Program-made: the position numbers and the translations under genes
From: Halolamina sp. CBA1230
GTDB taxonomy: Archaea > Halobacteriota > Halobacteria > Halobacteriales > Haloferacaceae
Reading direction: 5' to 3'
Assembly (NCBI RefSeq): GCF_002025255.2
Contig: NZ_CP054587.1
Location: 1,674,001 to 1,738,000, forward strand
Length of the DNA stretch: 64,000 nt
The notes under the pieces: model-generated
The model's input: only the letters and a program-made list of their open reading frames with translations
Databases searched by the model: none
Told to the model about the DNA's origin: nothing
Part shown: piece after piece, positions 1 to 64,000 of the stretch
Layout: every line of letters starts with the position of its first letter
Position numbering within the stretch: position 1 is the stretch's first letter

Positions 1-393
1 GCGCCGCTGGTGGTCTCCCACGCCGGCGCCCACGGCGTCTCGCCGGCGTCGCGGAACCTCACCGACGACCAGCTCGACGCCGTCGCCGACAGCGGCGGGA
101 TCGTCGGCTGTACGTTCGGCACGGCCCACCTCCGCCCGGACGGGCAGCGCGGGACGGACGCCTCGCTGTCGACGCTGCTCGACCACGTCGCGTACTTCGC
201 CGACCGGATGGGCGTCGAACACGTGGGGCTGGGGTCGGACTTCGACGGCGCGACCGTGCCCGAGGCCGTGGGCGACGTGACGGGGCTCCGCGACGTGCTC
301 GACGGGCTGGAGGACCGGGGGTTCGACCGCGCGGAGCGGGAGGCGATCGCGTCCGGGAACTGGCGGCGGGTGCTCGAGGCGTGGTGGGCGTAG
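1..393 (+). CDS. Peptidase M19 (membrane dipeptidase family), 3' part
   Basis: This is the carboxy-terminal part of a renal/membrane dipeptidase-family protein, a zinc enzyme that cleaves dipeptides. The gene begins before base 1 and the frame is open from base 1. The motif GLGSDFDG (bases 226-249) is the conserved stretch of the family, a SHAG motif lies near the start, and the tail NWRRVLEAW matches the usual family end. It converges with the lipoprotein gene at 469-1446. A decayed copy of the same carboxy terminus lies at 1573-1795. The family call is firm; the substrate is unknown. Confidence 0.85.
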   Translation, partial: APLVVSHAGAHGVSPASRNLTDDQLDAVADSGGIVGCTFGTAHLRPDGQRGTDASLSTLLDHVAYFADRMGVEHVGLGSDFDGATVPEAVGDVTGLRDVLDGLEDRGFDRAEREAIASGNWRRVLEAWWA

Positions 394-468
394 CGGGACG
401 AGCGCCCACAGCTGTCGTCGTTCCGGTCGTTGCATGCTCCCACCCAGTTCTGACACTAGAGAGACGTG

Positions 469-1446
469 CTACGCGGAGTCCGTCGTCGTCCGCCCGCTTG
501 CCGTCTCGGTCGCCGTCGCGGGTTCGTAGTGAACGCGGTGGACTACCGTCTCCGACTCCTCGGAGATCGCCGTCACCACGAGCTGATCACCCGCCTCGTG
601 TAACGCGACGGTCGCCCACGAGTCGGCCCACCCGTTCACCTCGTCGTCGCCGCCCGAGAGTTCGGTCTGCCACTCCTCGATGGTCGACTCGATACGGATC
701 GCCTCGGCCTCGATTCCCGGGTTGTCCGCCAGCACCACTTTCGCCCACTCGACGTCCGAGACGGCGCCGTCGGTGTCCTGCTCGTACTCCCAGTCTACCT
801 CCGCGACCACGTCGTGGTCCGTGTCGACGATCTCCGGGTCGAACACGTCGCTGGGGTTCTCCGGCACGTCGGGACGCCTGCCGACCCAGAACACCCGCCA
901 CTCCCCCGAGTCAGGGAGCAGTACCCACGTCTCGCCGATCGCGAGGTTCGTCGGCTCCGACGCTGCCTCGACGAGCACCCCCGAGCGATCCGCGAGGGCG
1001 GCATCGAGCCCGCCGTCATCGAAGACGAACCCCGCCGCCTCGAACTCGCGGATCTCCGACGCCGTCGGATCAGCGCCGACGGTCTCGGCCGTATCCGGAT
1101 CGAACGACGGCTGCGTCTCCGGAAACGTGACCTCGCCCGCCTCGATCGTCGAGACGAACGGGCTCTCGCTGTGGACGGTCTCCCGGAGCGCCTCGGCGTC
1201 GCCGGCCGCGACGGCCGCGAAGTACGCCTCGATCGCGGCGACTGGCTCCCCGTCGGCGGTTGGGGTCCCGGCCGGCTCCGGATCGTCAGTGTCGGTGTTC
1301 GGTCCCGACGCCGACGTTTCCGGGGGTTCCGTCCCGGGTTCATCGGCGCCAGGGCCGGTGGATTCGGTCTCGATCGCGGCGAGACAGCCAGTCAGCCCCG
1401 CCACGCCGAGCGCGCCGGCGATGGATACGTAGGTTCGTCGTCGCAT
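469..1446 (-). CDS. Haloarchaeal lipoprotein with NTF2-like domain
   Basis: A 325-residue secreted protein anchored by a lipid. The start at 1446 (MRRRTYV) was chosen because it gives an arginine-rich Tat-like leader and the lipobox LTGC with Cys21; the open frame runs further upstream without a plausible start. After the lipobox comes a Thr/Pro/Glu/Asp-rich linker (about 25-65), then a segment with the pattern AIEAYFAAVAAGDAEAL that resembles the first helix of NTF2/SnoaL-like domains. The rest is acidic and unrecognised. It probably sits on the outer face of the membrane. Ligand and role are not known. Confidence 0.75.
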   Translation of the reverse strand: MRRRTYVSIAGALGVAGLTGCLAAIETESTGPGADEPGTEPPETSASGPNTDTDDPEPAGTPTADGEPVAAIEAYFAAVAAGDAEALRETVHSESPFVSTIEAGEVTFPETQPSFDPDTAETVGADPTASEIREFEAAGFVFDDGGLDAALADRSGVLVEAASEPTNLAIGETWVLLPDSGEWRVFWVGRRPDVPENPSDVFDPEIVDTDHDVVAEVDWEYEQDTDGAVSDVEWAKVVLADNPGIEAEAIRIESTIEEWQTELSGGDDEVNGWADSWATVALHEAGDQLVVTAISEESETVVHRVHYEPATATETASGRTTTDSA

Positions 1447-1572
1447 GGTTGGACGTAGTCTCACTGTGTTGTAAACCGTCGAGCGATGTTGCACGGCCGG
1501 AAACACACGTCTCGGGATCCTGCTCCGCTCCGGACGTCTCGATGCGTCGGCGCGGATTCTGAGGGCGAACCG

Positions 1573-1795
1573 CTGCTCGACCACTCGCGTACTTCGTCGG
1601 CCGGCCGGGCGCCGAATACGCTCGGGTGGGGTCGGACTTCGACGGCGCACCCATGCTAGAAGCCGTGCTGGACGGACTCCGTGGCGTACCCGACGGCTTC
1701 GAAGGACGAGACGAAGGTTCGACCGCACGGGGCGGGAAGCGATCTCGTCTGGGAACTGCCGGCGGGTGCTCGACGCGTGGTGGCGGTAGTCGACC
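1573..1795 (+). pseudogene. Decayed copy of the M19 dipeptidase carboxy terminus
   Basis: The stretch repeats, in the same order, bases 175-390 of the dipeptidase tail: CTGCTCGACCAC, then a run reading YFVGRPG, then GSDFDGA, LDGL and the end with ST-R-GG. Frameshifts interrupt it, so only GSDFDGAPMLEAVLDGL can be read in one frame (from 1626). It lies directly upstream of the DUF58 gene and overlaps its possible leader. It is either a partial tandem duplication or the scar of a recombination that moved the lipoprotein gene between the two copies. Confidence 0.7.
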
Positions 1796-1839
1796 GCCCA
1801 AACAGAACTTTCAACTGCCGTATCACCCATGGTCGAGAT

Positions 1840-3279
1840 ATGCGTCCCACACCCCGATTCTGGCACACGGTCGCACTGGCCGGCGTGCTGGCGGGGCTGG
1901 GAGTTCTCGCAGAGCGCCCGGCCGGTATGCTTGGCGGCGGCGTGCTGGGCGCGTGGCTACTCACCAGCCAGTACACCGCACTCACAGAGTTCCGCGCCGT
2001 CGGTGAGCGGCTCGACGTGACAGTCGATCCGGTTCGTGAGGCTGTTGTCGTCGACGAATCAGTCTCGGTTACCGCCTCGATCTCGCTTGCTTCGCCGACG
2101 CAGTCACGGATCGAAGCAACCGTCCGCACCCCACCAGGAGCAGCGCTCGACGACGATACGGAAACGACCGTCGTGCTCGAACCGGGCGAGACAACCGCCA
2201 CGACCACGTTCACGTGTTCGTTCCCGGTCGCGGGCGAGTTCGACTATCCGCCGGTATCGGTGACGATCCGGAGCCACAACGGGACGGTCACCGAGACACT
2301 ACCAGTCGACGCTGATCAGCGCCTCAGAGTCGACCCACGGCGCCCACGGAACCTCCACATCGGCCAGGGCGGCGACCGTGTCGACGCCTACGGCGAGCAC
2401 GCAGCCGGGAGTGGCCCCAGCGGACTCGTCCCGGAGGAGATCCGTCAGTACGTCACTGGCGACACGCTCGATCGGATCGACTGGAAAGCGACCGCCCGGC
2501 TACGGTCCCCTCACGTCCGGGAGTTCGAAACCGAGACGGACCGGAAGACGATCATCGCCGTCGACCACAGCGAGCGGATGAATCATGGGCCAGAGGGACG
2601 GACGATGCTCGACTACGCCCGAGAGGTCGGACTCGGTCACGCGCGGGCGGCGGAGTCGTTCAACGATCCGCTCGGGTTCTACGCGATCGGCGACGAGGGG
2701 ATCACCGTCCGACAACGCCCGACGACCGCCCCGCTTGGCTACCGGCACATCCGGAACGCGCTTCACGATCTCGAGCCGACAGCTGTCGGGGAGCACTCGC
2801 CCGCCGATCGCGGCCGTGACCGCCTCGCACGTCCCGCCGATGCCCGGTCGACCGCACGGCGACTGGCTGGCGACGACTCCTCATTCAGTGAGACGGTCTC
2901 CCCTTTCCTCGCCGACACCGATGCGTACGTCCAGCGGATCGAGTCCGACCCCCTGTTCGAAGGCATCCGCCGCATCCTTGCTGAGACTGACGGACAGATC
3001 TGGCTGGTGTTGCTCACGACCGACGCACGTCGGGATCGGATCCGCGACGCCGCGTCGCTGGTCGCCAGCGAGGGGGGAACGCTCTCGCTGTTCCTCACCC
3101 CTCAGGTACTGTTCGACGCTGACTCCATGGACGACCTGTCCGTGGCGTACGACCGATACGCGTCGTTCGAGTCGTTCCGGCGAAGCGTCGACCGCGGGCC
3201 CCGGACTGAAGTGTACGAGATGGGACCGGGCGATCGGCTGGATGCGATCCTCGCTGCTCGACGGCGCGCGCGGCAGTGA
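1840..3279 (+). CDS. DUF58 domain protein (von Willebrand A-like)
   Basis: A 479-residue membrane-anchored protein. Two hydrophobic stretches lie near residues 7-45, followed by a beta-rich region (50-160) and then the DUF58 core. The motif DRIDWKATARL, about residue 209, and the following strand IIAVDHSERM carrying a MIDAS-like Asp-x-Ser are diagnostic. DUF58 proteins are encoded beside MoxR AAA ATPases and are thought to act with them in assembling or activating other proteins. The MoxR gene here is 3.5 kb away (6802-7794). Start 1840 was chosen because upstream codons overlap dipeptidase debris. The next probable operon genes (5393 onward) are cut off by inserted DNA at 3.3-5.4 kb. Confidence 0.85.
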   Translation: MRPTPRFWHTVALAGVLAGLGVLAERPAGMLGGGVLGAWLLTSQYTALTEFRAVGERLDVTVDPVREAVVVDESVSVTASISLASPTQSRIEATVRTPPGAALDDDTETTVVLEPGETTATTTFTCSFPVAGEFDYPPVSVTIRSHNGTVTETLPVDADQRLRVDPRRPRNLHIGQGGDRVDAYGEHAAGSGPSGLVPEEIRQYVTGDTLDRIDWKATARLRSPHVREFETETDRKTIIAVDHSERMNHGPEGRTMLDYAREVGLGHARAAESFNDPLGFYAIGDEGITVRQRPTTAPLGYRHIRNALHDLEPTAVGEHSPADRGRDRLARPADARSTARRLAGDDSSFSETVSPFLADTDAYVQRIESDPLFEGIRRILAETDGQIWLVLLTTDARRDRIRDAASLVASEGGTLSLFLTPQVLFDADSMDDLSVAYDRYASFESFRRSVDRGPRTEVYEMGPGDRLDAILAARRRARQ

Positions 3280-3347
3280 TTGCCTTCGAAGAAGGAGCGA
3301 GCTGTCTCACCCCTGAAGGAGCGAAACAGCTATGAGTATGAATTAGC

Positions 3348-3619
3348 ATGGTGGAAGACACGCGGATCGTCGGCGAGCGAGGGCAAGTCACCTCCCGAAG
3401 TCACTTCGGGAACGATTCGGAATCCAGGGTGGCGATGAAGTCATTGTCCACGAGGACGAGGAGGGACGGATCGTCGTCGAAAAGGCAGTTACGACGGACG
3501 ACCTCGCGGAGGGATACCGCGTTCGGTCCGAACAGATGGCCGATCTCGCTTCCGAACTCGAGGGTGTGTCCGCAGAGGCCGATTCGACTCTCGGCGACGT
3601 GCCCGAGTGGGAGTCGTAG
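3348..3619 (+). pseudogene. Frameshifted AbrB/MazE-type antitoxin
   Basis: The first 15 codons (MVEDTRIVGERGQVT) match the intact antitoxin at 44525-44797, but one base is missing near 3393 compared with that copy. The frame therefore leaves the SpoVT/AbrB fold at once. The remaining antitoxin sequence (GDEVIVHEDEEG through DVPEWES) continues in the next frame up to the TAG at 3617-3619, with no start codon of its own in that frame. The toxin gene begins at the very next base, exactly as in the intact paralogous pair. Unless recoding occurs, no functional antitoxin is made here. Confidence 0.85.
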
Positions 3620-3967
3620 ATGGACGTCCACCGTGGTGACATTGTCATCGTCGAACTGAATCCGACTCGCGGGTCGGAACAGCGTGGAACCCGTCTGTGT
3701 CTCGTCATCCAGAACGACATCGGGAACGCGAACGCGCCGACAACCATCGTTGTCCCGTTCACGACATCCTTTGACGACCGCTTGTACCCGTTCGAGGTAC
3801 TGGTTCAAGCCGACGAAAGCCCACTCTCAGAGGACTCTGTCGCACCCTGTAGTCAGATTCGTACCGTCTCTATCTCGCAGCGGATTACGGAGAACATCGG
3901 ATCGATCCCCGCGGATCGGATGCGTGAGGTCGACGATTCGCTCGCGTATTCGCTGTGTATTCAGTAG
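3620..3967 (+). CDS. MazF/PemK-family toxin (endoribonuclease)
   Basis: A 115-residue complete MazF/PemK-like protein. The amino end RGDIVIVELNPTRGSEQRGTR contains the usual beta-strand and loop of the family, followed by the PCLVIQND-like strand (here LCLVIQND) and the TTIVVPFT strand. The family cuts mRNA and is normally held inactive by the gene product upstream, which is frameshifted here. It differs from the paralog at 44171-44524 by scattered substitutions and a shorter tail. It may be silent, weakened, or held in check by the antitoxin at 44525-44797. Confidence 0.85.
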   Translation: MDVHRGDIVIVELNPTRGSEQRGTRLCLVIQNDIGNANAPTTIVVPFTTSFDDRLYPFEVLVQADESPLSEDSVAPCSQIRTVSISQRITENIGSIPADRMREVDDSLAYSLCIQ

Positions 3968-4002
3968 GTTCAAATGCGTGTGAACGGACGACTTATCCAA
4001 TC

Positions 4003-5392
4003 GTAAGTTAACCCACGGCTAAAGCCGTGGGCTTTCACCATGGACTCCCGCTCTAGCCGAATCCGGCAGGGGTTTGACCCCGTTCGCGTTCAGCATCCCG
4101 GTGTTCAAGCGCACACCTACGGGTGCGCCTCCTTCGCCCCCAGTTTGGTTGCGAAGGAGTCTGTAGCCGATGTTCTTGGCCGCGTTGTAGTCCGCGTGAT
4201 TCTCGTACCCACAGGACTGACAACAGAACGTCTCCTGCGACGGGCGGTTGTCCGCGTGCGTGAACCCACACGACGAACACCGTCGCGATGTGTTCTTCGG
4301 GTTCACCTGTTCGACGTGGATACCGCGTTCATTGGCTTTGTACGAGACGTACTCGTGCAGGCGGCGGAACGCCCACTCGTGGAACTGACGGGCGTTTGGC
4401 ATCCGATCACGGATACCCGTCAGGTTCTCGAAGGCGATTACCGTACAGCCATTCCGAGCGGCTTCCGCGACGAGTTCGTTCGCAACTCGGTGAAGGTACT
4501 GCTCGAACCGGCCCGTCTCCTTGCGCCCAACCGCTTGCACGTTCTCGTGGGCCCACCGCGTTCCACACTCTTGGAGCGATGTGCGGCGTTCGACGTACTC
4601 CTGTCGCCAGTGGGTGAGTTCGTCAGCAGCCCAGAACACGCCGGTCGAGGTGACGGCAATGTTCTCGACCCCGAGATCCACGCCGAGAATCGTTCCATTC
4701 TCGGCTGGGTCGGGATCGTCCACATCCGCCTTTGTTCGGACGTGGAGGTAGAAGTCGCCACGGCGAGAGTGGAGTGTCGCGCCGGTCGTCTCCCATTCGT
4801 CGGAGCAGAGGTACTCCGAGTGGGGCGTGTCACGGTTCTCGTCGGGCAAGACGTACTCGACGGTGACGCGCCCATCGACAGTGGACAGCGACGCGTGGTC
4901 GTCGTGGAAGGTGGCGTTGCGCTGGTTGTATTCACAAAACGGCGTCGTAAACGTCGGCAACGAGGCGTACTCACCATTCGCCCACGTGGCGACCACGCTA
5001 TCGAGCGCATCGACAGCACGGTCACGAGCCGATTGCACGTGGTTGCTGTGGAGTCGCGTCTGCTCGCGTACCTCGTCGTAGGTCATCTCGTGGAGGACGG
5101 ACTTGCGGGTTTCAGCCCATTCGCCGTCCCACGCGGCGTCTACGACGTAGTTCGCGGCCCACAGGAACTCGTCAATCGTCTCCTGAAGCAGGTCCGCCTG
5201 TTCGTCGGTCACATCGAGTTTGACCGGGACGGTGCGGCGGACCTCCATATTCATCACAATACGACCCATGATTAAAAGTATTAATATAGTCCGGTGGGGG
5301 AGTCAGCCTGCCACCAGCAACGGTAGTAATGTAATCAAGCGAACGCGCTTCCTCCCACCCCTAAAGGGGTGGGTTTCCGCGCTGGTACCGCT
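4003..5392 (-). mobile_element. IS200/IS605-type element carrying only tnpB (IS1341-like)
   Basis: The right end is at about 4003, where the minus strand reads ...GTGGGTTAACTTAC, and includes the hairpin CCCACGGC-taaa-GCCGTGGG at 4012-4031. The left-end hairpin CCCACCCC-taaa-GGGGTGGG is at 5354-5373. The sister element at 35748-37138 has the same organisation, and a third copy of the right end is at 61849-61870. No tnpA is present, so movement would need a transposase in trans. The 3' end of tnpB and the right end are where the guide (omega) RNA of TnpB systems is normally encoded. The left boundary is uncertain by a few bases: similarity to the sister element runs to 5397, across the start codon of the next gene. 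Confidence 0.8.
4019..5248 (-). CDS. tnpB: TnpB RNA-guided endonuclease (IS605 OrfB family)
   Basis: A 409-residue TnpB. The three RuvC acidic motifs are all present: GVDLGVEN (about residue 193), FENLTGIR (about 271) and ADYNAAKN (about 352). A four-cysteine zinc finger (CSSCG...CQSCG) lies between the last two. TnpB proteins cut DNA next to a short motif, guided by an RNA from the element's right end, and help the element persist after excision. Start 5248 ([11 protein letters not shown]) was chosen by match to the sister protein at 35764-37008. All catalytic residues are intact, so it is probably active. Confidence 0.9.
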
Positions 5393-5878
5393 ATGAGTAC
5401 GAGCCCGCTACTGATCTCGCCTCGTGGGCGCGACGTGCTGGGGAACACTCCGGCGCTCGTCGCGGTTCTCGCAACGGTGCTCGGGTTCGGCATTCTCGGG
5501 ACGCCGCTCGCTGCGGCAGTCGGCCTCCTCCCTGCCCTAGCGTTTGTCGCCGGTGGGCCCGTACTGGCGTTTGCGGTCGGAACTGTCGCGGTCGCCGGGC
5601 TCGGCGAAGTCGTCGGTCTCCCGTCGATCCCGGCGATCGTCGTGCTGACAGGGATGCTTGGCGTGGACGTGGTCGACGATGGGCGCCGCGCGACGGCGCT
5701 GTTCGGCGCGCTCATTGCCGCCATCGTCGGGACATCCGTCGTGCTCCAGGCGACCGGGACCGGCCTGCTCGCGGCGACAGCCATCCTTGGTGGCGGTCTC
5801 GTGCTCGCGAGCTACCTGCTCCATCGCTACGAACTGGTGACGCTCGGGCTGGTCGAGCCGGAGGGAACCGATGGCTGA
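5393..5878 (+). CDS. Polytopic membrane protein of the MoxR/DUF58 neighbourhood
   Basis: A 161-residue protein with about four to five hydrophobic segments (20-45, 48-70, 74-95, 104-125, 128-148) and almost no soluble part. It overlaps the next gene by 8 bases, so the two are translationally coupled. In haloarchaea such proteins (a DUF7519-like type) follow DUF58 genes in MoxR clusters; that family name is from memory and not proven here. The TnpB element ends directly at its start codon, so its native promoter or coupling to the DUF58 gene has been lost or replaced. Confidence 0.65.
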   Translation: MSTSPLLISPRGRDVLGNTPALVAVLATVLGFGILGTPLAAAVGLLPALAFVAGGPVLAFAVGTVAVAGLGEVVGLPSIPAIVVLTGMLGVDVVDDGRRATALFGALIAAIVGTSVVLQATGTGLLAATAILGGGLVLASYLLHRYELVTLGLVEPEGTDG

Positions 5879-6794
5879 GGCGGAGCAGGCGGGCGAGCAG
5901 CCCGCCGACGAACCGGCGGCCGACGACCGGGCCGAGGACCTGCGTGCCCAGGTCGATCTGCTGCGTGCAGAGAACCGACGGCTGCGCGAGGAGTACCGTC
6001 GCGCCCGGCAGGCAGGCTACCGTCGAACCGCGATCGGACTCGGTGCCGTCGGCGCCGTCGCGGTGCTGGCCGGCGTGCTGTTCCCGGCTGCGCGGGACGT
6101 CCTGTTCGTGCTCGGGGCGATCGGGATCTTCGGCGGCGTGCTCACCCGATATCTCACACCCGGCCGGTTCGTCGCCGCCGAAACGGGCGAGCGCGTGTAC
6201 GCTGCCCACGCCGACACGCTGGGTGCACTGCTCGAACAGTTGGGGCTGAGCGAGACGCACGAGTACGTCCCCGTCGCCGGGGAGCCGCCGGCGCGACTGT
6301 TCGTCCCCCAACATCAGGAGTACAGCCGCCCCGACGACGACGAGCTGGAGCATCCGCTCGTGGTCGGTGACCGCGACGACGAGCGTGGCATGTCGATCGT
6401 TCCTGCCGGCGGGACGCTGTTCCGGGAGTTCGAGTCGTCGCTCGCGGGCTCGCTCGGGGAGGACCCCACAACGGTCGTCGAGCAGGTCGCCGACGCGCTC
6501 GTCGAGGGGTTCGAACTGGCTCGGACCGTCGAAACCGACATCGACGCCGCGGACGGGCGGGCGACACTCTCGCTCGGCGGCGCGGTGTACGACGATGCTG
6601 ACCTCCCGGACAACCCGCTCGGGTCGCTGCTCGCGGTCGCGCTCGCGGAAGCGCTCTCGGTCCCCGTTCGACTCGAAACGGGGCGGAGTGGCGAGGAGCT
6701 CGTCGTCACCTGTCGCTGGGAGCCGGACGACGTCGAGAGCGAAGCAGGGGGGACGGAGCAAGTAGGGGAGACGGAACGGATCGACGCCGAGTAG
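5871..6794 (+). CDS. Haloarchaeal membrane-anchored protein with coiled coil
   Basis: A 307-residue protein. An acidic Ala-rich head is followed by a coiled-coil stretch (about 20-48, QVDLLRAENRRLREEY), two membrane segments (about 50-95), and a soluble carboxy-terminal domain of about 200 residues with alternating helices and strands. It overlaps the preceding membrane protein by 8 bases and converges on the MoxR gene with a gap of only 7 bases. I recognise it as a type found near MoxR/DUF58 clusters of haloarchaea but cannot assign a function. Confidence 0.65.
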   Translation: MAEAEQAGEQPADEPAADDRAEDLRAQVDLLRAENRRLREEYRRARQAGYRRTAIGLGAVGAVAVLAGVLFPAARDVLFVLGAIGIFGGVLTRYLTPGRFVAAETGERVYAAHADTLGALLEQLGLSETHEYVPVAGEPPARLFVPQHQEYSRPDDDELEHPLVVGDRDDERGMSIVPAGGTLFREFESSLAGSLGEDPTTVVEQVADALVEGFELARTVETDIDAADGRATLSLGGAVYDDADLPDNPLGSLLAVALAEALSVPVRLETGRSGEELVVTCRWEPDDVESEAGGTEQVGETERIDAE

Positions 6795-6801
6795 TCTGTT
6801 C

Positions 6802-7794
6802 TCAGTCGTCGGTCGCCCGATCAGTCGTAGGCTGTGCCGTGTCGGCCTCAGCATCGTCCGGCACCGGGACCGAAGCGATGAACTCGTCGACCAGGTCGTC
6901 GACGCTCTCGCCGCCGAGCTCGGCGTCGGTGCTGAGCACGAGTCGGTGGCGCAGTACGGGGTGGGCAAGGTCTTTCACGTCGTCGGGGATCACGTACTCC
7001 CGGCCGTCGATCGCCGCGGCGGCCTTCGCGGTGTTGAGGAACGCGAGTGTCGCCCGCGGGGAGGCGCCGTGCTCGACGTCCGACGAATCTCGCGTCGCGC
7101 GCACGAGATCGAGGATGTACTCCCGGACCGGCTCGGCGACGTGGACATCGGCGACGACGGAACGAGCCGCCGTGAGCTCGTCGCTCGACACCACTTGCTC
7201 GATCGTGTCCGGGCCGATATCGGGCTCGGCGTCGAAGCGATCGAACAGTTCGCGCTCCATCTCACGGCCCGGAAGATCGACGGTGAGTTTGAGCTGGAAG
7301 CGATCCCGTTGGGCCTCCGGCAGCGCGAAGGTGCCCTCCATCTCGATCGGGTTCTGGGTGGCGATCACCATGAACGGGTCCGGGAGCGAGAGCGTATCCC
7401 CTTCGATGGTGACCGTCCCCTCCTGCATCGCTTCGAGCAGCGCGCTCTGGGTCTTCGGCGTCGCCCGGTTGATCTCGTCGGCGACGACGACGTTGGCGAA
7501 CACGGGGCCGCGCTGGAGATCGAACTCCCCGGTTTGCTCCCGATAGATATGGGTGCCGGTGATGTCCGCAGGGAGGATATCCGGCGTCATCTGGATCCGG
7601 TTGTACTCGAGGCCCGACGCCCGGGCGAACAGGTTCGCGATCGTCGTCTTGGCGACGCCGGGAACCCCTTCGAGCAGCACGTGGCCGCCGGTCAGCGCCG
7701 CGATCGAGATGCCGCGGACGACGTCCTCGTTGTCGATCAGCACGCCGCTCACCTCCTCGCGGATGGCAGCGTGGAACCCAGCCGGATCAGTCAT
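6802..7794 (-). CDS. MoxR-family AAA+ ATPase
   Basis: A 330-residue AAA+ ATPase. It has a Walker A motif EGVPGVAKTT (about residues 38-47), a Walker B motif VVVADEINRA (about 105) and the MoxR signature ATQNPIEMEGT..LPEAQRDRF, which serves as sensor 1 and arginine-finger region. MoxR proteins act as chaperone-like ATPases with DUF58/VWA partners. The start at 7794 (MTDPAGF) overlaps the stop of the DUF4350 gene by 8 bases, showing translational coupling within the minus-strand operon 9163-6802. The carboxy terminus is acidic and probably disordered. Confidence 0.93.
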   Translation of the reverse strand: MTDPAGFHAAIREEVSGVLIDNEDVVRGISIAALTGGHVLLEGVPGVAKTTIANLFARASGLEYNRIQMTPDILPADITGTHIYREQTGEFDLQRGPVFANVVVADEINRATPKTQSALLEAMQEGTVTIEGDTLSLPDPFMVIATQNPIEMEGTFALPEAQRDRFQLKLTVDLPGREMERELFDRFDAEPDIGPDTIEQVVSSDELTAARSVVADVHVAEPVREYILDLVRATRDSSDVEHGASPRATLAFLNTAKAAAAIDGREYVIPDDVKDLAHPVLRHRLVLSTDAELGGESVDDLVDEFIASVPVPDDAEADTAQPTTDRATDD

Positions 7795-8887
7795 CGTGTT
7801 CCGTTCGCTTGTCACCCCGTATAACACCTCGCATCACGCGCCGGAGCCGCGTCTCGTCCCAGTCGGGATGCTCTCGGGAGAGGTACGCGATCACCTCCTC
7901 CGGGTCGGCGTCAGCGAGCGCGAGCTCCTCGCTTGGCGCATCGTCGCGGCTGAACCGCTCGCTGAGCGCGGCGAGCCGGCGGCGAAGACGACCGCTCCAG
8001 ACCACCGCACCGACGGCGAACAGGCCGAGTGAGAGCTGCCAGAGTGGACTGTCCCGCAGCACGAGCACTGCACGCACGAGCGGGGGTTGCCCCGTCTTGT
8101 GGGAGTAGTCAAGCAGGGCACGCTCGGCAGAGAGGAGGTTCCGGGCGAACTGATCGTTGCCCGGCCGGTCGAGCATGGCGTTGATGAACAGGCTCGGATC
8201 CGAAACGACGTAGACGGTCCCGTTACCGACGGACTCCCGGACCGCGACCGGGCGGCTCGCAAGCTGTTCGTCGTCGTCGAGTTCGCCGTCACGATCGCGG
8301 TCGAGGTAGGCGAACTCCGAAGAGGAAACGAGGACGGTCGTGTTGTTCGCCGATGCGTTCACCTGGAGGCTCGTTCCATGGTTGAGGGTGAGCGCGTCGA
8401 CACCCGTGGTCGCGGGGTGATCGCTCACGTTGGCCGCAACCGGGAGCGCCGGCGAGCGGTAGTACTCCTGCTCGTCACGCAGCGGGGCGCCGTCGAACCG
8501 CGTCTCGACGCCGAGGCGTTCGAGGATCGGCGTCGAGTGGGGGCGGAAGTCCTCCGCGACGACCAACGTGCCACCCGAAGCGACGAAGTCAGCAACACGG
8601 GCCCGATCGCGTTCGGAGTAGGGCTCGTTCGGGGAGAGGATCACCGCGACCGTGCCGGTGGGGTCGACGGTCTCGTACTCGGAGGTGTTCAGTGCGACGG
8701 TCGGCTCGGCACCCTGGTCGCTCGCGAGTCCGCGGAGCTCGCTGGCACCGTTCCAGCCTGCGTTGTAGGCGCCGAACGCGCTCTGGGAGGTGCTCGCGGC
8801 GACGGCACCGCTGAGGACGACCGAGAGCGCAAGCGCGACGAGTAGGAGCTGGGGAAGGGACCACCGTTCGGGAAGCCAGTCGGCCAC
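7787..8887 (-). CDS. DUF4350 domain membrane protein
   Basis: A 366-residue protein with a signal-anchor (about 10-33), an extracytoplasmic region (about 60-270), a second membrane segment (about 290-312) and a cytoplasmic tail. The stretch VAVILSPNEPYSERD through VASGGTLVVAEDF has the GATase-like fold pattern of DUF4350. The start is GTG at 8885-8887, immediately after the stop of the small membrane gene 8888-9163. DUF4350 proteins belong to MoxR/DUF58 clusters, and the gene is coupled to MoxR here. The exact role is unknown. Confidence 0.82.
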   Translation of the reverse strand: MADWLPERWSLPQLLLVALALSVVLSGAVAASTSQSAFGAYNAGWNGASELRGLASDQGAEPTVALNTSEYETVDPTGTVAVILSPNEPYSERDRARVADFVASGGTLVVAEDFRPHSTPILERLGVETRFDGAPLRDEQEYYRSPALPVAANVSDHPATTGVDALTLNHGTSLQVNASANNTTVLVSSSEFAYLDRDRDGELDDDEQLASRPVAVRESVGNGTVYVVSDPSLFINAMLDRPGNDQFARNLLSAERALLDYSHKTGQPPLVRAVLVLRDSPLWQLSLGLFAVGAVVWSGRLRRRLAALSERFSRDDAPSEELALADADPEEVIAYLSREHPDWDETRLRRVMRGVIRGDKRTEHDD

Positions 8888-9163
8888 TCAGATCACCCCC
8901 TCCGGGAGGATCGCGAGGATGCGGCGGATCACGATGTAGCCGAAGACGGCGAGTCCGACGGCGATCAGCCACTTGAGCCGGGAGCGCCACGTCGGCGTGA
9001 CGCGGAACGGCGCGGTGAGTTCGACGACGACCAGCAGCCCGATCAGCGAGACGACGAAAAACAGCTCGTAGCTGAGACTCGACAGCAGCGTCAACACGAG
9101 GGCAGCCCCGAGCAGCCACGCGAGCGTCGCCCGGACGAACCGCTGTCGCCGCGCGGTAGCCAT
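8888..9163 (-). CDS. Small two- to three-span membrane protein
   Basis: A 91-residue protein starting MATARRQRFVRATLAWL. It has hydrophobic segments at about 12-30, 32-48 and 66-84, with basic residues at the amino end. It is the first gene of the minus-strand operon with DUF4350 and MoxR, and its stop codon touches the next start codon. A second ATG six codons upstream (9181) is possible. No family is recognised; its position suggests a membrane partner of the MoxR system. Confidence 0.65.
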   Translation of the reverse strand: MATARRQRFVRATLAWLLGAALVLTLLSSLSYELFFVVSLIGLLVVVELTAPFRVTPTWRSRLKWLIAVGLAVFGYIVIRRILAILPEGVI

Positions 9164-9253
9164 GGACGACACGTGGGGCATCGGTGTCTTCAGCGTGTCG
9201 CCTTCGGCCCCGAGTCGGTACGCCTTTGGGTGGGGCCGGGAAGGTTCAGCCGA

Positions 9254-9802
9254 ATGCTCCCGTGGGGTCACGCCGCGGTCGGCTATCTCGGCTACCGGTT
9301 GTACACGTTCCTCCGCCATCGGCGCCCACCAGCTGGCAGCACCGTGCTCGCACTCGCGATCGGCACGCAGTTCCCGGACCTCATCGACAAACCGCTCTCG
9401 TGGACGTTCGGCGTGCTCCCCTCTGGGCGGAGTCTCGGACACTCGCTGCTGGTGTTCGCCGTCGTTGCGGCGGTTCTCTTCGCAGTCGCCCGTGACCGCT
9501 CAGCGCGAACGCAAACGGCGCTGTTCGCGTTCGGGTTCGGCTGGGTCAGTCACATGTTCTCGGACGGCTACACCGTGCTGTTGGGGCGAGACACCTGTGT
9601 GAACTACCTCCTCTGGCCGCTGGCTGCCTGTCCGTACAGCGAGAGCGGCCGCTCGATCATCCCGTTCCTGCTGAACGTGGAGTTCACGGGGACGACCCAG
9701 ATCGGTGTCGGGCTCGCGGTCGTCGCCGGCATCGTCTGGCTGCTCGACGGCGCGCCTGGGGTGTGGCTCCTGCTTCGTCGCGGGCGGGATCAGCTGAGAT
9801 AG
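9254..9802 (+). CDS. Membrane-bound metal-dependent hydrolase (YdjM/DUF457 type)
   Basis: A 182-residue polytopic protein. The conserved His/Asp motifs of the YdjM-like family are visible: LPWGHAAVGYLGY near the start, GTQFPDLIDKP (about residues 38-48), GRSLGHSLL (about 57) and GWVSHMFSDGYT (about 97). These form a metal site inside a four-to-five-helix membrane bundle. The start at 9254 (ATG) puts the first His motif at the amino end, as usual for the family. It stands alone, divergent from the small membrane gene 8888-9163. Confidence 0.85.
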   Translation: MLPWGHAAVGYLGYRLYTFLRHRRPPAGSTVLALAIGTQFPDLIDKPLSWTFGVLPSGRSLGHSLLVFAVVAAVLFAVARDRSARTQTALFAFGFGWVSHMFSDGYTVLLGRDTCVNYLLWPLAACPYSESGRSIIPFLLNVEFTGTTQIGVGLAVVAGIVWLLDGAPGVWLLLRRGRDQLR

Positions 9803-9998
9803 CGTGGAAACGACCGCCTAACGAGGCGTGTGCGCCACCGATGGCGAGTATGGCGCGACATTTCCCGGCCGAACGGGACGGCTGCTACTACGGGCGTGTC
9901 GTGGACTGCTGCTGGCTCTGCTACCTCCGGCTGGTGTGGGCCGCGCTCAGTGCGCGGGTGCGACTGGGGGAGTCGTGAAGGGGCGGACTCCCGACGTG

Positions 9999-11243
9999 TC
10001 ACCGAAGGCCGTCAACCGGTGAGAGCCGGGAGACCTGCCACCCGGCGACAGCGGCGCCGATGAGGCTGATCGGGACGGCAACCGCGACGCCGGCGCCGAG
10101 GACCCACGTCGGCGTCCGAACCACGTTCTCGAAGCCGACGATCGAGGCGGCGACGGCGTCAAGCCCCATTCCCAGTGGGATCGTTGCGGCGACGCCGAGG
10201 AGCCCGCCGACGACGCCGAGGAACACCGCCTGAACGACCACGACGCCAACGAGTGTCCGCGTCCGGGAGCCCAACGCTTTGAGAGCGGCCAGTTCGCGGC
10301 GCTGCTGGTACACCACCGACACCATCAGGTTCGCCGTGAGCGTGATACCCGCGAGCACCGCGAGGACCACGAGACTCCCGCCGCTGGCGAGGACGACCGC
10401 CTGTCGCTCCAGCGTCGCCTCCAACTGTTCACGGTTGGTTCGGACCTCGTACTCCGGGTGCTCGCGTTCGATCTCGCGAGCGACTGCGTCGGGATCAGCG
10501 CCGTCGACGAGATCGACCGTGATCAGCGATGCGCGATCCGTTGCGGTCGTTCCAGTCACTTCCTGCAGTTCGCTGAGGTGCAGCGTCACTGTCGCCGTGC
10601 CGAGGAACCGCGAGAACGTCGGCGAGATGCCGACAACGGTGAACTCGTTGGCCCGCGCATTGGAAATGGTGCCGCCGATATGGAGCGTATCACCCACGGA
10701 GACGTTGAACATCGCGGCCGTCCGCTGGTCGATGATCACCTCGTGGGTCATCGGCCCGGTATAGTTCCCGTCCGCGTAGTGGATATCCTTGTGTTGGAAC
10801 TGCTGGCCTTCGGTGACCTGCACGCTGCCACCGCGAGCGGGTGCGCCGGTACCCACGAGCGTCTCCCAGTTCTCCTCGTCAGTGCTCACGTACACCGTCT
10901 GGAACGCCATGGGGACGGCTGTCTTGACGTCCTCACGGGACTCGATGGCCGCGCTGAGTTCGTGGGCATTGACGACAGTGTTCTCGAACCCGCCGACGGT
11001 CCCGGGCGCGAGTTTGATCGGGCCACCCGTGACCCAGAGGTCGCGGCCGGACGCGTCGAACTGCTCCTCGCCGGTTTCGACGACACCGATTCCGACGCCA
11101 CCGAGCAGCGTGGTCGCGAGCACCGCCAGCGTGATCCCCAAGACGGAGAGGACGGTTCGAGTCCGGTCGTGACGAAGTTGGGCGAACGCGATGCCGATGA
11201 CGGCACGAACGCGGGCGAGTGCACCGCGGATCCGGCCCGTCAT
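9999..11243 (-). CDS. FtsX-like ABC transporter permease (MacB type), second permease
   Basis: A 414-residue permease with one membrane segment near the amino end (about 27-50), a large extracytoplasmic MacB periplasmic-core-like domain (50-270) and three carboxy-terminal segments (about 285-310, 335-365, 375-400). The sequence QRRELAALKALGSRTRT is the FtsX cytoplasmic loop. The start at 11243 (MTGRIRG) overlaps the stop of the first permease by 4 bases. With the ATPase at 12447-13190 it should form a heteromeric exporter or mechanotransmission complex. Confidence 0.88.
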   Translation of the reverse strand: MTGRIRGALARVRAVIGIAFAQLRHDRTRTVLSVLGITLAVLATTLLGGVGIGVVETGEEQFDASGRDLWVTGGPIKLAPGTVGGFENTVVNAHELSAAIESREDVKTAVPMAFQTVYVSTDEENWETLVGTGAPARGGSVQVTEGQQFQHKDIHYADGNYTGPMTHEVIIDQRTAAMFNVSVGDTLHIGGTISNARANEFTVVGISPTFSRFLGTATVTLHLSELQEVTGTTATDRASLITVDLVDGADPDAVAREIEREHPEYEVRTNREQLEATLERQAVVLASGGSLVVLAVLAGITLTANLMVSVVYQQRRELAALKALGSRTRTLVGVVVVQAVFLGVVGGLLGVAATIPLGMGLDAVAASIVGFENVVRTPTWVLGAGVAVAVPISLIGAAVAGWQVSRLSPVDGLR

Positions 11244-12454
11244 TGATCGAGCACCTCGACGATGTTCGTCCGCCGAGCCAGCCACGCCGGGTACGGGGAG
11301 GCGAGCAGGCCGATTCCGATCGCCACCAGCGGGCCGTACGCGAGGAGCAGTGGGTGGAACGTGGCGACGTTGCCGACGCCGAGGTACGCGGTACTGGCCC
11401 AGTTGATGCCGAAGATGCCGCCGACGCCGAGCAGCGTCCCCGCGATGCCGCCGAGGCCGGCGATCGTCACCACCTGCGACAGGACGAGGATGGTCTGTGA
11501 GCGGCGAGAGAACCCCATCGCGCCCTGGGCGGCGATCGTGGCCCGGTTGGCGATCACGTCCAGTCCCGTCAGCGTCGCGACGAACAGTGCGCCGATGCTC
11601 ACCGCCGTCAGGAACGCCGCGACCGCGACCGCGAGCGGGAGGCTCGTCGTCGAAAGGCTGGCGCCGCCGACGCCCGAGCGGGTCAACACGTCCGTCCGTG
11701 GGTAGATTCCGGTCAGTTCGCGCTCGACTGACGGGTCGTTCGTGCTCACGAGGATCTGGTCCGCCTGATCGCCCGAAGCAGTCCCGGTGATCGTCTGGAG
11801 TTCGCTCAGGTGGACGAGCATCACCGGGACGGGGCCGAGCCCGGTTCCGATATCCGCCTCCGCCACGTCGACGGCACGGAAGGAGTGATCGGTACTCGAG
11901 GCGTTCAGGGTGGTCCCAGTGTCGGCACCCAGCACGTCTGCGGCTGCGGAACTGAGCACTGCCTCGCCAGTCCACGAGCCGTTGTACGTGCCGTTGTCGT
12001 AATGCGGGTCACCCGTTGTGAGTGCAGTCGTCGGGAGGCCGATCACGTGCTGGTCGTCCTCGGGCGGGATCACGCCAGCCGCGAGCACGTACTCCGAACT
12101 GTTCCCGGCGGTGACTTGCAGGATCTGGAGTTGGATCGGCGTCGCGTACGTCACACGGTCGTCCGCCTCGATCTCGTGGGTTGTCTGATGGACGGCGCCA
12201 AGTCGTGGCCCCTCGACCGAGACGGCGATGCTCGAAGCGGAGCCGCCCTCGGGGACGATCCAGTAGTCGACGTCGTCACCCTGAACTGTCGACCCGGAGG
12301 CGAGCCCAACCGCGACGCTGGTCACGCTCACCATGAGGGCGACGGCGAGGGCGACGCCGAGTAGCGTCATCACGAGCCGCCGTGCCTCTGCAGTTCGGAA
12401 CCGGCCGAGCGTCTGGACGACTCCGAGTTTGCAGAGGGCGAGCGCCCTACGCAT
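11240..12454 (-). CDS. FtsX-like ABC transporter permease (MacB type), first permease
   Basis: A 404-residue permease with the same layout as its downstream neighbour: one amino-terminal membrane segment (about 27-52), an extracytoplasmic domain (to about 275), and three carboxy-terminal segments. The sequence NRATIAAQGAMGFSRRS marks the cytoplasmic FtsX loop. It overlaps the ATPase gene upstream by 8 bases and the second permease downstream by 4, so the three genes form a coupled operon on the minus strand. The substrate is unknown. Confidence 0.88.
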   Translation of the reverse strand: MRRALALCKLGVVQTLGRFRTAEARRLVMTLLGVALAVALMVSVTSVAVGLASGSTVQGDDVDYWIVPEGGSASSIAVSVEGPRLGAVHQTTHEIEADDRVTYATPIQLQILQVTAGNSSEYVLAAGVIPPEDDQHVIGLPTTALTTGDPHYDNGTYNGSWTGEAVLSSAAADVLGADTGTTLNASSTDHSFRAVDVAEADIGTGLGPVPVMLVHLSELQTITGTASGDQADQILVSTNDPSVERELTGIYPRTDVLTRSGVGGASLSTTSLPLAVAVAAFLTAVSIGALFVATLTGLDVIANRATIAAQGAMGFSRRSQTILVLSQVVTIAGLGGIAGTLLGVGGIFGINWASTAYLGVGNVATFHPLLLAYGPLVAIGIGLLASPYPAWLARRTNIVEVLDQ

Positions 12455-13190
12455 CGTTCACGACGTGGCCATCACGGAGGCGGATCGTTCGGTCGACGCG
12501 GTCGAGGACCGCCTGATCGTGGGAGGCGACGATCACTGCTCGATCTTCCGCGACGTCCGCCAGGAGGTCGAGCACGTTCGCTCCTGCTTCGGAGTCGAGT
12601 TCGCCAGTCGGCTCGTCGGCGATCAACAGGTCGGGTTCGCCGGCAAGGGCTCGTGCGACGGCGACTCGTTGCTGTTCCCCGCCACTCAGTTCTGCCGGGC
12701 GATGGGTCAGCCGGTCGCCCAGCCCGACCCGGTGGAGCAGGAGTTCGGCGCGCTCCTGCCGATCACGTTTCCCGATACCCCACTCGATGAACGGGAGGGC
12801 GACGTTCTGCTGGGCGGTGAGCGCCGGGAGGAGGTGGAACCGCTGGAACACGATCCCGATGTGGTCACGCCGCAGTCGGCTCCGGGTACGCTCGCTCAGC
12901 GTGGCTGTGTTCGTCCCGCCGATCTCGACACGGCCACTGGTCGGCGTGTCGAGCGCGGCGAGCAGGTGGAGAAGCGTCGATTTCCCGCTCCCGCTGGGGC
13001 CGGCGATCCCGACGAGTTCTCCCCGGGAGATGCCGACCGACACGCCGTCGAGCGCAGTGACGACGGTTGCATCGCTCCCTCGCCGCAGGAGCCCACCCCC
13101 GTTGCCACGGGTGTAGGTGCGGCTGACAGCCTCCGCATGCACGACGGGCGTGTCCCGCTGCTCGGTCACATCGGGTTCGATACTGCTCAT
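12447..13190 (-). CDS. ABC transporter ATP-binding protein (LolD/MacB type)
   Basis: A 247-residue ATPase. It has a Walker A motif GPSGSGKST (about residues 61-69), a Q-loop, the signature LSGGEQQRVAVARAL (about 163) and a Walker B motif LLIADEPTGELD (about 187), with the GELD ending typical of LolD/MacB/FtsE proteins. The next gene, 13251-15623, is in the same direction just upstream and encodes a large surface protein. That is a possible partner or cargo, but no functional link is shown by the sequence. Confidence 0.93.
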   Translation of the reverse strand: MSSIEPDVTEQRDTPVVHAEAVSRTYTRGNGGGLLRRGSDATVVTALDGVSVGISRGELVGIAGPSGSGKSTLLHLLAALDTPTSGRVEIGGTNTATLSERTRSRLRRDHIGIVFQRFHLLPALTAQQNVALPFIEWGIGKRDRQERAELLLHRVGLGDRLTHRPAELSGGEQQRVAVARALAGEPDLLIADEPTGELDSEAGANVLDLLADVAEDRAVIVASHDQAVLDRVDRTIRLRDGHVVNDA

Positions 13191-13250
13191 AGATCGCGCC
13201 AGTGGTCAATCATTATCGGCAAGGTGGAAAGCGCCGCGGGGAGGGGTGCG

Positions 13251-15623
13251 CTATCGGTAGTCGTCCAAGTCGATGTCGTCACGGAACTGGAAGTACACAC
13301 CAGTCCCGAGGATGACCAGAACGGCGAGGATGAGCGCGATCATCCCGATCCCGGGTCCACCGCCACCTGGCCCTGCCGGGGTGGCGGTCGCCGTGTCGGT
13401 CGGCGTCTCCGTCCCGTCGGCTGGCGTCGGCGTCGCCGTCTCCTCGGTTGGCGTCGCCGTCTCGGTTGCCTGCTGTTGGCTCTCGAAGCCGATCGCGAAG
13501 GCACTGAAGCCGGGCGAGCGGGCGCGGAACTCGTTGCCGCCGACGTGGGTCGTCTCGAGCGTCGTCCACCCGTCGTCAACGTAGCGGAACAGCTGCACGT
13601 CGTCGGGTGAACGGTCACCCAGCTGCTCTTCGGAGAGCGTGAACGTGAAGCTGGCCTGCTCGATCTCGTCCGCGCTGATCCCGATCGCGTCAGCGGTGAA
13701 GTAGCTCACCGCCGTTCCCTGTGAGGAGTCGAGCGCCGGCGCTCCCGACGGCGCGTTCGCCTGCGGTTCCGTGAACTCGACGCGGAAGTTGCTCTCGCTG
13801 AACCGCGTCGTGAGTTCGAGGGCGGTCACAGCCGCGCTCTCGGACGCCACGCTGGGCACCTGGACACTGAGGGGGGTCCCACCGCTCGTGCTGCGGAAGT
13901 TGACCGTCGCGCCGGTGTTCGTGGCAACACTGTTCGCGTCGCCACCCTCGTCACCGCCCCCGCCCCCTCCCCCGCCACCACCGCCTGCGGGCGGGTCGTC
14001 GCCATCATCCGGTTCAGTTTCGATGACGAAATCCAGGGTGTCCCGGAGGTACGTCTCGGTATCCGTCGACGCCTTGGTGACTTCGGCCGTGTAGTTCCCT
14101 GCCTCGGTCGGCCGGATCACGGCCTGGCCGCTGGCGTTGGTCGTCGCCGTCTGGTTGCCCAGCGTGATTTCGGCGTCCGCGACCGGGTCACTGGCACCCG
14201 TTACCGAGAACCCGATCGCCTGCCCGACGGTCACCTCGGTCCGGTTGGCCGTGAGGTTGAGCTGGATCTCTTCGGGCTCGGGGTCGACGCCGGGCTCGGT
14301 CACGTTGCCGATGGTCACTTCGCCTTTCTCCGTGCTGAACTCGTCGGAGTCGTTCGTCGTGGCGACGTAGACGTACGTGTAGTTGCCCGCAGTCCAGGTG
14401 GCCGACGTCCCCACGTCGATCTCGGTCGCGTTGCCCTCGGTGAGGGCAGTCGAGACGGAGGCGTTCAGTACCACGTCGCCGGACGAGATCGTCTCGGGTA
14501 CCTCCTGCCCGCTCTCGTTCGCGATGAACTCGATCAGTCCCGGGAGGGAGACGGTTCGCTGCTCGGTGCGGTTCGCGAGGGTGACCCCCATGACGTCCGT
14601 CCCAGCCTCAAGCCGCGCAACGCCATCGATGGCGTCGATAGTGTGGTCGATACTGATGTTGTCGCTACTGGCGTTCGCGTCAAAGCCGTTCTCGAGCAGG
14701 GTGTCCAGATCACCCTTGACGTTGATTGTTGTCGTCTGGTCAGCAAGGACGGACTCATTGAACAGCATCACTGCATGACTTGTCTGCTCGTCAGCAAGGT
14801 TAGATTGCAGATCAAAGGTGACGTTCTCACCTGGGTCGACGTCCGAGTTGAGCTGTGTTGCGCTCGCGGTCCCGGCCTGTACCGGGGCGGCGTCGACGCC
14901 GAGTACGCGAGTGTCGTTCATGAGCGAGATGTTCCCGTTCGTCTCGCTAACAGCCTTCCCCCCCGACTCCGACGTGACGAGCATGAACGCGTAGGTCCCC
15001 GACTCGCTCGGTTCGAACTCGGTCGTGACGGCGCCGTCCTCGATAGATTCGTTATCAGCGACCGTGAACGTGAAGTTCCGGTTCACCTGCGAGATCGTAC
15101 GGTTCTGAGCCAGGAGTCGCTCCAGCGCCTCGGGAGCGGTGAGGCTTCCCGCCTCATCGATCGCCGACTCGTTCAGGTTCGAGGTGTCGGGGTCGTCGCT
15201 GACGCGCGCGGCGACGAGCTGTGCGGTCTGTCCGTCGAACTGCTTCGTTCCCGCACCAGTTCTGTCCTTGAACGCAAGCGAGATGGTTGAGCCAGTCTCG
15301 AACACGCCGAGCGTCTGCTTGTTGAGGGGGAACGACCCCGTCTCGTTCGTGTATATTTGCGTGTTCGGCCCCTCGATCGTGGTCACCGCGTTCGTCGTGT
15401 CGACACGGAGTGGAATTGCGGCCCGTTCCCAAACAGAGACGTTCTGTGAGGCGTTCAGGAACGAGTCAGTCGATACGAAATCATCGGCGGTCGACGTGTT
15501 GAGCGCGGGGGTCTGGCCGCCAACAGAGGCCCCGACACCCGCCACGATCCCGGGTAACGTGGCGGAAAGCACTAGTAGCACTGCGGCTACCAGCGCAGAT
15601 GTTTCAGCGAAGCGATGTGGCAT
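13251..15623 (-). CDS. Surface protein with PGF-pre-PGF domain
   Basis: A 790-residue secreted protein. It has an amino-terminal signal peptide (MPHRFAETS start, hydrophobic to about 37), many N-x-S/T sequons, a beta-rich BGN-like body, and a poly-Gly stretch of eleven residues at about 555. Then follows a PGF-pre-PGF-like domain (about 570-725, ending W-TTLETTHVGGNEFRARSPGFSAFAIG). A Thr-rich spacer and a carboxy-terminal membrane segment with a short charged tail close the protein. It is probably attached to the S-layer side of the membrane. Start 15623 was chosen over upstream codons because it begins directly before the signal peptide. Confidence 0.83.
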   Translation of the reverse strand: MPHRFAETSALVAAVLLVLSATLPGIVAGVGASVGGQTPALNTSTADDFVSTDSFLNASQNVSVWERAAIPLRVDTTNAVTTIEGPNTQIYTNETGSFPLNKQTLGVFETGSTISLAFKDRTGAGTKQFDGQTAQLVAARVSDDPDTSNLNESAIDEAGSLTAPEALERLLAQNRTISQVNRNFTFTVADNESIEDGAVTTEFEPSESGTYAFMLVTSESGGKAVSETNGNISLMNDTRVLGVDAAPVQAGTASATQLNSDVDPGENVTFDLQSNLADEQTSHAVMLFNESVLADQTTTINVKGDLDTLLENGFDANASSDNISIDHTIDAIDGVARLEAGTDVMGVTLANRTEQRTVSLPGLIEFIANESGQEVPETISSGDVVLNASVSTALTEGNATEIDVGTSATWTAGNYTYVYVATTNDSDEFSTEKGEVTIGNVTEPGVDPEPEEIQLNLTANRTEVTVGQAIGFSVTGASDPVADAEITLGNQTATTNASGQAVIRPTEAGNYTAEVTKASTDTETYLRDTLDFVIETEPDDGDDPPAGGGGGGGGGGGDEGGDANSVATNTGATVNFRSTSGGTPLSVQVPSVASESAAVTALELTTRFSESNFRVEFTEPQANAPSGAPALDSSQGTAVSYFTADAIGISADEIEQASFTFTLSEEQLGDRSPDDVQLFRYVDDGWTTLETTHVGGNEFRARSPGFSAFAIGFESQQQATETATPTEETATPTPADGTETPTDTATATPAGPGGGGPGIGMIALILAVLVILGTGVYFQFRDDIDLDDYR

Positions 15624-15798
15624 TCTATCCAAACGAGGGGAGCAACGGAGCAAAAATGTTACGCTGAATATACCACTTCGAATTAGGCCGTTCCTTCGGG
15701 ATTCGCTCGCTTCGGTCCACTCGAAGTAGCAACTAATTAACCGGACTGGCCAGTGTGCGTCGGCAACAATATATGTCGGCCGGTAAGCTACTTAGGTA

Positions 15799-16806
15799 AT
15801 GACTCGGTACGCCGCCGGAGTCGGTGTCCTCCTCTGTTGTACAGTGCTACTCGTCGGCGGGATCGCCGCTGCCGACGCTGCCTACGACATCGAGATCGCG
15901 GGTAGCGTCGATACGCCCGATGAGACGGTGACGCTCGAAGGGGAGGAGTACACGGTCTCCGCGATCGGCGTCACCGATCCCGGTGAACCGATCGAGGCGT
16001 CGATCACCGCACCCGACGACGCGTCCTACGACGTGTATCTCTATAACGAGGACCGACAGACCGAAGACACGGTATACGACGCCAGCGCGACGGTGACGTT
16101 CGACGGCGACTACACCGCAGGGTCGTACCTCGTCGCGGTCTGGGTCGACGGCAGCGTGCGTGCAGTCCACCCTGTCGTTGTGCGTTCGTACGAGGTGAGC
16201 GTCGACGGCCCGACCGAGGTCGAACCCGGTAGCGAAGCCGAGTTCGTCGTGAACGTGGCGAACGTTGCGGGGACCCCGGAGAACCTCGATTCGGTCCAAG
16301 TCGTCGTGAGCAACGACGGCGACAACGAGGTGCTAACGGCGAGTGAGAACGGGAACGGGCAGTACACCGCGACGACGACGCTCTCGGAGGCGGGCGAGTA
16401 TCTCGTGTACGGGAACGTCCGGGGCGAGGAAACCGCCGAGGGACAGAAGGAACTCCTCGGCGTGAGTCAGTCGACGACGGTGAGCGTCGAGGAGTCGACA
16501 CCCACCCCGACGAGCACCGCGACGGGCGGCAGTGGGAACGAGCCGACTGACGACGGAACGGCGACGGCCACCGCCACGACAACCTCGACTGGGACGGCGA
16601 CCGCGACGGCGACTGCCACCACGACGCCGGCATCGGCGACGGCGTCGGCAGCCCCGGCGACGGAGACGGCGACCTCGACGGCCACACCGAGTAACGTCGT
16701 CACGCCGAACGAGGAGTCCTCGACCACCGAGACGACCGGGCGCCTCTCCGTGCTGATCCCGGTGCTCGCGCTGCTCGGGTTCGGGCTGGTCACGCGGCGA
16801 CGCTGA
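15799..16806 (+). CDS. Secreted surface protein with Thr-rich stalk
   Basis: A 335-residue protein with an amino-terminal signal peptide (cut near ADAAYD, residue 27), two Ig-like beta domains (about 30-130 and 132-230), and a long Thr/Ala/Pro/Ser stalk (about 230-310) likely to be O-glycosylated. It ends in a carboxy-terminal membrane segment (LIPVLALLGFGLV) and RRR. The layout matches haloarchaeal cell-surface glycoproteins. It is divergent from the PGF-pre-PGF gene and is followed after 46 bases by the DUF4129 protein. Confidence 0.78.
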   Translation: MTRYAAGVGVLLCCTVLLVGGIAAADAAYDIEIAGSVDTPDETVTLEGEEYTVSAIGVTDPGEPIEASITAPDDASYDVYLYNEDRQTEDTVYDASATVTFDGDYTAGSYLVAVWVDGSVRAVHPVVVRSYEVSVDGPTEVEPGSEAEFVVNVANVAGTPENLDSVQVVVSNDGDNEVLTASENGNGQYTATTTLSEAGEYLVYGNVRGEETAEGQKELLGVSQSTTVSVEESTPTPTSTATGGSGNEPTDDGTATATATTTSTGTATATATATTTPASATASAAPATETATSTATPSNVVTPNEESSTTETTGRLSVLIPVLALLGFGLVTRRR

Positions 16807-16852
16807 CGCCGGATGGAACACACATATATGCGGTCGTGAACATCCCGCAACT

Positions 16853-18979
16853 GTGCGATTCTCCGACCCCGGGCGACTGCTGCTCGTGCTCGTCGCCCTG
16901 CTGTGTCTGACACAGGGCGCCGCCGGGATCGGTATCAATCCCGAGGCGGATGGGGCCGGTGTCGGAACCGCAAGCGTCGGCGCCGACACCGCACTCCAGA
17001 CCACGCCGAACAACACGACCGTCCAGCAGGAGAACCCGGACGACGTCGGCGAATCAGGGGATACTGCAGCCCTGCAGTCGTATCTCGTCCAATCACTTGC
17101 AGATCGGTTGGGGGAGAGCTCGATCCGGATCAGTGCGGGCCAGTACGAGCAAGGCCGAGCACTCCTCGGCGACGAGTACGACAGTACGCTGGAGAAGTAC
17201 GTCGACGTCGAAGGCGAGACCGACAGCGCCGCAGCGTTCGACCAGGCTGCCGAGAGCCAACGCGAATTAGGAACAACTGCACAGGAGTACAACGAGACCT
17301 ACCGGGAGTACCAACAGGCGCGGGAAAACGGGAACGAGGCGCGTGCACGTGAGTTAGCCCGTGAGTTGGGCCGCCTTGCCGGGGACGCGAACGAATCCGC
17401 GCGCCGCCTCACAGCGTCGTACACGCGGATCGAGAACACGACGGGGGCCAATCTATCGGCAGCGCAGCAGCGGGCGCTGAACGTCTCCGAAGAGATCTCC
17501 CAACAGCAGCAGACAGTCATCACCGAAACGTTCGTCGCGACACGTCTCTCGGTCGGGACGGATGCCGACAGGGTGTCGTTCGCGGCCCCCGCGACCGTCA
17601 CCGGCCAACTCACGCTGGCAAACGGGTCGGCAGTCCGGAACGAGACGGTGGCGATCCGAATCGGCGATCGCGTCGAGTCAGTGCGGACGGGTCAGAACGG
17701 GACGTTCACGGTCGAGTACCGGCCCGTCTCAGTCCAGAACGGGACGGACACACTGCCGGTCGCCTATCAGCCCGCTCCGGAGTCGCCGTATCTCGGCTCG
17801 AACGCGTCAGTGGACGTCACCGTCACCCAGACGACTGCCACCCTCACGGTGGACAGTCGTTCGGCGACCGCGAGCTTCGGTGACGAGGTGGCAGTCTCGG
17901 GGCAAGCCGCCGTCGACGGGACGCCAGTGCCCGGCGCCCGCGTTCGGGTCACCGTCGACGGTGTCACCCTCGGAACCGTCACGACGGGGAGCAACGGTAG
18001 CTACGCGGTCGTGAGCGACCTTCCCGCGTCCGTTGCGAGCGGGGAGACCGACGTGGAAGCGGTGATCGTGCCGTCGGACAGGGCCGTTCGCTCGGCCGTG
18101 GCGTCGACGCCCCTCCGTGTCGAGTCGACCGAGACCGCGCTTTCGGTGAACGCATCACGAGCGACTGATGGGCGCGTCCGGCTCACGGGGCAGTTGACAA
18201 CGACCGAAGGGGCTCCCGTTGCAGGGGAGACGATCGAACTCCGGATCGAGGGGACGACTGTCGCCACAGTCGAGACCGACTCAGCCGGCGCGTTCGAGCA
18301 GCTGGTGACGCCGCAGGACGGGCTCGACGGAGTGGTGTCGGTAGAGGCGATCTACGACGCCCCATCGAGCAACCTTGCGGGGGCGACCGCAGAGACGAGT
18401 GTGGATCTGGATGCACCGCCTGCTGATCGTGAGAGTGCGCCCGGCGAGGAGGGAACCGAATCCGGCGCAGACAGCGACGGTCGTGATGATGGCCCATTAT
18501 CTCGTGGAGCCGGTCCACTGTCGCTGGAACTCCTTGCTGGCGGTGGCGCCCTGGTGCTCTCGGTGCTCGTGATCGCCTGGGTCATTCGGCGCGATGGGGA
18601 GCGCGGCCCCACCAATCAGCCACAGTCGCCAGGAACATCGACGACGCCTACCTCGGACAGCACCGATAACGGGGGCACAATGGTGGATCACGCCGCTGCA
18701 CTGCGTGAGGACGGGGAGTCCGACGCCGCGATCCGGGCGCTCTACAACGCCGTGCGACGATCGCTCAGTGTCGGTGATGAAACACAGACCCACTGGGAGT
18801 TCTACACCACCGCGAGTGAGCGGCTGCAGCCAGACACGACAGAGACGCTCGAACGACTCACCCAAGCGTACGAGCGAGTGGTCTACAGTCCGGACGAACT
18901 GGACAAGGAACAGGCTGATGCCCTGCTGGACGACACCGCAGCATTGCTCGACGAGGGCGACGGCGAGTCGGCGTCGTAG
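16853..18979 (+). CDS. Large surface protein with carboxy-terminal DUF4129 domain
   Basis: A 708-residue protein starting at GTG 16853; a TATA-like ACATATATG lies about 30 bases upstream. It has a signal peptide (1-24) and a helical, coiled-coil extracellular part (about 70-230). Three repeated beta-sandwich (carboxypeptidase-regulatory-like) domains follow, each with a G-x-F-x-x-x or G-S-Y turn (235-520), then a membrane segment (about 558-580). The cytoplasmic end is DUF4129-like (DHAAALREDGESDAAIRALY, then YERVVYSPDEL). DUF4129 proteins are typical members of MoxR/DUF58 clusters, linking this gene to those at 1.8-9 kb. Confidence 0.8.
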   Translation: MRFSDPGRLLLVLVALLCLTQGAAGIGINPEADGAGVGTASVGADTALQTTPNNTTVQQENPDDVGESGDTAALQSYLVQSLADRLGESSIRISAGQYEQGRALLGDEYDSTLEKYVDVEGETDSAAAFDQAAESQRELGTTAQEYNETYREYQQARENGNEARARELARELGRLAGDANESARRLTASYTRIENTTGANLSAAQQRALNVSEEISQQQQTVITETFVATRLSVGTDADRVSFAAPATVTGQLTLANGSAVRNETVAIRIGDRVESVRTGQNGTFTVEYRPVSVQNGTDTLPVAYQPAPESPYLGSNASVDVTVTQTTATLTVDSRSATASFGDEVAVSGQAAVDGTPVPGARVRVTVDGVTLGTVTTGSNGSYAVVSDLPASVASGETDVEAVIVPSDRAVRSAVASTPLRVESTETALSVNASRATDGRVRLTGQLTTTEGAPVAGETIELRIEGTTVATVETDSAGAFEQLVTPQDGLDGVVSVEAIYDAPSSNLAGATAETSVDLDAPPADRESAPGEEGTESGADSDGRDDGPLSRGAGPLSLELLAGGGALVLSVLVIAWVIRRDGERGPTNQPQSPGTSTTPTSDSTDNGGTMVDHAAALREDGESDAAIRALYNAVRRSLSVGDETQTHWEFYTTASERLQPDTTETLERLTQAYERVVYSPDELDKEQADALLDDTAALLDEGDGESAS

Positions 18980-19038
18980 GCGTCCGGGCCTGGCGGTGGA
19001 CCGACTGGTTTTTCCGCACTGCGCAACCTCGGGCAGAT

Positions 19039-20109
19039 ATGGCTGGCCGGTCACGCTGGTTGCAACTCCTCCCTGCACCAGTCCGGCGACTGCCTGCCGA
19101 TCTGGCCGCAGTCATCGCGCTGGTCGGCGTCACTGCAGCAGTCGTCTTCCTCCCGGTCGTTTCCGAAACGCCTCTTCGCGTGGTGTTCGGCCTCCCGTTC
19201 GTGCTGTTCGTTCCTGGGTACGCGTTCATCGCGGCGCTGTTCCCGGAGGCCGGAACGTTCGAGACGAGCTACGACGCGGCCCATGACGAAGTCGCGGCGC
19301 CGAACGATCGCTCGGGGATCGACGGCATCGAGCGCGTCGCGCTGTCGTTCGGCCTCTCGATCGCGGTGGTGCCGCTGATCGGGCTGGTGCTGAACTTCAC
19401 GCCATGGGGGATCCGACTGGTGCCGATCATGGTCGCGGTGAGTCTGTTCACGCTGGCGTCGACGGCCGTCGCCGCGCGACGTCGCTGGGCGCTCGACCCC
19501 GAGGATCGGCTCACGGTGCCGTGGCGCGAGTGGCTCGGCGAAGCGCGCGCGGAGCTGTTCGAGCCCGAGTCGCGGGCGGATGCGGCGCTGAACGTGCTGT
19601 TGGTAGCGAGCGTCCTGCTGGCTGTTGGGAGTGTTGGCTACGCCGTCGCGGTGCCCCAGCAGGGGGAGGCGTTCACGGAGTTCTACCTGCTGACCGAAAA
19701 CGAGGACGGCGAGTTGGTGGCCGACGACTACCCCACAGAGTTCACGCAGGGTGAAAGCGAGTCGCTGGTCGTCGGGATCGGGAACCACGAGCATCAGTCG
19801 GAGACGTATTCGGTGGTGGTCGCGTTACAGGACGTGCGGATCGAGAACACGTCGGGGAACACCGTGAACGACTCCGACGGCGGTGGGAACATCTCGATTG
19901 CCGTCGAGGAAGAGGAGGAGCTTCGACGTTTCCAGACGCAGGTCGCGCACAACGGGACGTGGCACCTCCAGCACAACGTAACGCCGACGATGACGGGCGA
20001 GCAGCTGCGGTTGACGTATCTGCTGTACAAGGGTGAGGCGCCCGAAGATCCGACGGTGGAGAACGCCTATCGAGAGCTGCATCTGTGGGTAAACGTCAGT
20101 GACCCATGA
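19039..20109 (+). CDS. DUF1616 membrane protein
   Basis: A 356-residue protein with four amino-terminal membrane segments (about 20-42, 47-68, 95-120, 125-145), a short cytoplasmic loop and a fifth segment (about 190-212). A soluble extracytoplasmic domain with N-x-S/T sequons follows (about 215-356). The pattern RVVFGLPFVLFVPGYAFIAALFP is diagnostic for DUF1616. Such proteins often sit beside surface glycan genes in haloarchaea. The gene's end abuts IS debris that begins just after its stop codon. Confidence 0.83.
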   Translation: MAGRSRWLQLLPAPVRRLPADLAAVIALVGVTAAVVFLPVVSETPLRVVFGLPFVLFVPGYAFIAALFPEAGTFETSYDAAHDEVAAPNDRSGIDGIERVALSFGLSIAVVPLIGLVLNFTPWGIRLVPIMVAVSLFTLASTAVAARRRWALDPEDRLTVPWREWLGEARAELFEPESRADAALNVLLVASVLLAVGSVGYAVAVPQQGEAFTEFYLLTENEDGELVADDYPTEFTQGESESLVVGIGNHEHQSETYSVVVALQDVRIENTSGNTVNDSDGGGNISIAVEEEEELRRFQTQVAHNGTWHLQHNVTPTMTGEQLRLTYLLYKGEAPEDPTVENAYRELHLWVNVSDP

Positions 20110-20310
20110 TTGATTTCGTGGGCTTGTCAGTGGACTTCCCTTCTGTCTCCGTAACGGAGTAGGCGTGGAGATCGCCGTTCAGGTTCAGCATCCCTGACGC
20201 AAGCGCACACTGATGGGGTGCGCCTCCACTCGAAGACATCTGCCCCGAGTGGAGTCGTTTGAGAAGTTTACGAGCGATATTCTTGCTCGCGTTGTAGTCC
20301 GCGTTCAGCA
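20104..20310 (-). pseudogene. TnpB carboxy-terminal fragment
   Basis: On the minus strand from about 20306 down, one frame reads ADYNASKNIARKLLKRLHSG, then SSSGGAP, then SGMLNLNGDL. This is the last RuvC motif (ADYNxxKNI) and the usual tail of haloarchaeal TnpB proteins. The body of the gene (more than 300 residues) is missing. The tail differs clearly from the four intact TnpBs in the window, so it records another, older insertion at the end of the DUF1616 gene. Confidence 0.7.
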
Positions 20311-20815
20311 GAGAGCTTCACACTCCCGAAGCATTTGTCGCGGGATTTTTCGAGCGAAGACATCTACCGAGTGCTAGTCAACACAGGTGGGTTCAACTGA
20401 ACGGTTAAGCGGAGTCCCCTTCCTCAAGGAGCGACCGAAGGGAGCGAGTAGGGAGGGGAGGAGCGCACGCAAATTGTTAAGAGCGAGTACGCCGATAGTG
20501 TGACTGTCCATGACGGGCCACAGACAGTCCGTGAGGGTTGGCGCGGCAACGAGGCCACGCTGCGTTTCTCGGCATGGACGGGTCGCAGTCAACCGACCCC
20601 GAAAGACGGACCAACGAAGCGAACGTGACGCCTTGTGCCTCTCCGTCGCTCGTGACCGAACGGGCGTAGAGTGGAGGTCACGTCGAATTAAATTGCCTCT
20701 GACGTTTGGCCCTGCGTCACAAGCGTCTTTCGTCGGCATGAGTCCCATGCCGAGGAGACACACGCAAGCCACGTCCTCAACGAACGCGTTAGCGCGAGTA
20801 GGGCGGGGTAGTTGA
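20311..20815. other. Non-coding stretch, possible old IS200/IS605 right end
   Basis: No convincing gene is seen on either strand, although a 176-codon open frame exists on the minus strand. The stretch ends GGGGTAGTTGAC at about 20814, just where the gene 20789-21127 loses its natural carboxy terminus. Together with the TnpB tail next to it, this suggests the non-coding (guide-RNA-bearing) right end of a decayed element. Lack of a hairpin like those of the other elements keeps this uncertain. Confidence 0.35.
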
Positions 20816-21127
20816 CCTCCAGTCGTGTTCTCCAACCCCTTCGTAGTGTTTGAGACGGCTCTCGATTTCCCAGGCCTCCCAGTTGCATTCGTGGTAGAGG
20901 ACATCAGCCAGCTCGGCGAAATTGCTTTTATCTAACTCGATGCCGCGTTTTCCTCGGTACGTAATGTAGGGCTCGCTCCGAAGATCGGCGTAGACCTCTC
21001 GCCCGGTCGGGTAGTCACCGTCGATTGCTGACAGATTCAGCAGGTCGTCCTGTCCGATCGGCGCCCCCCAGTTGTGCTTCGCTATCATTGTCGCTAAGAG
21101 GGCGCATTTTACCGACGGCTTCTGCAT
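20789..21127 (-). CDS. Hypothetical haloarchaeal protein, carboxy end replaced
   Basis: A 112-residue frame starting MQKPSVKCALLATMIAKHNWGA. It reads as an acidic soluble helical protein, consistent with a small regulatory or plasmid-type protein that I cannot name. The last 13 codons (after EGVGEHDW) are encoded by the adjoining IS-like sequence that ends GTTGAC, so the natural end is probably lost. It is divergent from the HTH gene at 21222 across a 94-base gap holding a palindrome. Confidence 0.55.
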   Translation of the reverse strand: MQKPSVKCALLATMIAKHNWGAPIGQDDLLNLSAIDGDYPTGREVYADLRSEPYITYRGKRGIELDKSNFAELADVLYHECNWEAWEIESRLKHYEGVGEHDWRSTTPPYSR

Positions 21128-21159
21128 GACCGAACGATGAGGCCACTTCGTAATAAAGC

Positions 21160-21179
21160 CTGTTAACGGCTGTTAACAG
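21160..21179. promoter_or_regulatory. Perfect palindrome between divergent genes
   Basis: CTGTTAAC-GGCT-GTTAACAG, an 8-base perfect inverted repeat (also two direct CTGTTAAC copies). It sits between the divergent starts at 21127 and 21222, with a TATA-like CTTATGTA at about 21190. It is a likely operator for the HTH protein encoded at 21222. Confidence 0.55.
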
Positions 21180-21221
21180 TAGCGGAAACTCTTATGTACA
21201 CAGAGGGACGTTGTATGCTGT

Positions 21222-21560
21222 ATGAGCATGGAGCATGCGCCCGAACGTGGAGAGAAAAAGGAGCTCCGGAAGGAGCATCCCAGCGGATGGCTCTACCTGA
21301 CGCAGCATGACGCCGTTCCGATCCTCGTCGACGCGCTGCTCGACCTCCCACCAAACAGGGAGTTCAACAAAACCGAGCTCGCAGAGCACGCCGGCGTCAC
21401 CAGACAGACCGTCGGCAACTACACCGAGTTGCTGCTGGAGGTCGAACTCATCGAGGAGGTGCCGAACACGTCCCCGCGCCGCTACCGTGTCGCCGACAGT
21501 GATGTTGTTCGGGAACTGTTCGAACTGAACAGCGCCCTCAACAACGTCGGCACCGAGTAG
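21222..21560 (+). CDS. Winged-helix transcription regulator
   Basis: A 112-residue DNA-binding protein. The helix-turn-helix lies at about residues 47-75 (NKTELAEHAGVTRQTVGNYTELLLEVELIEEV), followed by a wing (SPRRYRVAD). It probably represses its own promoter and that of the divergent gene through the palindrome at 21160-21179. Start 21222 is used; an in-frame ATG two codons later is equally possible. No TA partner is directly coupled. Confidence 0.75.
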   Translation: MSMEHAPERGEKKELRKEHPSGWLYLTQHDAVPILVDALLDLPPNREFNKTELAEHAGVTRQTVGNYTELLLEVELIEEVPNTSPRRYRVADSDVVRELFELNSALNNVGTE

Positions 21561-21570
21561 GTCCCTGTCC

Positions 21571-21864
21571 GGAGAAGCTCACGAAAGCACGTCACTCGAA
21601 CTCCACTACGGTGCGACGGAGCCAACCCCGCCTCACACGCTCGAAGATGGGACGATACGTCGGTATCTCGAAAATCAAAGATTTCGACGACTCGTCGAAA
21701 CGGCCCGGCCGTTTCGATACGACAACTCACACGAAGACACCAAAGGACACGAACTGCACGTCGCACCGGATCCAGACCCGGACAGTATCACGTTCCCCGG
21801 GATGGTCGAACTCTGGGACCGGTTCTGGAACGAAATCCCGAAATCCGAATTCGACGTCGAGTAA
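21571..21864 (+). pseudogene. TumE (DUF6516)-type toxin, amino end missing
   Basis: The frame ending TAA at 21862-21864 reads LHYGATEPT, EDGTIRRY, then RYDNSHEDTKGHEL and FPGMVELWDRFWNE. RYDNSHEDTKGHE and FPG-VEL are shared with the toxin at 41881-43618. No ATG or GTG begins this frame in the right place, and about 30 amino-terminal residues expected for the family are absent. Between RRY and RYDNS there is an extra 18-codon stretch, perhaps an internal duplication. The TumA-like gene follows after 22 bases, the usual toxin-antitoxin order. Confidence 0.65.
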
Positions 21865-21886
21865 GATCATCACCTAGGGTGACACC

Positions 21887-22336
21887 ATGAACGATACCAC
21901 GCCGCCGCTGCATCCGATGGAGCGCGAACAGCTTCGGGCCGAATCAACCCTCGTCGTAACGGTGAAGTCGTCTGCCGAATTTCACGACGACGTCACCGCC
22001 AGCATCGAGACACTTGAACGAGATGCGACGGCGGATTCCACGCCGACGCTCTCGTTCAGCAGCTATGACGACCTCATGGAGACGCTGACACCGCGCGTCC
22101 TCGATCTCATCGAGGCCATCCGCCAGGAAGAGCCGTCGAGTATCAACGAGACTGCCCGGGTTGTCGACCGTGACGTAAAGAACGTCCACGAGGAGCTGAG
22201 TCGGCTTGCCCAGTTGGGAATCATCTTCTTCGAAGAAGTCGGTCAGCGGAAGCGTCCGGTCGTCTGGTTCGATGAACTCGTCATCAACCTCCCGTTCGAT
22301 CCAGAGGCTGGCGACACCGCAGCAGCCGCGCCGTGA
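21887..22336 (+). CDS. TumA-like HTH antitoxin (HVO_A0114 family type)
   Basis: A 149-residue regulator. The amino half has a SFSSYDDLMETLTPRVLDLI segment and then a MarR-like winged helix (EPSSINETARVVDRDVKNVHEELSRLAQLGII) with a wing (GQRKRPVVWFDEL). It is a clear paralog of 43644-44075, which shows the same order of motifs. Such proteins are the antitoxin and repressor partners of TumE toxins. The toxin gene here is degenerate, so this may be an orphan antitoxin. Confidence 0.78.
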   Translation: MNDTTPPLHPMEREQLRAESTLVVTVKSSAEFHDDVTASIETLERDATADSTPTLSFSSYDDLMETLTPRVLDLIEAIRQEEPSSINETARVVDRDVKNVHEELSRLAQLGIIFFEEVGQRKRPVVWFDELVINLPFDPEAGDTAAAAP

Positions 22337-22379
22337 CAGCCCCACAGCAGATCTGTCTTGATTCTCCCAGTTCGTTCAT

Positions 22380-22895
22380 CTACGCAGAAATCAGGTGGCC
22401 GTCGTTCTGGGCGAGCTGTCGAGCGAGTTCGTAGAGGCGGATATCCCGGTCGATACGCTGCCAGTCGCTCACCGCCTCCATCCGCTCGTGGACGGTTTCG
22501 TGGTTATCGTCGAAGACTGAGACTGTATCCGGGTCGGTCGCGTCGAACCGCTCCTCGTAGTGGTCGCGCTCGGCTTCGAGCTCGCGGACGCGATCGATGA
22601 TCTCGTCGACGGTGAGGTCGTGGGCGATCCGGCTGGCCTCCTGCCACTCCAGGTACCCATCGTTGCGTTCGTAGTGGGCTGGACGGGCCTCAGTGTCCGC
22701 ACGGACGATCCCCATCTCCGCGAGCCGGTCGAGATGTTTCTTCGCGGCGTTGGGCGAGCAGTCAGCGAGGTCGGCGACGTCGCCGTAGCTCGTCGGCTCA
22801 GTGAGACCGAGGGCGACGTCGTAGACGCGGTCGAAGGTGTCCGCGTCGTCCGGCCAGTCGTGGGGAGTTGTGGGCGCCGGATCGAACTCGTCCAT
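22380..22895 (-). CDS. DUF7342-type winged-helix regulator
   Basis: A 171-residue protein starting MDEFDPAPTTPHDWPDD. An amino-terminal winged helix (about 25-75, SYGDVADLADCSPNAAKKHLDRLAEMGIV, then a wing AHYERND) is followed by a long helical region with coiled-coil pattern (VDEIIDRVRELEAERDHYEERF). This layout is typical of the haloarchaeal DUF7342 family, usually in plasmid-like or TA-rich regions. A decayed relative lies at 61254-61530. The family name is from memory. Confidence 0.7.
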   Translation of the reverse strand: MDEFDPAPTTPHDWPDDADTFDRVYDVALGLTEPTSYGDVADLADCSPNAAKKHLDRLAEMGIVRADTEARPAHYERNDGYLEWQEASRIAHDLTVDEIIDRVRELEAERDHYEERFDATDPDTVSVFDDNHETVHERMEAVSDWQRIDRDIRLYELARQLAQNDGHLISA

Positions 22896-23017
22896 AGGCG
22901 TCATTCAGTACGTGTGAATATATGTGTTTGGCTGTTCAGATATTTGTGAGTGATAGGGCGGTTCGACGGATGTAGTCAACTCGGATATCTCCATCGAGTA
23001 TCTCACAGCCGGCTTCG

Positions 23018-23122
23018 CTACAGCACCTCGGTGATTCGGGACCAGATCCTCGTGTTCGCGACAGCGATCACCGCGTCAGTGTCGACGATAACGGGGTGGC
23101 GTACGTCGCCGTCGACCGTCAC
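23018..23122 (-). pseudogene. PIN-domain toxin, amino-terminal fragment
   Basis: A 34-codon frame starting at GTG 23120-23122 reads VTVDGDVRHPVIVDTDAVI then AVANTRIW, a PIN-domain first strand with its catalytic Asp (VIVDTDA), and stops at TAG 23018-23020. Nothing of the remaining domain follows. The GTG overlaps the stop of the antitoxin gene 23119-23427 (GTGA), the normal coupling for such a pair. The toxin has therefore been lost while the antitoxin stays complete. Confidence 0.65.
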
Positions 23123-23427
23123 TCCTGGAACACGCCGGCCGTATCGAGTTCAGTCGCCTCCTCGAAGGCTTCGCGCTCGCGCTCGATCTCCTTGATGGCG
23201 TCCCCGAGGAGGATCTCCGCGACCTCCTCGGGGAGCTCCCCCTCCTTGTACTGCTGGTGCAGCGTGATCTTCTCCTCCTCGGAGAGGACTTCCCGAAGCT
23301 TCTCCTGCAGTCCACGTCGAGCGAGTTCGCTGATGTTGATCCCTCCGAGACGGAGGTCGTCGACGACGTGACTCGCCTCCTTTTCGGCCTCGCCTCGGAA
23401 CTGGATCTTGTCGTTGTTCGTCGCCAT
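23119..23427 (-). CDS. Antitoxin of a PIN toxin pair (orphan)
   Basis: A 102-residue acidic protein starting MATNNDKIQFRGEAEKEA. It has a short amino-terminal strand, a helix (INISELARRGLQEKLREVL) like ribbon-helix-helix proteins, and a long charged helical tail (EEVAEILLGDAIKEIEREREAF) suited to wrapping a toxin. It is coupled to the truncated PIN gene by a 4-base overlap. The start at 23427 was chosen over 23475 because upstream codons read as low-quality basic sequence. Confidence 0.65.
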   Translation of the reverse strand: MATNNDKIQFRGEAEKEASHVVDDLRLGGINISELARRGLQEKLREVLSEEEKITLHQQYKEGELPEEVAEILLGDAIKEIEREREAFEEATELDTAGVFQE

Positions 23428-23616
23428 TCTGGGTGGTTGTTGGACGGTGATTGCATAGGTGTTGTGACGAGCCATCCGTGTCAGTACAGACGTGTTCGGC
23501 GAGTGTCGAGGGTATCAGTCGTCAAGGTACTTGGGGAACCGTGACTGGGGTCGCTACTAGGTCAGCCTCGACAATCATCTTCACGACCTTGCGTCCCGAA
23601 AAGGGACGGCGCGCTG

Positions 23617-23769
23617 TCACTCGAACATCGTCGAGTCGTCGATCGCATTGCTTTCGTTGTTCTTCGGGTCGATCCCCATCTCCCGCAGATCCTCGTCAGT
23701 CGGGGGGTGCCCCTCGATACGGGACTTCCCGCCGAGCACGTCCGGCGTCGAAACGATGGGGATGGTCAC
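23617..23769 (-). pseudogene. DUF433-like antitoxin remnant
   Basis: A 50-codon frame from GTG 23767-23769 reads VTIPIVSTPDVLGGKSRIEG, the typical DUF433 opening (IVSTPDVLGGKPRI-G). It then runs straight into a different tail, HPPTDEDLREMGIDP, with the usual HTH-like middle missing. It is probably an internal deletion product. DUF433 proteins are antitoxins of PIN-type (DUF5615) toxins; no toxin is visible next to it. Confidence 0.4.
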
Positions 23770-23828
23770 GCTCAGACACCCACAGAGGGCGCCAGCGTCG
23801 AAAACGGGTCGGGTGCAGCGAGAAACGT

Positions 23829-23990
23829 CTACTGCTCGGCCTGGGTGGGGACGTATCCGACGCCGGTTGTTCCGACCAGTCCACAGTTCGGACAGTCGTA
23901 GTACGTTTCGGGGCCGCGAGACGGCGCACTGTCCGGCTGGAGTTCCGCGGACCCACAGAACGGACAGTACTCTATTTCTCCACTCTTCAT
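23829..23990 (-). CDS. Small zinc-ribbon protein
   Basis: A 53-residue protein, starting MKSGEIEYCPFCGSAEL. It has two CxxC pairs (CPFC and CPNC) about 24 residues apart, the signature of a single zinc ribbon, with an acidic spacer. Small zinc-finger proteins of this size are common and functional in haloarchaea. It sits alone between TA remnants; no partner is evident. Confidence 0.6.
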   Translation of the reverse strand: MKSGEIEYCPFCGSAELQPDSAPSRGPETYYDCPNCGLVGTTGVGYVPTQAEQ

Positions 23991-24090
23991 AAAGCAGATA
24001 TCTACAGCTCTACCTATCGTTATATGCTACATATTCTGGCGAAGGGGATGCTCGACATCCGGGTTCAGCAATCGAAGGTAGCGACCGTGA

Positions 24091-24381
24091 TCAGGACATC
24101 CGGTCGCGCATGAGCGTCTCCCCTGGTTTCGTGAACGCCTCACTACCGAGCTTCACACCGGCGTTCAGGCTCGTGTTGATGCCCGTCTTCGCCTCGTCGC
24201 CGACGACGACGCCGAACTTCCGCCGGCCCGTCGACGTCGTCTCCCCCTTCACGCGCATCTTGACAGCCTTATCGTCGTGCCGCAGGTTCGCCACGTTCGT
24301 CCCGGCGCCGAAGTTCGCGTCCCGCCCGAGCACACTATCGCCCACGTCGGAGAGATGCCCGACGTTCGGCCCCCGCATCAC
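24091..24381 (-). pseudogene. Carboxy-terminal fragment of a GlmU-like sugar nucleotidylyl/acyltransferase
   Basis: The 96-codon frame reads RGPNVGHLSDVGDSVLGR, NFGAGTNVANLRHDD, STGRRKFGVVVGD and KTGINTSLNAGV, which is the left-handed beta-helix end of bifunctional sugar-1-phosphate nucleotidylyltransferase/acetyltransferases. The whole nucleotidyltransferase domain (about 250-300 residues) is missing, and the upstream sequence does not continue the family. It lies beside surface-glycan genes (glycosyltransferase, aglM remnant), suggesting a once larger glycosylation locus. Confidence 0.7.
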
Positions 24382-24612
24382 GGGAATGCTGCCTTTAGGA
24401 ATCGACTACTGCCTGATCGGTGACTACAAAACCCACTCACTCGACGGGAATACGCGCAGTGTGGCTGTGTTCCGTGCAGTTTGTCCAGCAGTGGAGAAAT
24501 CAGGATCGAGAATCGGTTAGGAACACATTTATGGTCGACAAATTCACATCCTGATACAGAATTTCGTTGTGATCCACATAGTGGCTCTATCATGATTAAT
24601 CAATGAACAAAT

Positions 24613-25860
24613 ATGTCTAGCATAAACAACGAGCAGGGAGTCAACGGGGAGCGGGAAGAGTACCAGCTCGGGGAGCCACAGACGGCACAGGAGTCCCGAG
24701 AGGAGGAGGGCGTTCTGTTACCGGCCGATAGCGAGGCGACGCCGGCGATTTCGCTGGTGATGCCGACACTGAACGAGGAGGAGGGGATCCGAGAGTGTAT
24801 CCGGCGGGCGAAAACCGCGTTCCGAGAACTCGGCGTGCAGGCCGAAATCATCGTCTCGGACAGTTCGACCGATCGAACGCCGGAGATCGCTCGCGAAGAA
24901 GGCGCGATCGTCGTCGAACCCGACGGCAAGGGGTACGGGTACGCGTACCAGTACGCGTTCGAGAAGGCCCGCGCGGACGTGATCGCGATGGGCGACGCCG
25001 ACACCACGTACGACTTCGAGGAGCTGCCGAAGCTGTACGAACTGGTCGCCAACGGCGACGCCGACATGGCGATGGGGAGTCGGCTGGAGGGGGAGATCAA
25101 GCCCGGCGCGATGCCGACGCTGCATCAGTACGTCGGCAACCCACTGCTGACGAAGTTCCTGAACACGTTCTACGGCGCCGGCGTCTCCGACGCCCACTCC
25201 GGGATGCGCGTGTTCACTCAGGAGGCCTGGGAGGCGATGGGCTGTGAGACCACCGGCATGGAGTTCGCGTCCGAGATGATCATGCAGGCCGGGGCGGCCG
25301 ACCTGCAAATCGTCGAGGAGCCGATCGTCTACCACGAGCGCGAGGGCGAGGAGACGCTGGAGAGCTTCAGGGACGGCTGGCGACACGTCCGGTTCATGCT
25401 GCTGAACGCCCCCGGGTATCTGTTCTCCGTGCCCGGGATGGTGCTGGGGCTGTTCGGGATGCTCGTCATGGCCAGTGTCGCGTTCGGCGTCCCCGGGACA
25501 TCGGTGACGCTCGGGGCGAACTCGATGATCGCCGGGAGCCTGTTCACGATCGTCGGCTACCAAGTGGCGTCGATGGGCATCTTCGCGACGATCAGTGGCG
25601 ATCCGATCCGGAAGCCCGGCGATCCGGTGACGGAGTACGTCGTCGAACGACTGAACCTGGAACGGGGGGCGACGGCTGGGCTGGTGGTCGGCGGTGTTGG
25701 TGCGACGTACGCCGGCTATCTGGTCGTACAGTGGGTCCAGAGTGGGTTCACGTCAGTGCCGTTTACGGTCGGGTCGATTCTCGCGTTCACCGCGATCGTC
25801 ATCGGCGTGCAGACGGTGTTCTCCGCGTTCTTCATGAGCGCGGTGGCGAGTTCTCGGTAG
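24613..25860 (+). CDS. Family 2 glycosyltransferase, AglJ/dolichyl-phosphate-sugar synthase type
   Basis: A 415-residue enzyme. A GT-A domain begins ISLVMPTLNEEEGIRECI (about residue 46), continues with VSDSSTDRTPEIA and the metal-binding GDADTTYDFEELPKLY (about 127). This is the pattern of dolichyl-phosphate glucosyl/mannosyl transferases, which load a sugar onto a lipid carrier. Four to five membrane segments fill the carboxy half (about 270-410). In haloarchaea such proteins (AglJ and relatives) start or feed S-layer N-glycan assembly. Sugar specificity cannot be told from sequence. The neighbours aglM and the GlmU-like gene are broken, so the pathway here is incomplete. Confidence 0.82.
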   Translation: MSSINNEQGVNGEREEYQLGEPQTAQESREEEGVLLPADSEATPAISLVMPTLNEEEGIRECIRRAKTAFRELGVQAEIIVSDSSTDRTPEIAREEGAIVVEPDGKGYGYAYQYAFEKARADVIAMGDADTTYDFEELPKLYELVANGDADMAMGSRLEGEIKPGAMPTLHQYVGNPLLTKFLNTFYGAGVSDAHSGMRVFTQEAWEAMGCETTGMEFASEMIMQAGAADLQIVEEPIVYHEREGEETLESFRDGWRHVRFMLLNAPGYLFSVPGMVLGLFGMLVMASVAFGVPGTSVTLGANSMIAGSLFTIVGYQVASMGIFATISGDPIRKPGDPVTEYVVERLNLERGATAGLVVGGVGATYAGYLVVQWVQSGFTSVPFTVGSILAFTAIVIGVQTVFSAFFMSAVASSR

Positions 25861-26000
25861 GTCGGGAGTCGCTCGTTTTCTGCCGTTTCTGATCGCTCGG
25901 TTCGTGTTGCTGTCGAGAGGGACACACCCGACACCGAGTGAAACCCGTGGTTGGTCGTGTGTTCGGATGGGGGCACACCACGTAACGAGTGTATTCATCG

Positions 26001-26780
26001 CTACCAGGTCAGTCCTTCGTAGACGATCCCGTCTCTTCGGTCGATCGCGCGGCGGCCGTCGACGACCACCGGCGTCGCCATCGCGTCGAACTCGTCGTGG
26101 AGCTCCTCGATCGCCGGCCAGTCCGTGACGACGAGGGCGCCGGCAGCGCCATCGAGAGCTTCGGTCGGTGTGGCGGCGTACTCGATATCGGGGAAGTGCT
26201 CGCGCATGTTCGCCGTCGCAACCGGGTCGTAGGCGACGACAGTCGCGTCCCGGTCGTGGAGGCCCTCGATAACGGGGATCGCCCGGGAGTTCCGCACGTC
26301 GTCGGTGCCGGGTTTGAACGCCAGTCCGAGCACGGCGATGCGCTCGTTCGTGACGTCGACGTGGTCGTCCATCAAGGAGAGCAGGCGGCCCGGTTGGCGG
26401 TCGTTGCGTTCGGTTGCGGCGTCGAGCATCACCGGTTCGTAATCCTCGTCGCGTGCGGCCGCACGGATCGCTGCCGTGTCTTTCGGGAAGCAGCTGCCGC
26501 CCCAGCCGACGCCGCTGCGGAGGAACTGCTCGCTGATGCGGTCGTCGAGGCCGATCGCGTCGGCGACCTCGTAGGCGTCGATCCCGTACTCCTTGCAGAT
26601 GTTCCCGATGTCGTTGATGAGACTGACCTTGGCTGCGAGGAAGGTCACGTCGGTGTCGAGGATATCGGCGTAGTCGGTGGTCGCGGTGACGGTATCGCCG
26701 CCGAGGGTGGCGAGGAGTTCGTCCAAACTGGGTTTGTGATTCGCGCTTCGACCGGCGGTGATGTCGTCGACTATCTCCAC
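26001..26780 (-). pseudogene. aglM: UDP-glucose 6-dehydrogenase (AglM type) with internal deletion
   Basis: The reading frame (259 codons) holds the middle and carboxy domains: NNA-like [20 protein letters not shown], catalytic-loop [12 protein letters not shown] with the active-site Cys, and the end domain [17 protein letters not shown]. The amino part is only a remnant ([21 protein letters not shown] to DTDVTFLA): the NAD-binding glycine motif is absent. The sequence passes directly from TDVTFLA to the AKVSL helix, skipping about 150 residues of the normal enzyme. The short match FLA at both edges suggests deletion by recombination. It should be inactive. Confidence 0.8.
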
Positions 26781-26940
26781 ACGGAAACGAAAAATGGCCC
26801 CTATAGCGATCCGACACGGTATCCAGTATCAAATTCCTGATGATGCGCGAGTATATCTGCAGGGTACTACAACGTCAGCCAGTGCCGCTCCTCCTCGTAG
26901 ATATTTGAATGCCCGATGACCGTAGCGGTCTGTATAATTA

Positions 26941-28461
26941 CTAATACACCGCGTCGACGATCTCGCGATCAAGGTCGTCGAACGTCTCGAGATACGCACG
27001 CCGATCCGCGCGAAGGTCCGCCGCCTGCCGCTCGTAGTCGGCGACGATCGCCGGAACGCGATACGAGTCCATATCCAAGCCGGGGACCGTCGCAGGAACT
27101 TGAAGTGGCACGGCAGTGTCGTCCGTCCAGGTAACCGTCCCCCGGGCTAACTCCCGAAGGATCGTCGTCGATTCATCGACGCCGATGTCGACGGCGTCGT
27201 CACCGTCACCGATCTGCCCAGTGTTCAGGACGTACGACTCAACGTCGAGTGACTCAAGGAGGTCGCGGAAGCGATTCCCCTCTTTGCCTTCCGACCCGAT
27301 GATGAAGGGGTTCGTGCCAACGACACGGATGGCCTCGCCAGCGCTGGACGGATCGCCGGCACTCGTCTCGATCGACTCCCCCAGCATGAACGCAGCGGCG
27401 GCCTGCGTCGCCGACAGCTTCGCAACCGGCGGCATCAGGGTGTTGCGCGTGATGAAGAAGACCTGATCCACACGCTCGAGATCGATGTCCTCGGCTGCCG
27501 ACGCGAGCTGGTCCCGGCTGATCACGGCGCGCCCGTTGGCCGTGTATCGGTCGCTGTCGAAGTCAACCGAGCCGTCGTCGTTCACGTCGACGTTTTCGAG
27601 GACGGCCGATTCGTGCGTGACGGCGTCGTAGAGCTCGGGTTGCGTTGCTCGATCAAGGCCGATGGTTTTGACGAACAGCCCGTGCCCCTCGCTTCCGGCG
27701 ACGGTCCCGCTCGGAAGCACCGCGCACACGTCATCTTGGAGCATCTCGGCAGATTCCGGCTCGTCCAGGCCGAGCCCGTGTGCGGTCAGGGTGGATTTGC
27801 CGGTGGCTGACAACCCGAGGAACACCTGCCCGACGGTTCGCAGGTCACCGTCCGGTGACCGCGTCCGAACGCGTTTGCTGCCGGCGTGAAGGCCGAGCCC
27901 GTCGGCTTGTTTAGCACGGTGCATGAACAGTCGGAGGAACGATTTCTTCGCTTCGCCGGTGTAGTCGCTGCCGAGGACGACAGTCAGCCCCTCCTCCGGG
28001 AGAATGCGGATCGCCGTCTGGTCGTGATCGGGGAGTTGGATCGTGTGGAAATCCGGGGTTCGATCCGCGTCGGTCACGGGGTCGAACAGGTTCGCCCACG
28101 CGAGGGCGATCCGGCCGTACGCTTTCGGGACGAACAGCCGACAGACGTAGGATTGGTCCGGGTGCCGCCCGACCTGCCGGTCAAGGCAGACCAGTTCGGT
28201 TGTGTCGAGTGCGTCGAGCGCCTGGTTGATGTACGCCCTGTCCTCGGCGGTGAAGTCGTGGTCGATCGCGTTTCGCGTGCGATCGGCCGTTCGGGATCGG
28301 TACGTACTCACGTACGAGGGCGACCCGTACTCGGTCGTCGTTTCGAGGTGGTCCGAAAACGTGCGGAGGCGTTCCAGCGATGGATTGTACAGGACGTTCG
28401 GGGCGCGGTCTGGGTCGGGAAGTTCCCGCTGGGTTGTCGACGATCCCGTGGGATCGGCCAT
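26941..28461 (-). CDS. pckA: Phosphoenolpyruvate carboxykinase (ATP type)
   Basis: A 506-residue enzyme converting oxaloacetate and ATP to phosphoenolpyruvate, the entry step of gluconeogenesis. The nucleotide-binding P-loop reads GLSATGKST (about residue 220), preceded by HAGSKRV and GDLRTVGQVF. The metal site LQDDVCAVLP and the motif FFITRNTLMPPVAKLS are typical of the ATP-dependent class. The length fits the family. Start 28461 (MADPTGSS) is preferred over a start two codons upstream. It appears complete and stands alone between surface-glycan remnants and IS debris. Confidence 0.92.
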   Translation of the reverse strand: MADPTGSSTTQRELPDPDRAPNVLYNPSLERLRTFSDHLETTTEYGSPSYVSTYRSRTADRTRNAIDHDFTAEDRAYINQALDALDTTELVCLDRQVGRHPDQSYVCRLFVPKAYGRIALAWANLFDPVTDADRTPDFHTIQLPDHDQTAIRILPEEGLTVVLGSDYTGEAKKSFLRLFMHRAKQADGLGLHAGSKRVRTRSPDGDLRTVGQVFLGLSATGKSTLTAHGLGLDEPESAEMLQDDVCAVLPSGTVAGSEGHGLFVKTIGLDRATQPELYDAVTHESAVLENVDVNDDGSVDFDSDRYTANGRAVISRDQLASAAEDIDLERVDQVFFITRNTLMPPVAKLSATQAAAAFMLGESIETSAGDPSSAGEAIRVVGTNPFIIGSEGKEGNRFRDLLESLDVESYVLNTGQIGDGDDAVDIGVDESTTILRELARGTVTWTDDTAVPLQVPATVPGLDMDSYRVPAIVADYERQAADLRADRRAYLETFDDLDREIVDAVY

Positions 28462-28666
28462 GGGCAAGTGACAATAGGATACTCACATAATTATTTGGTT
28501 ACCCACTCCTTGTTGGGATGGGCAGCCTGCCTGCAGTCCGGGCCGAGTGAGGCGGTCAATGTTTGGTTCGTGTGGGCACCGACTGGAGCGGCTGTTGCCG
28601 TCGATACCGGTGGCATGCAGGGTTCGTCGGAGGGTTTATTGTATTTACACACAGACTATATTCGTG

Positions 28667-28777
28667 ATGGGTGACGTGCAGTACTGTTCGAACTGCGATG
28701 AACGGCAGCGGACGCTCACCGACAAGCCCTGGTTGGGGACGGTGTGTCTCGTCTGCGGCAACACTGTCGGTCAGTAA
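28667..28777 (+). CDS. Very small zinc-ribbon protein
   Basis: A 36-residue frame starting MGDVQYCSNCDERQRTLTD with CSNC and CLVC pairs 21 residues apart, the minimum for a zinc ribbon. A TATA-like TTTATTGTATT lies about 30 bases upstream. Tiny zinc-finger proteins of this layout are known in haloarchaea. It is intact and directly precedes a decayed glycosyltransferase fragment. Confidence 0.6.
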   Translation: MGDVQYCSNCDERQRTLTDKPWLGTVCLVCGNTVGQ

Positions 28778-28837
28778 GCGGGTTCTGGCAGCGTCGACGA
28801 CCAGTGCGACGTTGTTGCTCCCTCGAAGCCGGCCGTT

Positions 28838-29110
28838 GTCTGAGTGAGTGGTGAGGGAGTGATCGTGTCCGCCGAGGCGATGGCTGCGGGCTGCACCGTC
28901 ATCGGCGCCGACCACCCCGACTCCGCCGTCGACGAGGTCATCGGCGACGCCGGCTTCCTCCCGAAGCCGACTGTCGAGGCATCGCCGACACGCTCCGGGC
29001 AGTTATCAGCGGCCAACCCCCCGCGGCCGACCCGGTCAAGCGCGCACGCCGGTACGGTTCAGGGCGGAGCAGTTTTGACATCCGCGACGGCCCAGAACGA
29101 AAAACGCTCG
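28838..29110 (+). pseudogene. Family 4 glycosyltransferase, carboxy-terminal fragment (copy 1)
   Basis: One frame reads EGVIVSAEAMAAGCTVIGAD, then HPDSAVDEVIGDAGFL, the conserved donor-binding end of GT4 enzymes (E-AMAAG-PVI). After a frameshift near 28978 the same protein continues in another frame (IADTLRAVISGQPPAADP). The upstream sequence is unrelated, so only the last third remains. A shorter direct copy of its first part lies at 30740-30861, and a third scrap (GACCATCCCGACTCCGCC) at 29124-29150. The gene is dead. Confidence 0.7.
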
Positions 29111-29144
29111 AACCCTCGTCACCGACCATCCCGACTCCGCCGTC

Positions 29145-29202
29145 GACGAAGGAATATCCCAACGATGGGGAGTCCCACCCCGTCAGGGGTGGAAGGAGGT
29201 CA
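29145..29202 (+). mobile_element. Solo IS200/IS605 right end
   Basis: The sequence AATATCCCAAC followed by GGGGAGTCCC, the hairpin CCACCCC-gtca-GGGGTGG and the end AAGGAGGTCA matches the right end of the element at 42035-43490 read from its tnpB stop codon. No transposase gene is attached. It ends inside the stop codon of the convergent ATPase gene (29200-30597). Confidence 0.65.
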
Positions 29203-30597
29203 CGCTTTCAACTGTTGGACGATATCTGCTGGCGTGAACAGAGAGACGTCGTCCCGGTTCGTCGCAGCTGTGTGAAGATCGTCCGAGAACCCAGTTCGAC
29301 AGAAGCAACAGTAGTGATACGTCGGTTTCTCACCTGATTCGGGTGACCAGCGAACCTGCGAGGCACTCCGTTCTAGATCGGCGAGGTCACCCTCCGTCAT
29401 CTCACGGGTGGTGTACTTGCATTCGCCTGCGACAAGTGTTCCATCACTGCCAAGCCCCACCACATCGATCTCGTGGTTCTGGTGCCACCAGTACCCGATA
29501 CCTTCGTACATCTTGGGGACGAGTGACGGCAGTGCATTCTGACACACTTGCTCAAACATCGACCCCATGTACTCGTTGAACGTCGGCGCAACCAACTCCT
29601 CGTACGCTTGCTCGCCGAGTTGTGTCAGCTTCGCCTCCTGTCCGTAGACGTACCGAAACCAGAACCGGAATAGTGGCTCCTGCAGCCGATATCGGCTTTT
29701 GCGAGTTGCATTTGGATTCGCTGTGATGGGGATGTCCCGTTCGACAAGCCGGAGGCGCTGAAGTTTTGACAGGTACGAGCCAAGTCGGTTGGACTCCACA
29801 CCGACGAAGTCAGCGATTTCGTTCGCTGCACGCTTTCCCATCGCGATCGCTCTCAGTATCGTGTAGTACGTCTGCGGCTCGCGGATTCCGAACTCCGTCC
29901 GCAAGAGAAACTCCGGTTCGGTATGCAACACGCCATGTTCGGCGAGAATCTGTGACTGGATGTTCTCTTCTAAGGATTCGGACTGATTGAGCGCCTGGAG
30001 GTAGAAGGGGGTGCCACCAAACACACCCCACGACCGGATGATTGAGTCAGGGTCCGTTTCAGGATAGAACGTCGCTGCATCGGCGAGGCTAAGCGGTGGG
30101 AGGTCGATCGTGCCCGTTCGACGACCGTACAGCGGGCTGCCGCCACCGAGGACTTTGTCCTCCATGATGCTGATCGAAGACCCGACGAGAACCAGCGTCA
30201 TGTCTGTTTCCTCGAGGTGAAGGTCCCAGACCCGCTGTATCTTCGATGGCAAGCTGTCATCCGATTCGATCAGATACGGGAATTCGTCGAGGACGACGAC
30301 TGCGTTCTGCTGTCCAAGGGTCTTGAGCAGCGTCTCCCAATCTCGTTGCATATCGTCGAGAATTGGGAATGACTCACTGGCAGTCGCAACGAAATTCGCC
30401 AATTGAGCGTCCTGCGTTTCCTCAGTTGCTTGCCAGTAGACCGCGTTCTCCTGGTCCTGTATCGCTTCCCGAACGAGCGCACTCTTCCCCAGGCGTCGAC
30501 GCCCATAGACCACGATCAATTCGGCCTGCCCACTCTCGAAGCGGGTTTCCAGCATGTCGAGCTCGTCATCACGGTTCACGAAACTCGACTGATCCAT
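29200..30597 (-). CDS. Archaeal AAA ATPase with DUF234 nuclease-like domain
   Basis: A 465-residue protein of the archaeal ATPase_2/DUF234 group. The amino domain has a degenerate P-loop YGRRRLGKSALV (about 30-41), a Walker B motif VVVLDEFPYLI (about 98) and a sensor LVLVGSSISIME. A winged helix follows (about 245-300). The DUF234 end carries the PD-(D/E)xK-like pattern HEIDVVGLG...VAGECKY (about 375-400). Function is unknown; such proteins occur in many archaea near mobile DNA. Its last codons and stop (QQLKA, TGA) run into a solo IS end, so the native carboxy terminus may be altered. Confidence 0.82.
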   Translation of the reverse strand: MDQSSFVNRDDELDMLETRFESGQAELIVVYGRRRLGKSALVREAIQDQENAVYWQATEETQDAQLANFVATASESFPILDDMQRDWETLLKTLGQQNAVVVLDEFPYLIESDDSLPSKIQRVWDLHLEETDMTLVLVGSSISIMEDKVLGGGSPLYGRRTGTIDLPPLSLADAATFYPETDPDSIIRSWGVFGGTPFYLQALNQSESLEENIQSQILAEHGVLHTEPEFLLRTEFGIREPQTYYTILRAIAMGKRAANEIADFVGVESNRLGSYLSKLQRLRLVERDIPITANPNATRKSRYRLQEPLFRFWFRYVYGQEAKLTQLGEQAYEELVAPTFNEYMGSMFEQVCQNALPSLVPKMYEGIGYWWHQNHEIDVVGLGSDGTLVAGECKYTTREMTEGDLADLERSASQVRWSPESGEKPTYHYCCFCRTGFSDDLHTAATNRDDVSLFTPADIVQQLKA

Positions 30598-30766
30598 ACT
30601 GGCCGTTGTTCCTCGTTGTCCGTAATACTACCGAATATCTAAAACACGATTTTACTAATCGCGATTTTACTAATCCTGTGTAATACCGCTAGCTGCTTCG
30701 TAAGCGGATTCTGCAGGGAGTCAGTGATCTGTCTGGTCTGTGCTCCCTCGAAGCCGGCCGTTGTCT

Positions 30767-30861
30767 GAGTGAGCGGTGAGAGGATGACCGTGTCCGCTGA
30801 GGCGATGGCCGCCGGCTGCACCGTCATCGGCGCCGACCACCCCGATTCTGCTGCCAACGAG
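30767..30861 (+). pseudogene. Glycosyltransferase fragment copy 2, interrupted by the tnpAB element
   Basis: From about 30740 the sequence repeats 28818-28938 (shared CTCCCTCGAAGCCGGCCG, then VSAEAMAAGCTVIGADHPDS). At 30861 the match stops in AACGAG and the IS begins. It resumes after the IS at 32705 with TCATCGGCGACGCCGGTTTC and then ends. Copy 1, uninterrupted, therefore shows where the IS inserted. There is no functional product. Confidence 0.75.
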
Positions 30862-30936
30862 TTGACCTCCTCCCGCGCCTAAAGACGCGGGAATCCCACC
30901 ACGGGATTTCGGGCCGGTCGAACCGACCCTCTGGTT

Positions 30937-32175
30937 TCAAGACGCATTCGTTCCAAGCGTCTCTTGCTGGGTGTCAGCATCGGCTTGGCTGTCTTGTGGG
31001 GCGGTCAAACGCCCCCCATCCTCAGCCGAGTCATCGCCATCCATGTGTTCTCTTGAATGGCTCTCTCCACTGAGGTAGCGGTCTGCGATATTTATCGCAC
31101 CGTTCACGTCCGCTTGGTACTCACTCATCCAGCACGCGTCGTTCGGACACGTAAACGTCGCCTGTCGCGGACGATATCCTACCTCACCGCAAGCGTGGCA
31201 CTCCTTCGACGTGTTGCGCGGGTTCACCGTCTCGACGGGAATCCCCTTCTCGACGGCCTTGTAGCGTATCTGCGCGTGGAGTTTAGCGAACCCCCATCCG
31301 TGGAGACGCCGGTTCATGAAGTCGCCGTAGTCCATCGACTCCCGTATGTACGTCAGGTCTTCCAGAACGAGAACGGGGTTCTCGACGGACTCCGCGTACT
31401 CCACGACTTCGCGGGTGACGCGATGGAACACGTCATCTATCTGTTGCCACACGTCGTCCCCGAAGGACTCCGCAATACGCTCGCTTCCGCGCGTCTGGAG
31501 TCGCCGAGTAGCGGTGAAGTAGGTCTTGCGGAGCCGACGAACGGTCTTGCCCTCGTCGGCCCATAGTTCGGGCGCGGTCGGCGAACCGTCGTCGTCGCGG
31601 TGACACACCGTGACGAGTGACGCTTCCCCGATGTCTACTCCGATAGGCGTCCGTTCTTCGGCAGACACCTCGGAGCGTTCCTCCACGTCGCGGGTGGCAG
31701 TGACGTGGAGATACCACGTCCCGTCCCGCTCGAACAGCCGACTCTCACCCATCGTGGCGTCTCCCGCTTGCAACGCTTCCAGCCAGTCCCGCTGTTCGGG
31801 ATTCGGTTGTGCTGGCATCCAGAGGTGGTAGTCCTCGTGATGCGGGATTTTGACGTACCACTCGATAGCGTTCTCGGGCTTATGGTCAAGTCGTACCCCT
31901 TCGTTGGTGAAGCGAACAGGGTGGTCGTCGTGCAGTTCGCCCGCGTTGTAGGTCGTCGTGAGTTGCGGGACGTACTTCTTGAGCGCGTTTTTCGCGTACC
32001 CGCTCAGGTCGTAGTTGACCACCACGTCGTTCGCTTCGGGCTGGGTGGTACATCGGGCGTCGAAGGCGTCTTGGAGGGCACGCTGGTACGCTTCTCGCGT
32101 CTCTCGGAGTTTCTGCCGCTTGTGGGCGTTCGGCTCCACAAGTTTGAGTTCGAGCGTCTTCGTGAGTTCAGTCAC
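30937..32175 (-). CDS. tnpB: TnpB RNA-guided endonuclease
   Basis: A 412-residue TnpB of a different subgroup from the proteins at 4019 and 35764. The RuvC motifs are GVDIGEAS (about residue 180), LEDLTYIRE (about 271) and ADVNGAINIA (about 358), with a zinc finger CHACG...CPNDAC between the last two. The acidic tail of about 50 residues is unusually long. Its ATG overlaps the end of tnpA by 4 bases. All catalytic residues are present. Confidence 0.9.
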   Translation of the reverse strand: MTELTKTLELKLVEPNAHKRQKLRETREAYQRALQDAFDARCTTQPEANDVVVNYDLSGYAKNALKKYVPQLTTTYNAGELHDDHPVRFTNEGVRLDHKPENAIEWYVKIPHHEDYHLWMPAQPNPEQRDWLEALQAGDATMGESRLFERDGTWYLHVTATRDVEERSEVSAEERTPIGVDIGEASLVTVCHRDDDGSPTAPELWADEGKTVRRLRKTYFTATRRLQTRGSERIAESFGDDVWQQIDDVFHRVTREVVEYAESVENPVLVLEDLTYIRESMDYGDFMNRRLHGWGFAKLHAQIRYKAVEKGIPVETVNPRNTSKECHACGEVGYRPRQATFTCPNDACWMSEYQADVNGAINIADRYLSGESHSREHMDGDDSAEDGGRLTAPQDSQADADTQQETLGTNAS

Positions 32176-32561
32176 GAATCGCCCTCCTTGTGTTGCTGGA
32201 TGTAGTTCTCGACCGTCTCACTCGAAACGTGCCCGGCGGTCCCTGCGTAGTATCCTCGCGCCCATCCGATTTTCTCGTCGTCGTGGTCGGCATATCGGTG
32301 GTTGTACTTGCGCGAGGAGATGCCCTTGAACCAGTTGGCGAGGAGCGCCGGTTCGTTCTTCGGTGGGCTACTGACGAACAGGTGAACGTGGTCGGGCTGT
32401 ACAGTGAGATCGAGTATTTCGACGCCTTTGTCGTCGGCTATTTCGTGGAGGATGGACCGGACACGGCTGGCGACCTCGTTGACGAGTACCGGCTGCCGGT
32501 ACTTCGGCAACCACACTATGTGGTAGTTGAGGTTGTAGGTCGCGTGCCGTGTGGTCTTCAT
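32172..32561 (-). CDS. tnpA: TnpA, IS200-type Y1 (HUH) transposase
   Basis: A 129-residue single-strand transposase. The HUH pair lies in QPDHVHLFVS (about 56-65), and the catalytic tyrosine in SETVENYIQQH (about 115-124). The length and opening TRHATYNLNYHIVW are standard for the family. TnpA cuts and joins single-stranded ends at subterminal hairpins, giving scarless excision. It overlaps tnpB by 4 bases. As the only TnpA in the window it could move the tnpB-only element at 42035-43490, which shares the end sequence. Confidence 0.93.
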   Translation of the reverse strand: MKTTRHATYNLNYHIVWLPKYRQPVLVNEVASRVRSILHEIADDKGVEILDLTVQPDHVHLFVSSPPKNEPALLANWFKGISSRKYNHRYADHDDEKIGWARGYYAGTAGHVSSETVENYIQQHKEGDS

Positions 32562-32996
32562 CCGCGTTGTATACTATGGTTCGTCGACGTCTTAATACTG
32601 CCGGTAGAACGGTGGGAAATCCAGCCGTGACGTCGTCGGTGGGTGTGTAGGCTATTGTCCGATTGACCCCCGCCTAAAGACGGGGGTATGCGCTCGTATC
32701 TTTATCATCGGCGACGCCGGTTTCTGATCACGGTTGCAGTCGACGGGGCTGCTGTGAAAGGAGGCAGTACGACACTCCATGTTACCCCGATGTACGGGAG
32801 GTGGGTGGTGAATTCCTTGTTGGGGCGAGAAGGGTTCGGACGATTGAACGGTGGTTGGTGTCGGAGTTGTCGGATTCATCCCCGCCCTGAACAGTAGTTG
32901 CCGAATCAAATCTTGTTCCGTACTAACCGAGACGTTGAGTTCGCGCATTTCACGATCGTAGCGGATTTCGCTGTGACAGATTCAGTGAGAGAGCGA

Positions 32997-33022
32997 GGGA
33001 ACGCCGCGTCAGCGGCGTTCCC
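32997..33022. terminator. Strong hairpin downstream of the ISH3 transposase
   Basis: A perfect 11-base stem GGGAACGCCGC with loop GTCA and the complementary arm GCGGCGTTCCC. It lies about 65 bases past the transposase stop on the minus strand and inside the element. It could stop transcription or shield the end from read-through, but archaeal terminators do not need hairpins, so the role is a guess. Confidence 0.4.
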
Positions 33023-33085
33023 GAGCGATACCTCTGCGCGATAAGGCGTACTCACCGGTCACCCCGGTCAGAGTCGAGTGTGAAC

Positions 33086-34222
33086 TCAGCCGTAGTCTGT
33101 TGTGAGAACGAATCTGCGGAAGATTCGTGTTGAGATCAGCGGTGTCTCTGGGAATGTTTCAGCTGAAGCTAAGACGTTGGCTAACACCCACAGATTGTAC
33201 AAAGACACCGCGAACAGAAAGTAGAACAGTCGCACCGAGAACGTCGGTGATGACGTTCTCGGGAGGAAATCGCCGAGCTGGCGATAGGACGTTTCGATCC
33301 CCCAGCGGCGGCGGAACGCCGCCGCGTACGCGTTCGCTGTCGATGAATCTACGTCTAAGCTCGTCACGAACCAGACGTGCTCGTCTTCGCTTGTGCGGTG
33401 CGGAACCGCAAAGACTGTGACATTTACCGACGCTGTTGGTTTGCGCTTTCGCTGCATCGTGTACTCGTCAGCAACCGTCTCAGCGCCGGCGCTGAGACGG
33501 TCTTTCATTCCACTACTCGGACGCGCACGCACGATGTAATCGACATCCTGCTGTTCTAACTCTGCGACGACGTGGACTTGGTAGAATCCACGGTCGAGGT
33601 AGACGTGTCGAATGGAGACGTACTGTTTGGCTGTTTCGAGCAAGGAGCGAACGGCTTCGCGCTTGGCGCGAAAGCCGTTCCCGTCCATCGGGACTACCGC
33701 AAGCGTAAATCGCGTGCGAGGAGCGACGATACACAGTGTTGCGAAGCAAAACGCTTTGTTCGTTCCGAGATCTGGATACGTGGTTAGGACGTGGTCTGTG
33801 TCGGCAGACCCGTAGAAGCGCCACTCGTGGAGATCGATGGCAACATCGACGAACGCAGGAAGTCGGCGCTGAGACCGGAGGACTTCGAACACTCGCTCTC
33901 GGACGCCATCGAACTGGTCAGTGACGGCGTCTGTAGAGAGATTGCGCAAGTGATACAGCAGCGATTTAGCGAGTGAATTTCGAGCCGTAGCGGTGATATC
34001 GACGTGCTCGTCACGATCAAGTTGGAGCGTCTTCCCACCCGTATTTGCGAACTCCTGATCAAAAGCAATCCGAGAGAGGATTTCTTGGAAATCCTCTCTC
34101 GTGTACTTCCCACACGGTTTCACGCCGAATTCGAGTTCTGGAAACAGCACCGTCGACGCAGCACGGCAAACCTGTTTCGCCTCAGCTGTCTGGATCATCT
34201 GTTGACCAACACAGCCTAGCAT
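33086..34222 (-). CDS. ISH3-family DDE transposase
   Basis: A transposase of about 378 residues with the IS4-superfamily pattern: a first Asp in VAIDLHEW (about 128), a second in HVYLDRGFY (about 207) and RRWGIETSYRQLGDF (about 328), where Glu is the third catalytic residue. ATG 34222 is used; ATG 34198 (MIQTAEAK) is also plausible. The frame is intact with no internal stops, so the element may still be active. Confidence 0.85.
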   Translation of the reverse strand: MLGCVGQQMIQTAEAKQVCRAASTVLFPELEFGVKPCGKYTREDFQEILSRIAFDQEFANTGGKTLQLDRDEHVDITATARNSLAKSLLYHLRNLSTDAVTDQFDGVRERVFEVLRSQRRLPAFVDVAIDLHEWRFYGSADTDHVLTTYPDLGTNKAFCFATLCIVAPRTRFTLAVVPMDGNGFRAKREAVRSLLETAKQYVSIRHVYLDRGFYQVHVVAELEQQDVDYIVRARPSSGMKDRLSAGAETVADEYTMQRKRKPTASVNVTVFAVPHRTSEDEHVWFVTSLDVDSSTANAYAAAFRRRWGIETSYRQLGDFLPRTSSPTFSVRLFYFLFAVSLYNLWVLANVLASAETFPETPLISTRIFRRFVLTTDYG

Positions 34223-34282
34223 CAAGAGCCTCAGTCAGGTTCGGCAACTACTGTGAAGGGCGGGGCTTTCTCCTTGATTTCT

Positions 34283-34836
34283 GGCTCTGTTGAAATCCTC
34301 AACCCGTGACAGATTTGGAGGTGATCAGTAAGTACAGAGAACGTCAACACCAGCGGTTATCCTCCGATAATAAATCCGAGACCGAGGAACGGGGCAGCGA
34401 CGCCGCACAGCAATACGAGAACCGCCGTGAAACGGAGTACGCCTACCGCCTGTAGCTGGGTCTCTGGGAGGGACTCGGCGATTCCCGACAGCGCAGTTCC
34501 GACGATCATAAATAGTAACCATCGGGTTTCGCCAGCGTCGCCGACACTCCAGACATACACGAACATACACAAGAAGGTAAGCGACAGGCCGAGCTGGAAA
34601 AGTCCGATTCGACGGCCTTGTGGCTCGTTGAACAGCACTTCGCTGATATAGGGGACCATGAGCGACGTATTTCTGCTTGAGATACAAAATAATGCCTCAG
34701 TGCGTCCCAGCAGAAAGTCCCCTCCCGTGATACGCGATTCCTCTGTAAGGGGGGATGAATACTACGAGATGCGCAACCCCACTTACCGGTTGTTTCACCG
34801 GAGATAGTATTTGCCCAATAAGATTTCAACAGAGCC
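34283..34836. mobile_element. 554-bp short transposable element with cargo membrane gene
   Basis: The 15-base inverted ends GGCTCTGTTGAAATC (34283-34297 and, inverted, 34822-34836) are flanked by a perfect 8-base direct repeat TGATTTCT at 34275-34282 and 34837-34844. Ends of this type together with 8-base duplications are known for IS5-family (ISH1-like) elements of haloarchaea. There is no transposase inside; the only clear gene is the 100-residue membrane protein at 34357-34659. It is a MITE-like, non-autonomous element that was mobilised in trans. Confidence 0.85.
34357..34659 (-). CDS. Small membrane protein carried by the short element
   Basis: A 100-residue protein with three membrane segments (about 18-36, 44-60, 72-98) and starting MVPYISEVLFNEPQGRRIG. 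The hydrophobic pattern and codon use look like a real gene. It lies wholly between the inverted repeats of the 554-bp element, so it travels with it. No family is recognised. A vestigial gene captured during element formation is the alternative. Confidence 0.6.
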   Translation of the reverse strand: MVPYISEVLFNEPQGRRIGLFQLGLSLTFLCMFVYVWSVGDAGETRWLLFMIVGTALSGIAESLPETQLQAVGVLRFTAVLVLLCGVAAPFLGLGFIIGG

Positions 34837-34852
34837 TGATTTCTGTAAACCA

Positions 34853-34907
34853 CAATATCCCAACGCCGGTCGGGAATCCTCGCCCGTCAGGGTGGGGAGG
34901 ATGTCAA
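34853..34907 (+). mobile_element. Solo IS200/IS605 right end
   Basis: AATATCCCAAC, CGGGAATCC, an imperfect hairpin (CTCGCCC-gtca-GGGTGGGG) and the end GAGGATGTCAA repeat, in order, the last 60 bases of the element at 42035-43490. No transposase is attached. It ends in TCAA at 34904-34907 inside the convergent PIN gene, providing that gene's stop codon. Confidence 0.7.
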
Positions 34908-35290
34908 CCGTCGGTGTCCGGTTCCAACGGAAGACGTTCTGCATCGACGTCCTCGTACGCGTTGTCCGAGCCCAAGATTGGATGCCCGCGCGTCTCGGCG
35001 GTGGCCGCGTGGAAGGAGTCGAACGCGGTCATCCCCTCTTCGAAGTAGTTCACCGCTTTGAGCACGATCTGCTTCTCTTCCTCAGTCTCAACGGGAACGA
35101 TGTCAAGCATATTTGAGAACAACGTGATGTAATCGAACTCGTGTCGCTCTCGGATGAGTAGCACCTCCAGATACGCGTACGAGGACGTCACGACGTCGTG
35201 TTCTTCGAGGAGGTTCTCCGCGCGGTCTTTGAGCCAGTCGGAGTCTTTGGCGAGAGCGAGAAGAAAATCGGTTTCAACGTATGCGGTCAT
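34904..35290 (-). CDS. PIN-domain toxin (VapC type)
   Basis: A 128-residue PIN ribonuclease. The acidic residues appear in MTAYVETDFLLAL (first Asp at residue 8), SYAYLEVLL (Glu about 42), MTAFDSFHAATA (Asp about 91) and PILGSDNAYED (Asp about 110). It follows the AbrB-type antitoxin with a 4-base overlap. The stop TGA lies within the end of a solo IS200/IS605 right end, so a few native residues after LPLEPDTDG may be missing; the catalytic core is complete. Confidence 0.82.
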   Translation of the reverse strand: MTAYVETDFLLALAKDSDWLKDRAENLLEEHDVVTSSYAYLEVLLIRERHEFDYITLFSNMLDIVPVETEEEKQIVLKAVNYFEEGMTAFDSFHAATAETRGHPILGSDNAYEDVDAERLPLEPDTDG

Positions 35291-35562
35291 TCGTCCCCAC
35301 CCTCTGCGGGGTGTTTGCCTCGTTCAAACCCTGCTTCGGCGTCCTCTTTCGCCTGCTCTCGTGCCCCCTCGCGGAGCTCTTCAATAGACTTCCCCTCGAA
35401 CGCATCGCCAGCGGCTTCACGAACGGCTTTGAGTGGGTCCTCGTCGATGGGGATGAGTTCGAGCCGATCCTCGTATTCGACGACGTGGAACTTCTCGCCG
35501 TACTTTTTCCTCAGCTCCGAGGACAGGTATAGCCGCCCGTGCGAATCTGTTTCGACTGACAT
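35287..35562 (-). CDS. AbrB/SpoVT-type antitoxin (VapB type)
   Basis: A 91-residue antitoxin. The swapped-hairpin DNA-binding fold is at the start (MSVETDSHGRLYLSSELRKKYG...FHVVEYEDRLELIPI), followed by an acidic helical tail that would bind the PIN toxin. Start 35562 puts the fold at the amino end, as usual. The stop overlaps the toxin start (ATGA). Confidence 0.85.
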   Translation of the reverse strand: MSVETDSHGRLYLSSELRKKYGEKFHVVEYEDRLELIPIDEDPLKAVREAAGDAFEGKSIEELREGAREQAKEDAEAGFERGKHPAEGGDE

Positions 35563-35747
35563 AGGAGTGCGTTTGTATGGGATGAACAAAGAAGTTTCCC
35601 AAAATTCGATTATCTATCCCATACACCAGCGAGGCAGACAGCCCGGTCGCGTCGCTCAACGTTCGACCACGCATAGAAAAAGGATCCGTATAGGTTCATG
35701 AGGTGCTCCTACTGCTAATCAGAAATTTCAAATTCATTATTGACCCC

Positions 35748-37138
<1,391 letters not shown>

Positions 37139-37215
37139 AGCTCACAAAGCATCGCTCGATTGCAAATTCGTTCTCGAACCCGACGTCCAACTGGGGTGAA
37201 GGTGCTTGGAACCCG

Positions 37216-37815
37216 TCAGAGCCCCCATCGAAGTCCGGACATCGTGGCGAGAATGGCGATCATCAACACGAGTTCGACGAGACTCAACATCCCGTACTTC
37301 TTGTTCAGGGTGGCGAGGCGTTCGTGGTCGGTATCCCTGGCGACGATCTCGTCGAACATCCCGGCCGTGAACTTGTGCAGGGGGCCGAACCCCAGCACGA
37401 GCAGTGCGATCGCAAGGCCGAGTGCCGCCCACAGCGTGGGGCTTGGATTCGCCAAAAGCCCCATCATGCTCGCGAGACCGATCCCGGAGCCGATCACGCC
37501 CACGGAGACTGGCTCCATAAGGAGGTTCATTTTCGGGACGAATCCCTCCGCGAATTCGACGTTCGCTTCCTCCGAAAGACTCCCCATCACCGGGCCGAGA
37601 ACGACGGCGCCGAGGACGCCAGTGCCGAACCAGAACGCACCCAGGAACAGGTGGACGGTGAACATGATGCGGACGTCGTTCGAGAGGTAGCCCAGAACGG
37701 GAAGGCCGAGGGGGACGAGGACAGCAGCCAGTGCGAATGGCCGACTTGCGGCGGCAATCATCAGTCGATATCGTTCCCGCGTGTTCGTTGGCCGATGTGC
37801 GTTGGACAGTGCCAT
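37216..37815 (-). CDS. Four-span membrane protein
   Basis: A 199-residue protein with hydrophobic segments at about 25-45, 52-75, 98-122, 128-150 and 178-196. It starts MALSNAHRPTNTRERYRL. Conserved-looking features are FTVHLFLGAFWFGTG and GFGPLHKFTAGMFDE, reminiscent of small haem/copper-type (DUF2269- or CopD-like) membrane proteins, but I cannot confirm a family. It is divergent from the PadR-type regulator, which may control it. Confidence 0.65.
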   Translation of the reverse strand: MALSNAHRPTNTRERYRLMIAAASRPFALAAVLVPLGLPVLGYLSNDVRIMFTVHLFLGAFWFGTGVLGAVVLGPVMGSLSEEANVEFAEGFVPKMNLLMEPVSVGVIGSGIGLASMMGLLANPSPTLWAALGLAIALLVLGFGPLHKFTAGMFDEIVARDTDHERLATLNKKYGMLSLVELVLMIAILATMSGLRWGL

Positions 37816-37970
37816 GGAGTTTCGTCTCGCGTGATAGGTCAGTGATAGCGCCGCCAAAAAAGTGAGTGATGTGACATGCGAGAGGGAGGCGTTGGCAGCC
37901 GACGAATGTGACTGGCAACGACATTACCCAGCATACTTATGTGACTATCAGCTACAAGTTGGAGGCATCC

Positions 37971-38249
37971 ATGTACGATCTAACCGGGTTCCAACGCGAT
38001 CTCCTGTACGTTGTCGACGGGCGAGACGACCCACATGGGTTAGCGATCAAGGAAGAACTCGAGGAGTACTACGAATCGGAGATTCATCACGGGAGGCTGT
38101 ACCCGAACCTGGACACACTGGTTGACAAGGGATTGGTAGAGAAAGGACAGTTGGACCGGCGGACGAACTACTACACGTTGACTGATCGTGGCCAGCGGGA
38201 GCTAGAGGCGCGACGAGAGTGGGAGAGTGAATACGTCAATCTCGATTAA
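37971..38249 (+). CDS. PadR-family transcription regulator
   Basis: A 92-residue protein starting at ATG 37971 just after GGAGGC. The PadR winged helix is clear: LTGFQRDLLYVV, HGLAIKEELEEYY, HHGRLYPNLDTLVDKGLVEKG and the wing TNYYTLTDRGQRELEAR. Small PadR proteins are repressors of nearby genes; the divergent membrane gene 37216-37815 is the obvious candidate target. Confidence 0.88.
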   Translation: MYDLTGFQRDLLYVVDGRDDPHGLAIKEELEEYYESEIHHGRLYPNLDTLVDKGLVEKGQLDRRTNYYTLTDRGQRELEARREWESEYVNLD

Positions 38250-38385
38250 CCATTTCTCACTGGCGAAGCCGTGGGATTGCCGAGTAGCAGGGTGTCAGTC
38301 ACGTACCAGTTCTCGGCCCGCCATTCAGCACCCGGAACACGTCCGGAACCAAGAATGTTTAGTTACAGACAACGGACGCCAACCT

Positions 38386-38520
38386 ATGAGCCGCTATCCT
38401 CGATCTGTCCGTTCCTCGCGCGCAAAATGCATCCCATGTAACGCCCCGGCAGCTGAAACCGTCGACGGCGACTACGTCTGTGTCGAATGCGGGGAGGTCG
38501 TCATCGGGAGTCGGGACTGA
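38386..38520 (+). CDS. Small zinc-ribbon protein (intact copy)
   Basis: A 44-residue protein starting MSRYPRSVRSSRAKCIPC. It has CIPC and CVEC pairs 18 residues apart (a zinc ribbon), and a very basic head. A frameshifted near-identical copy is at 41524-41657, which argues that the start and frame are right. It precedes the epimerase gene; in the copy the order is reversed. Confidence 0.68.
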   Translation: MSRYPRSVRSSRAKCIPCNAPAAETVDGDYVCVECGEVVIGSRD

Positions 38521-38763
38521 AACGGCGACAGATCGGACGAGAGAGCCAGCGCGATTACTGCCGCAACCGATTTCGGGTCGAGTGACTACCCCTCGCTTCT
38601 CGATCCACTCCCTTCCCCGTACTGCCTGCTGACTTCACACGAAACAGTGGTGTGTCTGGGCCAGTCTGAGCGAGACGGTATCTGGATCACTCACCCAGAC
38701 CCTGCAACATGACCGCCGCTCCCGACCGCAACCCTTTCCCCCAGTTGCCGAACACGAATACGC

Positions 38764-39675
38764 ATGCAGGACCACCGCGTCCTCGTCACGGGCGGCGCCG
38801 GCTTCATCGGCTCGAACCTCGCGAACCACCTCGCCCAACAGAACGACGTCATCGCCGTCGACGACCAGTACCTCGGGACTCCCGAGAACCTCACTGACGA
38901 CGTGGAGTTCGTCGACGCCTCCGTCGTCGACGACAACCTCCCCACTGACGTCGACGTCGTGTTCCACCTTGCCGCACTCTCCTCCTACAAAATGCACGAG
39001 GAGAACCCCGCGAAGGGCGCCCGCGTCAACGTCGAGGGGTTCGTGAACACGATCGAACAGGCCCGCAAGGACGGCTGCGACACCGTTGTCTACGCCTCCA
39101 CCTCCTCCATCTACGGGGACCGCACCAAACCCTCCCCGGAGAGCATGGACGTCGACGCCCGAACCGGGTACGAAGCCTCGAAGCTCGCCCGCGAAAAGTA
39201 CGCGGAGTACTTCCACAACTTCCACGACATGTCCCTCGCCGGGATGCGTTTTTTCTCCGTCTACCAGGGCTTCGGCGGCGCCGAGGCACACAAAGGCGAG
39301 TTCGCGAACACCGTCGCCCAGTTCACCGACAAGATCGCCAACGGCGAGCGCCCGGAGCTGTTCGGCGACGGCACCCAAACGAGAGACTTCACGCACGTCG
39401 ACGACGTCGTCCGCGCGTGTGAACTCGCCGCCGACCACGAACTCCAAGGCATCTACAACGTCGGCACCGAGGAGAGCTACTCGTTCAACACGATGGTCGA
39501 GATGATCAACGCCGAGCTCGGGACTGACGTGGAGCCGAAGTACATCGAGAACCCGCTCGAGGTGTACGTCCACGACACGATGGCCGACTACTCGAAACTC
39601 CACGAGGCGACCGGCTGGGAGCCGACGATCAGCTTCGAGGAAGGCGTCAAGCGCGTCTGTGAGTCTTACCAGTAG
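38764..39675 (+). CDS. NAD-dependent epimerase/dehydratase (UDP-glucose 4-epimerase-like)
   Basis: A 303-residue extended short-chain dehydrogenase. It has an NAD-binding GGAGFIGS (residues 10-17), VFHLAAL (about 66), catalytic STSSIYGD (Ser and the TSS motif, about 118) and YEASK (Tyr/Lys, about 139). RDFTHVDDVV and YNVGTEESYSFNTMVEMI complete the substrate domain. It most likely interconverts nucleotide sugars for surface glycans. It is intact. A fragment of its last 55 codons is duplicated at 41345-41514. Confidence 0.87.
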   Translation: MQDHRVLVTGGAGFIGSNLANHLAQQNDVIAVDDQYLGTPENLTDDVEFVDASVVDDNLPTDVDVVFHLAALSSYKMHEENPAKGARVNVEGFVNTIEQARKDGCDTVVYASTSSIYGDRTKPSPESMDVDARTGYEASKLAREKYAEYFHNFHDMSLAGMRFFSVYQGFGGAEAHKGEFANTVAQFTDKIANGERPELFGDGTQTRDFTHVDDVVRACELAADHELQGIYNVGTEESYSFNTMVEMINAELGTDVEPKYIENPLEVYVHDTMADYSKLHEATGWEPTISFEEGVKRVCESYQ

Positions 39676-40000
39676 GGTACGACGGGGGACGACCGAAATT
39701 GTGGACGCCACCCTGATCGTCACCGACTGGGAGTAGATCACCACCCTCGACGAGAGACTCTACAGAGAAAACAAGGCGAGTGCCTCGGGGCGTGACCCCG
39801 AGGCGGTTCACACACCCACCCCACTGCTTCCGCTGTTAACACACAGACTCCGTGATCAACAACGAAGCAAACAGCGAATGCAGTGGAGTACTGAAAGACT
39901 TCAGGGTGCAATATTTCAGAATGAACGCCACCACTTCCACCGTTAGTACGGTCCGTCCACGATACGCTTCGTCCCCTTACTCGCTCTCTGTTCGGACGTG
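39676..40000. other. Gene-free stretch with a dehydrogenase scrap and a hairpin
   Basis: At about 39701-39756 the plus strand reads VDATLIVTDWE-stop-ITTLDE, resembling the [15 protein letters not shown] segment of the UDP-glucose dehydrogenase at 26001-26780. At 39782-39804 lies a perfect 9-base stem GCCTCGGGG-cgtga-CCCCGAGGC, perhaps an IS end or a terminator for the epimerase gene. I see no complete gene. Confidence 0.35.
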
Positions 40001-40531
40001 CTAAATCAGTCGCAGTGAGCCATCGGAGTCGTCTCCGATAATGTCCGCCACTCCGTAGACTTCGATCGTGTCGGTGTAGCCCTTCGCGGTGACAGCGTTT
40101 TCAACGCCAGTCCTGGCAGGCTTGTCGTCGGTGAGTATGATCACACCATCTGTCGATCGGTCCTGAACGTACTGGATCGCGAGCCCCGCGAGGATTGCAT
40201 CGGTCTTTTCGACTTCGTGTTCGGGGGTCCCCGTTTCGTTCGCGATGGTCCGCGTGGCGATGTCGCTCGCCGCAACTGCGTCCCCAGCTGTCGGGGAGGG
40301 TGCATCGATGATCTCCGCCCACCCTTCCTCGAGTGCGACCTCAACCCGAACTGTGTCCCGGCCACCAAGCTCGCCGATGACCCGTTGCGGAAGTTTGAGC
40401 ACGACACCGGCGTCGTGGACTGCCCGCCGAAACTGCCCGAACTGCGGGTTTTCGGGGGCGCCGATCGCGATGAAGACGTTCGTATCGACGATGACGTCCT
40501 TCTCGGGTGTTAATGGTGTGTCTCGACCCAT
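40001..40531 (-). CDS. PIN-domain protein (toxin)
   Basis: A 176-residue PIN protein. VIVDTNVFIAIGAP near residue 14 gives the first Asp, VIGELGG (about 54) the Glu, KTDAILAGLAI (about 109) the second Asp and VIILTDDKPART (about 131) the last acidic pair. It lies 9 bases after the HTH gene 40541-41254 in the same direction, so the two form a pair in which the HTH protein is probably antitoxin and repressor. Confidence 0.83.
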   Translation of the reverse strand: MGRDTPLTPEKDVIVDTNVFIAIGAPENPQFGQFRRAVHDAGVVLKLPQRVIGELGGRDTVRVEVALEEGWAEIIDAPSPTAGDAVAASDIATRTIANETGTPEHEVEKTDAILAGLAIQYVQDRSTDGVIILTDDKPARTGVENAVTAKGYTDTIEVYGVADIIGDDSDGSLRLI

Positions 40532-40540
40532 CGAGCGGCC

Positions 40541-41254
40541 TCAGGACCCGTCTGTCGACGGCTGTGCTGGGGTCGTCTCTTGGTCGTCGAGATCGGGCAA
40601 CTCCATCTGCGCGTGCACGTCGGGGAAGAAGTACTCGAAGTACGGATCGTGATCACGCCCGACGGTGAGCACAGGGACGAGTGCGTCGATGATCAGCATC
40701 GCTTCCGTATCCCGGACATCGATATCGTTCGCAACCATCCGTTGGGTCGTTTCCCCGGCGTAGTGCAGGCCGGCTCCCCGAAGGGCAGCAACCAGTGTCC
40801 CGATGCCATGACGGTCGATGAAGTATTCGACGTCCTCGTCGATGTCCTGCAGCGCGAACGCGTGGAGCACGGTCGGGATGATGACGATCGGGACCTGCTG
40901 TTCGACGAGAACGATCGGCTCGGCGGTGAGCTGTTGCGGGCGTGTTGACTCGTCACGATCGATGAGCCCGAGATCACCGAGTCGATCGAGGTACTCGTAA
41001 GCTGTCGATTTCGAGAGGTCGAGTGCATCCATGACGGCTGGTGGCCCGACAGGGCCCCAGTAGCAGATATAGACGTAGACACGAGCAAGTGCTGGCTGGT
41101 TCAGGAGGGTCACGACGGTTTCCAGACGGGGTGCATTCTGGGCGAGTACCGCCGGCTTGAGCGTCTCTTCGTTCAACGCGTCCATCGGTGGCGTGTTGAT
41201 CGCATCAGTTCCCCCGTCCGTTCGGGCACACGGGGGGGCGGGATGATCGGTCAT
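40541..41254 (-). CDS. HTH regulator, partner of the PIN protein
   Basis: A 237-residue protein starting MTDHPAPPCARTDGG. The winged helix is at about 60-105 (ALARVYVYICYWGPVGPPAV, DLSKSTAYEYLDRLGDLGLIDRD). The carboxy half is an alpha/beta domain (IIPTVLHAFALQDIDEDVEYFIDRHG to LVPVLTVGRDHDPYFEYFFP) of a type seen in haloarchaeal TA-like operons; I do not have a firm family name. Start 41254 was chosen because the extra upstream codons lack family-like sequence. Confidence 0.72.
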   Translation of the reverse strand: MTDHPAPPCARTDGGTDAINTPPMDALNEETLKPAVLAQNAPRLETVVTLLNQPALARVYVYICYWGPVGPPAVMDALDLSKSTAYEYLDRLGDLGLIDRDESTRPQQLTAEPIVLVEQQVPIVIIPTVLHAFALQDIDEDVEYFIDRHGIGTLVAALRGAGLHYAGETTQRMVANDIDVRDTEAMLIIDALVPVLTVGRDHDPYFEYFFPDVHAQMELPDLDDQETTPAQPSTDGS

Positions 41255-41344
41255 AGGGCTAGTTCGAAGTTCATGTACTTCAGACTTCTGGCAGGCCGCC
41301 ACTGGCGAACATATCCATGACGAAAGCAGCGGTCCGGGACGCGA

Positions 41345-41514
41345 TCAAGGACTCCAAATACATCGAGAACCCGCTCGAGGTGTACGTCCACGACACGATG
41401 GCCGACGACTCGAAACTCCACGAGGCCACAGGCTGGGAACCCGAAATCGACTTCGAGGAAGGCGTGAAGCGCGTCTGTGAACCCTACAAGAACTCCAAAG
41501 TCGCAGAGAACTAA
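41345..41514 (+). pseudogene. Duplicated carboxy terminus of the epimerase
   Basis: From KYIENPLEVYVHDTMADD through GWEPEIDFEEGVKRVCEPY it repeats residues about 250-302 of the protein at 38764-39675 with a few substitutions. It then has its own short tail (KNSKVAEN). An open frame begins at ATG 41317, but the first 9 codons are unrelated. A 57-residue product without the Rossmann fold cannot be an enzyme. Confidence 0.8.
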
Positions 41515-41523
41515 CTACAAACA

Positions 41524-41657
41524 TGAGTCGCTATCCACGTTCGGTCCGGTCCTCACGCATCAAGTGCATCCCGTGTAACGCGCCAGCAGCCGAGGCCGTC
41601 GACGGCACGTAGTTTGTGTCGAGTGCGGCAACGCCGTCGTCGACGCCCGGGGCTGAC
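41524..41657 (+). pseudogene. Frameshifted copy of the small zinc-ribbon gene
   Basis: It starts MSRYPRSVRSSRIKCIPC, matching 38386-38520. Relative to that gene one G is missing after GTCGACGGC (about 41608), which brings TAG into frame at once; the second knuckle (CVECGN) continues in the other frame to the TGA at 41655-41657. It lies 9 bases after the epimerase fragment. Confidence 0.75.
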
Positions 41658-41827
41658 ACGTTTCAGAATCGTCCTTCACCGGTAGCTCCGTTGCCGTCTC
41701 GGGATCCAGACTTGTACTCACGAAGCGAGTCAGAACCGGCGATGGAACGGTTAGGGTAGAATACCGTTCTTCTGGGTGGAGAGGACGCCAAGGGTTTCTC
41801 TCTTGTCGAAAGTACGATAGTGTATTG

Positions 41828-41843
41828 ATGGGGATTACCCCAT
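41828..41843. promoter_or_regulatory. Palindrome upstream of the TumE/TumA genes
   Basis: ATGGGG-atta-CCCCAT, a perfect 6-base inverted repeat about 38 bases before the toxin start, beside a TATA-like GTTTATGTT (41847-41855) and followed by another half-site GATGGGG. Position fits an operator for the HTH antitoxin encoded at 43644-44075. Confidence 0.5.
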
Positions 41844-42034
41844 ACGTTTATGTTGATGGGGCCGAGTCCATCAGACGTCGATGGGCGCCCGGGTCATCCG
41901 AAATTTCACGAATACCTTCGATGGCCATGTCGAACGGCAGACAATCATCAAGACGGGCGATCCGGCGTCCCCATCCGGCTACAAGTATTCGCTCCACTTC
42001 GGCACGCTAGACGGTGAAACAGTACTCCGGTACG

Positions 42035-43490
42035 TTGACATCCTCCTCCGGCTAAAGCCGGAGGAATCCCGAGAGTTGGGATATTAGGGTTTGCAGTCTC
42101 CCTGTTCTCTCGGTGTGAATCGTCCGCTTTCGCGGTCGAACAGGAAGACTCCGGGCTGTGCCAACCAGCCGTTACTCATATCCCCGGTCGGGGGACTCTG
42201 AGTTATCTTTCGACGGATGTTCACCGCACCATTCACATCTGCATTCATCGTCGTCTCGCACGATGAACAGACGTACAGCCCTCGCTCCACGCGGTTGCTG
42301 TCCCGAATCTGCTCGCAACACGAACACGCCTTGCTCGTGTTCTTCTCGTCTACGCGGTCAACGAGGATGCCGTGTTCCTCGGCCTTGTATTCGAGGAGAC
42401 GGGCGAACCGGTCGAACTCCCAGCCGTGCAACTTCTTGTTCCCCGACGCACCCCAGTTCCGCGAGTCACCGTTCTCATCCTCGCGGATGTCACTGAGGTC
42501 GCCAACCGCTATCTTCTCCACGCTTTCTTCAACACACCGCTCAACGATGTGCTTGCTGAGGGTGTGAAGGAAGTGGTCTTTGCGTCGGGAGAGTTTCTGC
42601 CGAGCCTCCCGCGCTCGCTTCGACGGGCCGTTCTCGCCTTCGGTCTGGTACTCTTCGCGGGTGAAGTAGTGTTTGTCCTCTTTCAGCACGTTCCCCGGAT
42701 ACAGTTCACTCGCGCCATCTTCGTAGTCGATGGCGAGGTAGTTGCTAATTCCGAGGTCGATACCCGCCGTGTTATCACCCGGTGCGTCTTCGACTGGAAT
42801 CTCTTTCTTACAGACGAGGTGGAGTTCCCACTCGTCGCCGTTCCAGATGGCACGCACCTGCTGGATGTTCTCGACTTCTACGTCAGAGCGAGTTTCGTAC
42901 TCGGCGAGGATGAAGTCAGATCGACTCTCTTTCAGGTTGAAGCCCTTCGAGAGGCGAAGTTGGCCGTGTTTGTCGTCGTGCTTGATAGCTCGTTTCTTCC
43001 ACGTGACGGTGGAGCGAGGGTGGTCGTCGCCACGTTTCCGGTAGCCCGGTGGGTTGTTACCGTCGTCGGAGTTGTACCAACCGTTGAACGCCTCAGCAAG
43101 TTCTTCGAGAACTCGCTGACTTGACTGAGAATGCAGGTCACTGTAGCGTTCGTGGTCTTTCAACTCCGATTTCAGTTCGGCTTCGTCGGGTATCTCGCCG
43201 TCGTCGTCCCACCGTTGTTGGATGTAGTAGCGTCCGACGTTCCACAGTTTGGATGCGGAGAACCCGCACTGGTCAAAGTCGTCACGAACCTGTTGGTGGT
43301 TCGTGATGCGTGCGACGTAGGTGCGGGTCGTCTCCAGCATCGAGCTGACCTCATAATACGTTATGGGAGTTTAATTATTAAAACCAACGGCCGGGTGTTG
43401 AATATCCAGTTGGGGTGTCGTCGGTGGATTGTCGGTCAGGGTGTCAGATTCATCCCGCGCCTAAAGGCGCGGGTATTCTCCTTGTTTTTT
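42035..43490 (-). mobile_element. IS200/IS605-type element carrying only tnpB, inside tumE
   Basis: 1456 bp. The right end starts at 42035 (minus strand ends ...GGATGTCAA) with the hairpin CCTCCGGC-taaa-GCCGGAGG at about 42047-42066. The left-end hairpin CCCGCG-cctaaagg-CGCGGG is at about 43454-43473. The interrupted reading frame fixes both boundaries. On the element's strand the left flank is GAATTAT, so insertion is 3' of TTAT, close to the TTAC used by IS608, and the right end closes with TCAA as in IS608. There is no target duplication and no tnpA. Confidence 0.87.
42084..43340 (-). CDS. tnpB: TnpB-family protein with unusual RuvC-II motif
   Basis: A 418-residue TnpB of a third subgroup. 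RuvC-I is GIDLGISN (about 193) and RuvC-III is ADVNGAVN (about 369), with the zinc finger CSCCEQ...CSSCE. Where the other three TnpBs have F/L-E-D/N-L, this one reads VGDLSDIRED (about 277), with Gly in place of the catalytic Glu. TnpB groups with a relocated Glu have been described, and the Glu of IRED could serve. The gene is otherwise complete. Confidence 0.85.
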   Translation of the reverse strand: MLETTRTYVARITNHQQVRDDFDQCGFSASKLWNVGRYYIQQRWDDDGEIPDEAELKSELKDHERYSDLHSQSSQRVLEELAEAFNGWYNSDDGNNPPGYRKRGDDHPRSTVTWKKRAIKHDDKHGQLRLSKGFNLKESRSDFILAEYETRSDVEVENIQQVRAIWNGDEWELHLVCKKEIPVEDAPGDNTAGIDLGISNYLAIDYEDGASELYPGNVLKEDKHYFTREEYQTEGENGPSKRAREARQKLSRRKDHFLHTLSKHIVERCVEESVEKIAVGDLSDIREDENGDSRNWGASGNKKLHGWEFDRFARLLEYKAEEHGILVDRVDEKNTSKACSCCEQIRDSNRVERGLYVCSSCETTMNADVNGAVNIRRKITQSPPTGDMSNGWLAQPGVFLFDRESGRFTPREQGDCKP

Positions 43491-43643
43491 ATAATTCCCA
43501 CGAAGACACAAAGGGCCACGAGCGCCATACTACCGACGAGGTTGAGGAAATCGAATTCCCTGGGATAGTCGAACTCGTCGAACGCTTCGAGGAGGAAGTC
43601 GCCGAACGCCGACCGTGAACTACCCGACGCCGCCACCGCAACA

Positions 43644-44075
43644 ATGACCGACACCGAACCGAACTCCGACGACCGGACGCTCCACGTCTACGTGGGCGAG
43701 GCGAATCGACTCCGTGAACAGACGAAGGACATGCTCCGAGCTGTCGAAGCTGGCGAAGAGTTCGAGGATGTAGGTCACACCAACGTGCTCAATTTCGAGT
43801 CTGAGTCCGAACTTGCGCGGCTCCTCAGCCCGGCGAACCTCGCGCTTCTCCGGGCGATTCGCCAGCACGAACCCGAAAGCATGCGGGACGCTGCGGAGAT
43901 CGTCGATCGAGACTTCAAAGAGGTACACCGCAACCTCACGGAACTCTCCGAACTCGGCGTCATTGACCTCGTCGACGACGGCCGTTCGAGGCGCCCGGTC
44001 GCACAGTACGATGACATAGAGGTCCACTACTCGCTCGTGACCGACGAAGCGTCGACTGAGCAGGCTGGCGCGTAG
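43644..44075 (+). CDS. TumA-like HTH antitoxin (HVO_A0114 family type)
   Basis: A 143-residue regulator, paralogous to 21887-22336. LNFESESELARLLSPANLALL is followed by a winged helix (EPESMRDAAEIVDRDFKEVHRNLTELSELGVID) with a wing (GRSRRPVAQYDD). It would neutralise the TumE toxin and repress the operon. The toxin gene is split by an IS, so expression may now depend on read-through from the IS or an internal promoter. Confidence 0.8.
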   Translation: MTDTEPNSDDRTLHVYVGEANRLREQTKDMLRAVEAGEEFEDVGHTNVLNFESESELARLLSPANLALLRAIRQHEPESMRDAAEIVDRDFKEVHRNLTELSELGVIDLVDDGRSRRPVAQYDDIEVHYSLVTDEASTEQAGA

Positions 44076-44170
44076 CACAGATCCAGACCTAACTCGGCCG
44101 TTGAACCCCGTTTCACAGGTGTGTCGCCGCGAGCGCTCGCAGCAAATGGCCGCCCCAGTCCAGCGGCGTA

Positions 44171-44524
44171 TCAAACAGACTGGAGGCCCAAAGAGTACCC
44201 AAGCGCATCGTCGATCTCGTCCATCCGGGCCTCGGGAATCGACCCGATGTTCTCCGTGATCCGCTGCGCGATAGAGACAGTCCGAATCTGACTACAGAGC
44301 GCAACAGAGTCCGCAGAGAGCGGGCTTTCCTCGGCCCGAACCAGGACTTCGAACGGGTACTGGCGATCGTCGAAGGACGTGGTGAACGGGACGACGATGG
44401 TCGTCGGGGCGTTCGCGTTTCCAATATCGTTCTGGACGACGAGACATGGGCGGGTCCCGCGTTGTTCCGAGCCGCGAGTCGGATTCAGTTCGACGATGAC
44501 GATATCGCCACGGTGGACGTCCAT
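44171..44524 (-). CDS. MazF/PemK-family toxin (intact pair)
   Basis: A 117-residue toxin whose first 25 residues are identical to the one at 3620-3967, with scattered changes later (for example PCLVVQND for LCLVIQND). It begins immediately after the antitoxin stop codon (TAG then ATG). The core strands of the MazF fold (GDIVIVEL, TTIVVPFT, QIRTVS) are all present. Likely a sequence-specific mRNA endonuclease. Confidence 0.87.
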   Translation of the reverse strand: MDVHRGDIVIVELNPTRGSEQRGTRPCLVVQNDIGNANAPTTIVVPFTTSFDDRQYPFEVLVRAEESPLSADSVALCSQIRTVSIAQRITENIGSIPEARMDEIDDALGYSLGLQSV

Positions 44525-44797
44525 CTACGACTCCCACTCGGGCACGTCACCGAGGGCTGCATCGGCCTCCGCCGAGACACCCTCGAGTTCGGAAGCGAGA
44601 TCGGCCATCTGTTCGGAACGGGCGCGGTATCCCTCGGCGAGGTCGTCTTCTGTGACCGCCTTTTCGACGACGATCCGTCCCTCCTCGTCCTCGTGGACGC
44701 GTACTCTATCGCCACCGTGAATCCCGAATCGTTCCCGAAGCTGCTTCGGGAGTGTGACCTGCCCACGCTCACCGACGACTCGCGTGTCTTCCACCAT
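44525..44797 (-). CDS. AbrB/MazE-type antitoxin
   Basis: A 90-residue antitoxin. A SpoVT/AbrB swapped-hairpin fold (TRVVGERGQVTLPKQLRERFG, DRVRVHEDEEGRIVVEKAV) is followed by an acidic helical tail (RSEQMADLASELEGVSAEAD) for toxin binding. It is the intact counterpart of the frameshifted gene at 3348-3619, and because the toxins are so alike it may neutralise both. Confidence 0.87.
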   Translation of the reverse strand: MVEDTRVVGERGQVTLPKQLRERFGIHGGDRVRVHEDEEGRIVVEKAVTEDDLAEGYRARSEQMADLASELEGVSAEADAALGDVPEWES

Positions 44798-44889
44798 ATG
44801 TATTCATACTCGATTCATATCTATAGATGTTTCGCTCCCTGGCAACGTGAGTCGGTTTGCTGACTACTCGAGAAAGGCTATCTTGTCCA

Positions 44890-45300
44890 TTACGCAGAAT
44901 TCACGCGTTCAACAACATCAGCAAAGGCAACATTCTGACCGACATCGGTGATCGTGACTGTGACACGCTCGCCCTGTTCAGTGTCCGGGACGATAACGAC
45001 GAATCCACGCTCAACACGCGTGATACCATCGCCTTGTTCGCCTATGTCTTCGATCTCAACGGTGCGCTGTTCGCCCTCTGCAACAGGTGGCGACTGTGCC
45101 GCTTGCTCGGACTGTGAATCGGCGTCAGTACCATCGGCGTCATCGGTCGAAGGTGATGGGAGAACGGCCACACGATATGTATCACCTGCCTGTAGGTCGC
45201 CAAGCCGAATCTCCTGTTCCGGTACCTCCACCACATACGACCCGTCGCGCTCTTCGACAGTCGCAGAGAACAGACAGCGTAGTTGCGGTGAAATCTCCAT
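44890..45300 (-). CDS. TRAM-domain protein
   Basis: A 136-residue protein. The carboxy half (RTVEIEDIGEQGDGITRVERGFVVIVPDTEQGERVTVTI) is a TRAM domain, an RNA-binding OB-like fold; single-domain TRAM proteins act as cold-shock-like RNA chaperones in archaea. The amino part is a short beta-rich segment and an acidic linker (about 45-75). Start 45300 (MEISPQL) is preferred over the longer frame because it opens directly into structured sequence. Confidence 0.83.
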   Translation of the reverse strand: MEISPQLRCLFSATVEERDGSYVVEVPEQEIRLGDLQAGDTYRVAVLPSPSTDDADGTDADSQSEQAAQSPPVAEGEQRTVEIEDIGEQGDGITRVERGFVVIVPDTEQGERVTVTITDVGQNVAFADVVERVNSA

Positions 45301-45354
45301 TTGTAGATCGTATCCGGATAGGCGACGAGGAACACTTGATTCTGCTGTTCCCAA

Positions 45355-45507
45355 CTACTGCGGCGCAACGACCTTTTCACAAGATGGACACTCGGCCCAC
45401 ACACCGCAGGTTCCGTCGTCCTTCTGGTAGTCAACCAATAGCCACGCCTGAGAGATACGCTCGCCGCAGTCGGGACAATGACCAAGGGACGATTCCTCGG
45501 AACTCAT
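45355..45507 (-). CDS. Small zinc-ribbon protein
   Basis: A 50-residue protein starting MSSEESSLGHCPDCGERI, with CPDC and CPSC pairs 25 residues apart and an intervening ISQAWLLVDYQKDDGT strand pair. This resembles small haloarchaeal zinc-binding proteins (DUF7837 type, name from memory). The next 240 bases upstream hold no gene that I can see. Confidence 0.65.
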   Translation of the reverse strand: MSSEESSLGHCPDCGERISQAWLLVDYQKDDGTCGVWAECPSCEKVVAPQ

Positions 45508-45746
45508 AACGGGAAGGAGCGTGTGACACGATTCCTTCCAAGGACAGTTCAATCGGCTTTCAATGTAAGCCTTTGGTGGCTTACCGGCCGATCACACCGG
45601 AGATGAGGTCGCCCCCGTACACCGTAGCAACGCCGTCGGCGGCACCTGAGATGGGCGCGGACGCACACCCGTCGGCGACCGCGCAGTATCGCTCTCAATT
45701 GACTCGCTAGTCGTACCCAGAAACCGCGCACACCCAGCTGGAGAAG

Positions 45747-45787
45747 TTAACCAACACACTGGTGAGTCGGGGACGTATGTTGGTTAA
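45747..45787. repeat. Spaced inverted repeat, copy 1
   Basis: TTAACCAACA (45747-45756), a 21-base spacer, then TGTTGGTTAA (45778-45787). The same pair with the same spacer length recurs at 56118-56158, and the right arm is shared over 14 bases (to GATT). The two copies bracket the conjugation-type operon. They may be boundaries, protein binding sites, or parts of a plasmid control region. Confidence 0.7.
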
Positions 45788-46000
45788 GATTGAACGCGAC
45801 TCCGAACGCCATCGAGATCATTCGTCGGCGCCCGGGGCAAGCCAGCATCTTCGGTCCACGAAGAAAGCGTACAGCACCGCCGTCCGGCTACTGCCCCCGA
45901 CTGGCAACAGGGCGCCGGTGGCCGCGCCAACAACACGCGATCGAGGGACACCCACTCCGACCACCAGTGTGTTTGTAACATCGAGTACAATGTATACAGC

Positions 46001-46039
46001 ATGGGAACGATTTCGGCACGGGTCCCCGATAAGCAGGAA
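46001..46039 (+). pseudogene. Stump of a UPF0175-type antitoxin gene with its promoter
   Basis: From about 45966 to 46035 the sequence follows 55183-55252: a degenerate version of the palindromic promoter (ACATCGAGTACAATGTATAC) and then MGTISARVPDKQE, the first codons of the antitoxin at 55217. It then breaks off at the 3' end of the HTH gene 46046. The rest of the gene and its toxin are absent. Confidence 0.7.
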
Positions 46040-46045
46040 AGGGGC

Positions 46046-46516
46046 CTACCCGTTCGCGGGGCGGGGCATTTCCTCTAGCTCCCGGATCTCGGCGGTTTTT
46101 TCGACGCGGTCGTATTGGCGCTGCCACGCGTCCGAAGGGAACAGTCCGTTCTTGTCGAACAGGCTGCGAGCGGCGTCGGTGAGGGCGTAGAACTTGTAGG
46201 GATACCCACGAACGCGCTCGCCAGTGGGGACAACCAACTCCTGGAGGACGTCGACGTCTTGGAGGATGGAGAGATGCCGGCGGATCGCGTCCGTTTCGAG
46301 GCTCGGATTCATGTAGTCGAGTTCCGTGACGCTTGGCGCTCCTTTCGGGTGGCCGACGACGTCCGCGAGCAGGTTCGCCCGCTGCTTGTCAGTCGCCTTC
46401 TGGAGTGCCAGCCACGTGTTGAACTCCGCGGGCTCGCCGTCCGGACCGGTGTTCGCAGCCGGCTGTGTCGCGTCCGGGTGCATGTGTTCCAGTATGTCCT
46501 CAGCCAGTATAAACAC
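46046..46516 (-). CDS. Winged-helix regulator (ArsR-like)
   Basis: A 156-residue protein (or 145 from the second ATG at 46483, MHPDATQ). It has an HTH of ArsR type at about 45-105 (ATDKQRANLLADVVGHPKGAPSVTELDYM, DAIRRHLSILQDVDVLQELV) with a wing (YPYKFYALTDAARSLFDKNG). Similar proteins occur on haloarchaeal plasmids. It lies at the left edge of the conjugation-type island, divergent from 46611-47225, and may regulate it. Confidence 0.75.
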   Translation of the reverse strand: MFILAEDILEHMHPDATQPAANTGPDGEPAEFNTWLALQKATDKQRANLLADVVGHPKGAPSVTELDYMNPSLETDAIRRHLSILQDVDVLQELVVPTGERVRGYPYKFYALTDAARSLFDKNGLFPSDAWQRQYDRVEKTAEIRELEEMPRPANG

Positions 46517-46610
46517 TTGGTCAACAGACGCAACCGGTTCCTAGGGTGGTTGCAGTACCGATTCAGTAACCCATAGGTATAACGGTCCACGGAAGAATCT
46601 ATTCTGCGAG

Positions 46611-47225
46611 ATGCCGGACGATTCGAGCGCCGACACGGGGAACGAAGAATCGGCGTACATCGGCGACATCGATTCAGATGCTGTTGTCGATGAGGCACAG
46701 CTCCAACTAACACCACACCAGCACGAACAGCTGAAAACGCAGTTACACGGCAGCAGCCAGTTCGACGAAATCAAGCGCGCCGATACCCGGTATCTCGTCG
46801 TCGGGCGTGGTGGTGAGGAGGGGCCGGGAAAACGGCGATTGGAGGTCTGTGAGCAGTTGGATGATCGACGAGGCGCCGCCGGATACCGACTCGAGGACTT
46901 TGGGTTCACAACTGACGAGATCGACCTCTGGGCGCCAGCGTTCGACCTGCTCGCAGCAATGGCGTCGCATATCGTCGGCGTGCTTGAGGATTTCGACGGC
47001 GGCCACGTGTGGGAGTTGGGGTACCTGTATCACCAGCAGCGCCACGTCAGAGATCGCCTGTGGTTGCTCAAGCGGCTGTACGAGAGCGAAACGGAGATGC
47101 GCCGACAGTACGATAACGGCATGGCGGCGTCTCACTTAGCAGCGCTTGAGGAGGCAGCTGGAGATCGCGTTATTGGCTGGGGGGATGAAGCCAGTCTGCG
47201 GGACGCTGTTGAGGGGATTCCCTAG
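46611..47225 (+). CDS. Hypothetical protein with nucleoside-deoxyribosyltransferase/TIR-like hints
   Basis: A 204-residue acidic protein, starting MPDDSSADTGNEESA. The central stretch AMASHIVGVLEDFDGGHVWELGYLYHQQ (about 118-145) resembles the active-site pattern of nucleoside 2-deoxyribosyltransferase-like and TIR-like enzymes (hydrophobic strand, D-G, then xxxE-x-GY). The rest is not recognised. It might metabolise nucleotides or act in defence; this is only a pattern impression. An IS right end lies 16 bases after its stop. Confidence 0.6.
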   Translation: MPDDSSADTGNEESAYIGDIDSDAVVDEAQLQLTPHQHEQLKTQLHGSSQFDEIKRADTRYLVVGRGGEEGPGKRRLEVCEQLDDRRGAAGYRLEDFGFTTDEIDLWAPAFDLLAAMASHIVGVLEDFDGGHVWELGYLYHQQRHVRDRLWLLKRLYESETEMRRQYDNGMAASHLAALEEAAGDRVIGWGDEASLRDAVEGIP

Positions 47226-47241
47226 AGAACCTCGATACATA

Positions 47242-47285
47242 TTGACATCCTCCCACCCCTGAAGGGGTGGGCTTCCGCTCGCTAC
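47242..47285 (-). mobile_element. Solo IS200/IS605 right end
   Basis: Minus-strand sequence ...GGGGTGGGAGGATGTCAA ends at 47242, with the hairpin CCCACCCC-tgaa-GGGGTGGG at 47252-47271 and GGCTTCCGC beyond. This matches the right ends of the elements at 34853 and 42035. No transposase gene is attached. It lies between convergent genes. Confidence 0.65.
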
Positions 47286-47319
47286 GTGTCAAAGTATGCT
47301 GGGAGCGCGCTTCGGTCAG

Positions 47320-49434
47320 CTACCCGTTTCCAGAGTCAGTCCGACCGGTCTCACTACGTTCTTCGTCGGCGCCAGGCAGCGACGACCGTTCTTGCTCAGT
47401 CGGGTCAAAGTCAATCACTTGCTTCTCTTTGGGCATCGCCTCAACCTGAATCCCACGCCATTCGCCATCCACCCCAACAAGCGCCTCCGCAAACCCCGCA
47501 TCCTCATTCCCCGGCACCGCATCCTGCACATACCGCATCTGGGCGTAGTTGAGCCCGAACTCCTGGGCCCAGTCCTCGTCCATCCCGTCCAGCCGGTGGA
47601 ACTGCTTCACCGCACACTGGTCGAGAATCGCCTCACTCTCGGCGTGCTCGAAGAACTCGTCGACGGTCTGGGTCACCAGCCGGATCGACAGGTCATGATG
47701 GCGGTGATGCCGAAACACCGTCTCCAGGAACGCCAGACTCGCGGCGTCCTGCATGAGGTAGCGGGCTTCGTCGATGTAGAACACCACCTCCTTCTCGGAC
47801 ACCTTCGCCCGTTCGTACACCAGCGAGATCAGCAACTGCATCGTGAGCGCCGTCCCACTATCCACACTCCCCTCCTGCTGGGCGAGATCGAGATAGATCA
47901 CTTTCTCGTCCCGGATGTCGAACTCGGACTCGGTGCCCAGATTCGCGTGCCGACCGCCCTCTTCGAACGGCCGCAGCTGGTCAAGCAACCACGTGGCGTC
48001 TTCCTCGATCTTCGCCGCCTCCTCGTCGGCCCGCACGACGAACGCCTCCGGCTCCTCGACCATCTCCTCGAACACGTCCAGCATGTCCCGGATCGTCGGA
48101 CTCTGATTCCCGTGCGTCGAGATGTCGTCAGTAATCCCCTTGCGCTTGTACGCGCGCTTGAGACCGAGCTCCAGCGTCGTCCGCCGATCCCCGAGCGAGA
48201 TCCCCCGCAGCGCGAAGAAGTTGGTGAGGAAACTCATCGCGTCATCGAGCTTCTCGTTGAACGGGCTCGCATCCTCGCCCATCGCCCGCTGGACGTGCTC
48301 GGGGGTCTCCCTGATCTCCAGCGGGTTCAACCCCAACGTCCCGCCGACCGTGATCCGTTTCGCATCGAGGGCTTCGGCGACACCGGCCCAGTCGTTCAGC
48401 GGTTCGAGAATGACGCCGATGCGGTCCCGTGCCTGCTCCATCGACCGGATGAAGTTCTGCTTCGAACTGAACGACTTCCCCGAGCCGGGATCGCCGACCG
48501 TGAACATCGCGTAGCCGTTGTCCCGCGCGAACGGGTCGATCACCACGGGACTCCGCGTGTCCTTGTGCATCCCGAACTCGACGCCACCCTCCTCAAGGAT
48601 CGTCGCATTGTGCGGCGACGCCAGCAACGCGCCGACGGCGCCACCAAGCGCGATCGACTCGCGGCCGAATTCGTTCGCGCCGATCGGCGCCGCCGACTGC
48701 AGCGCCACGTCCTGCCGACAGATCGCCGTCTTCGGCGTCAGGTTCGCCGGCTCGTCCCGCAGCGTACTCTTCACCTGCTGCACGTCGTCCTGCAGCGTCT
48801 CCCGATCGTCGGCGCGCACCGTCACGAACACACCCTGGTCGAACACGCGCGCCCCGTTCTCGACGGCCGTGTACGTCGCAGCCGCCTCGTCCGCTCGCTC
48901 CTGCAGGTACGAACTCCGCACGCTCTGCTCCAGATCGGCGTCCACCTGCAGGTCGTCGGCGATCTCCTGCAGTTCGGTTCGCGCCCGGTCCTGGTTCTTC
49001 GGCGTGATGTGAGCCGTCAGATCGAACTGGACGTCGGTCAACTCGAACAGGTCGCTGAGGTAGCCGTCATTCGGGTAGTCCGGGTAGTCGGCGATGTACA
49101 GCGTCGACGTCCACTGCTCGCCGACACGGGCGGCGCGAGTCTCCCACTCGATGGCGGCGGGCGCCGTGACCGTTTTGTGGGACTCGGCGATGTCGTCGAA
49201 GAGTTGCCCTTCGGCCTGCCCATCGGCGAGCGTCTCGTCGTCGAGGACGTCCGCGAAGTCGACTGTCGCCTCGTCGTCGGCAGCGTACCGATCCCGGAGT
49301 AGTGTGCCACCGACAACGACGGCGCCGATCAGCACCAGAGAGACGGCGGCGCCCTCGACGCTCGTCGGTGACGCAAGCCACTCCCGGAGCTGTCTCACGA
49401 CACCCCCACTCGACTGGACGAGCACGCTATGCAT
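47320..49434 (-). CDS. VirB4/HerA-like conjugation ATPase
   Basis: A 704-residue ATPase, last gene of the seven-gene operon. One membrane segment is near residue 30 (VSLVLIGAVVVGG). A VirB4/TraC-type body follows with Walker A VGDPGSGKSFSS (about 313), Walker B EVVFYIDEARYLM (about 551), and the downstream RLVTQTVDEFF sensor. VirB4-type ATPases power substrate and subunit movement in conjugative and type IV secretion systems. Start 49434 (MHSVLVQ) overlaps the preceding stop by 8 bases; the GTG five codons upstream is less likely. Confidence 0.85.
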   Translation of the reverse strand: MHSVLVQSSGGVVRQLREWLASPTSVEGAAVSLVLIGAVVVGGTLLRDRYAADDEATVDFADVLDDETLADGQAEGQLFDDIAESHKTVTAPAAIEWETRAARVGEQWTSTLYIADYPDYPNDGYLSDLFELTDVQFDLTAHITPKNQDRARTELQEIADDLQVDADLEQSVRSSYLQERADEAAATYTAVENGARVFDQGVFVTVRADDRETLQDDVQQVKSTLRDEPANLTPKTAICRQDVALQSAAPIGANEFGRESIALGGAVGALLASPHNATILEEGGVEFGMHKDTRSPVVIDPFARDNGYAMFTVGDPGSGKSFSSKQNFIRSMEQARDRIGVILEPLNDWAGVAEALDAKRITVGGTLGLNPLEIRETPEHVQRAMGEDASPFNEKLDDAMSFLTNFFALRGISLGDRRTTLELGLKRAYKRKGITDDISTHGNQSPTIRDMLDVFEEMVEEPEAFVVRADEEAAKIEEDATWLLDQLRPFEEGGRHANLGTESEFDIRDEKVIYLDLAQQEGSVDSGTALTMQLLISLVYERAKVSEKEVVFYIDEARYLMQDAASLAFLETVFRHHRHHDLSIRLVTQTVDEFFEHAESEAILDQCAVKQFHRLDGMDEDWAQEFGLNYAQMRYVQDAVPGNEDAGFAEALVGVDGEWRGIQVEAMPKEKQVIDFDPTEQERSSLPGADEERSETGRTDSGNG

Positions 49435-50548
49435 CCTGTCCCTCCTCACGGCGCGAGTGGCCGACGACCGGCTGGTCGCGAACGACGGCCTCGGGATCGC
49501 CGTAGTCGTCCTCGCGACCGTTCCAGAACGCCATGTTCAGGACGAACAGCTCGACCGTGCTGAGGCGGCGGGCCGACCAGCCCGACGCCTGTTGGATGAA
49601 CTCCGTCCGCACGTCGGTGATCCGACTATCCAGTTCGTCGAACATCCGCGCCCGGCGCTCGACATCGCTCAGGTCTGCACGCCGCGTCACGAACGGCGTG
49701 AACAGGACACCCACCACGGGCAGCTGCGTCAGCTTCTCGGCCGGCGTCGCCGCCTCGCGGTAGCGGTCGTACACCTCCAGCGGCGAGACTTCGACACCAA
49801 TGTAGTACTGCACCTGCTGGATCCCTCGCTCGCGCATTTCTTTCGGCCGCGTGTCGCGGTACTCCTCGAGGAGTTCCCGGAAGATCGGGTTCGACTCGAC
49901 GTCCTCGTCGTCGAGGCGGTCCTTGATCGTCGCGGTCAGCTGCTCCACCGGAAACGCTCGGGTCGTCGCGTGGAACGTCAGCTTCGCGTCGAGTTCCTTG
50001 TTCGCGAACGCCGCACCGGCGTCCTGCAGCTGGGCCCAGTCCTCGGCCATGGCGAAGTCCATGTTCCCGGGATCGACCTCGATGAACGCCTCCATCGTGC
50101 CGTCGGCGCGCTGGATGGCGCCGGCGCCGGGCCACGCCCGCTCGATGTTGGTGAGGTCCTGTGTTCGCTCATCAGGGGTGAACGGCGTGTAGTTCGCGAG
50201 GCCCCCCTGATTGCGGTCGGTCTCGTCCGTAGCACTATCGGCGTCGTTGGGGGCGCTGAACGTGACCGCGGGGCGCTTGAGGTACTGGGACACGTCGGTC
50301 GTCCAGGTCCACGCGGTCAGGTGCTCGGGCGTGACGTAGACGAGCGCCGTGCCGAACCCTGCGCCGGCGGCGATCAAGGGGAGCGCGAGTGATTCGACGC
50401 CGATGAGACTGGCGAGGAACAGGCCGGCGATCGGGAACGCGATCAGGACGCCGACGTCCCCCTCCTCGATGTTGAGGTAGGGGATGCGACTCGCCTCGCC
50501 GAACTGGTCCATGATGCGCCGTGGGGCTGCGTCGTTGTCTGAACTCAT
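49427..50548 (-). CDS. Conjugation-type membrane protein, VirB3/VirB4-amino-domain-like
   Basis: A 373-residue protein with two adjacent membrane segments (about 33-53 and 55-75) followed by a soluble alpha/beta domain (about 110-330). The soluble part resembles the amino-terminal domain of VirB4-like proteins (AFIEVDPGNMDFAM, LDAKLTFHATTRAFPVEQL, VQYYIGVEVSPLEVYDRY). It may be a PrgI/VirB3-type platform component. It overlaps the ATPase gene by 8 bases and follows the polytopic protein by 3 bases. Confidence 0.7.
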   Translation of the reverse strand: MSSDNDAAPRRIMDQFGEASRIPYLNIEEGDVGVLIAFPIAGLFLASLIGVESLALPLIAAGAGFGTALVYVTPEHLTAWTWTTDVSQYLKRPAVTFSAPNDADSATDETDRNQGGLANYTPFTPDERTQDLTNIERAWPGAGAIQRADGTMEAFIEVDPGNMDFAMAEDWAQLQDAGAAFANKELDAKLTFHATTRAFPVEQLTATIKDRLDDEDVESNPIFRELLEEYRDTRPKEMRERGIQQVQYYIGVEVSPLEVYDRYREAATPAEKLTQLPVVGVLFTPFVTRRADLSDVERRARMFDELDSRITDVRTEFIQQASGWSARRLSTVELFVLNMAFWNGREDDYGDPEAVVRDQPVVGHSRREEGQDA

Positions 50549-50551
50549 GGA

Positions 50552-51652
50552 TTAGTGGATTCCGCGGTCAAAGTCCATCCCGTAATCGTTCGATTCGGTG
50601 TCGCTTGGATCGTTCTCGGTCCGCCGGTAGGACGGCGCTCCGTCCCCATCGCTGTCCTCGCTTCGAGCAGCGGCTTTCTGGGCCACCGCTTGGCCGGCCG
50701 CGGCTTTCGGCCCCCATCGGGCGGCGGTGGTCGCGACGCTCGCGTTCCCGGCGTACGCACCGACGGCGACGCCGCCAACGAGGGCCGCGCCACGGGTGAC
50801 GCCGCTGAGGGCTTTCGCGGTCAGTGGAGTGGCGTACTTGAACGTCTGCCACGTGGCGTAGAGGGCGACGACGGGGAGGGAGACGGCAACGAGATACTGC
50901 AGGAACGGGGTGTCGGGCGAGAGGCCGCCCGTCGAGTAGACGATGTCGTACCCCTTGAACACGATCGCCGCTGGGAGCGGGAGGACAGCAAGTGGGACGA
51001 AGCGTTTCGCGAAGCCGTGCCCGATCCGCGAGAGGACCGGGACGTTGCCGTAGGCGACGGCGATCGCGATCGGCATCCCGTAGAGGTAGACGTAGAGGAG
51101 GATCTCCCGGATGTAGAGGAGTGCCTGCAACGCCCACATGGAGATGCCGCCAGCGAGGGCGAAGAGGAGTGAGAGGGCGGGGTTGGTGATGGATTGCCTC
51201 AAAAACTTGATCATAACGTCTGTGAGAGGCCTAATTCCCGGTAGGAGTGCAATCGTGAACCCGTCGACAAGATAGAGCGCGAGCGTTCCAACCCAGTACC
51301 ACACGACAATCAGGAATGCACCGGTCCATGCGTTCTTCTTCGTTTTTCGTGCCTCGTACGTACTCCCGATATTGAACACCCGTATTGCGTGTCGGCCTTG
51401 GACGCTCATCACGAGAAGGAGCAGCGCGATTAGGACGATCTCACCGCCGACGAGCGTGTCTTGGAGCTCGACCCAGGGTTGGTTCGTTGGGTCTCCAAAC
51501 ACGAACGGCCCGTTCGTTTCCGGCGTCGGGGTTCCGAACATCGCCTCCGAGAGGGTCCGATACCCTGACCGAAGGCCATCCATGAGCTGGCTCACAAACC
51601 ACCCGATACTTGCCTTGATCCCCTCGAGGACAACGTCGATTAGGTCGACCAT
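50552..51652 (-). CDS. Polytopic VirB6/TrbL-like membrane protein
   Basis: A 366-residue protein with about seven membrane segments (70-90, 110-130, 160-182, 185-208, 215-238, 250-270, 280-300). A carboxy-terminal Ala/Gly-rich then acidic tail is probably cytoplasmic. The size, topology and place next to the VirB4-like gene match VirB6/TrbL channel components. It starts 2 bases after the stop of the lipoprotein gene. No motif proves the family, so the call rests on topology and context. Confidence 0.68.
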   Translation of the reverse strand: MVDLIDVVLEGIKASIGWFVSQLMDGLRSGYRTLSEAMFGTPTPETNGPFVFGDPTNQPWVELQDTLVGGEIVLIALLLLVMSVQGRHAIRVFNIGSTYEARKTKKNAWTGAFLIVVWYWVGTLALYLVDGFTIALLPGIRPLTDVMIKFLRQSITNPALSLLFALAGGISMWALQALLYIREILLYVYLYGMPIAIAVAYGNVPVLSRIGHGFAKRFVPLAVLPLPAAIVFKGYDIVYSTGGLSPDTPFLQYLVAVSLPVVALYATWQTFKYATPLTAKALSGVTRGAALVGGVAVGAYAGNASVATTAARWGPKAAAGQAVAQKAAARSEDSDGDGAPSYRRTENDPSDTESNDYGMDFDRGIH

Positions 51653-51654
51653 CG

Positions 51655-52500
51655 CTATGCCTCCATAATCGTGACCTCACAATCGGTCATGTCCGATGAA
51701 CTCTCGTAACGGACATCGAATGTTTGTTTGACTGAGTCGGGGTTGACGAGTGTTTCTAGAACCACGGTGAACTGTCCACTATTCCCATCAGTGGAACAAC
51801 CCATCCCATCAGGTGCCTTTGACCCAAACGGGAATGACGAACTATAGAGATCAACTCTTCGTCCAGCCGGAATGAGTGCTCGATCGGTTCTTTGTAGCCC
51901 GTTACTTCGTGGGTTCTCAGTAGGTGCTGGAACGTCACCGGAGAACACAAGCTCGGTGACTGTCTCTGGCCCAGTCCCTGTGTTCTCGACAGTCACGAAC
52001 GCCTCCCCGTTGATCAACCGATTCGTCTCCGATTCCCCGTACACCTCCTCCCACGGCTTGTCCGGATGGTTCCGATACAGCCCCACCTCCTGAATCTCGA
52101 GCTCGGGACGGATCTCCAGCGACGTTGCCCCGACCGTCTCCTCGCCATCGACGCCGACGACGTCGTACTCGCCCGGAGGATACGCGCCGCGGAACGCGAA
52201 CGACACCTGCTCGGCGCCGGCGGCGACGTCGCGGGTCCCCCACAGTTCGCCGTTCGGTGTGATGAGGTTCACCTGGGCAACCGCTGTCTCGGCGGCGAGT
52301 TCGACGACCAGCGTCGTGCCGTCGACGCCGACAGCTTGGAACGGCCCGTCACTCGTCCCGTCGGTGTCAGTCTCGGATCCCGTTCCAGGGTCGGACTGTT
52401 GCCCGTCCTCGGCGAGGCAGCCACCGACGCCGACGACGGCACTGACGGCGAGCGTTCGGAGGGCGGTACGTCGATCAATCGGGGTAGGTGTGGTGGTCAT
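51655..52500 (-). CDS. Tat lipoprotein of the conjugation-type operon
   Basis: A 281-residue lipoprotein. The leader DRRTALRTLAVSAVVGVGGC has a twin-arginine motif and the lipobox VGGC with Cys28. After an acidic linker come two Ig-like beta domains (about 55-135 and 140-280), the second with two Cys pairs possible (Cys near 245 and 275). Start 52500 overlaps the preceding stop by 4 bases (ATGA). It would sit on the outer membrane face as part of the secretion or attachment apparatus. Confidence 0.78.
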   Translation of the reverse strand: MTTTPTPIDRRTALRTLAVSAVVGVGGCLAEDGQQSDPGTGSETDTDGTSDGPFQAVGVDGTTLVVELAAETAVAQVNLITPNGELWGTRDVAAGAEQVSFAFRGAYPPGEYDVVGVDGEETVGATSLEIRPELEIQEVGLYRNHPDKPWEEVYGESETNRLINGEAFVTVENTGTGPETVTELVFSGDVPAPTENPRSNGLQRTDRALIPAGRRVDLYSSSFPFGSKAPDGMGCSTDGNSGQFTVVLETLVNPDSVKQTFDVRYESSSDMTDCEVTIMEA

Positions 52501-54227
52501 GGTTGATCGGAGAATCTCGTTGCGGGGCTGAGCATCGCCAGGAGGCGGCGGCCCGCGTAGAGCGCGACGACGAACGGGAGCAACTGCCAGCCGAGCGCGA
52601 CGAGCAGTGCGAACCAGCCGGCCACCGTGGTCAGTGGGTGCCAGCGAACGGTCGCCGTGTCGTCGACGTAGGCCGAGCGCTGCTCCACCCACGACCCGGG
52701 GTGGTACCGCGCCGTGTAGATCCCGGGCTGATCGAGTGTCACGATCGCGACGCCTGAGGCGTTCGTCTCGACGCGCTCGCCGGCGATCGCGATGTAGCCG
52801 GTACGCGCCGGGCCAACCCCGGGTCGCGGCCCCGCATCGTCGTCGAGCACGATCGGGGCGCCGGAGTACGCACTCCGCAGCCGCAGTCGGACTGTCGTCG
52901 CCGATCGCGTCTGGTTGCCGACAGTCGCCGTCAGATTGCTTCGGAACAGGGGGCGCTCGAACCCGCTGTCGGGTTCCGTGATCGAGGCGTTCACGCCCCG
53001 GACGATCCCGGCGACGCGGGTAGTGTCGGGGGCGACGTCACCGGCGCGAACGGCGACGCCGTGGCTCGCCGTGTAGGAGCCGTTCACGACGTCGACGTTG
53101 ATGTTCTCCCCTAACCGGGGCGCTCGGGTCGCGTTCGTCACCTGCCACGTGTCGAGGATCTCCGGCCCGTCGCGGACCGGTTCGGCCCGCGGCCCGATCC
53201 GCGAGGGGTAGGCGTGGACCGAGACGGGGATCGCGTCCGAGGTGATCGGTTCCTGTGCAGTGCCGTTTCGCCGAACGAGTCGGTCCCACCCGGTGTCGCG
53301 AGCAGTGTAGAACCGCCAGACACCACGAACCCGTTGTGAGCCGTCGTCGGTCAGGGTGTACCCCTGCCACGGCTGGCTCTGGAAGACGGCGACGCCAGTG
53401 TCGCCGCCTGGGTAGTCCGCGTAGTAGACCGTGGCCTCGGGATCGTACACGTCGACGGTGAGCGAGTCCGCCACAGTGAGTGTCTCCGTGCGCACCGTGG
53501 TGTTGACGCTCGTCGAGTTGGGACCCCGCCTGACGGCGCGGAGCCGAACCTGGATGTCGGCCTCAAGGGTCAGCGTCATCTCGCCGTGGGCGTCGAGTGC
53601 GTACGCCAGTGCTGGCGTGTGCGTCCCGTCACGGGTGACGAGCGGCTCGCCATCACGCAACAGGCGAACTGACTCGATCTCGTGCTGTTGGAGTGTCCAC
53701 TCGGTCGTCCGGTTCCCGCTCGGGCTCCTGCCCGGCACCCGCACGCGGTAGTCGACGAACCCGCGGAGCGTCCCGTTCGGCGCCACGTAGTGGGTGGTCT
53801 CGTTCGGGGCGGCGTGGACGCGCGTCGACGGCTGGACGGCGAAGACCGTGGCGTGGGCGTCGTCGATGAAGACACCACTCTCGAACGTGGCGTTCCGCGG
53901 CGCGACCGACGTGCCCGCCCCGCCAGCCTCGAGATCGGCGAAGTCGTTCCGCGTCCATGTCGACGCCGTCGCCGGTGGCCGAGTGAACGTGATGTCGGTC
54001 CCGTTCGCGAGCTGCTGCATCGCGGTCCGCGACTCGCCGTAGCGACGGCGATACTCGGTCTGGGACATGTAGTCATCGTCGTCACGTGACCACAGCGTCG
54101 CGGACTCGTTCTCGGTGAGGCCGTTGGCCTCCGTCCCCGGCGCTGGGGGGTTCGCGGTCCCGACAGCCGTGACTCCGGCGGCAAGGCAGAGCACGGCGGT
54201 GACCACAACGGGGACGCGTGCCGGCAT
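52497..54227 (-). CDS. Large surface protein of the conjugation-type operon
   Basis: A 576-residue protein. The signal peptide (MPARVPVVVTAVLCLAAGV) is followed by about 500 extracellular residues rich in beta strands and N-x-S/T sequons, then two carboxy-terminal membrane segments (about 525-545 and 548-565). Start 54227 was chosen for the signal peptide. No named family is recognised. The fixed position in a coupled operon suggests an adhesin or an outer channel part that contacts a mating partner. Confidence 0.72.
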   Translation of the reverse strand: MPARVPVVVTAVLCLAAGVTAVGTANPPAPGTEANGLTENESATLWSRDDDDYMSQTEYRRRYGESRTAMQQLANGTDITFTRPPATASTWTRNDFADLEAGGAGTSVAPRNATFESGVFIDDAHATVFAVQPSTRVHAAPNETTHYVAPNGTLRGFVDYRVRVPGRSPSGNRTTEWTLQQHEIESVRLLRDGEPLVTRDGTHTPALAYALDAHGEMTLTLEADIQVRLRAVRRGPNSTSVNTTVRTETLTVADSLTVDVYDPEATVYYADYPGGDTGVAVFQSQPWQGYTLTDDGSQRVRGVWRFYTARDTGWDRLVRRNGTAQEPITSDAIPVSVHAYPSRIGPRAEPVRDGPEILDTWQVTNATRAPRLGENINVDVVNGSYTASHGVAVRAGDVAPDTTRVAGIVRGVNASITEPDSGFERPLFRSNLTATVGNQTRSATTVRLRLRSAYSGAPIVLDDDAGPRPGVGPARTGYIAIAGERVETNASGVAIVTLDQPGIYTARYHPGSWVEQRSAYVDDTATVRWHPLTTVAGWFALLVALGWQLLPFVVALYAGRRLLAMLSPATRFSDQP

Positions 54228-54241
54228 GGAGCGGTCGGTGG

Positions 54242-54658
54242 CTACCAGGGGACGAGATTGACGCACTCAGCCAGCGGGAGGCGCATCATCGACCCGGCGA
54301 CGGTGTATAGCGGCCCGAGGACGACGAGGACGACCGCGGACTTCATCGCCGAGCGCTTGTGGCGTTTGAAGCGCTCCTTCTGCTCGCGGTCGATAGTGAA
54401 CATCTCGAGCAGGGAGTCGGCCTGCCACACCACGACGAGGCCGATGATCCCCAGCGCCGTCGTCAACTGGAAGAACCCCTCGATCATGCTGGGGAGGTTG
54501 TCCGCGCTACAGACGGCGTTCTCCTGGGCAGCGACGGGGTCGACGACGACGACGCTGAGCAGGACGACGATGAGGGCCGCCTGCTGCAGGCGTCGGTGGA
54601 TCGGCGACGACTCATCGTTTGCCGGGACAGCGTGATCGGGAGCAGTGTGCTGGCTCAT
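54242..54658 (-). CDS. Small membrane protein, VirB2/TrbC pilin-like
   Basis: A 138-residue protein. A hydrophobic stretch ending VVDPVAAQE (about 30-46) looks like a cleavable signal; two further membrane segments (about 65-80 and 108-128) enclose a short charged loop (REQKERFKRHKRS). This signal-plus-two-helix layout is that of VirB2/TrbC-type pilin subunits, though a Cys near each end (52 and 132) is unusual. ATG 54658 is used; a GTG at 54667 would overlap the upstream gene by 4 bases. Confidence 0.6.
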   Translation of the reverse strand: MSQHTAPDHAVPANDESSPIHRRLQQAALIVVLLSVVVVDPVAAQENAVCSADNLPSMIEGFFQLTTALGIIGLVVVWQADSLLEMFTIDREQKERFKRHKRSAMKSAVVLVVLGPLYTVAGSMMRLPLAECVNLVPW

Positions 54659-54663
54659 CGTGA

Positions 54664-54942
54664 TCACTCCGTCGTGGTGTCGGCCGTCGGTGACTGGCGC
54701 TCCTGGTCGGCGACGAGTGCTTCCAGATCCGCGAACCGGTTGGTTTCCGTCGCGATCTCGTCCAGCGTGTACCCTTGCTCCTGGGCCCGCTCCAGGAGGT
54801 CGCGGAGTTCGTCACTGTCGACACCGCGAACGGCCATCTCCTCGCGGAGCGCACGCCGATAGAGGGCCGAGGCGTTGATGTGGTCGTGCCACTGGAGGTA
54901 CAGTTCATCGATCGGCTCGATGGTGACTGAGCGGGTGATCAT
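54664..54942 (-). CDS. Small acidic protein, first gene of the conjugation-type operon
   Basis: A 92-residue soluble helical protein starting MITRSVTIEPIDELYLQWHD. The amino end resembles a ribbon-helix-helix-like strand and helix (ASALYRRALREEMAV), the rest is a charged helix. It could be the operon's own regulator. The downstream start lies 5 bases after its stop. No family name is known to me. Confidence 0.62.
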   Translation of the reverse strand: MITRSVTIEPIDELYLQWHDHINASALYRRALREEMAVRGVDSDELRDLLERAQEQGYTLDEIATETNRFADLEALVADQERQSPTADTTTE

Positions 54943-55189
54943 GCGTGTGGCGGGGGGGTATGTGTTGGTTGGGTATCGGTACGCGGTAACAATATACATA
55001 GTTAGAACTTATTCCTTTTGTCAGAACAGAAAACCAATACATAGATAGCGAGAATCGATAGCTGAGAAAATCATACGGTATGCATGGGCCACGACGCCGA
55101 TTCCGTGGTAGCTGTCCGGGTGCTGCTGTCCGACCGAGACGACACGGACCCGCTGGAGCATGGCGCAGTTGGGGAGCACCGGAGTGTTT

Positions 55190-55213
55190 GTATACATTGA
55201 GTATAATGTATAC
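55190..55213. promoter_or_regulatory. Palindromic promoter of the UPF0175/DUF3368 pair
   Basis: GTATACATT-gagtat-AATGTATAC, a perfect 9-base inverted repeat that ends 3 bases before the antitoxin ATG and contains TATA-like sequence. The position points to autoregulation by the antitoxin. A degenerate copy sits before the gene stump at 46001. Confidence 0.7.
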
Positions 55214-55216
55214 ACT

Positions 55217-55507
55217 ATGGGAACGATCTCGGCGCGGGTCCCCGATGAACTGGAAGCGGAGCTCGAGGCATATCTCGAGGACGAGAACCTGGATCGGAGT
55301 ACGGCCGTTCGAAAGCTCCTCTCCGAGGGACTTGAGGAGTGGCGTCGCGAGCAGGCACTTGAGCAACTCGCGGCGGGGTCGATCACGTTCAGCAAGGCGG
55401 CTGAGCTGGCCGGGATGTCCGTCTGGGACTTCGCCCAGCTCGCAAAGGAACGCGACATCAGCTGGGTCGACGACGACCACGTCGACGCGGATCTCGAGGC
55501 ACTGTGA
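55217..55507 (+). CDS. UPF0175-family antitoxin
   Basis: A 96-residue protein. MGTISARVPDELEAELEAYLEDENLDRSTAVRKLL is a ribbon-helix-helix DNA-binding fold; the second half (AAGSITFSKAAELAGMSVWDFAQLAKERDI) is the UPF0175 HTH-like domain. It is followed with no gap by the DUF3368 PIN-like toxin, the standard partner. It likely represses its own promoter at 55190-55213. Confidence 0.88.
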   Translation: MGTISARVPDELEAELEAYLEDENLDRSTAVRKLLSEGLEEWRREQALEQLAAGSITFSKAAELAGMSVWDFAQLAKERDISWVDDDHVDADLEAL

Positions 55508-56020
55508 ATGTGGGTGTTCGACGCGACGCCGCTCATCTATCTCGCGAAAGTTGACCGACTCGCACTCGTCCACCACCTCGACGCGTCGTGTGTGATCCCC
55601 GAGCGCGTCTACGATGAAGTGGTCGCGACCGGCCTCGAAGAGGGGTATCCAGACGCTCGCCGAATCGAACGGGCCGTCGACGCTGACCGGTTCGACGTCG
55701 TCGCGGTTGACGCTTCGCCACTCATGGCTCGAATTCGGGAAAATCCCAGCCTTAGTGACGCTGACGCTGCTGTCCTGGCCTACGCCGACACGCATGACGG
55801 GGTGGCCGTGATGGACGAGACGTACGGGCGGGACGTTGCTGCCGCTGAAGGCGTTACGACCAGGGGCACAGCATTCCTGATTCTGAAACTCACAAAGCAG
55901 GGGGTGATTAGCGGTGACGACGCACGAACGATCATCGACGGGATGATCGACAACGGATGGTACTGCGCGCCCGACGTCTACACGAAGATCATTCAAAAGC
56001 TCGACTCGTTCGAAACCTGA
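55508..56020 (+). CDS. DUF3368 PIN-like toxin
   Basis: A 170-residue PIN-superfamily protein: MWVFDATPLIYLAKVDRL gives the first Asp, YDEVVATG the Glu (about 36), LSDADAAVLAYA the middle acidic cluster (about 82) and VAVMDETYGRDVA (about 100) the last. The tail LKLTKQGVISGDDA is typical of DUF3368. It starts at the base after the antitoxin stop codon. Presumed ribonuclease. Confidence 0.87.
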   Translation: MWVFDATPLIYLAKVDRLALVHHLDASCVIPERVYDEVVATGLEEGYPDARRIERAVDADRFDVVAVDASPLMARIRENPSLSDADAAVLAYADTHDGVAVMDETYGRDVAAAEGVTTRGTAFLILKLTKQGVISGDDARTIIDGMIDNGWYCAPDVYTKIIQKLDSFET

Positions 56021-56117
56021 CCGGTGCGAAAAAGTTGACGAGAGGGTGGCAGACTATGGCGAGTGACGCCTCTCTCCAGATCCGCAGGGGAAAGCTACCT
56101 AGTCACTCAAAAAAGAT

Positions 56118-56158
56118 TTAACCAACAATCCAAGGGACGTCGCACAGGTGTTGGTTAA
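56118..56158. repeat. Spaced inverted repeat, copy 2
   Basis: TTAACCAACA (56118-56127), 21 bases, TGTTGGTTAA (56149-56158), followed by GATT as in copy 1 at 45747-45787. The spacers differ in sequence but both contain GGGACGT. It lies between the 3' ends of the DUF3368 and ArdC genes, so it is not an ordinary promoter element. Confidence 0.7.
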
Positions 56159-56168
56159 GATTCGGTTG

Positions 56169-57098
56169 TTAGGTTCCCTCCAGCGCGCCGATCAGCGCTT
56201 CGGCCGTCCGACTAATCCGCCCGAGCCGGTCGCGAACGACTTCGGGATCGTCCGACTCCCACGCAGCGAGGTAGAACGCCGACCCGCTCGTGTCGAGTCC
56301 GCAGTAGCGCCCGACGACGTACGCGACCGCCTCAGCCTCGACTTCCCGCTTGGATCGTTCGGTGTCGTCATCGACGTCGCCGTGGAGCAGAGCATGCGCG
56401 TACTCGTGGATCAGTGTCCGCGCGAGGTCGGCCTCGTTCGCCCGATCACGAACCTCGACGCGCGGCTGGCCGTCGATGAGGCTCAGTTGCTGACAGATGC
56501 CCTTCGCCTCGCCGTGGGGCCAGTCGTCGTCGGGAACGATCCGCACCGTCACGCCGAGTTCATCAGCGGCGGCTGTCAGCTGGTCGACGAGGTCGCCGGC
56601 GTCCCCGGTCGCTGCTGTGTCGAGGTCGGGAAGTGGTTCACCCTCGGTCTGGGAGACGTCGAACACCGGCGCGGGCTGGAACCCGACCAGGCCCTCGGAC
56701 CATTCTTCGGGGGGCGTTTCGTCGTACTCACAGCCACTGTCCTCGTGGTAGCCCGGCGAGTTCTCGCACTCCGGGCACTGCCTGGCGATGATCGGCGCCC
56801 AGATCCAGATGGCCGACTCACCCTCCTTGACGTGGCGGTCGAACTCCTCCTGCCACGTCCGGTAGCCGGCGACCTTCGTCGCCTCGGGACACTGCCGCTT
56901 GATGAGGAGCGTGTTGCGGGAGGAGTAGTCGTGGAACCGACTCTGGACGTCGAGCCACTCTTGGAACTCCGCGCTGGCCTGCGCGTCGTCAACGCCGGCG
57001 ACGAGGTCGTCGATCCACTGTTCGATCGTGCTGTGCATTTCGTCGTGCCGTGTGTCGGCCTCGTCGAAGGAGACCGACGCGTCGCTGGTCGTGGACAT
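56169..57098 (-). CDS. ArdC-like ssDNA-binding protein fused to a zinc metallopeptidase
   Basis: A 309-residue protein. The amino half (about 20-105) matches ArdC/DUF1738 ssDNA-binding domains (RFHDYSSRNTLLI, ATKVAGYRTWQEEF, GESAIWIWAP). A small Cys insertion follows (RQCPEC...GCEY, about 107-125). The carboxy half has the metallopeptidase motif LIHEYAHALLH (about 228) and a second acidic site (EVEAEAVAYVV). ArdC proteins protect incoming plasmid DNA from restriction in some conjugative elements. Start 57098 (MSTTSD) is used. Confidence 0.83.
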   Translation of the reverse strand: MSTTSDASVSFDEADTRHDEMHSTIEQWIDDLVAGVDDAQASAEFQEWLDVQSRFHDYSSRNTLLIKRQCPEATKVAGYRTWQEEFDRHVKEGESAIWIWAPIIARQCPECENSPGYHEDSGCEYDETPPEEWSEGLVGFQPAPVFDVSQTEGEPLPDLDTAATGDAGDLVDQLTAAADELGVTVRIVPDDDWPHGEAKGICQQLSLIDGQPRVEVRDRANEADLARTLIHEYAHALLHGDVDDDTERSKREVEAEAVAYVVGRYCGLDTSGSAFYLAAWESDDPEVVRDRLGRISRTAEALIGALEGT

Positions 57099-57288
57099 CG
57101 TGTTCACCGAATCACGTTCACGGCGTGCCCGTCGATGCAGGACGCGCCGCACCCCTCAGGGGCGACGAAAAACTGCCGTCGCGCTCCCGCGTCCGGCCCG
57201 CCTGTCAGTGGCGTTGGCCAGCCAGCATTCCCCGCACTACGGACTGCCGGCTACGCCTGTTCGCCGCTTCGGCCGAACTTTCATCCTG

Positions 57289-57370
57289 TTCGGCTATTCA
57301 GCCGAACTTTATTCCGGCCGCAACCTTGATCATGGTTCGCTATAAACACCGAACTCAGTTGCAGTTCGGT
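57289..57370. promoter_or_regulatory. SatD promoter with two palindromic operators
   Basis: TTCGGCT-attc-AGCCGAA at 57289-57306, and ACCGAACT-cagttgc-AGTTCGGT at 57348-57370, flank a TATAAA box at 57341-57346. The shared half-site CCGAA also occurs just upstream (GGCCGAACTTT, 57271). The repeats suggest strong autoregulation by the SatD protein, which ends in an HTH. Confidence 0.7.
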
Positions 57371-57385
57371 AATAACGGCGAACAC

Positions 57386-58051
57386 ATGACCGAGAACTGG
57401 CCCGACGCCGAGTTCGTGGCGGTCATCGGCGACATCCGCGGGTCCCGAGAGCTGTCGGATCGCAGCGAGGCCCAGCAGGAGTTCAAGCAGGTTGTCACCA
57501 CCCTCAACGAAGACATCCCGGACAGCGTGATCGCCTCGCAGTTCACCGTGACGACGGGTGACGAGTTCCAAGTGCTCCTGACCGATGCGGCCGCTGCCGT
57601 CGACGCGGTGGTCGCGGCCAGCGATCAGTTCCACCCGGCACGACTCCGGTTCGGTATCGGTCGGGGTGAGTTGGCTACCCAACTCAACCCGGCCCAGGCG
57701 ATCGGGATGGACGGCCCGTGCTTTCACCGTGCTCGAGAAGCCATCGACGCGGCCGAAGCAGCCGGGGCGTGGGTCCGCGTCGCCGGCTGGGGGAGCCCCA
57801 TCGACGGCCACGTCAACGCCATGTTCGATCTAGTGCAGTGCGTTCGGGAGGACTGGACGGAGCGGCAGGCCCAGTTCGCACGCGCCCTCAAAGCGGAGGG
57901 AACCCAGAACGGCGTCGCGGACCGCTACGACGTCGCGAAGTCCACCGTCAGCGAATCGCTCAGTGCCGGGCACGTCCAGGCGGTACGGGCTGCCGAGGCC
58001 TCGCTCGGCGAGCTGTTAGCGGCCAGCCGGAGCAACGGAGGGTCCCGATGA
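57386..58051 (+). CDS. SatD-family protein
   Basis: A 221-residue protein. The start AEFVAVIGDIRGSRELSDR and the FTVTTGDEFQVLL segment (about 53) are the SatD signature, a fold related to nucleotide-cyclase/GGDEF-type domains. The carboxy end holds an HTH (NGVADRYDVAKSTVSESLSAGHV, about 175-200). It overlaps the DUF3307 gene by 4 bases; the pair is conserved in bacteria and archaea but its biochemical role is unclear. Start 57386 lies 45 bases after the TATAAA box. Confidence 0.85.
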   Translation: MTENWPDAEFVAVIGDIRGSRELSDRSEAQQEFKQVVTTLNEDIPDSVIASQFTVTTGDEFQVLLTDAAAAVDAVVAASDQFHPARLRFGIGRGELATQLNPAQAIGMDGPCFHRAREAIDAAEAAGAWVRVAGWGSPIDGHVNAMFDLVQCVREDWTERQAQFARALKAEGTQNGVADRYDVAKSTVSESLSAGHVQAVRAAEASLGELLAASRSNGGSR

Positions 58052-58806
58052 GTGGGTGGTTGACGGGGCTCGGTCCGGCCGGAACTGCCCTCGCGCTCCT
58101 CCTGTTCGGGCACGTTCTCGGCGACTTCGCCTTCCAGACGGACGACCTCGCGGCGGCCAAACACCGAATCGGGCCGCTACTCACCCACGGCAGTATCGTC
58201 GTCGTCGTCCACGCCGTCGTCTTCCTCCCATTGTTGACGGTCCAGACTGCGCCCACCGTAGTCGTGATCGGCGTCGTGCACGTCTTGATCGACGCCGTCT
58301 CGGCACGGCTTCGCCAGCGAACGGGTAGGTCAGTGCAGCTGTTCCTCGGTGACCAGCTGGCGCACTTGCTGGTCATCCTCGGCGGATGGGGGGTGGTCGA
58401 CCCAGCCACGTGGGCGCTCACGCCGGTCGTGGCCGGTCTCGGTGGGGTGGAGCAACTCCCCTGGGCCGCAGTGACCACCGGGGCGGTGTACCTCGCGGCG
58501 TTCGTGTTCGCACACGACGGCGGGAACGCCATCGTCCGGGGAGTGCTCCCGGATCCGGATCCGGCGCCGGAGAGTGAGGACGATCTGGAGGCAGGGTCGC
58601 TCATCGGGAGCCTCGAGCGGTGGATCATCCTCTTCCTCGGCGTGGCTGGCCTGTGGGGGTCGGTCGGGCTCGTCGTGGCGGCGAAGTCGATCGCCCGGTT
58701 CGAAGAACTCAAGCAGCAGGCGTTCGCGGAGTACTTCCTCGTCGGGACGCTCACCAGCGTGCTCGTGGCGATCGCGTTGGCCGGAGCCGTGTCGGCTCTC
58801 GTGTGA
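58048..58806 (+). CDS. DUF3307 membrane protein
   Basis: A 252-residue polytopic protein. The opening LLFGHVLGDFAFQTDDLAAAK with the H-x-x-x-D-F-x-x-Q pattern is diagnostic for DUF3307, and HVLIDAVSARLRQR and FLGDQLAHLLVI follow as usual. About six membrane segments. The ATG overlaps the stop of satD (ATGA), so it is co-expressed with it. Confidence 0.87.
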   Translation: MSGWLTGLGPAGTALALLLFGHVLGDFAFQTDDLAAAKHRIGPLLTHGSIVVVVHAVVFLPLLTVQTAPTVVVIGVVHVLIDAVSARLRQRTGRSVQLFLGDQLAHLLVILGGWGVVDPATWALTPVVAGLGGVEQLPWAAVTTGAVYLAAFVFAHDGGNAIVRGVLPDPDPAPESEDDLEAGSLIGSLERWIILFLGVAGLWGSVGLVVAAKSIARFEELKQQAFAEYFLVGTLTSVLVAIALAGAVSALV

Positions 58807-58949
58807 ATCGATCCCCACCATCGTGGGGGTTCCCTGTGGGGCCGGGTGATCCCCACGAGGGCATCGCCGCTCCACTCACGACCCCGAACTTCCAGCGTTG
58901 CCGACAGTGCCAGCCGTACCGTCCCCTGCACGGGGGGTTACAGCAGTAG

Positions 58950-58990
58950 CGAGGCGAAAGCTCACGGCTTTAGCCGTTGGAGGATGTCAG
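58950..58990 (+). mobile_element. Solo IS200/IS605 right end
   Basis: GCGAAAGCTCACGGC-ttta-GCCGT and then TGGAGGATGTCA: the hairpin and terminal GATGTCA match the ends of the element at 42035-43490. About 140 bases of gene-free sequence precede it. No transposase gene is attached. Confidence 0.6.
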
Positions 58991-59075
58991 GGCGAGTCCG
59001 GCCTTTGAGATCATCTGTGTAAACTCTGACACCTGGTCGTATAAATACGTTTCTTGATTTCAGTTGACGCCATCG

Positions 59076-59447
59076 CTATTCGTCGGGGAGCCACCGCTCG
59101 ATCTCGCCAGTCGTGAGTGTCCATGTCCCATCCGGCCCCGTACATTCGAGTTGACTTACGACCTCGCGCTTGAACGCTTGGTAATGCGTGCGAGCGACCT
59201 CCGGATCGTCGGTGTAGTCAAGCAGGATCGCGAGAGCGAGTTGGGCGGGGCCACTCCCACCGTACCCCCACTCGAAGCCCGAGGGGCTGTGGCTCACGAC
59301 GTCGAGACTACGGCTCGGCGTGAGTTCCTGCTTCCCGGGGTACGTCCGCACGCGGACGCCGCCCCGAACGCGCGTCCCGACGTACCGAACTTCGATCGTC
59401 TCGGTCGTCGACTGTGCCGTCGTGGGATCGTCGATCGTTCCACTCAT
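59076..59447 (-). CDS. DUF6166-type protein
   Basis: A 123-residue protein. VRYVGTRVRGGVRVRTYPGK, SLDVVSHSPSGFEWGYGGSGPAQLALAILLDYT is the conserved DUF6166 pattern known from plasmids and phages of many prokaryotes; the function is unknown. It continues HYQAFKREVVSQLE and ends WTLTTGEIERWL. Start 59447 (MSGTIDD) is preferred over one nine codons upstream. It is part of a minus-strand gene group (60256 to 59076) typical of haloarchaeal plasmids. Confidence 0.8.
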   Translation of the reverse strand: MSGTIDDPTTAQSTTETIEVRYVGTRVRGGVRVRTYPGKQELTPSRSLDVVSHSPSGFEWGYGGSGPAQLALAILLDYTDDPEVARTHYQAFKREVVSQLECTGPDGTWTLTTGEIERWLPDE

Positions 59448-59501
59448 CGATATCTCGGGAGGCAACTCGCGCACTCCCGCACCCCTTGCTGGGGGTGAAA
59501 A

Positions 59502-59834
59502 TCACCGCCCGCAGTCGTTCACGGCCTGCATCGCCATCGCGATCTCGAGGATCTTCGGGCGGATCGCGACGGCGACGCGATGCTTGCACGGGCTGTCGTC
59601 CCGCTCGTCGGCGGGACACGTACAGCTAACCGGGAGGCCGTCGACGACCGAGACACGGTACTCGTGCTTGGCCGGATCGAGGTGGCTCTCGTTGCGAACC
59701 CGGACGTCGCCGGCCTGGAGCGAGAACGCGAAGGCTTCGTACTGCGCCCGTTTGCGCACACGATTCGACGGGTCGAGTTCAGCGAATGGTGGGTGCTCCA
59801 TCCTGCGTACTAGCGGGGTGCTGGTTTCGACCAT
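59502..59834 (-). CDS. SWIM zinc-finger protein
   Basis: A 110-residue protein from ATG 59834 (or 99 from ATG 59801). After PSNRVRKRAQYEAFAFSL comes the SWIM pattern: VSCTC...CKHRVAVAI, a Cys-x-Cys and Cys-x-His zinc site used for DNA or protein binding. Similar short SWIM proteins are widespread on haloarchaeal plasmids and viruses. It follows the zinc-ribbon gene 59861 closely. Confidence 0.83.
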   Translation of the reverse strand: MVETSTPLVRRMEHPPFAELDPSNRVRKRAQYEAFAFSLQAGDVRVRNESHLDPAKHEYRVSVVDGLPVSCTCPADERDDSPCKHRVAVAIRPKILEIAMAMQAVNDCGR

Positions 59835-59860
59835 CTTGGCGAGGCTGCGAAGCGGGACCG

Positions 59861-60256
59861 CTACGCCAGGTGGGCAACCGCCTCCGGCTCGTCGACGTCG
59901 TCGAACTCGCCACGCTCGACCGGCTCCCAGTCCTCTCCCGGCGCTGGACTCCACCAATCCACCTCGTAGGCGCCGGGCGCCCCGAGGATCTTCGCTCGCG
60001 CTGCGCCGTCAGGGAGGTCGCGACGGAGTTTCTCGTCGACGTGGAGGTTCCACGTCGTGTCGGTGGTGAAGCGCGCGATCGCGGCGTCTTCGTGGCCGCG
60101 TGTCTCCAGTGGCTCCTGCAGTTCGACCTGTGTGTTGCAGTGCTTGCAGAACACCCCCTCGAAGGGGATGTGGCTGAACACCTCGTGTCCGCAGACCGGA
60201 CACCAGAGGAACTCGAACAATGCCTCACTATGACGGTCAAGTACTTCCACGCTCAT
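59861..60256 (-). CDS. Zinc-ribbon protein of plasmid type
   Basis: A 131-residue protein. The amino part EFLWCPVCGHEVFSHIPFEG...CKHCNTQVEL forms a four-Cys zinc ribbon (about 19-43). The carboxy part is acidic with a conserved-looking ARFTTDTTWNLHVDEKLRRDLP and WWSPAPGEDWEP. I associate it with a haloarchaeal plasmid family (DUF7567, from memory). It is the first gene of the group running to 59076. Confidence 0.72.
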   Translation of the reverse strand: MSVEVLDRHSEALFEFLWCPVCGHEVFSHIPFEGVFCKHCNTQVELQEPLETRGHEDAAIARFTTDTTWNLHVDEKLRRDLPDGAARAKILGAPGAYEVDWWSPAPGEDWEPVERGEFDDVDEPEAVAHLA

Positions 60257-60428
60257 CGGTGAATCAGGCCCGATCAGTCCGGGCCACTCCCTCGTGCCCG
60301 GCCGAAAAACAGTGCGCTGCGCGGGCTTCCTCCGCGCTGTCTCCCGCCTGGTCGTGGTTCATGAACTAGGACATGCGAACATCTTTTACTCCATGAGCAA
60401 GTAGACAGGAGTAGCAACTGGGGTCCCT

Positions 60429-60740
60429 ATGAGCAGTAACGACACCAAGCATGTGCAAACGGAACTGAACGAGGACGAATACGAACGCTTCCGGGAGTTT
60501 GCGCGAGAGCACGGACTCTCGCTCAAGGAAGCGGGCCACGAGGCGCTCATCGAGTGGATCGAACGCCAGCAGCAAGCCGACCCGAACGACCCGGCGTTCA
60601 CCGTCCTCGACGACCTTGAGGACGAGTCCCTTCCAGCGTCGGCGGCGACGGACGCTCGCGAAGAAGACGATCTCACCGATGAGTGGGACGGGAGCGACGA
60701 ATCGTTCACGCTCGCCGACGATCCGTCCGCCCAGCCCTGA
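60429..60740 (+). CDS. Ribbon-helix-helix-like antitoxin
   Basis: A 103-residue protein. HVQTELNEDEYERFREFAREHGLSLKEAGHEALIEWIERQQ is a ribbon-helix-helix DNA-binding pattern, and the second half is highly acidic (DDLEDESLPAS...DDLTDEWDGSDE), as usual for antitoxin tails in haloarchaea. The PIN gene follows after 6 bases. Confidence 0.78.
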   Translation: MSSNDTKHVQTELNEDEYERFREFAREHGLSLKEAGHEALIEWIERQQQADPNDPAFTVLDDLEDESLPASAATDAREEDDLTDEWDGSDESFTLADDPSAQP

Positions 60741-60746
60741 CCGCAG

Positions 60747-61244
60747 ATGGCAGAGCCAGTCGACACCCCGATCGGCACAGTTACAGCCGAGCACTTCCGC
60801 CCGGGCCACGTCCGACATCAGGTCGTTGTCGGCCCGAAGTTCCTCTACGCGCTGTTCAATCCTCGCGATCAGATGCACGCAGTCTCGCGGGCCTTCATGG
60901 CGTTCGTCCGCGACGGTGACCTCCCCTATCGTCGCCTCATCGTCAACGATCACATTGTCGACGAGGCCGCAACCCGGCTGAAAAAACAGGCGTCGATGCG
61001 GAACGCCGCATCGTTCCTGACGACGCTCGACGAGAGTACGCTGTATCAGTTCGAATCCGTCTCTGAGGATGTGTTCGATGACGCCAAAGCAACGTTCGTT
61101 GAGTGGACGGATCTGGATGCGTCACTCACTGATTTCGTCGTCGCCGCACACATGGACGAGCTGGCGGTCGATCACATCCTCACGTACGACCGGCACTACG
61201 ATGCGTTCGACGTGACGACGCTCCCGTATCGCAGTCAGGACTAG
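60747..61244 (+). CDS. PIN-domain toxin
   Basis: A 165-residue PIN-like protein. VVVGPKFLYALFNPRDQMHAVSRAFMAF resembles the first PIN strand and helix, but its first acidic position is Gly-Pro rather than Asp; NDHIVDEAATRL (Glu about 72), ASLTDFVVAAHMDEL (Asp about 127) and ILTYDRHYDAF (Asp about 145) supply the others. Catalysis may rest on a reduced acidic set. It pairs with the antitoxin upstream. Confidence 0.78.
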   Translation: MAEPVDTPIGTVTAEHFRPGHVRHQVVVGPKFLYALFNPRDQMHAVSRAFMAFVRDGDLPYRRLIVNDHIVDEAATRLKKQASMRNAASFLTTLDESTLYQFESVSEDVFDDAKATFVEWTDLDASLTDFVVAAHMDELAVDHILTYDRHYDAFDVTTLPYRSQD

Positions 61245-61253
61245 CGGTACCAA

Positions 61254-61530
61254 GCACGTCCGAACCCTCACGAGATGGATCCAGCCGTGGATTGAGTCGA
61301 TAAGCGCCCGCGACCGCATTCGGGCGGTCGCCGAGGCACTTCGCGAACCTCGCTCAGTTAACTGGATCAGCGAGCAGGCCGACGCTGCCTGAAGTACGAC
61401 CAACGAGGAACTCCAGGATCTCGTCGCCCAGGACCAGCTGCGTCGCGTCGAAGCCGGCGAGACCACGCACTATCAGCCGGACTATACGCGACTGCTCTTC
61501 GAGGAAACCCGGACGCCAGTTCGCTGCACT
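61254..61530 (+). pseudogene. Decayed DUF7342-type regulator
   Basis: One frame reads SISARDRIRAVAEALREPRS, VNWISEQADAA, then TGA (61396-61398), then STTNEELQDLVAQDQLRRVE, TTHYQPDYTRLLFEE. This is the winged helix of the DUF7342 family (compare 22380-22895) with a stop codon at the point where the recognition helix begins. The helical tail is missing beyond 61530. Confidence 0.6.
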
Positions 61531-61723
61531 GGATATCGAACCGGGCGCTCTCGGGGTCGCCGAGCCCATCGCTGCGACTGATCTGCAGTTCCGTGGGGGC
61601 GACGACATCGTCGTACGCTGTTTCGTCGGCGAGCGGGTCGAGTTCGAGCCAGCAGTCACGAATCCGCTGGAGCGCCGGCAGATCGACCAGCCCGCACTCG
61701 CCGGCACGGTCGTCGTCGGTCAT
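61530..61723 (-). pseudogene. Fragment of a small haloarchaeal protein, inverted
   Basis: From ATG 61721-61723 the minus strand reads MTDDDRAGECGLVDLPALQR, then WLELDPLADETAYDDV and TELQISRSDGLGDPESARFD, after which family-like sequence ends. It resembles the protein usually encoded after DUF7342 regulators in haloarchaea, here turned round and cut. Its start abuts a TnpB tail, so both ends are junctions. Confidence 0.5.
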
Positions 61724-61870
61724 TGGCTCCGGTGGAGGCGCATCCGGAGACGTGCGCTTGAACAGCGGGACGTTGAACGCGAACGGAGAGTATGAGCCTC
61801 CGGCCGACTGTGTTGGCCAGAGCGAGAGTCCACGCTGACAGCCCACGGCTTTAGCCGTGGGTTAGCTTAC
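61722..61870 (+). pseudogene. TnpB tail with right end of a 4003/35748-type element
   Basis: The frame [26 protein letters not shown] to SESPR-stop (61836-61838) is the carboxy terminus of the TnpB at 35764-37008. It is followed by the hairpin CCCACGGC-ttta-GCCGTGGG (about 61842-61861) and the end GGTTAGCTTAC at 61870. Everything upstream of the last 38 codons is gone. Confidence 0.8.
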
Positions 61871-61979
61871 CCAGATCTGGTCCTGTGGATTGACTGTCTC
61901 CGTCCGAAAGGAGGTAGCTGCCAGAATGACTGGAATCGTTCATCCAACTCTGACGGACCACGCGAAACTGGGCCGAGTA

Positions 61980-63635
61980 CTACGACAGACGCCGCCGGAT
62001 GGCCGCCGTCGCATCGCCGACGTACTCTTCGGCCGTCTCGATCGCGCGCTCCTCGAACGGCGGCGTCAGCACGCGGTGGGCACAGAGACGACCAGAGGCC
62101 GCGTTGTTCCCGGCGCCCGGCCACGTCGACGCCCCGCAGACGTAGAGGTCCTCGACGGGCGTGCCGTACCGCGACCAGCCGGGAAACGGCCGCCACAGGA
62201 AGTTCTGGCGGAGGTGGTGACTCCCGGCGACGCTGTCGCCGCCGACGAGGTTGGGGTTCGTCGCTTCGAGGTCCGCCGGCGAGTGCACGTCACGATCCCG
62301 GATTGAGTCCCGGATTCCGGGGGCATACGTCTCGAGTTTGTCGAGCACGCGCTCGGCCATCGGCTCGGCCGCCACCTCCCAGTCGGTCGCCTCGATCTCG
62401 TCGGCTGCATCGCCCTCGATCTCCGAGGGGAGCGCTCGCACCTGGACCCAGAGGATATGCCCGTTGTCGGGCGTTCGGGTTTCGTCGACGGCGGTTGTCT
62501 GACCGACGACGAGCAGCGGCGATTCGGGGAGCTGGCCGTTCTGGGCAGCGGTGTACGTCGCCGCCAAGTCGTCGACGCTCGGGGCGATGTGGACGTACGC
62601 GAACTCCGACAGCTCCGCACCGGCCTCCCAATTCGGCAGGTCATCGAGTGCGAGATGGATCATCATCGTCCCCGGTCCGTACTCGTAGCGGTCGACTTTT
62701 TCGCGGAACGACCCAGGGAGGGCGGTGTCGTCTACGAGCCGGTCGTACAGCACCGTCGGCGTCAGATTCGCGACGACCGCTTCGCGAGCGCGGACCGTCG
62801 TGCCGTCGGCAAGCGTGACACCGGTCGCCCGGCCGTTCTGGGTGTCGACGGCGGTGACCTCGGCGTTCGTGCGGATCTCGCCGCCGCGGGCCTCGATAAG
62901 TGTCGTCAGCGCCTCGGGGATCGCCGACGCGCCGCCGGTCGCGACGGAGATGCCCTCCGAGAGTGCAGTGAACGATTCGAGGAACGGGAACATCGCGCCG
63001 CCGGAGACGTCCGGGCCGAAGTCGAGGTGGAGTCCCCAACAGGCCATCAGCGCTTTCGCCTCCGGCGTCTCGAAGTAGGCGTCGCCGAGCTCGCGCGTCG
63101 AGCTCAGGGGGATCTGTGCGAGATCGACGAGTCCGCTGGGGCCTTCCCGCCGAGCGGCGTCGAAGAGCGTCCGGCCGGCAGCGACGGAGGGGAGTGGCTG
63201 TCCCAGCAACGGTGCGAGATTCTCGGCGAACCGGCCGAACTCCTCGTGGAGCGTCTCCCAGCCCTCGGCGTCGGCTGGGGAGTGCGCTTCGAACTCCTCA
63301 CGGGTTCGGTCGGCGTCCTGATAGACCCGCAGAGCGTCACCGCCCGGGTAGACGTTCGCGAACGGTTTGTCGGTCTGTGAGAACGCGAGCCCCGCCTCAC
63401 GGAGTTCGTCGCCGAACTCCTCGAAGACCTGCGAGCCGAGGAAGAGGTTCTGGTTCGTCGAGTGGGTGTCGTGGGTATAGCTCTCGCGAGTGAGTTCGTC
63501 GCTGCGAACCGAGCCGCCGGGCTTGTCGTTGCGTTCGAGCACGCAGACGTCCCAGCCCTCGTCGGCGAGGTACAGCGCTGCTGTGAGGCCGTTGTGTCCC
63601 GCCCCGACGACGATGGCGTCGTACGTTTCGGCCAT
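61980..63635 (-). CDS. Phytoene desaturase-like FAD/NAD(P)-dependent oxidoreductase
   Basis: A 551-residue flavoprotein. The amino dinucleotide-binding motif is IVVGAGHNGLTAALYLADEG...VLERNDKPGG (about 8-42), and the carboxy-terminal FAD motif is DLYVCGASTWPGAGNNAASG (about 505). This group (CrtI/PYROXD2-like) includes carotenoid desaturases and uncharacterised oxidases; the sequence does not fix the substrate. It is intact, with normal length for the family. It probably marks return to resident genome after the mobile region. Confidence 0.87.
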   Translation of the reverse strand: MAETYDAIVVGAGHNGLTAALYLADEGWDVCVLERNDKPGGSVRSDELTRESYTHDTHSTNQNLFLGSQVFEEFGDELREAGLAFSQTDKPFANVYPGGDALRVYQDADRTREEFEAHSPADAEGWETLHEEFGRFAENLAPLLGQPLPSVAAGRTLFDAARREGPSGLVDLAQIPLSSTRELGDAYFETPEAKALMACWGLHLDFGPDVSGGAMFPFLESFTALSEGISVATGGASAIPEALTTLIEARGGEIRTNAEVTAVDTQNGRATGVTLADGTTVRAREAVVANLTPTVLYDRLVDDTALPGSFREKVDRYEYGPGTMMIHLALDDLPNWEAGAELSEFAYVHIAPSVDDLAATYTAAQNGQLPESPLLVVGQTTAVDETRTPDNGHILWVQVRALPSEIEGDAADEIEATDWEVAAEPMAERVLDKLETYAPGIRDSIRDRDVHSPADLEATNPNLVGGDSVAGSHHLRQNFLWRPFPGWSRYGTPVEDLYVCGASTWPGAGNNAASGRLCAHRVLTPPFEERAIETAEEYVGDATAAIRRRLS

Positions 63636-64000
63636 GCCCCAAGAGTTGTTTGGACGGAGACAGAAAGCTTTCGGCGGATGCAGGTCGTCGCTGGCCCTGT
63701 CGGCAGTCGCACGGCTCGCTCAGGAGGGGCTGTCGCTCCACAATTTGTCTCACGTCTTGGGACGATCGTCGACAAGAGAACTCATTCGGACTTCCACATC
63801 TGCGCCACTGGTGAGCGCCGCAAGTGGCCACGGCAGACCGTGACTCCGCCCCCAGAGCGGGTCGCCGTCGCTTCTGCCCGGAGAGTTCGTTCGCCTTCGC
63901 GTCGGTGCCGCGACCGATTTCCGTCGCCAAGCCGCGATCGTGGCGGTTCGTGGTGAGTGGAGCACCCGTTCGTTCGCACTCCTCGTCGTCGTACGCCCGC
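63636..64000. other. Gene-free stretch at the window edge
   Basis: Upstream of the oxidoreductase start I see no frame with family-like sequence on either strand; open frames here look like chance frames of GC-rich DNA. The first 30 or so bases should carry the oxidoreductase promoter. A gene beginning beyond base 64000 cannot be excluded. Confidence 0.4.

Follow-up and report, generated by a model that had tools for sequence, protein, structure and literature searches.

A 554-bp gene-bearing element with IS5-family ends in Halolamina sp. CBA1230, a probable mobile insertion cassette of haloarchaea

Introduction

The mobile insertion cassette (MIC) MIC231 reportedly carries a passenger gene and is moved in trans. 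MICs depend on a transposase supplied from elsewhere (PMC3129680, PMC6542083), and insertion sequences (ISs) with passenger genes, or transporter ISs, have also been described (PMC3129680). IS231 elements are described in which extra DNA and passenger genes separate the transposase from the left end, a modular arrangement which, as stated in 2008, other families had so far not shown (PMC2266710). In the haloarchaea Halobacterium and Haloquadratum, the element ISH2 is described as being about 520-531 bp long, containing an ORF but no transposase and being moved in trans by ISH8 (PMC3119063, PMC10264941); one of these reports names it as the sole MITE with a likely gene in the species studied (PMC3119063). 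The target-site duplication (TSD) of ISH1 is given as 8 bp (PMC10264941). One transposon of Halorubrum lacusprofundi carries a passenger gene that has been put forward as a candidate for virus exclusion (PMC10544981).

The window, by which we mean the whole analysed stretch of 64,000 nucleotides from the archaeon Halolamina sp. CBA1230, contains a 554-bp element which a sequence-only reading had singled out as a minimal cargo element that an IS5-type transposase would move in trans. The structural part of that proposal was borne out, and movement in trans is what this structure suggests. We consider the unit to be very probably a non-autonomous gene-bearing transposon, i.e. a MIC with IS5-family ends. 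This view is built on its ends and TSDs, on helper elements in the same genome, on relatives of its cargo elsewhere and on the empty sites of two sister elements, all of which were read from sequence.

Results

The element occupies positions 34283-34836 and is flanked by perfect 8-bp TSDs, TGATTTCT at 34275-34282 on the left and TGATTTCT at 34837-34844 on the right, exactly as had been claimed. Its left inverted repeat GGCTCTGTTGAAATC (34283-34297, plus strand) agrees at 15/15 positions with the right repeat GATTTCAACAGAGCC (34822-34836, minus strand), which is its exact reverse complement. The left end is of the kind called B here (first 48 bp, 34283-34330, plus strand) and has a second block, GACAGATTT, matching at 6/9 positions and located at element position 26; the inner border of this end was placed at element position 49, where the block common to the cargo-gene copies of genomes G094 and G080 starts. 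The right end is of the A kind (last 91 bp, 34746-34836, minus strand); TGAAACAACC at 34788-34797 is its inner inverted copy, and its second block is weak (5/9 at position 29). Between the ends lies a gene of 100 aa on the minus strand (34357-34659, stop included), which a low-confidence model predicts to form three long helices, as in a membrane protein. The further ORFs of at least 60 aa overlap this ORF or span the ends of the element and were discounted as genes, so that the conserved ORF is indeed the sole content. A tblastn search with the transposases of the two helper elements described below found no helper-type transposase inside the element, again as proposed. A TATA-like stretch, which may serve as a promoter, is located 22-35 nt upstream of the ATG (34681-34694, minus strand), and the element looks as if it carried a whole transcription unit consisting of this stretch and the membrane-protein gene.

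The inverted ends and duplications are not a product of chance. With up to 3 mismatches, the 16-base end has 14 forward and 22 reverse matches in the own genome, compared with 2 and 7 for the reversed control, and the TSD-flanked end pairs found in the survey described below stand against 0.04 expected. Two features of the window copy speak against its being a cassette: the whole unit is present in one copy in the own 3.47-Mb genome, and its A end is divergent, with the second block off position, and falls outside the strict A-end pattern. The full-length unit is absent from all other genomes among the 197 searched (own included). Uniqueness to this locus, named beforehand as an argument against the proposal, applies in these genomes to the exact 554-bp sequence, which is one of many gene-bearing elements with such ends.

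A complete-looking DDE transposase gene (PF01609) is located to the left of the element at 33086-34225; its product has no detectable similarity to that of the helpers, and the DNA to the right of it recurs in another genome (G073:C7). Adjoining the element on the other side, at 34904-35589, are genes for a PIN-domain protein (PF01850, above the cut-off) and a small protein with a sub-threshold MraZ match, which are likely to form a VapBC-type pair.

Two complete elements of 1470 and 1450 bp are present in the same genome. Their ends are identical at 16/16 positions, they are flanked by perfect 8-bp TSDs (AAACCGTC and GAGGATGT, respectively), and the ends of the 554-bp element are identical to theirs at 15/15 positions. 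They are candidates for the postulated IS5-type helper, and both carry passengers too: each encodes a 273-aa transposase of the IS5 family and a convergent passenger of 146 or 162 aa running from the A end, which looks like a membrane protein in both cases. The helper transposases match the model NF033579 with 221.3 and 211.3 bits (cut-off 140; E-values 1.8e-65 and 2e-62) and are of the IS5-type DDE kind that defines the family. The transposase of the 1450-bp element is 92.3% identical to that of the annotated ISHxa2 and 90.8% identical to that of the annotated ISHla2, and the copies of both match GGCTCTGTTGAAATCC exactly at the end next to the transposase. The ISHxa2 copy measures 2490 bp, is flanked by a perfect TSD and includes two more annotated genes; a TSD-flanked partner end was sought for the ISHla2 copy and none was found. 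Three further end pairs occur in the own genome. A 594-bp element without transposase encodes a 103-aa hydrophobic protein, its TSD having 1 mismatch; a 307-bp element has no ORF above 50 aa and is flanked by a perfect TSD; and a 1043-bp pair lacks a TSD (7 of 8 positions differ) and was left out of the insertion counts.

Homologs of the 100-aa protein were detected by a six-frame search in 108 of 293 genomes, the own genome included. The 27 homologs that were aligned are 41-96% identical to it, and 11 residues are invariant over the 28 aligned proteins. Codon changes at the third position were in excess in 6 of 7 comparisons; the differences at the three codon positions were, for example, 7, 9 and 16 against genome G100 and 21, 17 and 40 against G037. 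The closest copy (96%; contig C16 of genome G247) differs by 2, 2 and 2, i.e. by four amino-acid changes and zero silent ones, and exhibits no such excess. The TATA-like stretch 22-35 nt ahead of the ATG is alike in all 10 sequences compared. Because of the aligned homologs, the third-position excess and the common TATA-like stretch, the ORF behaves as a gene and is to all appearances a real one. At the limits used, its product matched nothing in Pfam, NCBIfam or PADLOC. The AlphaFold2 model showed three long helices with a mean pLDDT of 62, i.e. with low confidence, and hence the helix layout alone was used and the fold was left out. A PADLOC analysis of 10 proteins (the window cargo, 3 other cargoes of the own genome and 6 from the survey) gave weak matches for three of the others. 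As a guess of low confidence, the protein might be a conditionally useful envelope protein. Relatives of the gene in plasmid records are entered as 'hypothetical protein' in 10 of 11 cases and fall under no listed gene in 1 of 11.

Relatives of the cargo gene are located between such ends at three other sites, in elements of 663, 706 and 2026 bp (84-86% identity). The G100 element (663 bp) has the TSD ACTCAGGA and a cargo identical at 86%, and the G041 element (706 bp) has a TSD with 2 mismatches and a cargo identical at 84%. The 2026-bp element (cargo 86%) is flanked by AAATTCTC in genomes G247 and G205 and by a TSD with 1 mismatch in G234, and also contains a gene for a type 2 isopentenyl-diphosphate isomerase (TIGR02151, 401 bits, cut-off 281). 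The G094 copy is 3439 bp long and includes a 437-aa ORF that by eye encodes a transposase. Since the flanks in G247, G205, G234 and G094 are alike at 98-100%, these copies represent one insertion. The possibility that one end was lost in the G094, G234, G205 and G247:C7 copies was considered and rejected, as the wider DNA contains both ends, 2026 or 3439 bp apart. At loci L053, L055 and L066 (genomes G089, G042 and G220), an element of 457-471 bp with related ends and a TSD with 1 mismatch directly adjoins a relative of the window gene.

The expectation that the membrane gene would always lie between the ends, at different sites, was confirmed at these three sites and failed elsewhere. No recognisable ends were found within the loci searched around the copies in G080 (84%), G037, G189, G199 and G283, which counts against the cassette reading, and the G247:C16 copy retains one end and reads through in frame into another coding sequence. 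The occurrence of the gene without the ends in a syntenic position, named beforehand as an argument against the proposal, was thus encountered in part, as copies without recognisable ends. The block that G080 has in common with the window begins at AGTACAG, which resembles the inner part of B ends, and the G080 copy may therefore be a decayed element.

Empty sites were found for two sister elements. The joined flanks of the 2026-bp element match at 300/300 positions in genome G243 and at 298/300 in G134, which belongs to another family, and the empty site contains one copy of AAATTCTC. Those of the 594-bp cassette run end to end in all 6 of the other genomes of the same genus (73-85% identity over 289-333 bases) with no element-sized insert; the 8 bp are not conserved in the five sites displayed, so that this insertion can be placed only approximately. 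A search of 147 genomes with the joined flanks of the window copy (106 nt) found no empty site, the best match across the junction covering 45 of 106 positions at 89%, and no empty site of the G100 copy was found in 60 genomes; both results speak against the cassette reading. The right flank of the window copy is a repeated 3' end, presumably that of a TnpB/IS1341-type element, and the left flank is part of other repeated DNA. Because repeated DNA lies on both sides, the missing empty site of the window copy tells little.

The GTDB genome collection was scanned with a strict A-end pattern, which occurred in at least 119 stretches; judging by their titles, all of those listed come from halophilic archaea. 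There were 119 distinct A ends in the stretches listed, together with 98 candidates for partner ends. From the 119 listed A ends, 35 end pairs with matching 8-bp TSDs were obtained, 26 of them perfect, and shifted flanks gave 2 matches in 4812, which corresponds to 0.04 pairs expected by chance. The pairs represent 34 elements, the one at locus L161 with its two strict A ends appearing twice and being counted once; L146 was left out owing to 4 mismatches in an end (limit 3), and the elements at L003, L015, L022, L033 and L036 were outside the survey and not counted. The 34 TSD-flanked elements among the matches listed mean that the window element is not a lone oddity. Of the 119 listed ends, 78 had room of 1.8 kb or more; 27 of these were paired and 51 had no TSD-flanked partner, which weighs against the cassette reading. 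The strict A end was present in 42 of 197 relative genomes, spread over 20 of 63 genera, and its reversed control in none; as the window's own A end falls outside the pattern, 42 of 197 is a lower bound. Viral contigs contained no strict A-end pattern, and the window element was not found in phage records.

A helper-type transposase was found in 8 of the survey elements and was lacking in 26 (among the matches listed). An ORF of at least 80 aa was present in 22 of these 26, which taken alone is no proof of a gene. We picked 35 cargo ORFs by hand, six of which were alternative frames or neighbouring ORFs, and scanned 28 against Pfam, the first 20 having been chosen partly for their familiar look; among the matches listed, 11 of the 28 exceeded the cut-off and 17 remained below it. 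In the listed elements without transposase, cargo above the cut-off comprised HicA with an adjacent DUF7387, Pyridox_ox_2, an SCO4226-like protein, the SBF symporter family, PBP_like_2, Hypoth_Ymh and DUF5518; beside a transposase it comprised a TehB-type methyltransferase, RibD_C and DUF7344. Comparison of 42 candidate ORFs among the matches listed gave two related pairs only, the passengers of the own 1450-bp IS and of a 1517-bp transposase-less element in genome G077 (85% identity) and two DUF7344-like proteins (35%).

Membrane-like proteins are encoded in both own helpers, in the 594-bp cassette and in several survey elements, as would be expected if the membrane gene were an accessory of the transposition system, such as a regulator or a self-protection factor, and not cargo. 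The contents of the listed elements are, however, nearly all unrelated and include enzymes, a toxin-like pair and regulators, and copies of the window gene occur away from recognisable ends. An accessory role is therefore very improbable, and we treat the gene as cargo.

Several further elements were noted. A 689-bp element without transposase in Halalkalirubrum salinum (L134, 3220-3908) has a perfect TSD and 3 mismatches in one end; its HicA gene and DUF7387 partner are likely to be a toxin-antitoxin pair carried as a cassette. The 2171-bp transposase-less element at L110 (G041:C23, 682-2852; TSD ACTATAGT) contains genes for an AstE/AspA-type deacylase (PF24827) and a 77-aa ORF and, by eye, is inserted within another A end of the same kind. 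The cargo at L127 in Halorubrum salipaludis (2298-2990) has Hypoth_Ymh and DUF2321 domains and a weak PD-Lambda-3_B match, and is possibly a defence gene on a cassette. In Haloterrigena sp. H1 (L161, 3544-5194), a TSD-flanked composite unit of 1651 bp unites an IS5 transposase and a second A end with a stretch that includes a complete internal B end; it could be a snapshot of cargo capture. Internal end copies also occur at L163 and L199.

The L161 composite with its complete internal B end would also be compatible with movement by another route, i.e. homologous recombination at repeated ends or plasmid exchange, the TSDs then being relics of old insertions, and so would the fusion of the G247:C16 gene copy to another coding sequence. 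Against this stand the 35 matching 8-bp flanks, 26 of them perfect, among the matches listed, and the empty site with a single 8-bp copy, all marks of DDE transposition. As recombination alone gives no fresh TSD, this explanation is disfavoured and hardly probable at all, and transposition remains our reading.

Two kinds of ends were distinguished by eye. The A end is marked by TGAAACAGCC, an inner inverted copy close to position 40, and this inner block was seen in 3 of the 34 partner ends, the survey elements having been located via their A ends (among the matches listed). The best match to a second block resembling GATATATTC fell exactly on position 26 in 27 of the 34 A ends, in 22 of 26 partner ends of elements without transposase and in 6 of 8 partner ends of transposase-bearing elements; the mean best match was 6.7, 7.6 and 5.5 of 9 positions in these three sets of listed ends, and 5.0, 4.8 and 4.8 after shuffling. 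As the block was picked post hoc and the ends are related by descent, these numbers are a description and no test. The B ends of the listed elements without transposase have a common sequence type of their own, unlike the transposase-side end of the ISs.

The last observation bears on the origin of the 554-bp unit as a dead deletion derivative, a fossil left when a passenger-carrying IS lost its transposase in place. The own-genome helpers have the same layout, with the passenger pointing inward from the A end, a near-identical passenger is known with and without a transposase, and the window unit is a single copy, all of which would suit such an origin. A remnant of a helper-type transposase was, however, found neither in the window element nor in the 26 transposase-less elements among the matches listed, the B ends of such elements are of a type foreign to the transposase side of the ISs, and the 2026-bp element, likewise without transposase, is matched at 100% by an empty site in another genome. 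We regard the deletion derivative as improbable and retain the interpretation as a MIC.

Discussion

The 554-bp element has IS-family ends, no transposase and a passenger gene whose role would lie outside transposition, which are the attributes of a MIC, and it would be moved in trans by a related transposase, helpers of this kind being present in the genome. It is not a MITE in the sense of a short, non-coding element with IS ends since it holds a conserved gene, and it differs from transporter ISs in having no transposase, whereas the own 1470- and 1450-bp elements, each with a transposase and an unrelated gene, fit that class. The MICs known from MIC231 and IS231 relatives (IS4 family, Bacillus cereus group) likewise have IS-type ends, lack a transposase and require a related IS. 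The elements analysed here differ in their IS5-family helper, archaeal host, 8-bp TSD, two unlike ends and wider cargo. ISH2 is also haloarchaeal, of similar size and equipped with an ORF but no transposase; it differs in its ISH8-type ends and TSDs of mostly 10 bp. The IS5-family elements ISHxa2 and ISHla2, whose transposases are near that of the own 1450-bp element, carry a transposase, unlike the 554-bp element. In TSD length, 8 bp, the element also agrees with ISH1.

A mechanism may be outlined as follows. A resident IS5-family element of the ISHxa2/ISHla2-like kind, present in two complete copies, would make the DDE transposase, which would bind both ends, A and B, in the helper and in the cassette. 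The element would then be cut out and inserted with an 8-bp stagger, i.e. by cut and paste. New DNA might be picked up by the pairing of ends from neighbouring elements, as the arrangements at L161, L163 and L199 suggest. Expression of the cargo and a benefit from it would complete this scheme.

Across haloarchaea, ends of this kind carry many unrelated genes and so behave as a general vehicle. About as likely as not is a haloarchaeal cassette economy, in which one IS5 end type and a common transposase acting in trans would serve a large pool of single genes and gene pairs with hardly any redundancy. The pool would comprise membrane proteins, lipoproteins, toxin-antitoxin-like pairs, regulators and metabolic enzymes, and cargo would be swapped between end pairs via recombination or the pairing of ends of neighbouring elements. 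Such a system would be an archaeal counterpart of integron cassettes. Integron gene cassettes have a similar effect in that many unrelated single genes travel in a common vehicle, but integrons work through site-specific recombination by an integrase, whereas TSDs and inverted ends mark DDE transposition here.

MICs and transporter ISs are known; what is new is the IS5-type, archaeal variety with very varied cargo. We call it new on the strength of searches of the open literature, in which no paper on IS5-type archaeal gene cassettes was found among the matches listed. It would extend the modular IS231/MIC picture to the IS5 family and to archaea (PMC2266710). Gene-bearing elements without a transposase easily escape IS annotation, as the 'hypothetical protein' entries in the plasmid records illustrate. 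These elements offer a tractable system for studying the spread of single genes in archaea, as they combine a single transposase with defined ends and a large number of natural cargoes. If the pool is as wide as suggested, part of the accessory small genes on haloarchaeal plasmids and chromosomes may move in this way.

What the first reader, a model, noticed from the sequence alone, without database searches (positions are those of the whole stretch)
41881..43618. TumE toxin gene reversibly split by a scarless IS200/IS605 element
Bases 41881-42034 and 43491-43618 join to exactly 94 codons (with stop) giving one continuous DUF6516-type toxin, so the 1456-bp element can be removed without any base change. 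IS200/IS605 elements excise precisely through TnpA, and a matching TnpA is encoded 10 kb away (32172-32561) on an element with the same TCAA end. The toxin could therefore be switched back on by excision, with the antitoxin gene (43644) kept intact downstream: a possible phase switch, or a toxin-silencing event favoured by selection.
Basis: partly seen in the sequence, partly recalled or inferred. Interest (0 to 1): 0.8.

Follow-up and report, generated by a model that had tools for sequence, protein, structure and literature searches.

The report
Toxin gene split by insertion sequence
In a salt-loving archaeon a small jumping element has landed cleanly inside one toxin gene of a toxin-antitoxin pair and broken it; this is an ordinary insertion, and nothing found here shows that it acts as an on-off switch.

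Summary
A 1456-bp IS200/IS605-family element (42035-43490, minus strand, tnpB only) sits inside a tumE-like (DUF6516) gene without duplication or loss of bases. I did not hand joined toxin flanks to any tool. In 23 of 29 order-wide antitoxin loci other than the window's own, both tumE halves lie in one frame with exactly one codon between them, and the genome's own second copy of the pair is uninterrupted at the same base. Of 19 end-to-end copies, 18 follow TTAT directly (one is shifted by a base) and 18 end in TGTCAA.

The switch is not supported. The element has no tnpA and is single-copy. The cited TnpA belongs to elements lying after TGAT, although a 95%-identical TnpA elsewhere lies in one after TTAT. 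No empty allele was seen in this one assembly. The element's own TnpB and reRNA, whose guide would be tumE sequence, should act against loss. Toxin loss with the antitoxin kept recurs (frameshift, deletion, truncation), so a tolerated or favoured knockout is the better reading.

Verdict: new member of a known kind, interest 0.3. A TnpB drive against intact tumE alleles is not excluded.

The parts
41881..42034 (+). 5' part of the interrupted tumE-like (DUF6516) gene
   Evidence: PF20126 profile 5-41, 17.4 bits, below cut-off alone; 46-51 residues aligned at 78-87% to L105, L106, L040
43491..43618 (+). 3' part of the interrupted tumE-like gene, stop codon included
   Evidence: PF20126 profile 46-80, 18.8 bits, below cut-off alone; 76-85% to L105, L106, L040
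42035..43490 (-). IS200/IS605-family element, tnpB only, 1456 bp
   Evidence: Only end-to-end copy in the own genome; end-to-end relatives in other genomes
43491..43494 (-). TTAT target next to the left end
   Evidence: TTAT before the left end in 18 of 19 end-to-end copies, shifted by one base in the other
43454..43473 (-). left-end hairpin; GAATA directly 5' of it (43474-43478)
   Evidence: sequence
42045..42064 (-). right-end hairpin, 10 nt before the TCAA end (42035-42038)
   Evidence: sequence
42084..43340 (-). tnpB, 418 aa, with D195, G280 at the usual Glu site, E332 and D368
   Evidence: NF040570 190.7 bits, cut-off 100; PF07282 and PF01385 over cut-off; residues conserved
42044..42208 (-). 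sot0042 RNA (RF02656): reRNA/omega-RNA scaffold overlapping the tnpB 3' end
   Evidence: cmscan 93.1 bits, gathering 88, model 1-174 of 174
42019..42034 (-). predicted reRNA guide: 16 nt beyond the right end, antisense to the tumE 5' part
   Evidence: position relative to the right end, by the ISDra2 scheme (passages of PMC8612924); exact only here in the genome
43644..44075 (+). HVO_A0114-type partner (putative antitoxin), 143 aa
   Evidence: PF25212 100.9 bits, cut-off 27.6
32172..32561 (-). tnpA (Y1 transposase) of another element, candidate trans-acting transposase
   Evidence: NF033573 155.6 bits and PF01797 130.3 bits; two more copies in the genome, 97% and 91%
30862..32703 (-). tnpA-tnpB element lying after TGAT and ending in TCAA
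   Evidence: edges shared with copies L046 and L047

Best explanation
A non-autonomous, tnpB-only IS200/IS605 element (IS1341-type) transposed into a TTAT on the antisense strand of a tumE-like toxin gene in a Halolamina species. Shown by sequence: exact ends, no duplication, the gene otherwise in frame, the partner gene open. Inferred: the toxin is off while the HVO_A0114-type antitoxin can still be made; the insertion was carried out by a TnpA acting in trans; the element's TnpB and overlapping reRNA, whose guide is read from the neighbouring tumE sequence, would cut any empty allele and restore the element, so it stabilises rather than switches. The insertion is a simple knockout, tolerated or mildly favoured because losing a toxin while keeping its antitoxin is harmless.
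For: Exact ends and frame. TnpB and sot0042 RNA intact; TnpB related to solved TnpB and Cas12f structures. The guide matches only its own site exactly, with no one-mismatch site in the genome. The halves show no marked decay: nucleotide differences in synonymous versus non-synonymous codons, window against L105, are 17 v 12 (5' half) and 14 v 7 (3' half), against 15 v 11 and 10 v 14 between the two intact copies L105 and L106. Toxin lost with antitoxin kept elsewhere: frames differ in the own second copy; a tumE-sized stretch of about 260 bp absent from L107 relative to L106; 3' half only near window 21.7-22.3 kb; 5 of 29 order-wide loci without either half. The genome is rich in such elements: 50 TnpB C-terminal domain matches.
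Against: No measurement of transposition, TnpB activity, RNA or toxicity. The usual RuvC-II glutamate is a glycine in this TnpB; its activity rests on an alternative glutamate being used. The TnpA that moved it is not identified. Toxicity of haloarchaeal TumE is not shown; the published tests used gammaproteobacterial pairs (passages of PMC10584680). Some loci without tumE may have been reached by divergence rather than loss.
Confidence: 0.85

Rival explanations
1. Phase switch: TnpA supplied in trans excises the element often enough to turn the toxin on again in part of the population.
For: The family excises precisely, shown for ISDra2 with TnpA in trans restoring a reporter gene (passages of PMC2806898). 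Three related TnpA elements in the genome, and a 95%-identical TnpA elsewhere in an element after TTAT. Right-end spacer 10 nt in both elements, 9 of 10 bases alike; left-end spacer 17 nt in both.
Against: No empty allele in the assembly: the antitoxin search finds this copy and a 90% second copy. Left-end guide and target differ (TTAT/GAATA v TGAT/GCATA). No other exact left end of this type in the genome. TnpB is expected to restore lost copies.
Confidence: 0.05
2. Adaptive silencing: the insertion rose because it removes the cost of the toxin while the antitoxin stays.
For: Recurrent toxin loss with antitoxin kept.
Against: Same pattern expected if toxin loss is neutral and antitoxin loss alone is lethal. 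No population data. Four other tumE genes in the genome look open.
Confidence: 0.3
3. RNA-guided drive: TnpB with a tumE-derived guide cuts intact tumE alleles on other genome copies or incoming DNA and spreads the toxin-null, antitoxin-plus allele.
For: Guide is tumE sequence. TnpB-driven spread of IS between plasmid copies is reported (abstract of PMC11870625). One of four uninterrupted relatives printed, L106, has TTAT at the site.
Against: Guide-matching relatives diverge: the own second copy has 3 mismatches in 16 and TTGT instead of TTAT. L105 and L041 also have TTGT. No second species with the insertion was seen; 29 element relatives gave no split tumE.
Confidence: 0.1
4. Assembly artefact.
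For: None found.
Against: Canonical target and ends; element single-copy, so no collapsed repeat; assembly of 4 contigs, 99.92% complete.
Confidence: 0.02

Closest known systems
IS200/IS605 elements ISDra2 and IS608
   Same: Insertion 3' of a short target, subterminal hairpins, no duplication, right end TCAA, TnpB with overlapping reRNA (target and TnpB scheme from passages of PMC2806898 and PMC8612924; IS608 details recalled)
   Different: No tnpA in this element; target TTAT; glycine at the usual RuvC-II glutamate
Haloarchaeal IS200/IS605 elements with sotRNA/omega-RNA (RF02656)
   Same: sot0042 family RNA at the 3' end of tnpB (passages of PMC12558985)
   Different: This copy lies inside a toxin gene, so its guide is toxin-gene sequence
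TumE-TumA toxin-antitoxin superfamily (PMC10584680, passages)
   Same: DUF6516 toxin beside a DNA-binding-type partner
   Different: Partner is HVO_A0114-type (PF25212); toxicity of this haloarchaeal type not shown; this copy is broken
TnpB gene drive of IS200/605 in plasmids (PMC11870625, abstract and outline)
   Same: Insertion-site guide could bias towards filled alleles
   Different: Chromosomal site in an archaeon; no activity data
D-Phi-G TnpBs with alternative RuvC-II glutamate (PMC10711439, section 23 and passages)
   Same: DLG motif at RuvC-I and ExxxxxxCxxC glutamate E332
   Different: None known to me; clade placement not tested by a tree

Membership tests
IS200/IS605 family, tnpB-only (IS1341-type) | Defined ends with a fixed target 5' of the left end and no target duplication | tested here: met
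   TTAT in 18 of 19 exactly, TGTCAA in 18 of 19; uninterrupted second copy
IS200/IS605 family, tnpB-only (IS1341-type) | Intact tnpB, no tnpA inside the element | tested here: met
IS200/IS605 family, tnpB-only (IS1341-type) | Subterminal hairpins at both ends | tested here: met
   read; not folded by an energy model
IS200/IS605 family, tnpB-only (IS1341-type) | Mobility by a Y1 TnpA | not testable with these tools
   candidate TnpAs present; compatibility inferred only
TnpB-reRNA RNA-guided nuclease | RuvC catalytic triad | tested here: inconclusive
   D195 30/30, usual Glu site G 30/30, E332 30/30, D368 29/30 of the 30 proteins aligned; 3 of 32 relatives had no long frame and were dropped
TnpB-reRNA RNA-guided nuclease | Overlapping RNA ending at the right end | tested here: met
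   RF02656 full-length match
TumE (PF20126) | Profile match over the cut-off | tested here: inconclusive
   each half alone below the cut-off (17.4 and 18.8 v 23.4 bits), in consecutive profile parts; the whole gene was not scanned because flanks were not joined
TumE-TumA type toxin-antitoxin pair | Adjacent antitoxin-type partner gene | tested here: met
   PF25212 over the cut-off; both halves beside the partner in 23 of 29 other loci
TumE-TumA type toxin-antitoxin pair | Toxicity neutralised by the partner | not testable with these tools
   needs a bench test
Phase-variable switch | Both alleles coexist in a population | not testable with these tools
   one assembly only; it holds only the filled allele

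The most novel reading that the evidence does not exclude
By landing in tumE, the element reprogrammed its TnpB with a toxin-gene guide. In a polyploid archaeon this would make it a small gene drive that cuts intact tumE alleles at TTAT-bearing sites and converts them to a toxin-null, antitoxin-plus state, i.e. an RNA-guided anti-toxin element.
Probability: 0.1. Interest if true: 0.6.

Novelty: new member of a known kind. Interest (0 to 1): 0.3.

Why it matters
It shows a clean, datable way in which a cell keeps an antitoxin while losing its toxin. The locus also gives a ready test of whether a TnpB of the alternative-glutamate type, widespread in haloarchaea by this search, protects an insertion that silences a toxin gene. 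If the drive reading held, transposon nucleases would shape the toxin-antitoxin content of polyploid archaea.

Tried and rejected
Chance or mis-assembly of the frame: rejected by the one-codon spacing in 23 of 29 other loci and by the uninterrupted second copy. The own second copy as an intact spare: rejected, since its halves lie in different frames. A partner TnpA with the same left end in this genome: not found (one exact match; 61 matches at up to 2 mismatches against 26 for the reversed control). A search in relatives gave one TTAT case (L149) among the left ends recognised by my pattern, which does not see every left end. Repeated targeting of tumE by this element: flanks (1.5 kb) of 29 relatives hold one tumE pair (L063), beside and not inside the element. 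A general link of TnpB with tumE pairs: 5 of 9 own loci lie within 2 kb of a TnpB domain against 0.73 expected by random placing on the same contigs (P 0.00025, 20,000 draws), but only 2 of 42 loci from elsewhere show a TnpB or TnpA hit with four queries; the test was made after seeing the pattern and ignores clustering in islands. Viral contigs: 2 relatives of the antitoxin (59% and 51%), none of the TnpB. Plasmids: 96 records with antitoxin relatives, all under 60% identity. Searches for print on such a case listed no paper on it; I saw listings only, and the library lacks most subscription journals. The Rfam HIV-1_SD match at 4964-4982 (19 nt) is taken as chance.

Full report
WHERE IT IS. 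The window lies on the main contig of a 3.47-Mb, 4-contig genome (G000:C1:1674001-1738000). The genus is Halolamina by inference: G005 is in the same genus, and its first contig has the same length (878,934) as the Halolamina salifodinae DSM 26232 record behind L136. The species itself is not named by any search.

THE OBSERVATION. The halves of the gene, scanned apart, hit neighbouring parts of PF20126 TumE, each below the cut-off on its own. To test the frame without joining flanks I compared each half with relatives. One search listed 57 antitoxin places in 51 of 392 genomes of the order at E 1e-30; 30 were fetched as loci. In 23 of the 30, both halves lie in one frame with exactly 3 nt between them; 5 have neither half; 2 have the 3' half only, one of them being the window's own locus, cut short by its flank. 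That is the spacing expected if the element splits one codon. The same genome holds a second copy of the pair (C1:426 kb, L040), about 84% alike over both stretches and uninterrupted at the same base.

THE ELEMENT. It is the only end-to-end copy in its genome; the next match is 67% alike over part of it. In 222 of 392 genomes of the order there is a match at 1e-50. I read the ends in 30 copies. Of 19 aligned from the left end (own included), 18 have TTAT directly before it, one has it shifted by one base, and 18 of 19 end in TGTCAA (the exception, L063, has another right end). The 11 others have a different left end, and all end in GATGTCAA (for alignments beginning at bases 7-9 the start was extrapolated without gaps). 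The element holds one gene, a 418-aa TnpB, and a full-length match to the sot0042 RNA. Such RNAs are the omega-RNAs of haloarchaeal TnpB (passages of PMC12558985).

TnpB. In 30 aligned proteins (own plus 29; 3 relatives without a long frame were dropped), D195 is invariant, D368 is present in 29, the usual RuvC-II glutamate site is glycine in 30, and E332, six residues before the zinc-finger CxxC, is invariant. This is the 'Ealt' pattern of PMC10711439, in its D-Phi-G variant (section 23 and passages read). E317 is also invariant, so which glutamate serves is not settled. No tree or structure model was made.

WHICH TnpA. The genome has 9 TnpA-like matches, two of them partial and one of these with a stop. 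In other genomes, of four close relatives of this TnpA (83-95%), three lie after TGAT and one, 95% identical, after TTAT (L148, L150, L155; L149). Spacers agree (17 nt left; 10 nt right, 9 of 10 bases alike), as does GGGATTC before the right hairpin. Mobilisation in trans is therefore possible, but nothing shows it.

SWITCH OR KNOCKOUT. Precise excision by TnpA is real in the family: in D. radiodurans TnpA in trans restored a reporter gene at about 2 in 1000 (passages of PMC2806898). But TnpB cuts the joint left by excision and is proposed to restore the element by repair (passages of PMC8612924). By that scheme the guide here would be the 16 nt at 42019-42034, antisense to tumE. The genome has one exact match (its own site), none with one mismatch, 4 with two and 25 with three, against 3 for the reversed control. 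The second copy is among the three-mismatch sites and has TTGT where TTAT would be needed. I did not look at the target motif of the other sites. The picture favours retention, not switching.

TOXIN LOST, ANTITOXIN KEPT. The second copy's two halves lie in different frames. In G158 (L107) a stretch of about 260 bp, the size and place of tumE in its relative G223 (L106), is absent, with the antitoxin 94% alike. At window 21.7-22.3 kb only a 3' half precedes an HVO_A0114-type gene. Against this, 23 of 29 other loci keep both halves, and the own genome has four other tumE genes that look open (three of the four Pfam hits; L041). The differences between the window's halves and the intact relatives do not show marked decay, so the insertion looks recent, though the counts are small.

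COMPARISON. Each part is a known kind: an IS200/IS605 element with TnpB and omega-RNA, and a TumE-type pair. The published toxicity tests of TumE were on gammaproteobacterial pairs in E. coli (passages of PMC10584680). TnpB acting as a drive between plasmid copies is reported in a preprint (abstract and outline only, PMC11870625). What is particular here is the combination, a TnpB guide made of toxin-gene sequence. Hence interest 0.3, and 0.6 for the drive reading if true.

Noticed in passing
window 42084-43340: TnpB with glycine at the usual RuvC-II glutamate and an invariant glutamate six residues before the zinc finger in 30 of 30 aligned relatives (Fanzor-like Ealt with a DLG motif)
   Followed up: partly
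G000:C1:426097-426695 (L040:4973-5699): Second copy of the tumE pair, about 84% alike, uninterrupted at the site but with its two halves in different frames; partner gene open
   Followed up: yes
window 21700-22330: 3' half of a tumE-like gene without a recognisable 5' half, before an HVO_A0114-type gene
   Followed up: partly
L107 (G158) against L106 (G223): tumE-sized stretch of about 260 bp absent while the antitoxin is kept
   Followed up: partly
own genome: 5 of 9 HVO_A0114 loci lie within 2 kb of a TnpB domain against 0.73 expected by random placing (P 0.00025, after the fact); not seen elsewhere (2 of 42 loci)
   Followed up: partly
L063 and L041 (C3:245 kb): Relatives of this element lie just downstream of other tumE/HVO_A0114 pairs
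   Followed up: no
window 43484-43494: The junction of left end and target reads like a TATA box pointing at the antitoxin gene; a promoter made by insertion is possible but untested
   Followed up: no
window 44171-44797 and 3334-3951: MazF-like and MazE-like genes; the stretch 44193-44811 recurs inverted at 3334-3951, 86% alike
   Followed up: no
window 39538-39662/41356-41480 and 38386-38492/41523-41628: Direct repeats (91% and 81%) on either side of a PIN-like and a DUF7437 gene, as if an island had been inserted
   Followed up: no
window 4964-4982: Rfam HIV-1_SD match of 19 nt, taken as chance
   Followed up: no

Follow-up and report, generated by a model that had tools for sequence, protein, structure and literature searches.

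The seven-gene operon at 47320-54942 is best explained, with a probability of about two in three, as the mating-pair-formation half of a large haloarchaeal conjugative element integrated in the chromosome. The coupling ATPase (T4CP) would be the other half and lies outside the window, that is, the whole stretch of 64,000 nucleotides of Halolamina sp. CBA1230 that was analysed.

Gene content of the operon

The seven same-strand ORFs, their bounds and their tight coupling were confirmed as described in the initial annotation. The features are listed below.

47320-54942, minus strand: operon of seven tightly coupled ORFs (gaps of 14 bases or less, or overlaps)
54664-54942, minus strand: g0, first gene of the operon, small acidic protein, 92 aa (ORF)
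54242-54658, minus strand: g1, VirB2-like pilin candidate, 138 aa (topology and position)
52497-54227, minus strand: g2, large surface protein, 576 aa (signal peptide, ectodomain, C-terminal transmembrane helix)
51655-52500, minus strand: g3, Tat-exported lipoprotein, 281 aa, MTTTPTPIDRRTALRTLAVSAVVGVGGC (RR motif and Tat lipobox in the sequence)
50552-51652, minus strand: g4, TrbL/VirB6 polytopic channel protein, 366 aa (Pfam PF19590, TrbL_3)
49427-50548, minus strand: g5, VirB3/VirB4-N-terminal-like protein, 373 aa (two N-terminal hydrophobic helices)
47320-49449, minus strand: g6, VirB4 ATPase, 709 aa, likely ATG start at 49433 (Walker A GDPGSGKS, Walker B YIDEAR)
56169-57152, minus strand: ArdC-type antirestriction protein (ArdcN and peptidase M78; PF08401 and PF06114 above cut-off)
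59502-59957, minus strand: SWIM zinc-finger protein, a conserved element gene (PF04434, E=7e-8)
47243-47274, minus strand: perfect GC-rich inverted repeat AAGCCCACCCCTTCAGGGGTGGGAGGATGTCA, directly 3' of VirB4

The ArdC gene is an element gene upstream of the operon. The inverted repeat has its sole match in the window at this position (0 expected), and we take it to resemble an IS200/IS605-type end. The operon is not a chance assembly, because the identical gene set and order were found in more than 100 haloarchaeal loci. Of 294 genomes sampled from the class, 145 carried the channel family PF19590, which is about half of haloarchaeal genomes.

The proposal of an archaeal conjugation or type IV secretion machine gained support from the VirB4 and VirB6 matches. 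The polytopic protein g4, which had been called VirB6-like, matched PF19590 with E=1.6e-131 and 439 bits against a cut-off of 23. The ATPase g6 matched the NCBIfam VirB4-like families, best the CD1110 family (E=1.2e-39, below the equivalog cut-offs), and the solved VirB4 structure PDB 4ag5 (E=1.9e-9), in accordance with its first assignment. An ATPase of the HerA repair clade, named earlier as the outcome that would speak against a secretion machine, was not what was found; a HerA/NurA repair role for g6 was not supported, as VirB4/TraC families were the top matches and no HerA family matched in the family searches. The g5 protein had no family match of its own in profile searches, and g5 and VirB4 are naturally one fused ORF in three loci (L073, 1071 aa; L088, 1041 aa; L153, 1086 aa).

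The products of g0-g3 matched nothing above cut-off in Pfam, NCBIfam or PHROG, bearing out the remark that the surface parts match no known family; though without a family match, they are conserved members of the haloarchaeal type IV secretion operon, and their roles in the transfer machine are presumptive. Where a T4CP is adjacent, 45 of 74 loci carry g0; where none is, 6 of 42 do. An alignment of 22 sequences showed that g1 has a signal peptide ending in ..PVAAQ, a conserved Cys pair, two hydrophobic helices and a basic loop KRHKRSAMK. Its candidate assignment as a VirB2-like pilin rests on topology and position, since profile searches (Pfam; solved pilins) gave no match. The family alignment of g2 revealed a signal peptide, a beta-rich ectodomain and a single C-terminal transmembrane helix; no PDB or Pfam match was obtained, and its AlphaFold model was weak (pLDDT 52, too low for fold search). 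Comparing profiles of g1, g2 and g5 with solved structures yielded nothing useful.

The detached coupling ATPase

The same gene order was looked for on haloarchaeal plasmids and was found there, with genes for a coupling-type ATPase (T4CP) of 1274 aa and for a primase following directly. The Halolamina genome itself also has plasmid-borne copies, on C3. The operon's VirB4 is about 84-86% identical to haloarchaeal plasmid VirB4. Plasmid loci annotated as "VirB4 family type IV secretion system" (such as those of pNRC200 and a 101-kb plasmid of Halorubrum hochsteinianum) share genes and order with the window but continue immediately into genes for the T4CP, the primase and primase-associated proteins, which the window copy is without; the distant T4CP of the window genome shares only about 30% identity with that of the plasmids. 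The plasmid T4CPs have two C-terminal types that do not align mutually. A PD-(D/E)XK nuclease at the plasmid T4CP C-terminus was considered and rejected, the conservation being motif-like only, with no Pfam nuclease and no PDB support; the AlphaFold model of this C-terminus (pLDDT 45) was too weak for fold search.

The earlier statement that no VirD4-type ATPase occurs in the window holds. The T4CP of this genome was located at C1:1752526-1756116 on the + strand, divergent from the operon, at a distance of 24 kb from it and about 14.5 kb past the right end of the window; the suggestion that the system may depend on genes elsewhere thereby proved apt. It scored 20.5 bits against PF10412 (TrwB_AAD_bind), just at the cut-off, and is homologous to g7 of the plasmids; it is counted as a component of the element on account of proximity to the operon, lying outside the window. 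Between the operon and the T4CP sit ArdC and a single-stranded-DNA-binding protein (RPA-like), and with the T4CP detached in this way the window would hold one end of a large integrated conjugative element, which probably measures at least 35 kb. Phytoene-dehydrogenase-like and ABC transporter genes, ordinary in appearance, also lie between the two halves here, and therefore the element may no longer move as one unit.

Among 116 distinct loci, 42, including the window and its Halolamina relatives, have T4CP and primase genes not adjacent to the operon; this class is defined by no T4CP directly adjacent and not by absence of T4CP from the genome. For such loci the chromosome that carries the operon also encodes a diverged T4CP, usually 3-65 kb upstream and in divergent orientation, and the notion that chromosomal operons had lost the T4CP was dropped once these T4CPs were found. 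A T4CP homologue was present in 27 of 29 genomes searched, nearly all of them chosen for carrying operons without an adjacent T4CP. In 15 reconstructed elements the T4CP lies 7-35 kb from VirB6 and is upstream and divergent in 12; their conserved genes include the RPA-like OB-fold protein (13/15), ArdC (10/15) and SWIM (9/15). Contigs longer than 1 Mb carry 25 of the 42 loci without an adjacent T4CP against 4 of the 74 with one (Fisher P=1.7e-10, relatives not being independent). Counting against the preferred reading, the tree of the T4CP shows only weak concordance with that of VirB4 (Mantel r=0.25, P=0.03).

A coupling ATPase 24 kb away weakens the possibility, raised initially, that the system serves secretion, uptake or vesicle formation rather than conjugation. 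A T4CP-independent machine for DNA uptake or protein/DNA secretion, comparable to Ced in Sulfolobales or ComB in Helicobacter, with a domesticated operon and VirB4 as sole motor, is considered unlikely. In its favour are a core that many lineages keep under purifying selection with no T4CP next to it, at least 10 changes of the adjacent T4CP on the VirB4 tree and a VirB4 C-tail that is shorter where T4CP is not adjacent (30 residues in g6, median 61 in plasmid copies); yet in almost all such genomes the chromosome with the operon also has a T4CP homologue, usually nearby and in divergent orientation. Genome G222 has the core operon and no T4CP homologue was found in it, an absence that weighs little because this genome is 92% complete in about 20 contigs.

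Still less likely is decay: the operon would be what is left of an integrated conjugative plasmid after an IS-linked deletion had removed its 3' part, and would no longer work. The shortened VirB4 tail, the absence of the downstream g7-g9, the inverted-repeat motif directly downstream, the many IS200/IS605-type genes around the operon, the extra partial VirB4 copies in genome G006 and dN/dS ratios of g1-g2 higher than in plasmids agree with such decay. Against it, all seven ORFs are intact, dN/dS is low in VirB4 and VirB6 (0.06-0.09 for VirB4 in Halolamina, equal to plasmid copies), and four more Halolamina genomes, as well as Haloferax, have retained the arrangement seen in the window. The gene set is apparently working.

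The two marks of an integrative conjugative element, an integrase and defined ends, were not found here. No PF00589 tyrosine recombinase occurs between VirB4 and T4CP, the nearest being 34 kb beyond the T4CP, and a search that was not systematic gave no element ends or target-site duplications. The relaxase families PF03432 and PF08751 had no match in this genome or in 15-16 others with full plasmid systems, as expected because the host is archaeal; archaeal conjugative plasmids are reported to be devoid of known relaxases (PMC12857230).

The lipoprotein and its candidate partner VirB6

The g3 and VirB6 types are swapped together across the family, so that the lipoprotein-channel pair varies as one unit. 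In bacteria, entry-exclusion lipoproteins adjoin VirB6, as with TrbK of RP4 and Eex of pKM101 (PMC11493245, PMC8923210). The likeness is one of position and co-variation, the lipoprotein gene being directly upstream of virB6/trbL; of the features looked for in entry exclusion these two were found here. The g3 protein differs in being 281 aa long and Tat-exported. From this analysis g3 is a candidate entry-exclusion or VirB6-partner protein.

Avoidance of the same type in shared cells was not seen, as 5 of 14 close pairs residing in the same genome are of one type, about the same as the 34% among close pairs overall; exclusion shown by co-residence was rejected, since plasmids sharing a cell do not avoid their own type. 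A loop-specific contact of VirB6 with the lipoprotein was likewise dropped, because partial Mantel analysis within VirB6 did not single out the external loops (transmembrane region 161-203 correlates as strongly as loop 237-259). The wider proposal, that g3 acts in archaea as an entry-exclusion or self-recognition factor targeting VirB6, the first outside bacteria, and that chromosomes carry split conjugative elements pairing one T4CP family with interchangeable transport operons, is offered tentatively and, taken as a whole, seems somewhat doubtful.

Comparison with known systems and biological meaning

The plasmids pT33-3 and pNOB8 are described as encoding only VirB4- and VirD4-like secretion proteins (PMC12857230). 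By description they resemble the present system in having VirB4, a VirD4-like ATPase and no recognised relaxase, and the window operon adds VirB6, a pilin candidate, a surface protein and a lipoprotein. The Ced/Ted DNA import systems (PMC9905601) share VirB2-, VirB4- and VirB6-like logic in an archaeon; here the VirB6 family name differs, a T4CP homologue is nearby and the setting is a mobile element. None of the Ced families (CedA/CedA1/CedB) matched g0-g6 in the NCBIfam search. Integrated haloarchaeal elements with Fsx1 (fusexin) carry, as here, VirB4 and TraG/TraD/VirD4 genes (PMC9259645); a HAP2-type fusexin search gave no match in 20 genomes, though its control likewise gave no signal. 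Vesicle-based or virus-like dissemination of the kind linked to pR1SE-type plasmids is highly improbable: these plasmids also have a VirB4/HerA-like ATPase beside surface proteins, but VirB6 is present here whereas plasmid-vesicle proteins are reported without similarity to conjugation proteins (PMC10818511).

For the preferred conjugative element, VirB4 would power assembly of the pilus and channel, VirB6 with VirB3 would form the membrane pore, and the pilin and surface protein would touch the second cell. No classical relaxase would be involved: the coupling ATPase would pass DNA, probably in single-stranded form, into the pore. The lipoprotein would be the recognition partner of VirB6. The RPA-like protein and ArdC between the halves are gene kinds typical of a conjugative leading region. 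We infer the DNA movement itself, and its direction.

Haloarchaea exchange genes at a high rate across genera, by machinery that to our knowledge is largely unknown. What appears new here is a detached T4CP with mix-and-match transport operons, and a linked swapping of the lipoprotein with VirB6 that resembles entry exclusion. The locus provides a parts list (pilin, VirB3/4, VirB6, surface protein, lipoprotein and T4CP) that is full, widespread and open to genetic testing, and that is placed on plasmids as well as in split chromosomal elements; in it the lipoprotein and VirB6 would offer a specific recognition pair open to a mating-exclusion test.

Components of the operon and its plasmid relatives

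The genome (3.47 Mb, four contigs; window at C1:1674001-1738000) has Halolamina pelagica and H. rubra as its nearest relatives by VirB4 and contig identity, and no tRNA was found within the window. The seven-gene coupled operon of the initial annotation was upheld: its minus-strand ORFs (47320-54942) are real, open and tightly coupled. Of the profile checks proposed there, those for VirB4 and VirB6 were positive, the ATPase (g6) matching NCBIfam VirB4-like conjugal transfer ATPase families and PDB 4ag5, and the polytopic protein (g4) matching PF19590 (VirB6/TrbL, E=1.6e-131). The VirB3/VirB4-N-like protein (g5) matched no family. Three separate loci (L073, L088 and L153) encode it and VirB4 as a single fused ORF, which is how a VirB3/VirB4-N unit would be expected to behave. 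Genes in the fetched regions were called with a GC-frame caller written for the analysis. The pilin candidate (g1) showed a signal peptide, a Cys pair, two hydrophobic helices and a basic loop, as in a VirB2-type pilin, and did not match solved pilins. The large surface protein (g2) ends in a C-terminal transmembrane helix and g3 is a Tat lipoprotein.

Of 294 genomes sampled across the class, 145 (57 of 78 genera) carried PF19590; the 14 control genomes, with Haloferax volcanii on their list, gave no match. By tblastn, 78 plasmid records showed at least 60% identity to the window VirB4. The gene order was indeed recovered on haloarchaeal plasmids, where a 1274-aa coupling-type ATPase (T4CP) follows the operon immediately, with primase-like and primase-associated genes after it. 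Two further copies occur in the same genome on the 253-kb contig C3, one with all plasmid-type downstream genes and the other with a different coupling-ATPase type.

T4SS modules on C3, about 110 kb apart
G000:C3:33884, first module (L006)
G000:C3:143744, second module (L008)

Both modules carry the same lipoprotein type (93% identical), and their pairing suggests a plasmid fusion. The plasmid T4CPs (L004:18231-22055; L024:12213-16505) have residues 1 to about 945 in common but diverge beyond that point, each bearing one of two C-terminal parts that are unrelated to each other. At the loci inspected, one version accompanies the downstream primase genes (g8-g9); the other has a Pox_D5-like C-terminal domain, with g8-g9 usually absent.

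Separation of the coupling ATPase from the operon

The T4CP adjoins the operon in 74 of 116 distinct VirB4 loci and is not adjacent in 42. With contig size as proxy for chromosome or plasmid, contigs >1 Mb held 25 of the 42 non-adjacent versus 4 of the 74 adjacent loci (Fisher P=1.7e-10, related loci not being independent). The arrangement switches at least 10 times on the VirB4 tree, and the window sits in a seven-row clade (support 99) in which 0 members have an adjacent T4CP. In Halolamina and Haloferax the acidic VirB4 C-terminal tail had a median of 27 residues in non-adjacent versus 61 in adjacent loci, measured from a motif found in 60 loci only. About 20 plasmid loci have the exonuclease VII genes xseA-xseB (L004:9092-10329) immediately 5' of the operon; 0 non-adjacent loci do.

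A T4CP homologue was found in 27 of 29 genomes searched, nearly all picked for carrying non-adjacent operons; the T4CP of these loci is, judged by its homologues, detached and not lost. Across 15 rebuilt regions the VirB6-T4CP distance was 7-35 kb, with the T4CP upstream and divergent in 12. The median distance of 29 kb (22 loci on large contigs) is far below the expectation for random placement on 2-4 Mb chromosomes.

Detached T4CP and genes between the halves, with retention in the 15 regions
C1:1752526-1756116, T4CP of the window's genome, separated by 24 kb from the first gene of the operon and lying 14.5 kb right of the window
C1:1739484-1740383, RPA-like OB-fold protein, kept in 13
Window 56169-57152, ArdC, kept in 10
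Window 59502-59957, SWIM zinc-finger protein, kept in 9

An ATPase of ATPase_2/DUF234 type lies between the halves in 7 of the 15 regions and TFB in 6. Conjugative leading regions typically carry single-stranded-DNA-binding and ArdC genes. A relaxase search over two families gave no match.

Other neighbours were a UPF0175-like/PIN toxin-antitoxin-like pair upstream of the operon on the opposite strand (55160-56020; also upstream in Halolamina L041), a MazF/PemK-like toxin with an AbrB-like antitoxin (44171-44797, named by eye from sequence), and a SatD family protein (57050-58051; PF16264, E=6e-29) followed by an ORF for a hydrophobic protein. Downstream of the T4SS operon on G006 C1 lie a second, N-terminally short VirB4 (L073:15641-17563; 91% identical over its match to residues 82-708) and, as a third copy, a VirB4 fragment (L073:18895-19173). 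A lone VirB4 ATPase domain, without VirB6, occurs next to sugar genes in G005 (L075:10156-11952).

Retention of the operon and the lipoprotein-VirB6 pair

The 42 non-adjacent loci kept VirB4 in 42, VirB6 in 41, g5 in 41 and g2 in 40. Between Halolamina pairs, dN/dS was 0.06-0.09 for VirB4, like plasmids, 0.07-0.14 for VirB6, and 0.16-0.46 for g1-g2, above the plasmid 0.09-0.19. The open ORFs, gene retention and low dN/dS of VirB4 and VirB6 argue for an operon that is functional now or was recently.

Among operons with VirB4 proteins differing by <8%, the lipoprotein fell into seven types (identity 56% between, 85% within). VirB6 tracked these types (lowest window 61% between versus 88% within); g1, g5 and g6 did not. 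With VirB4 distance partialled out, the g3-VirB6 correlation was 0.62, while pairing g3 with the remaining genes gave -0.03 to 0.29; g2-g5 reached 0.60, so the value is strong and not the sole one of its kind. Synonymous divergence of g3 and VirB6 was saturated between plasmids with VirB4 dS of 0.3-0.6, showing that the two are replaced jointly by recombination. Since an exclusion gene adjoins virB6 in bacterial IncP, IncN and IncW plasmids (PMC11493245), entry exclusion would be the obvious model for the lipoprotein. Elements sharing a cell showed no avoidance of the same type (5 of 14 close pairs share it), which counts against that model, and the paired signal may partly be due to linkage by adjacency.

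Pairing of coupling ATPases with transport operons

Chromosomal T4CPs are about 35-58% identical to each other (distant members) versus 24-33% to plasmid T4CPs, and the VirB4 proteins paired with them span everything from a distant lineage (36-40%) up to near-plasmid sequences (85%). In the window's genome, VirB4 is plasmid-like (85%) and its T4CP partner is of the chromosomal type (30% identical to the plasmid T4CP). T4CP and VirB4 distances agree weakly (Mantel r=0.25, P=0.03). From 14 elements we infer that whole transport operons would have been exchanged between elements.
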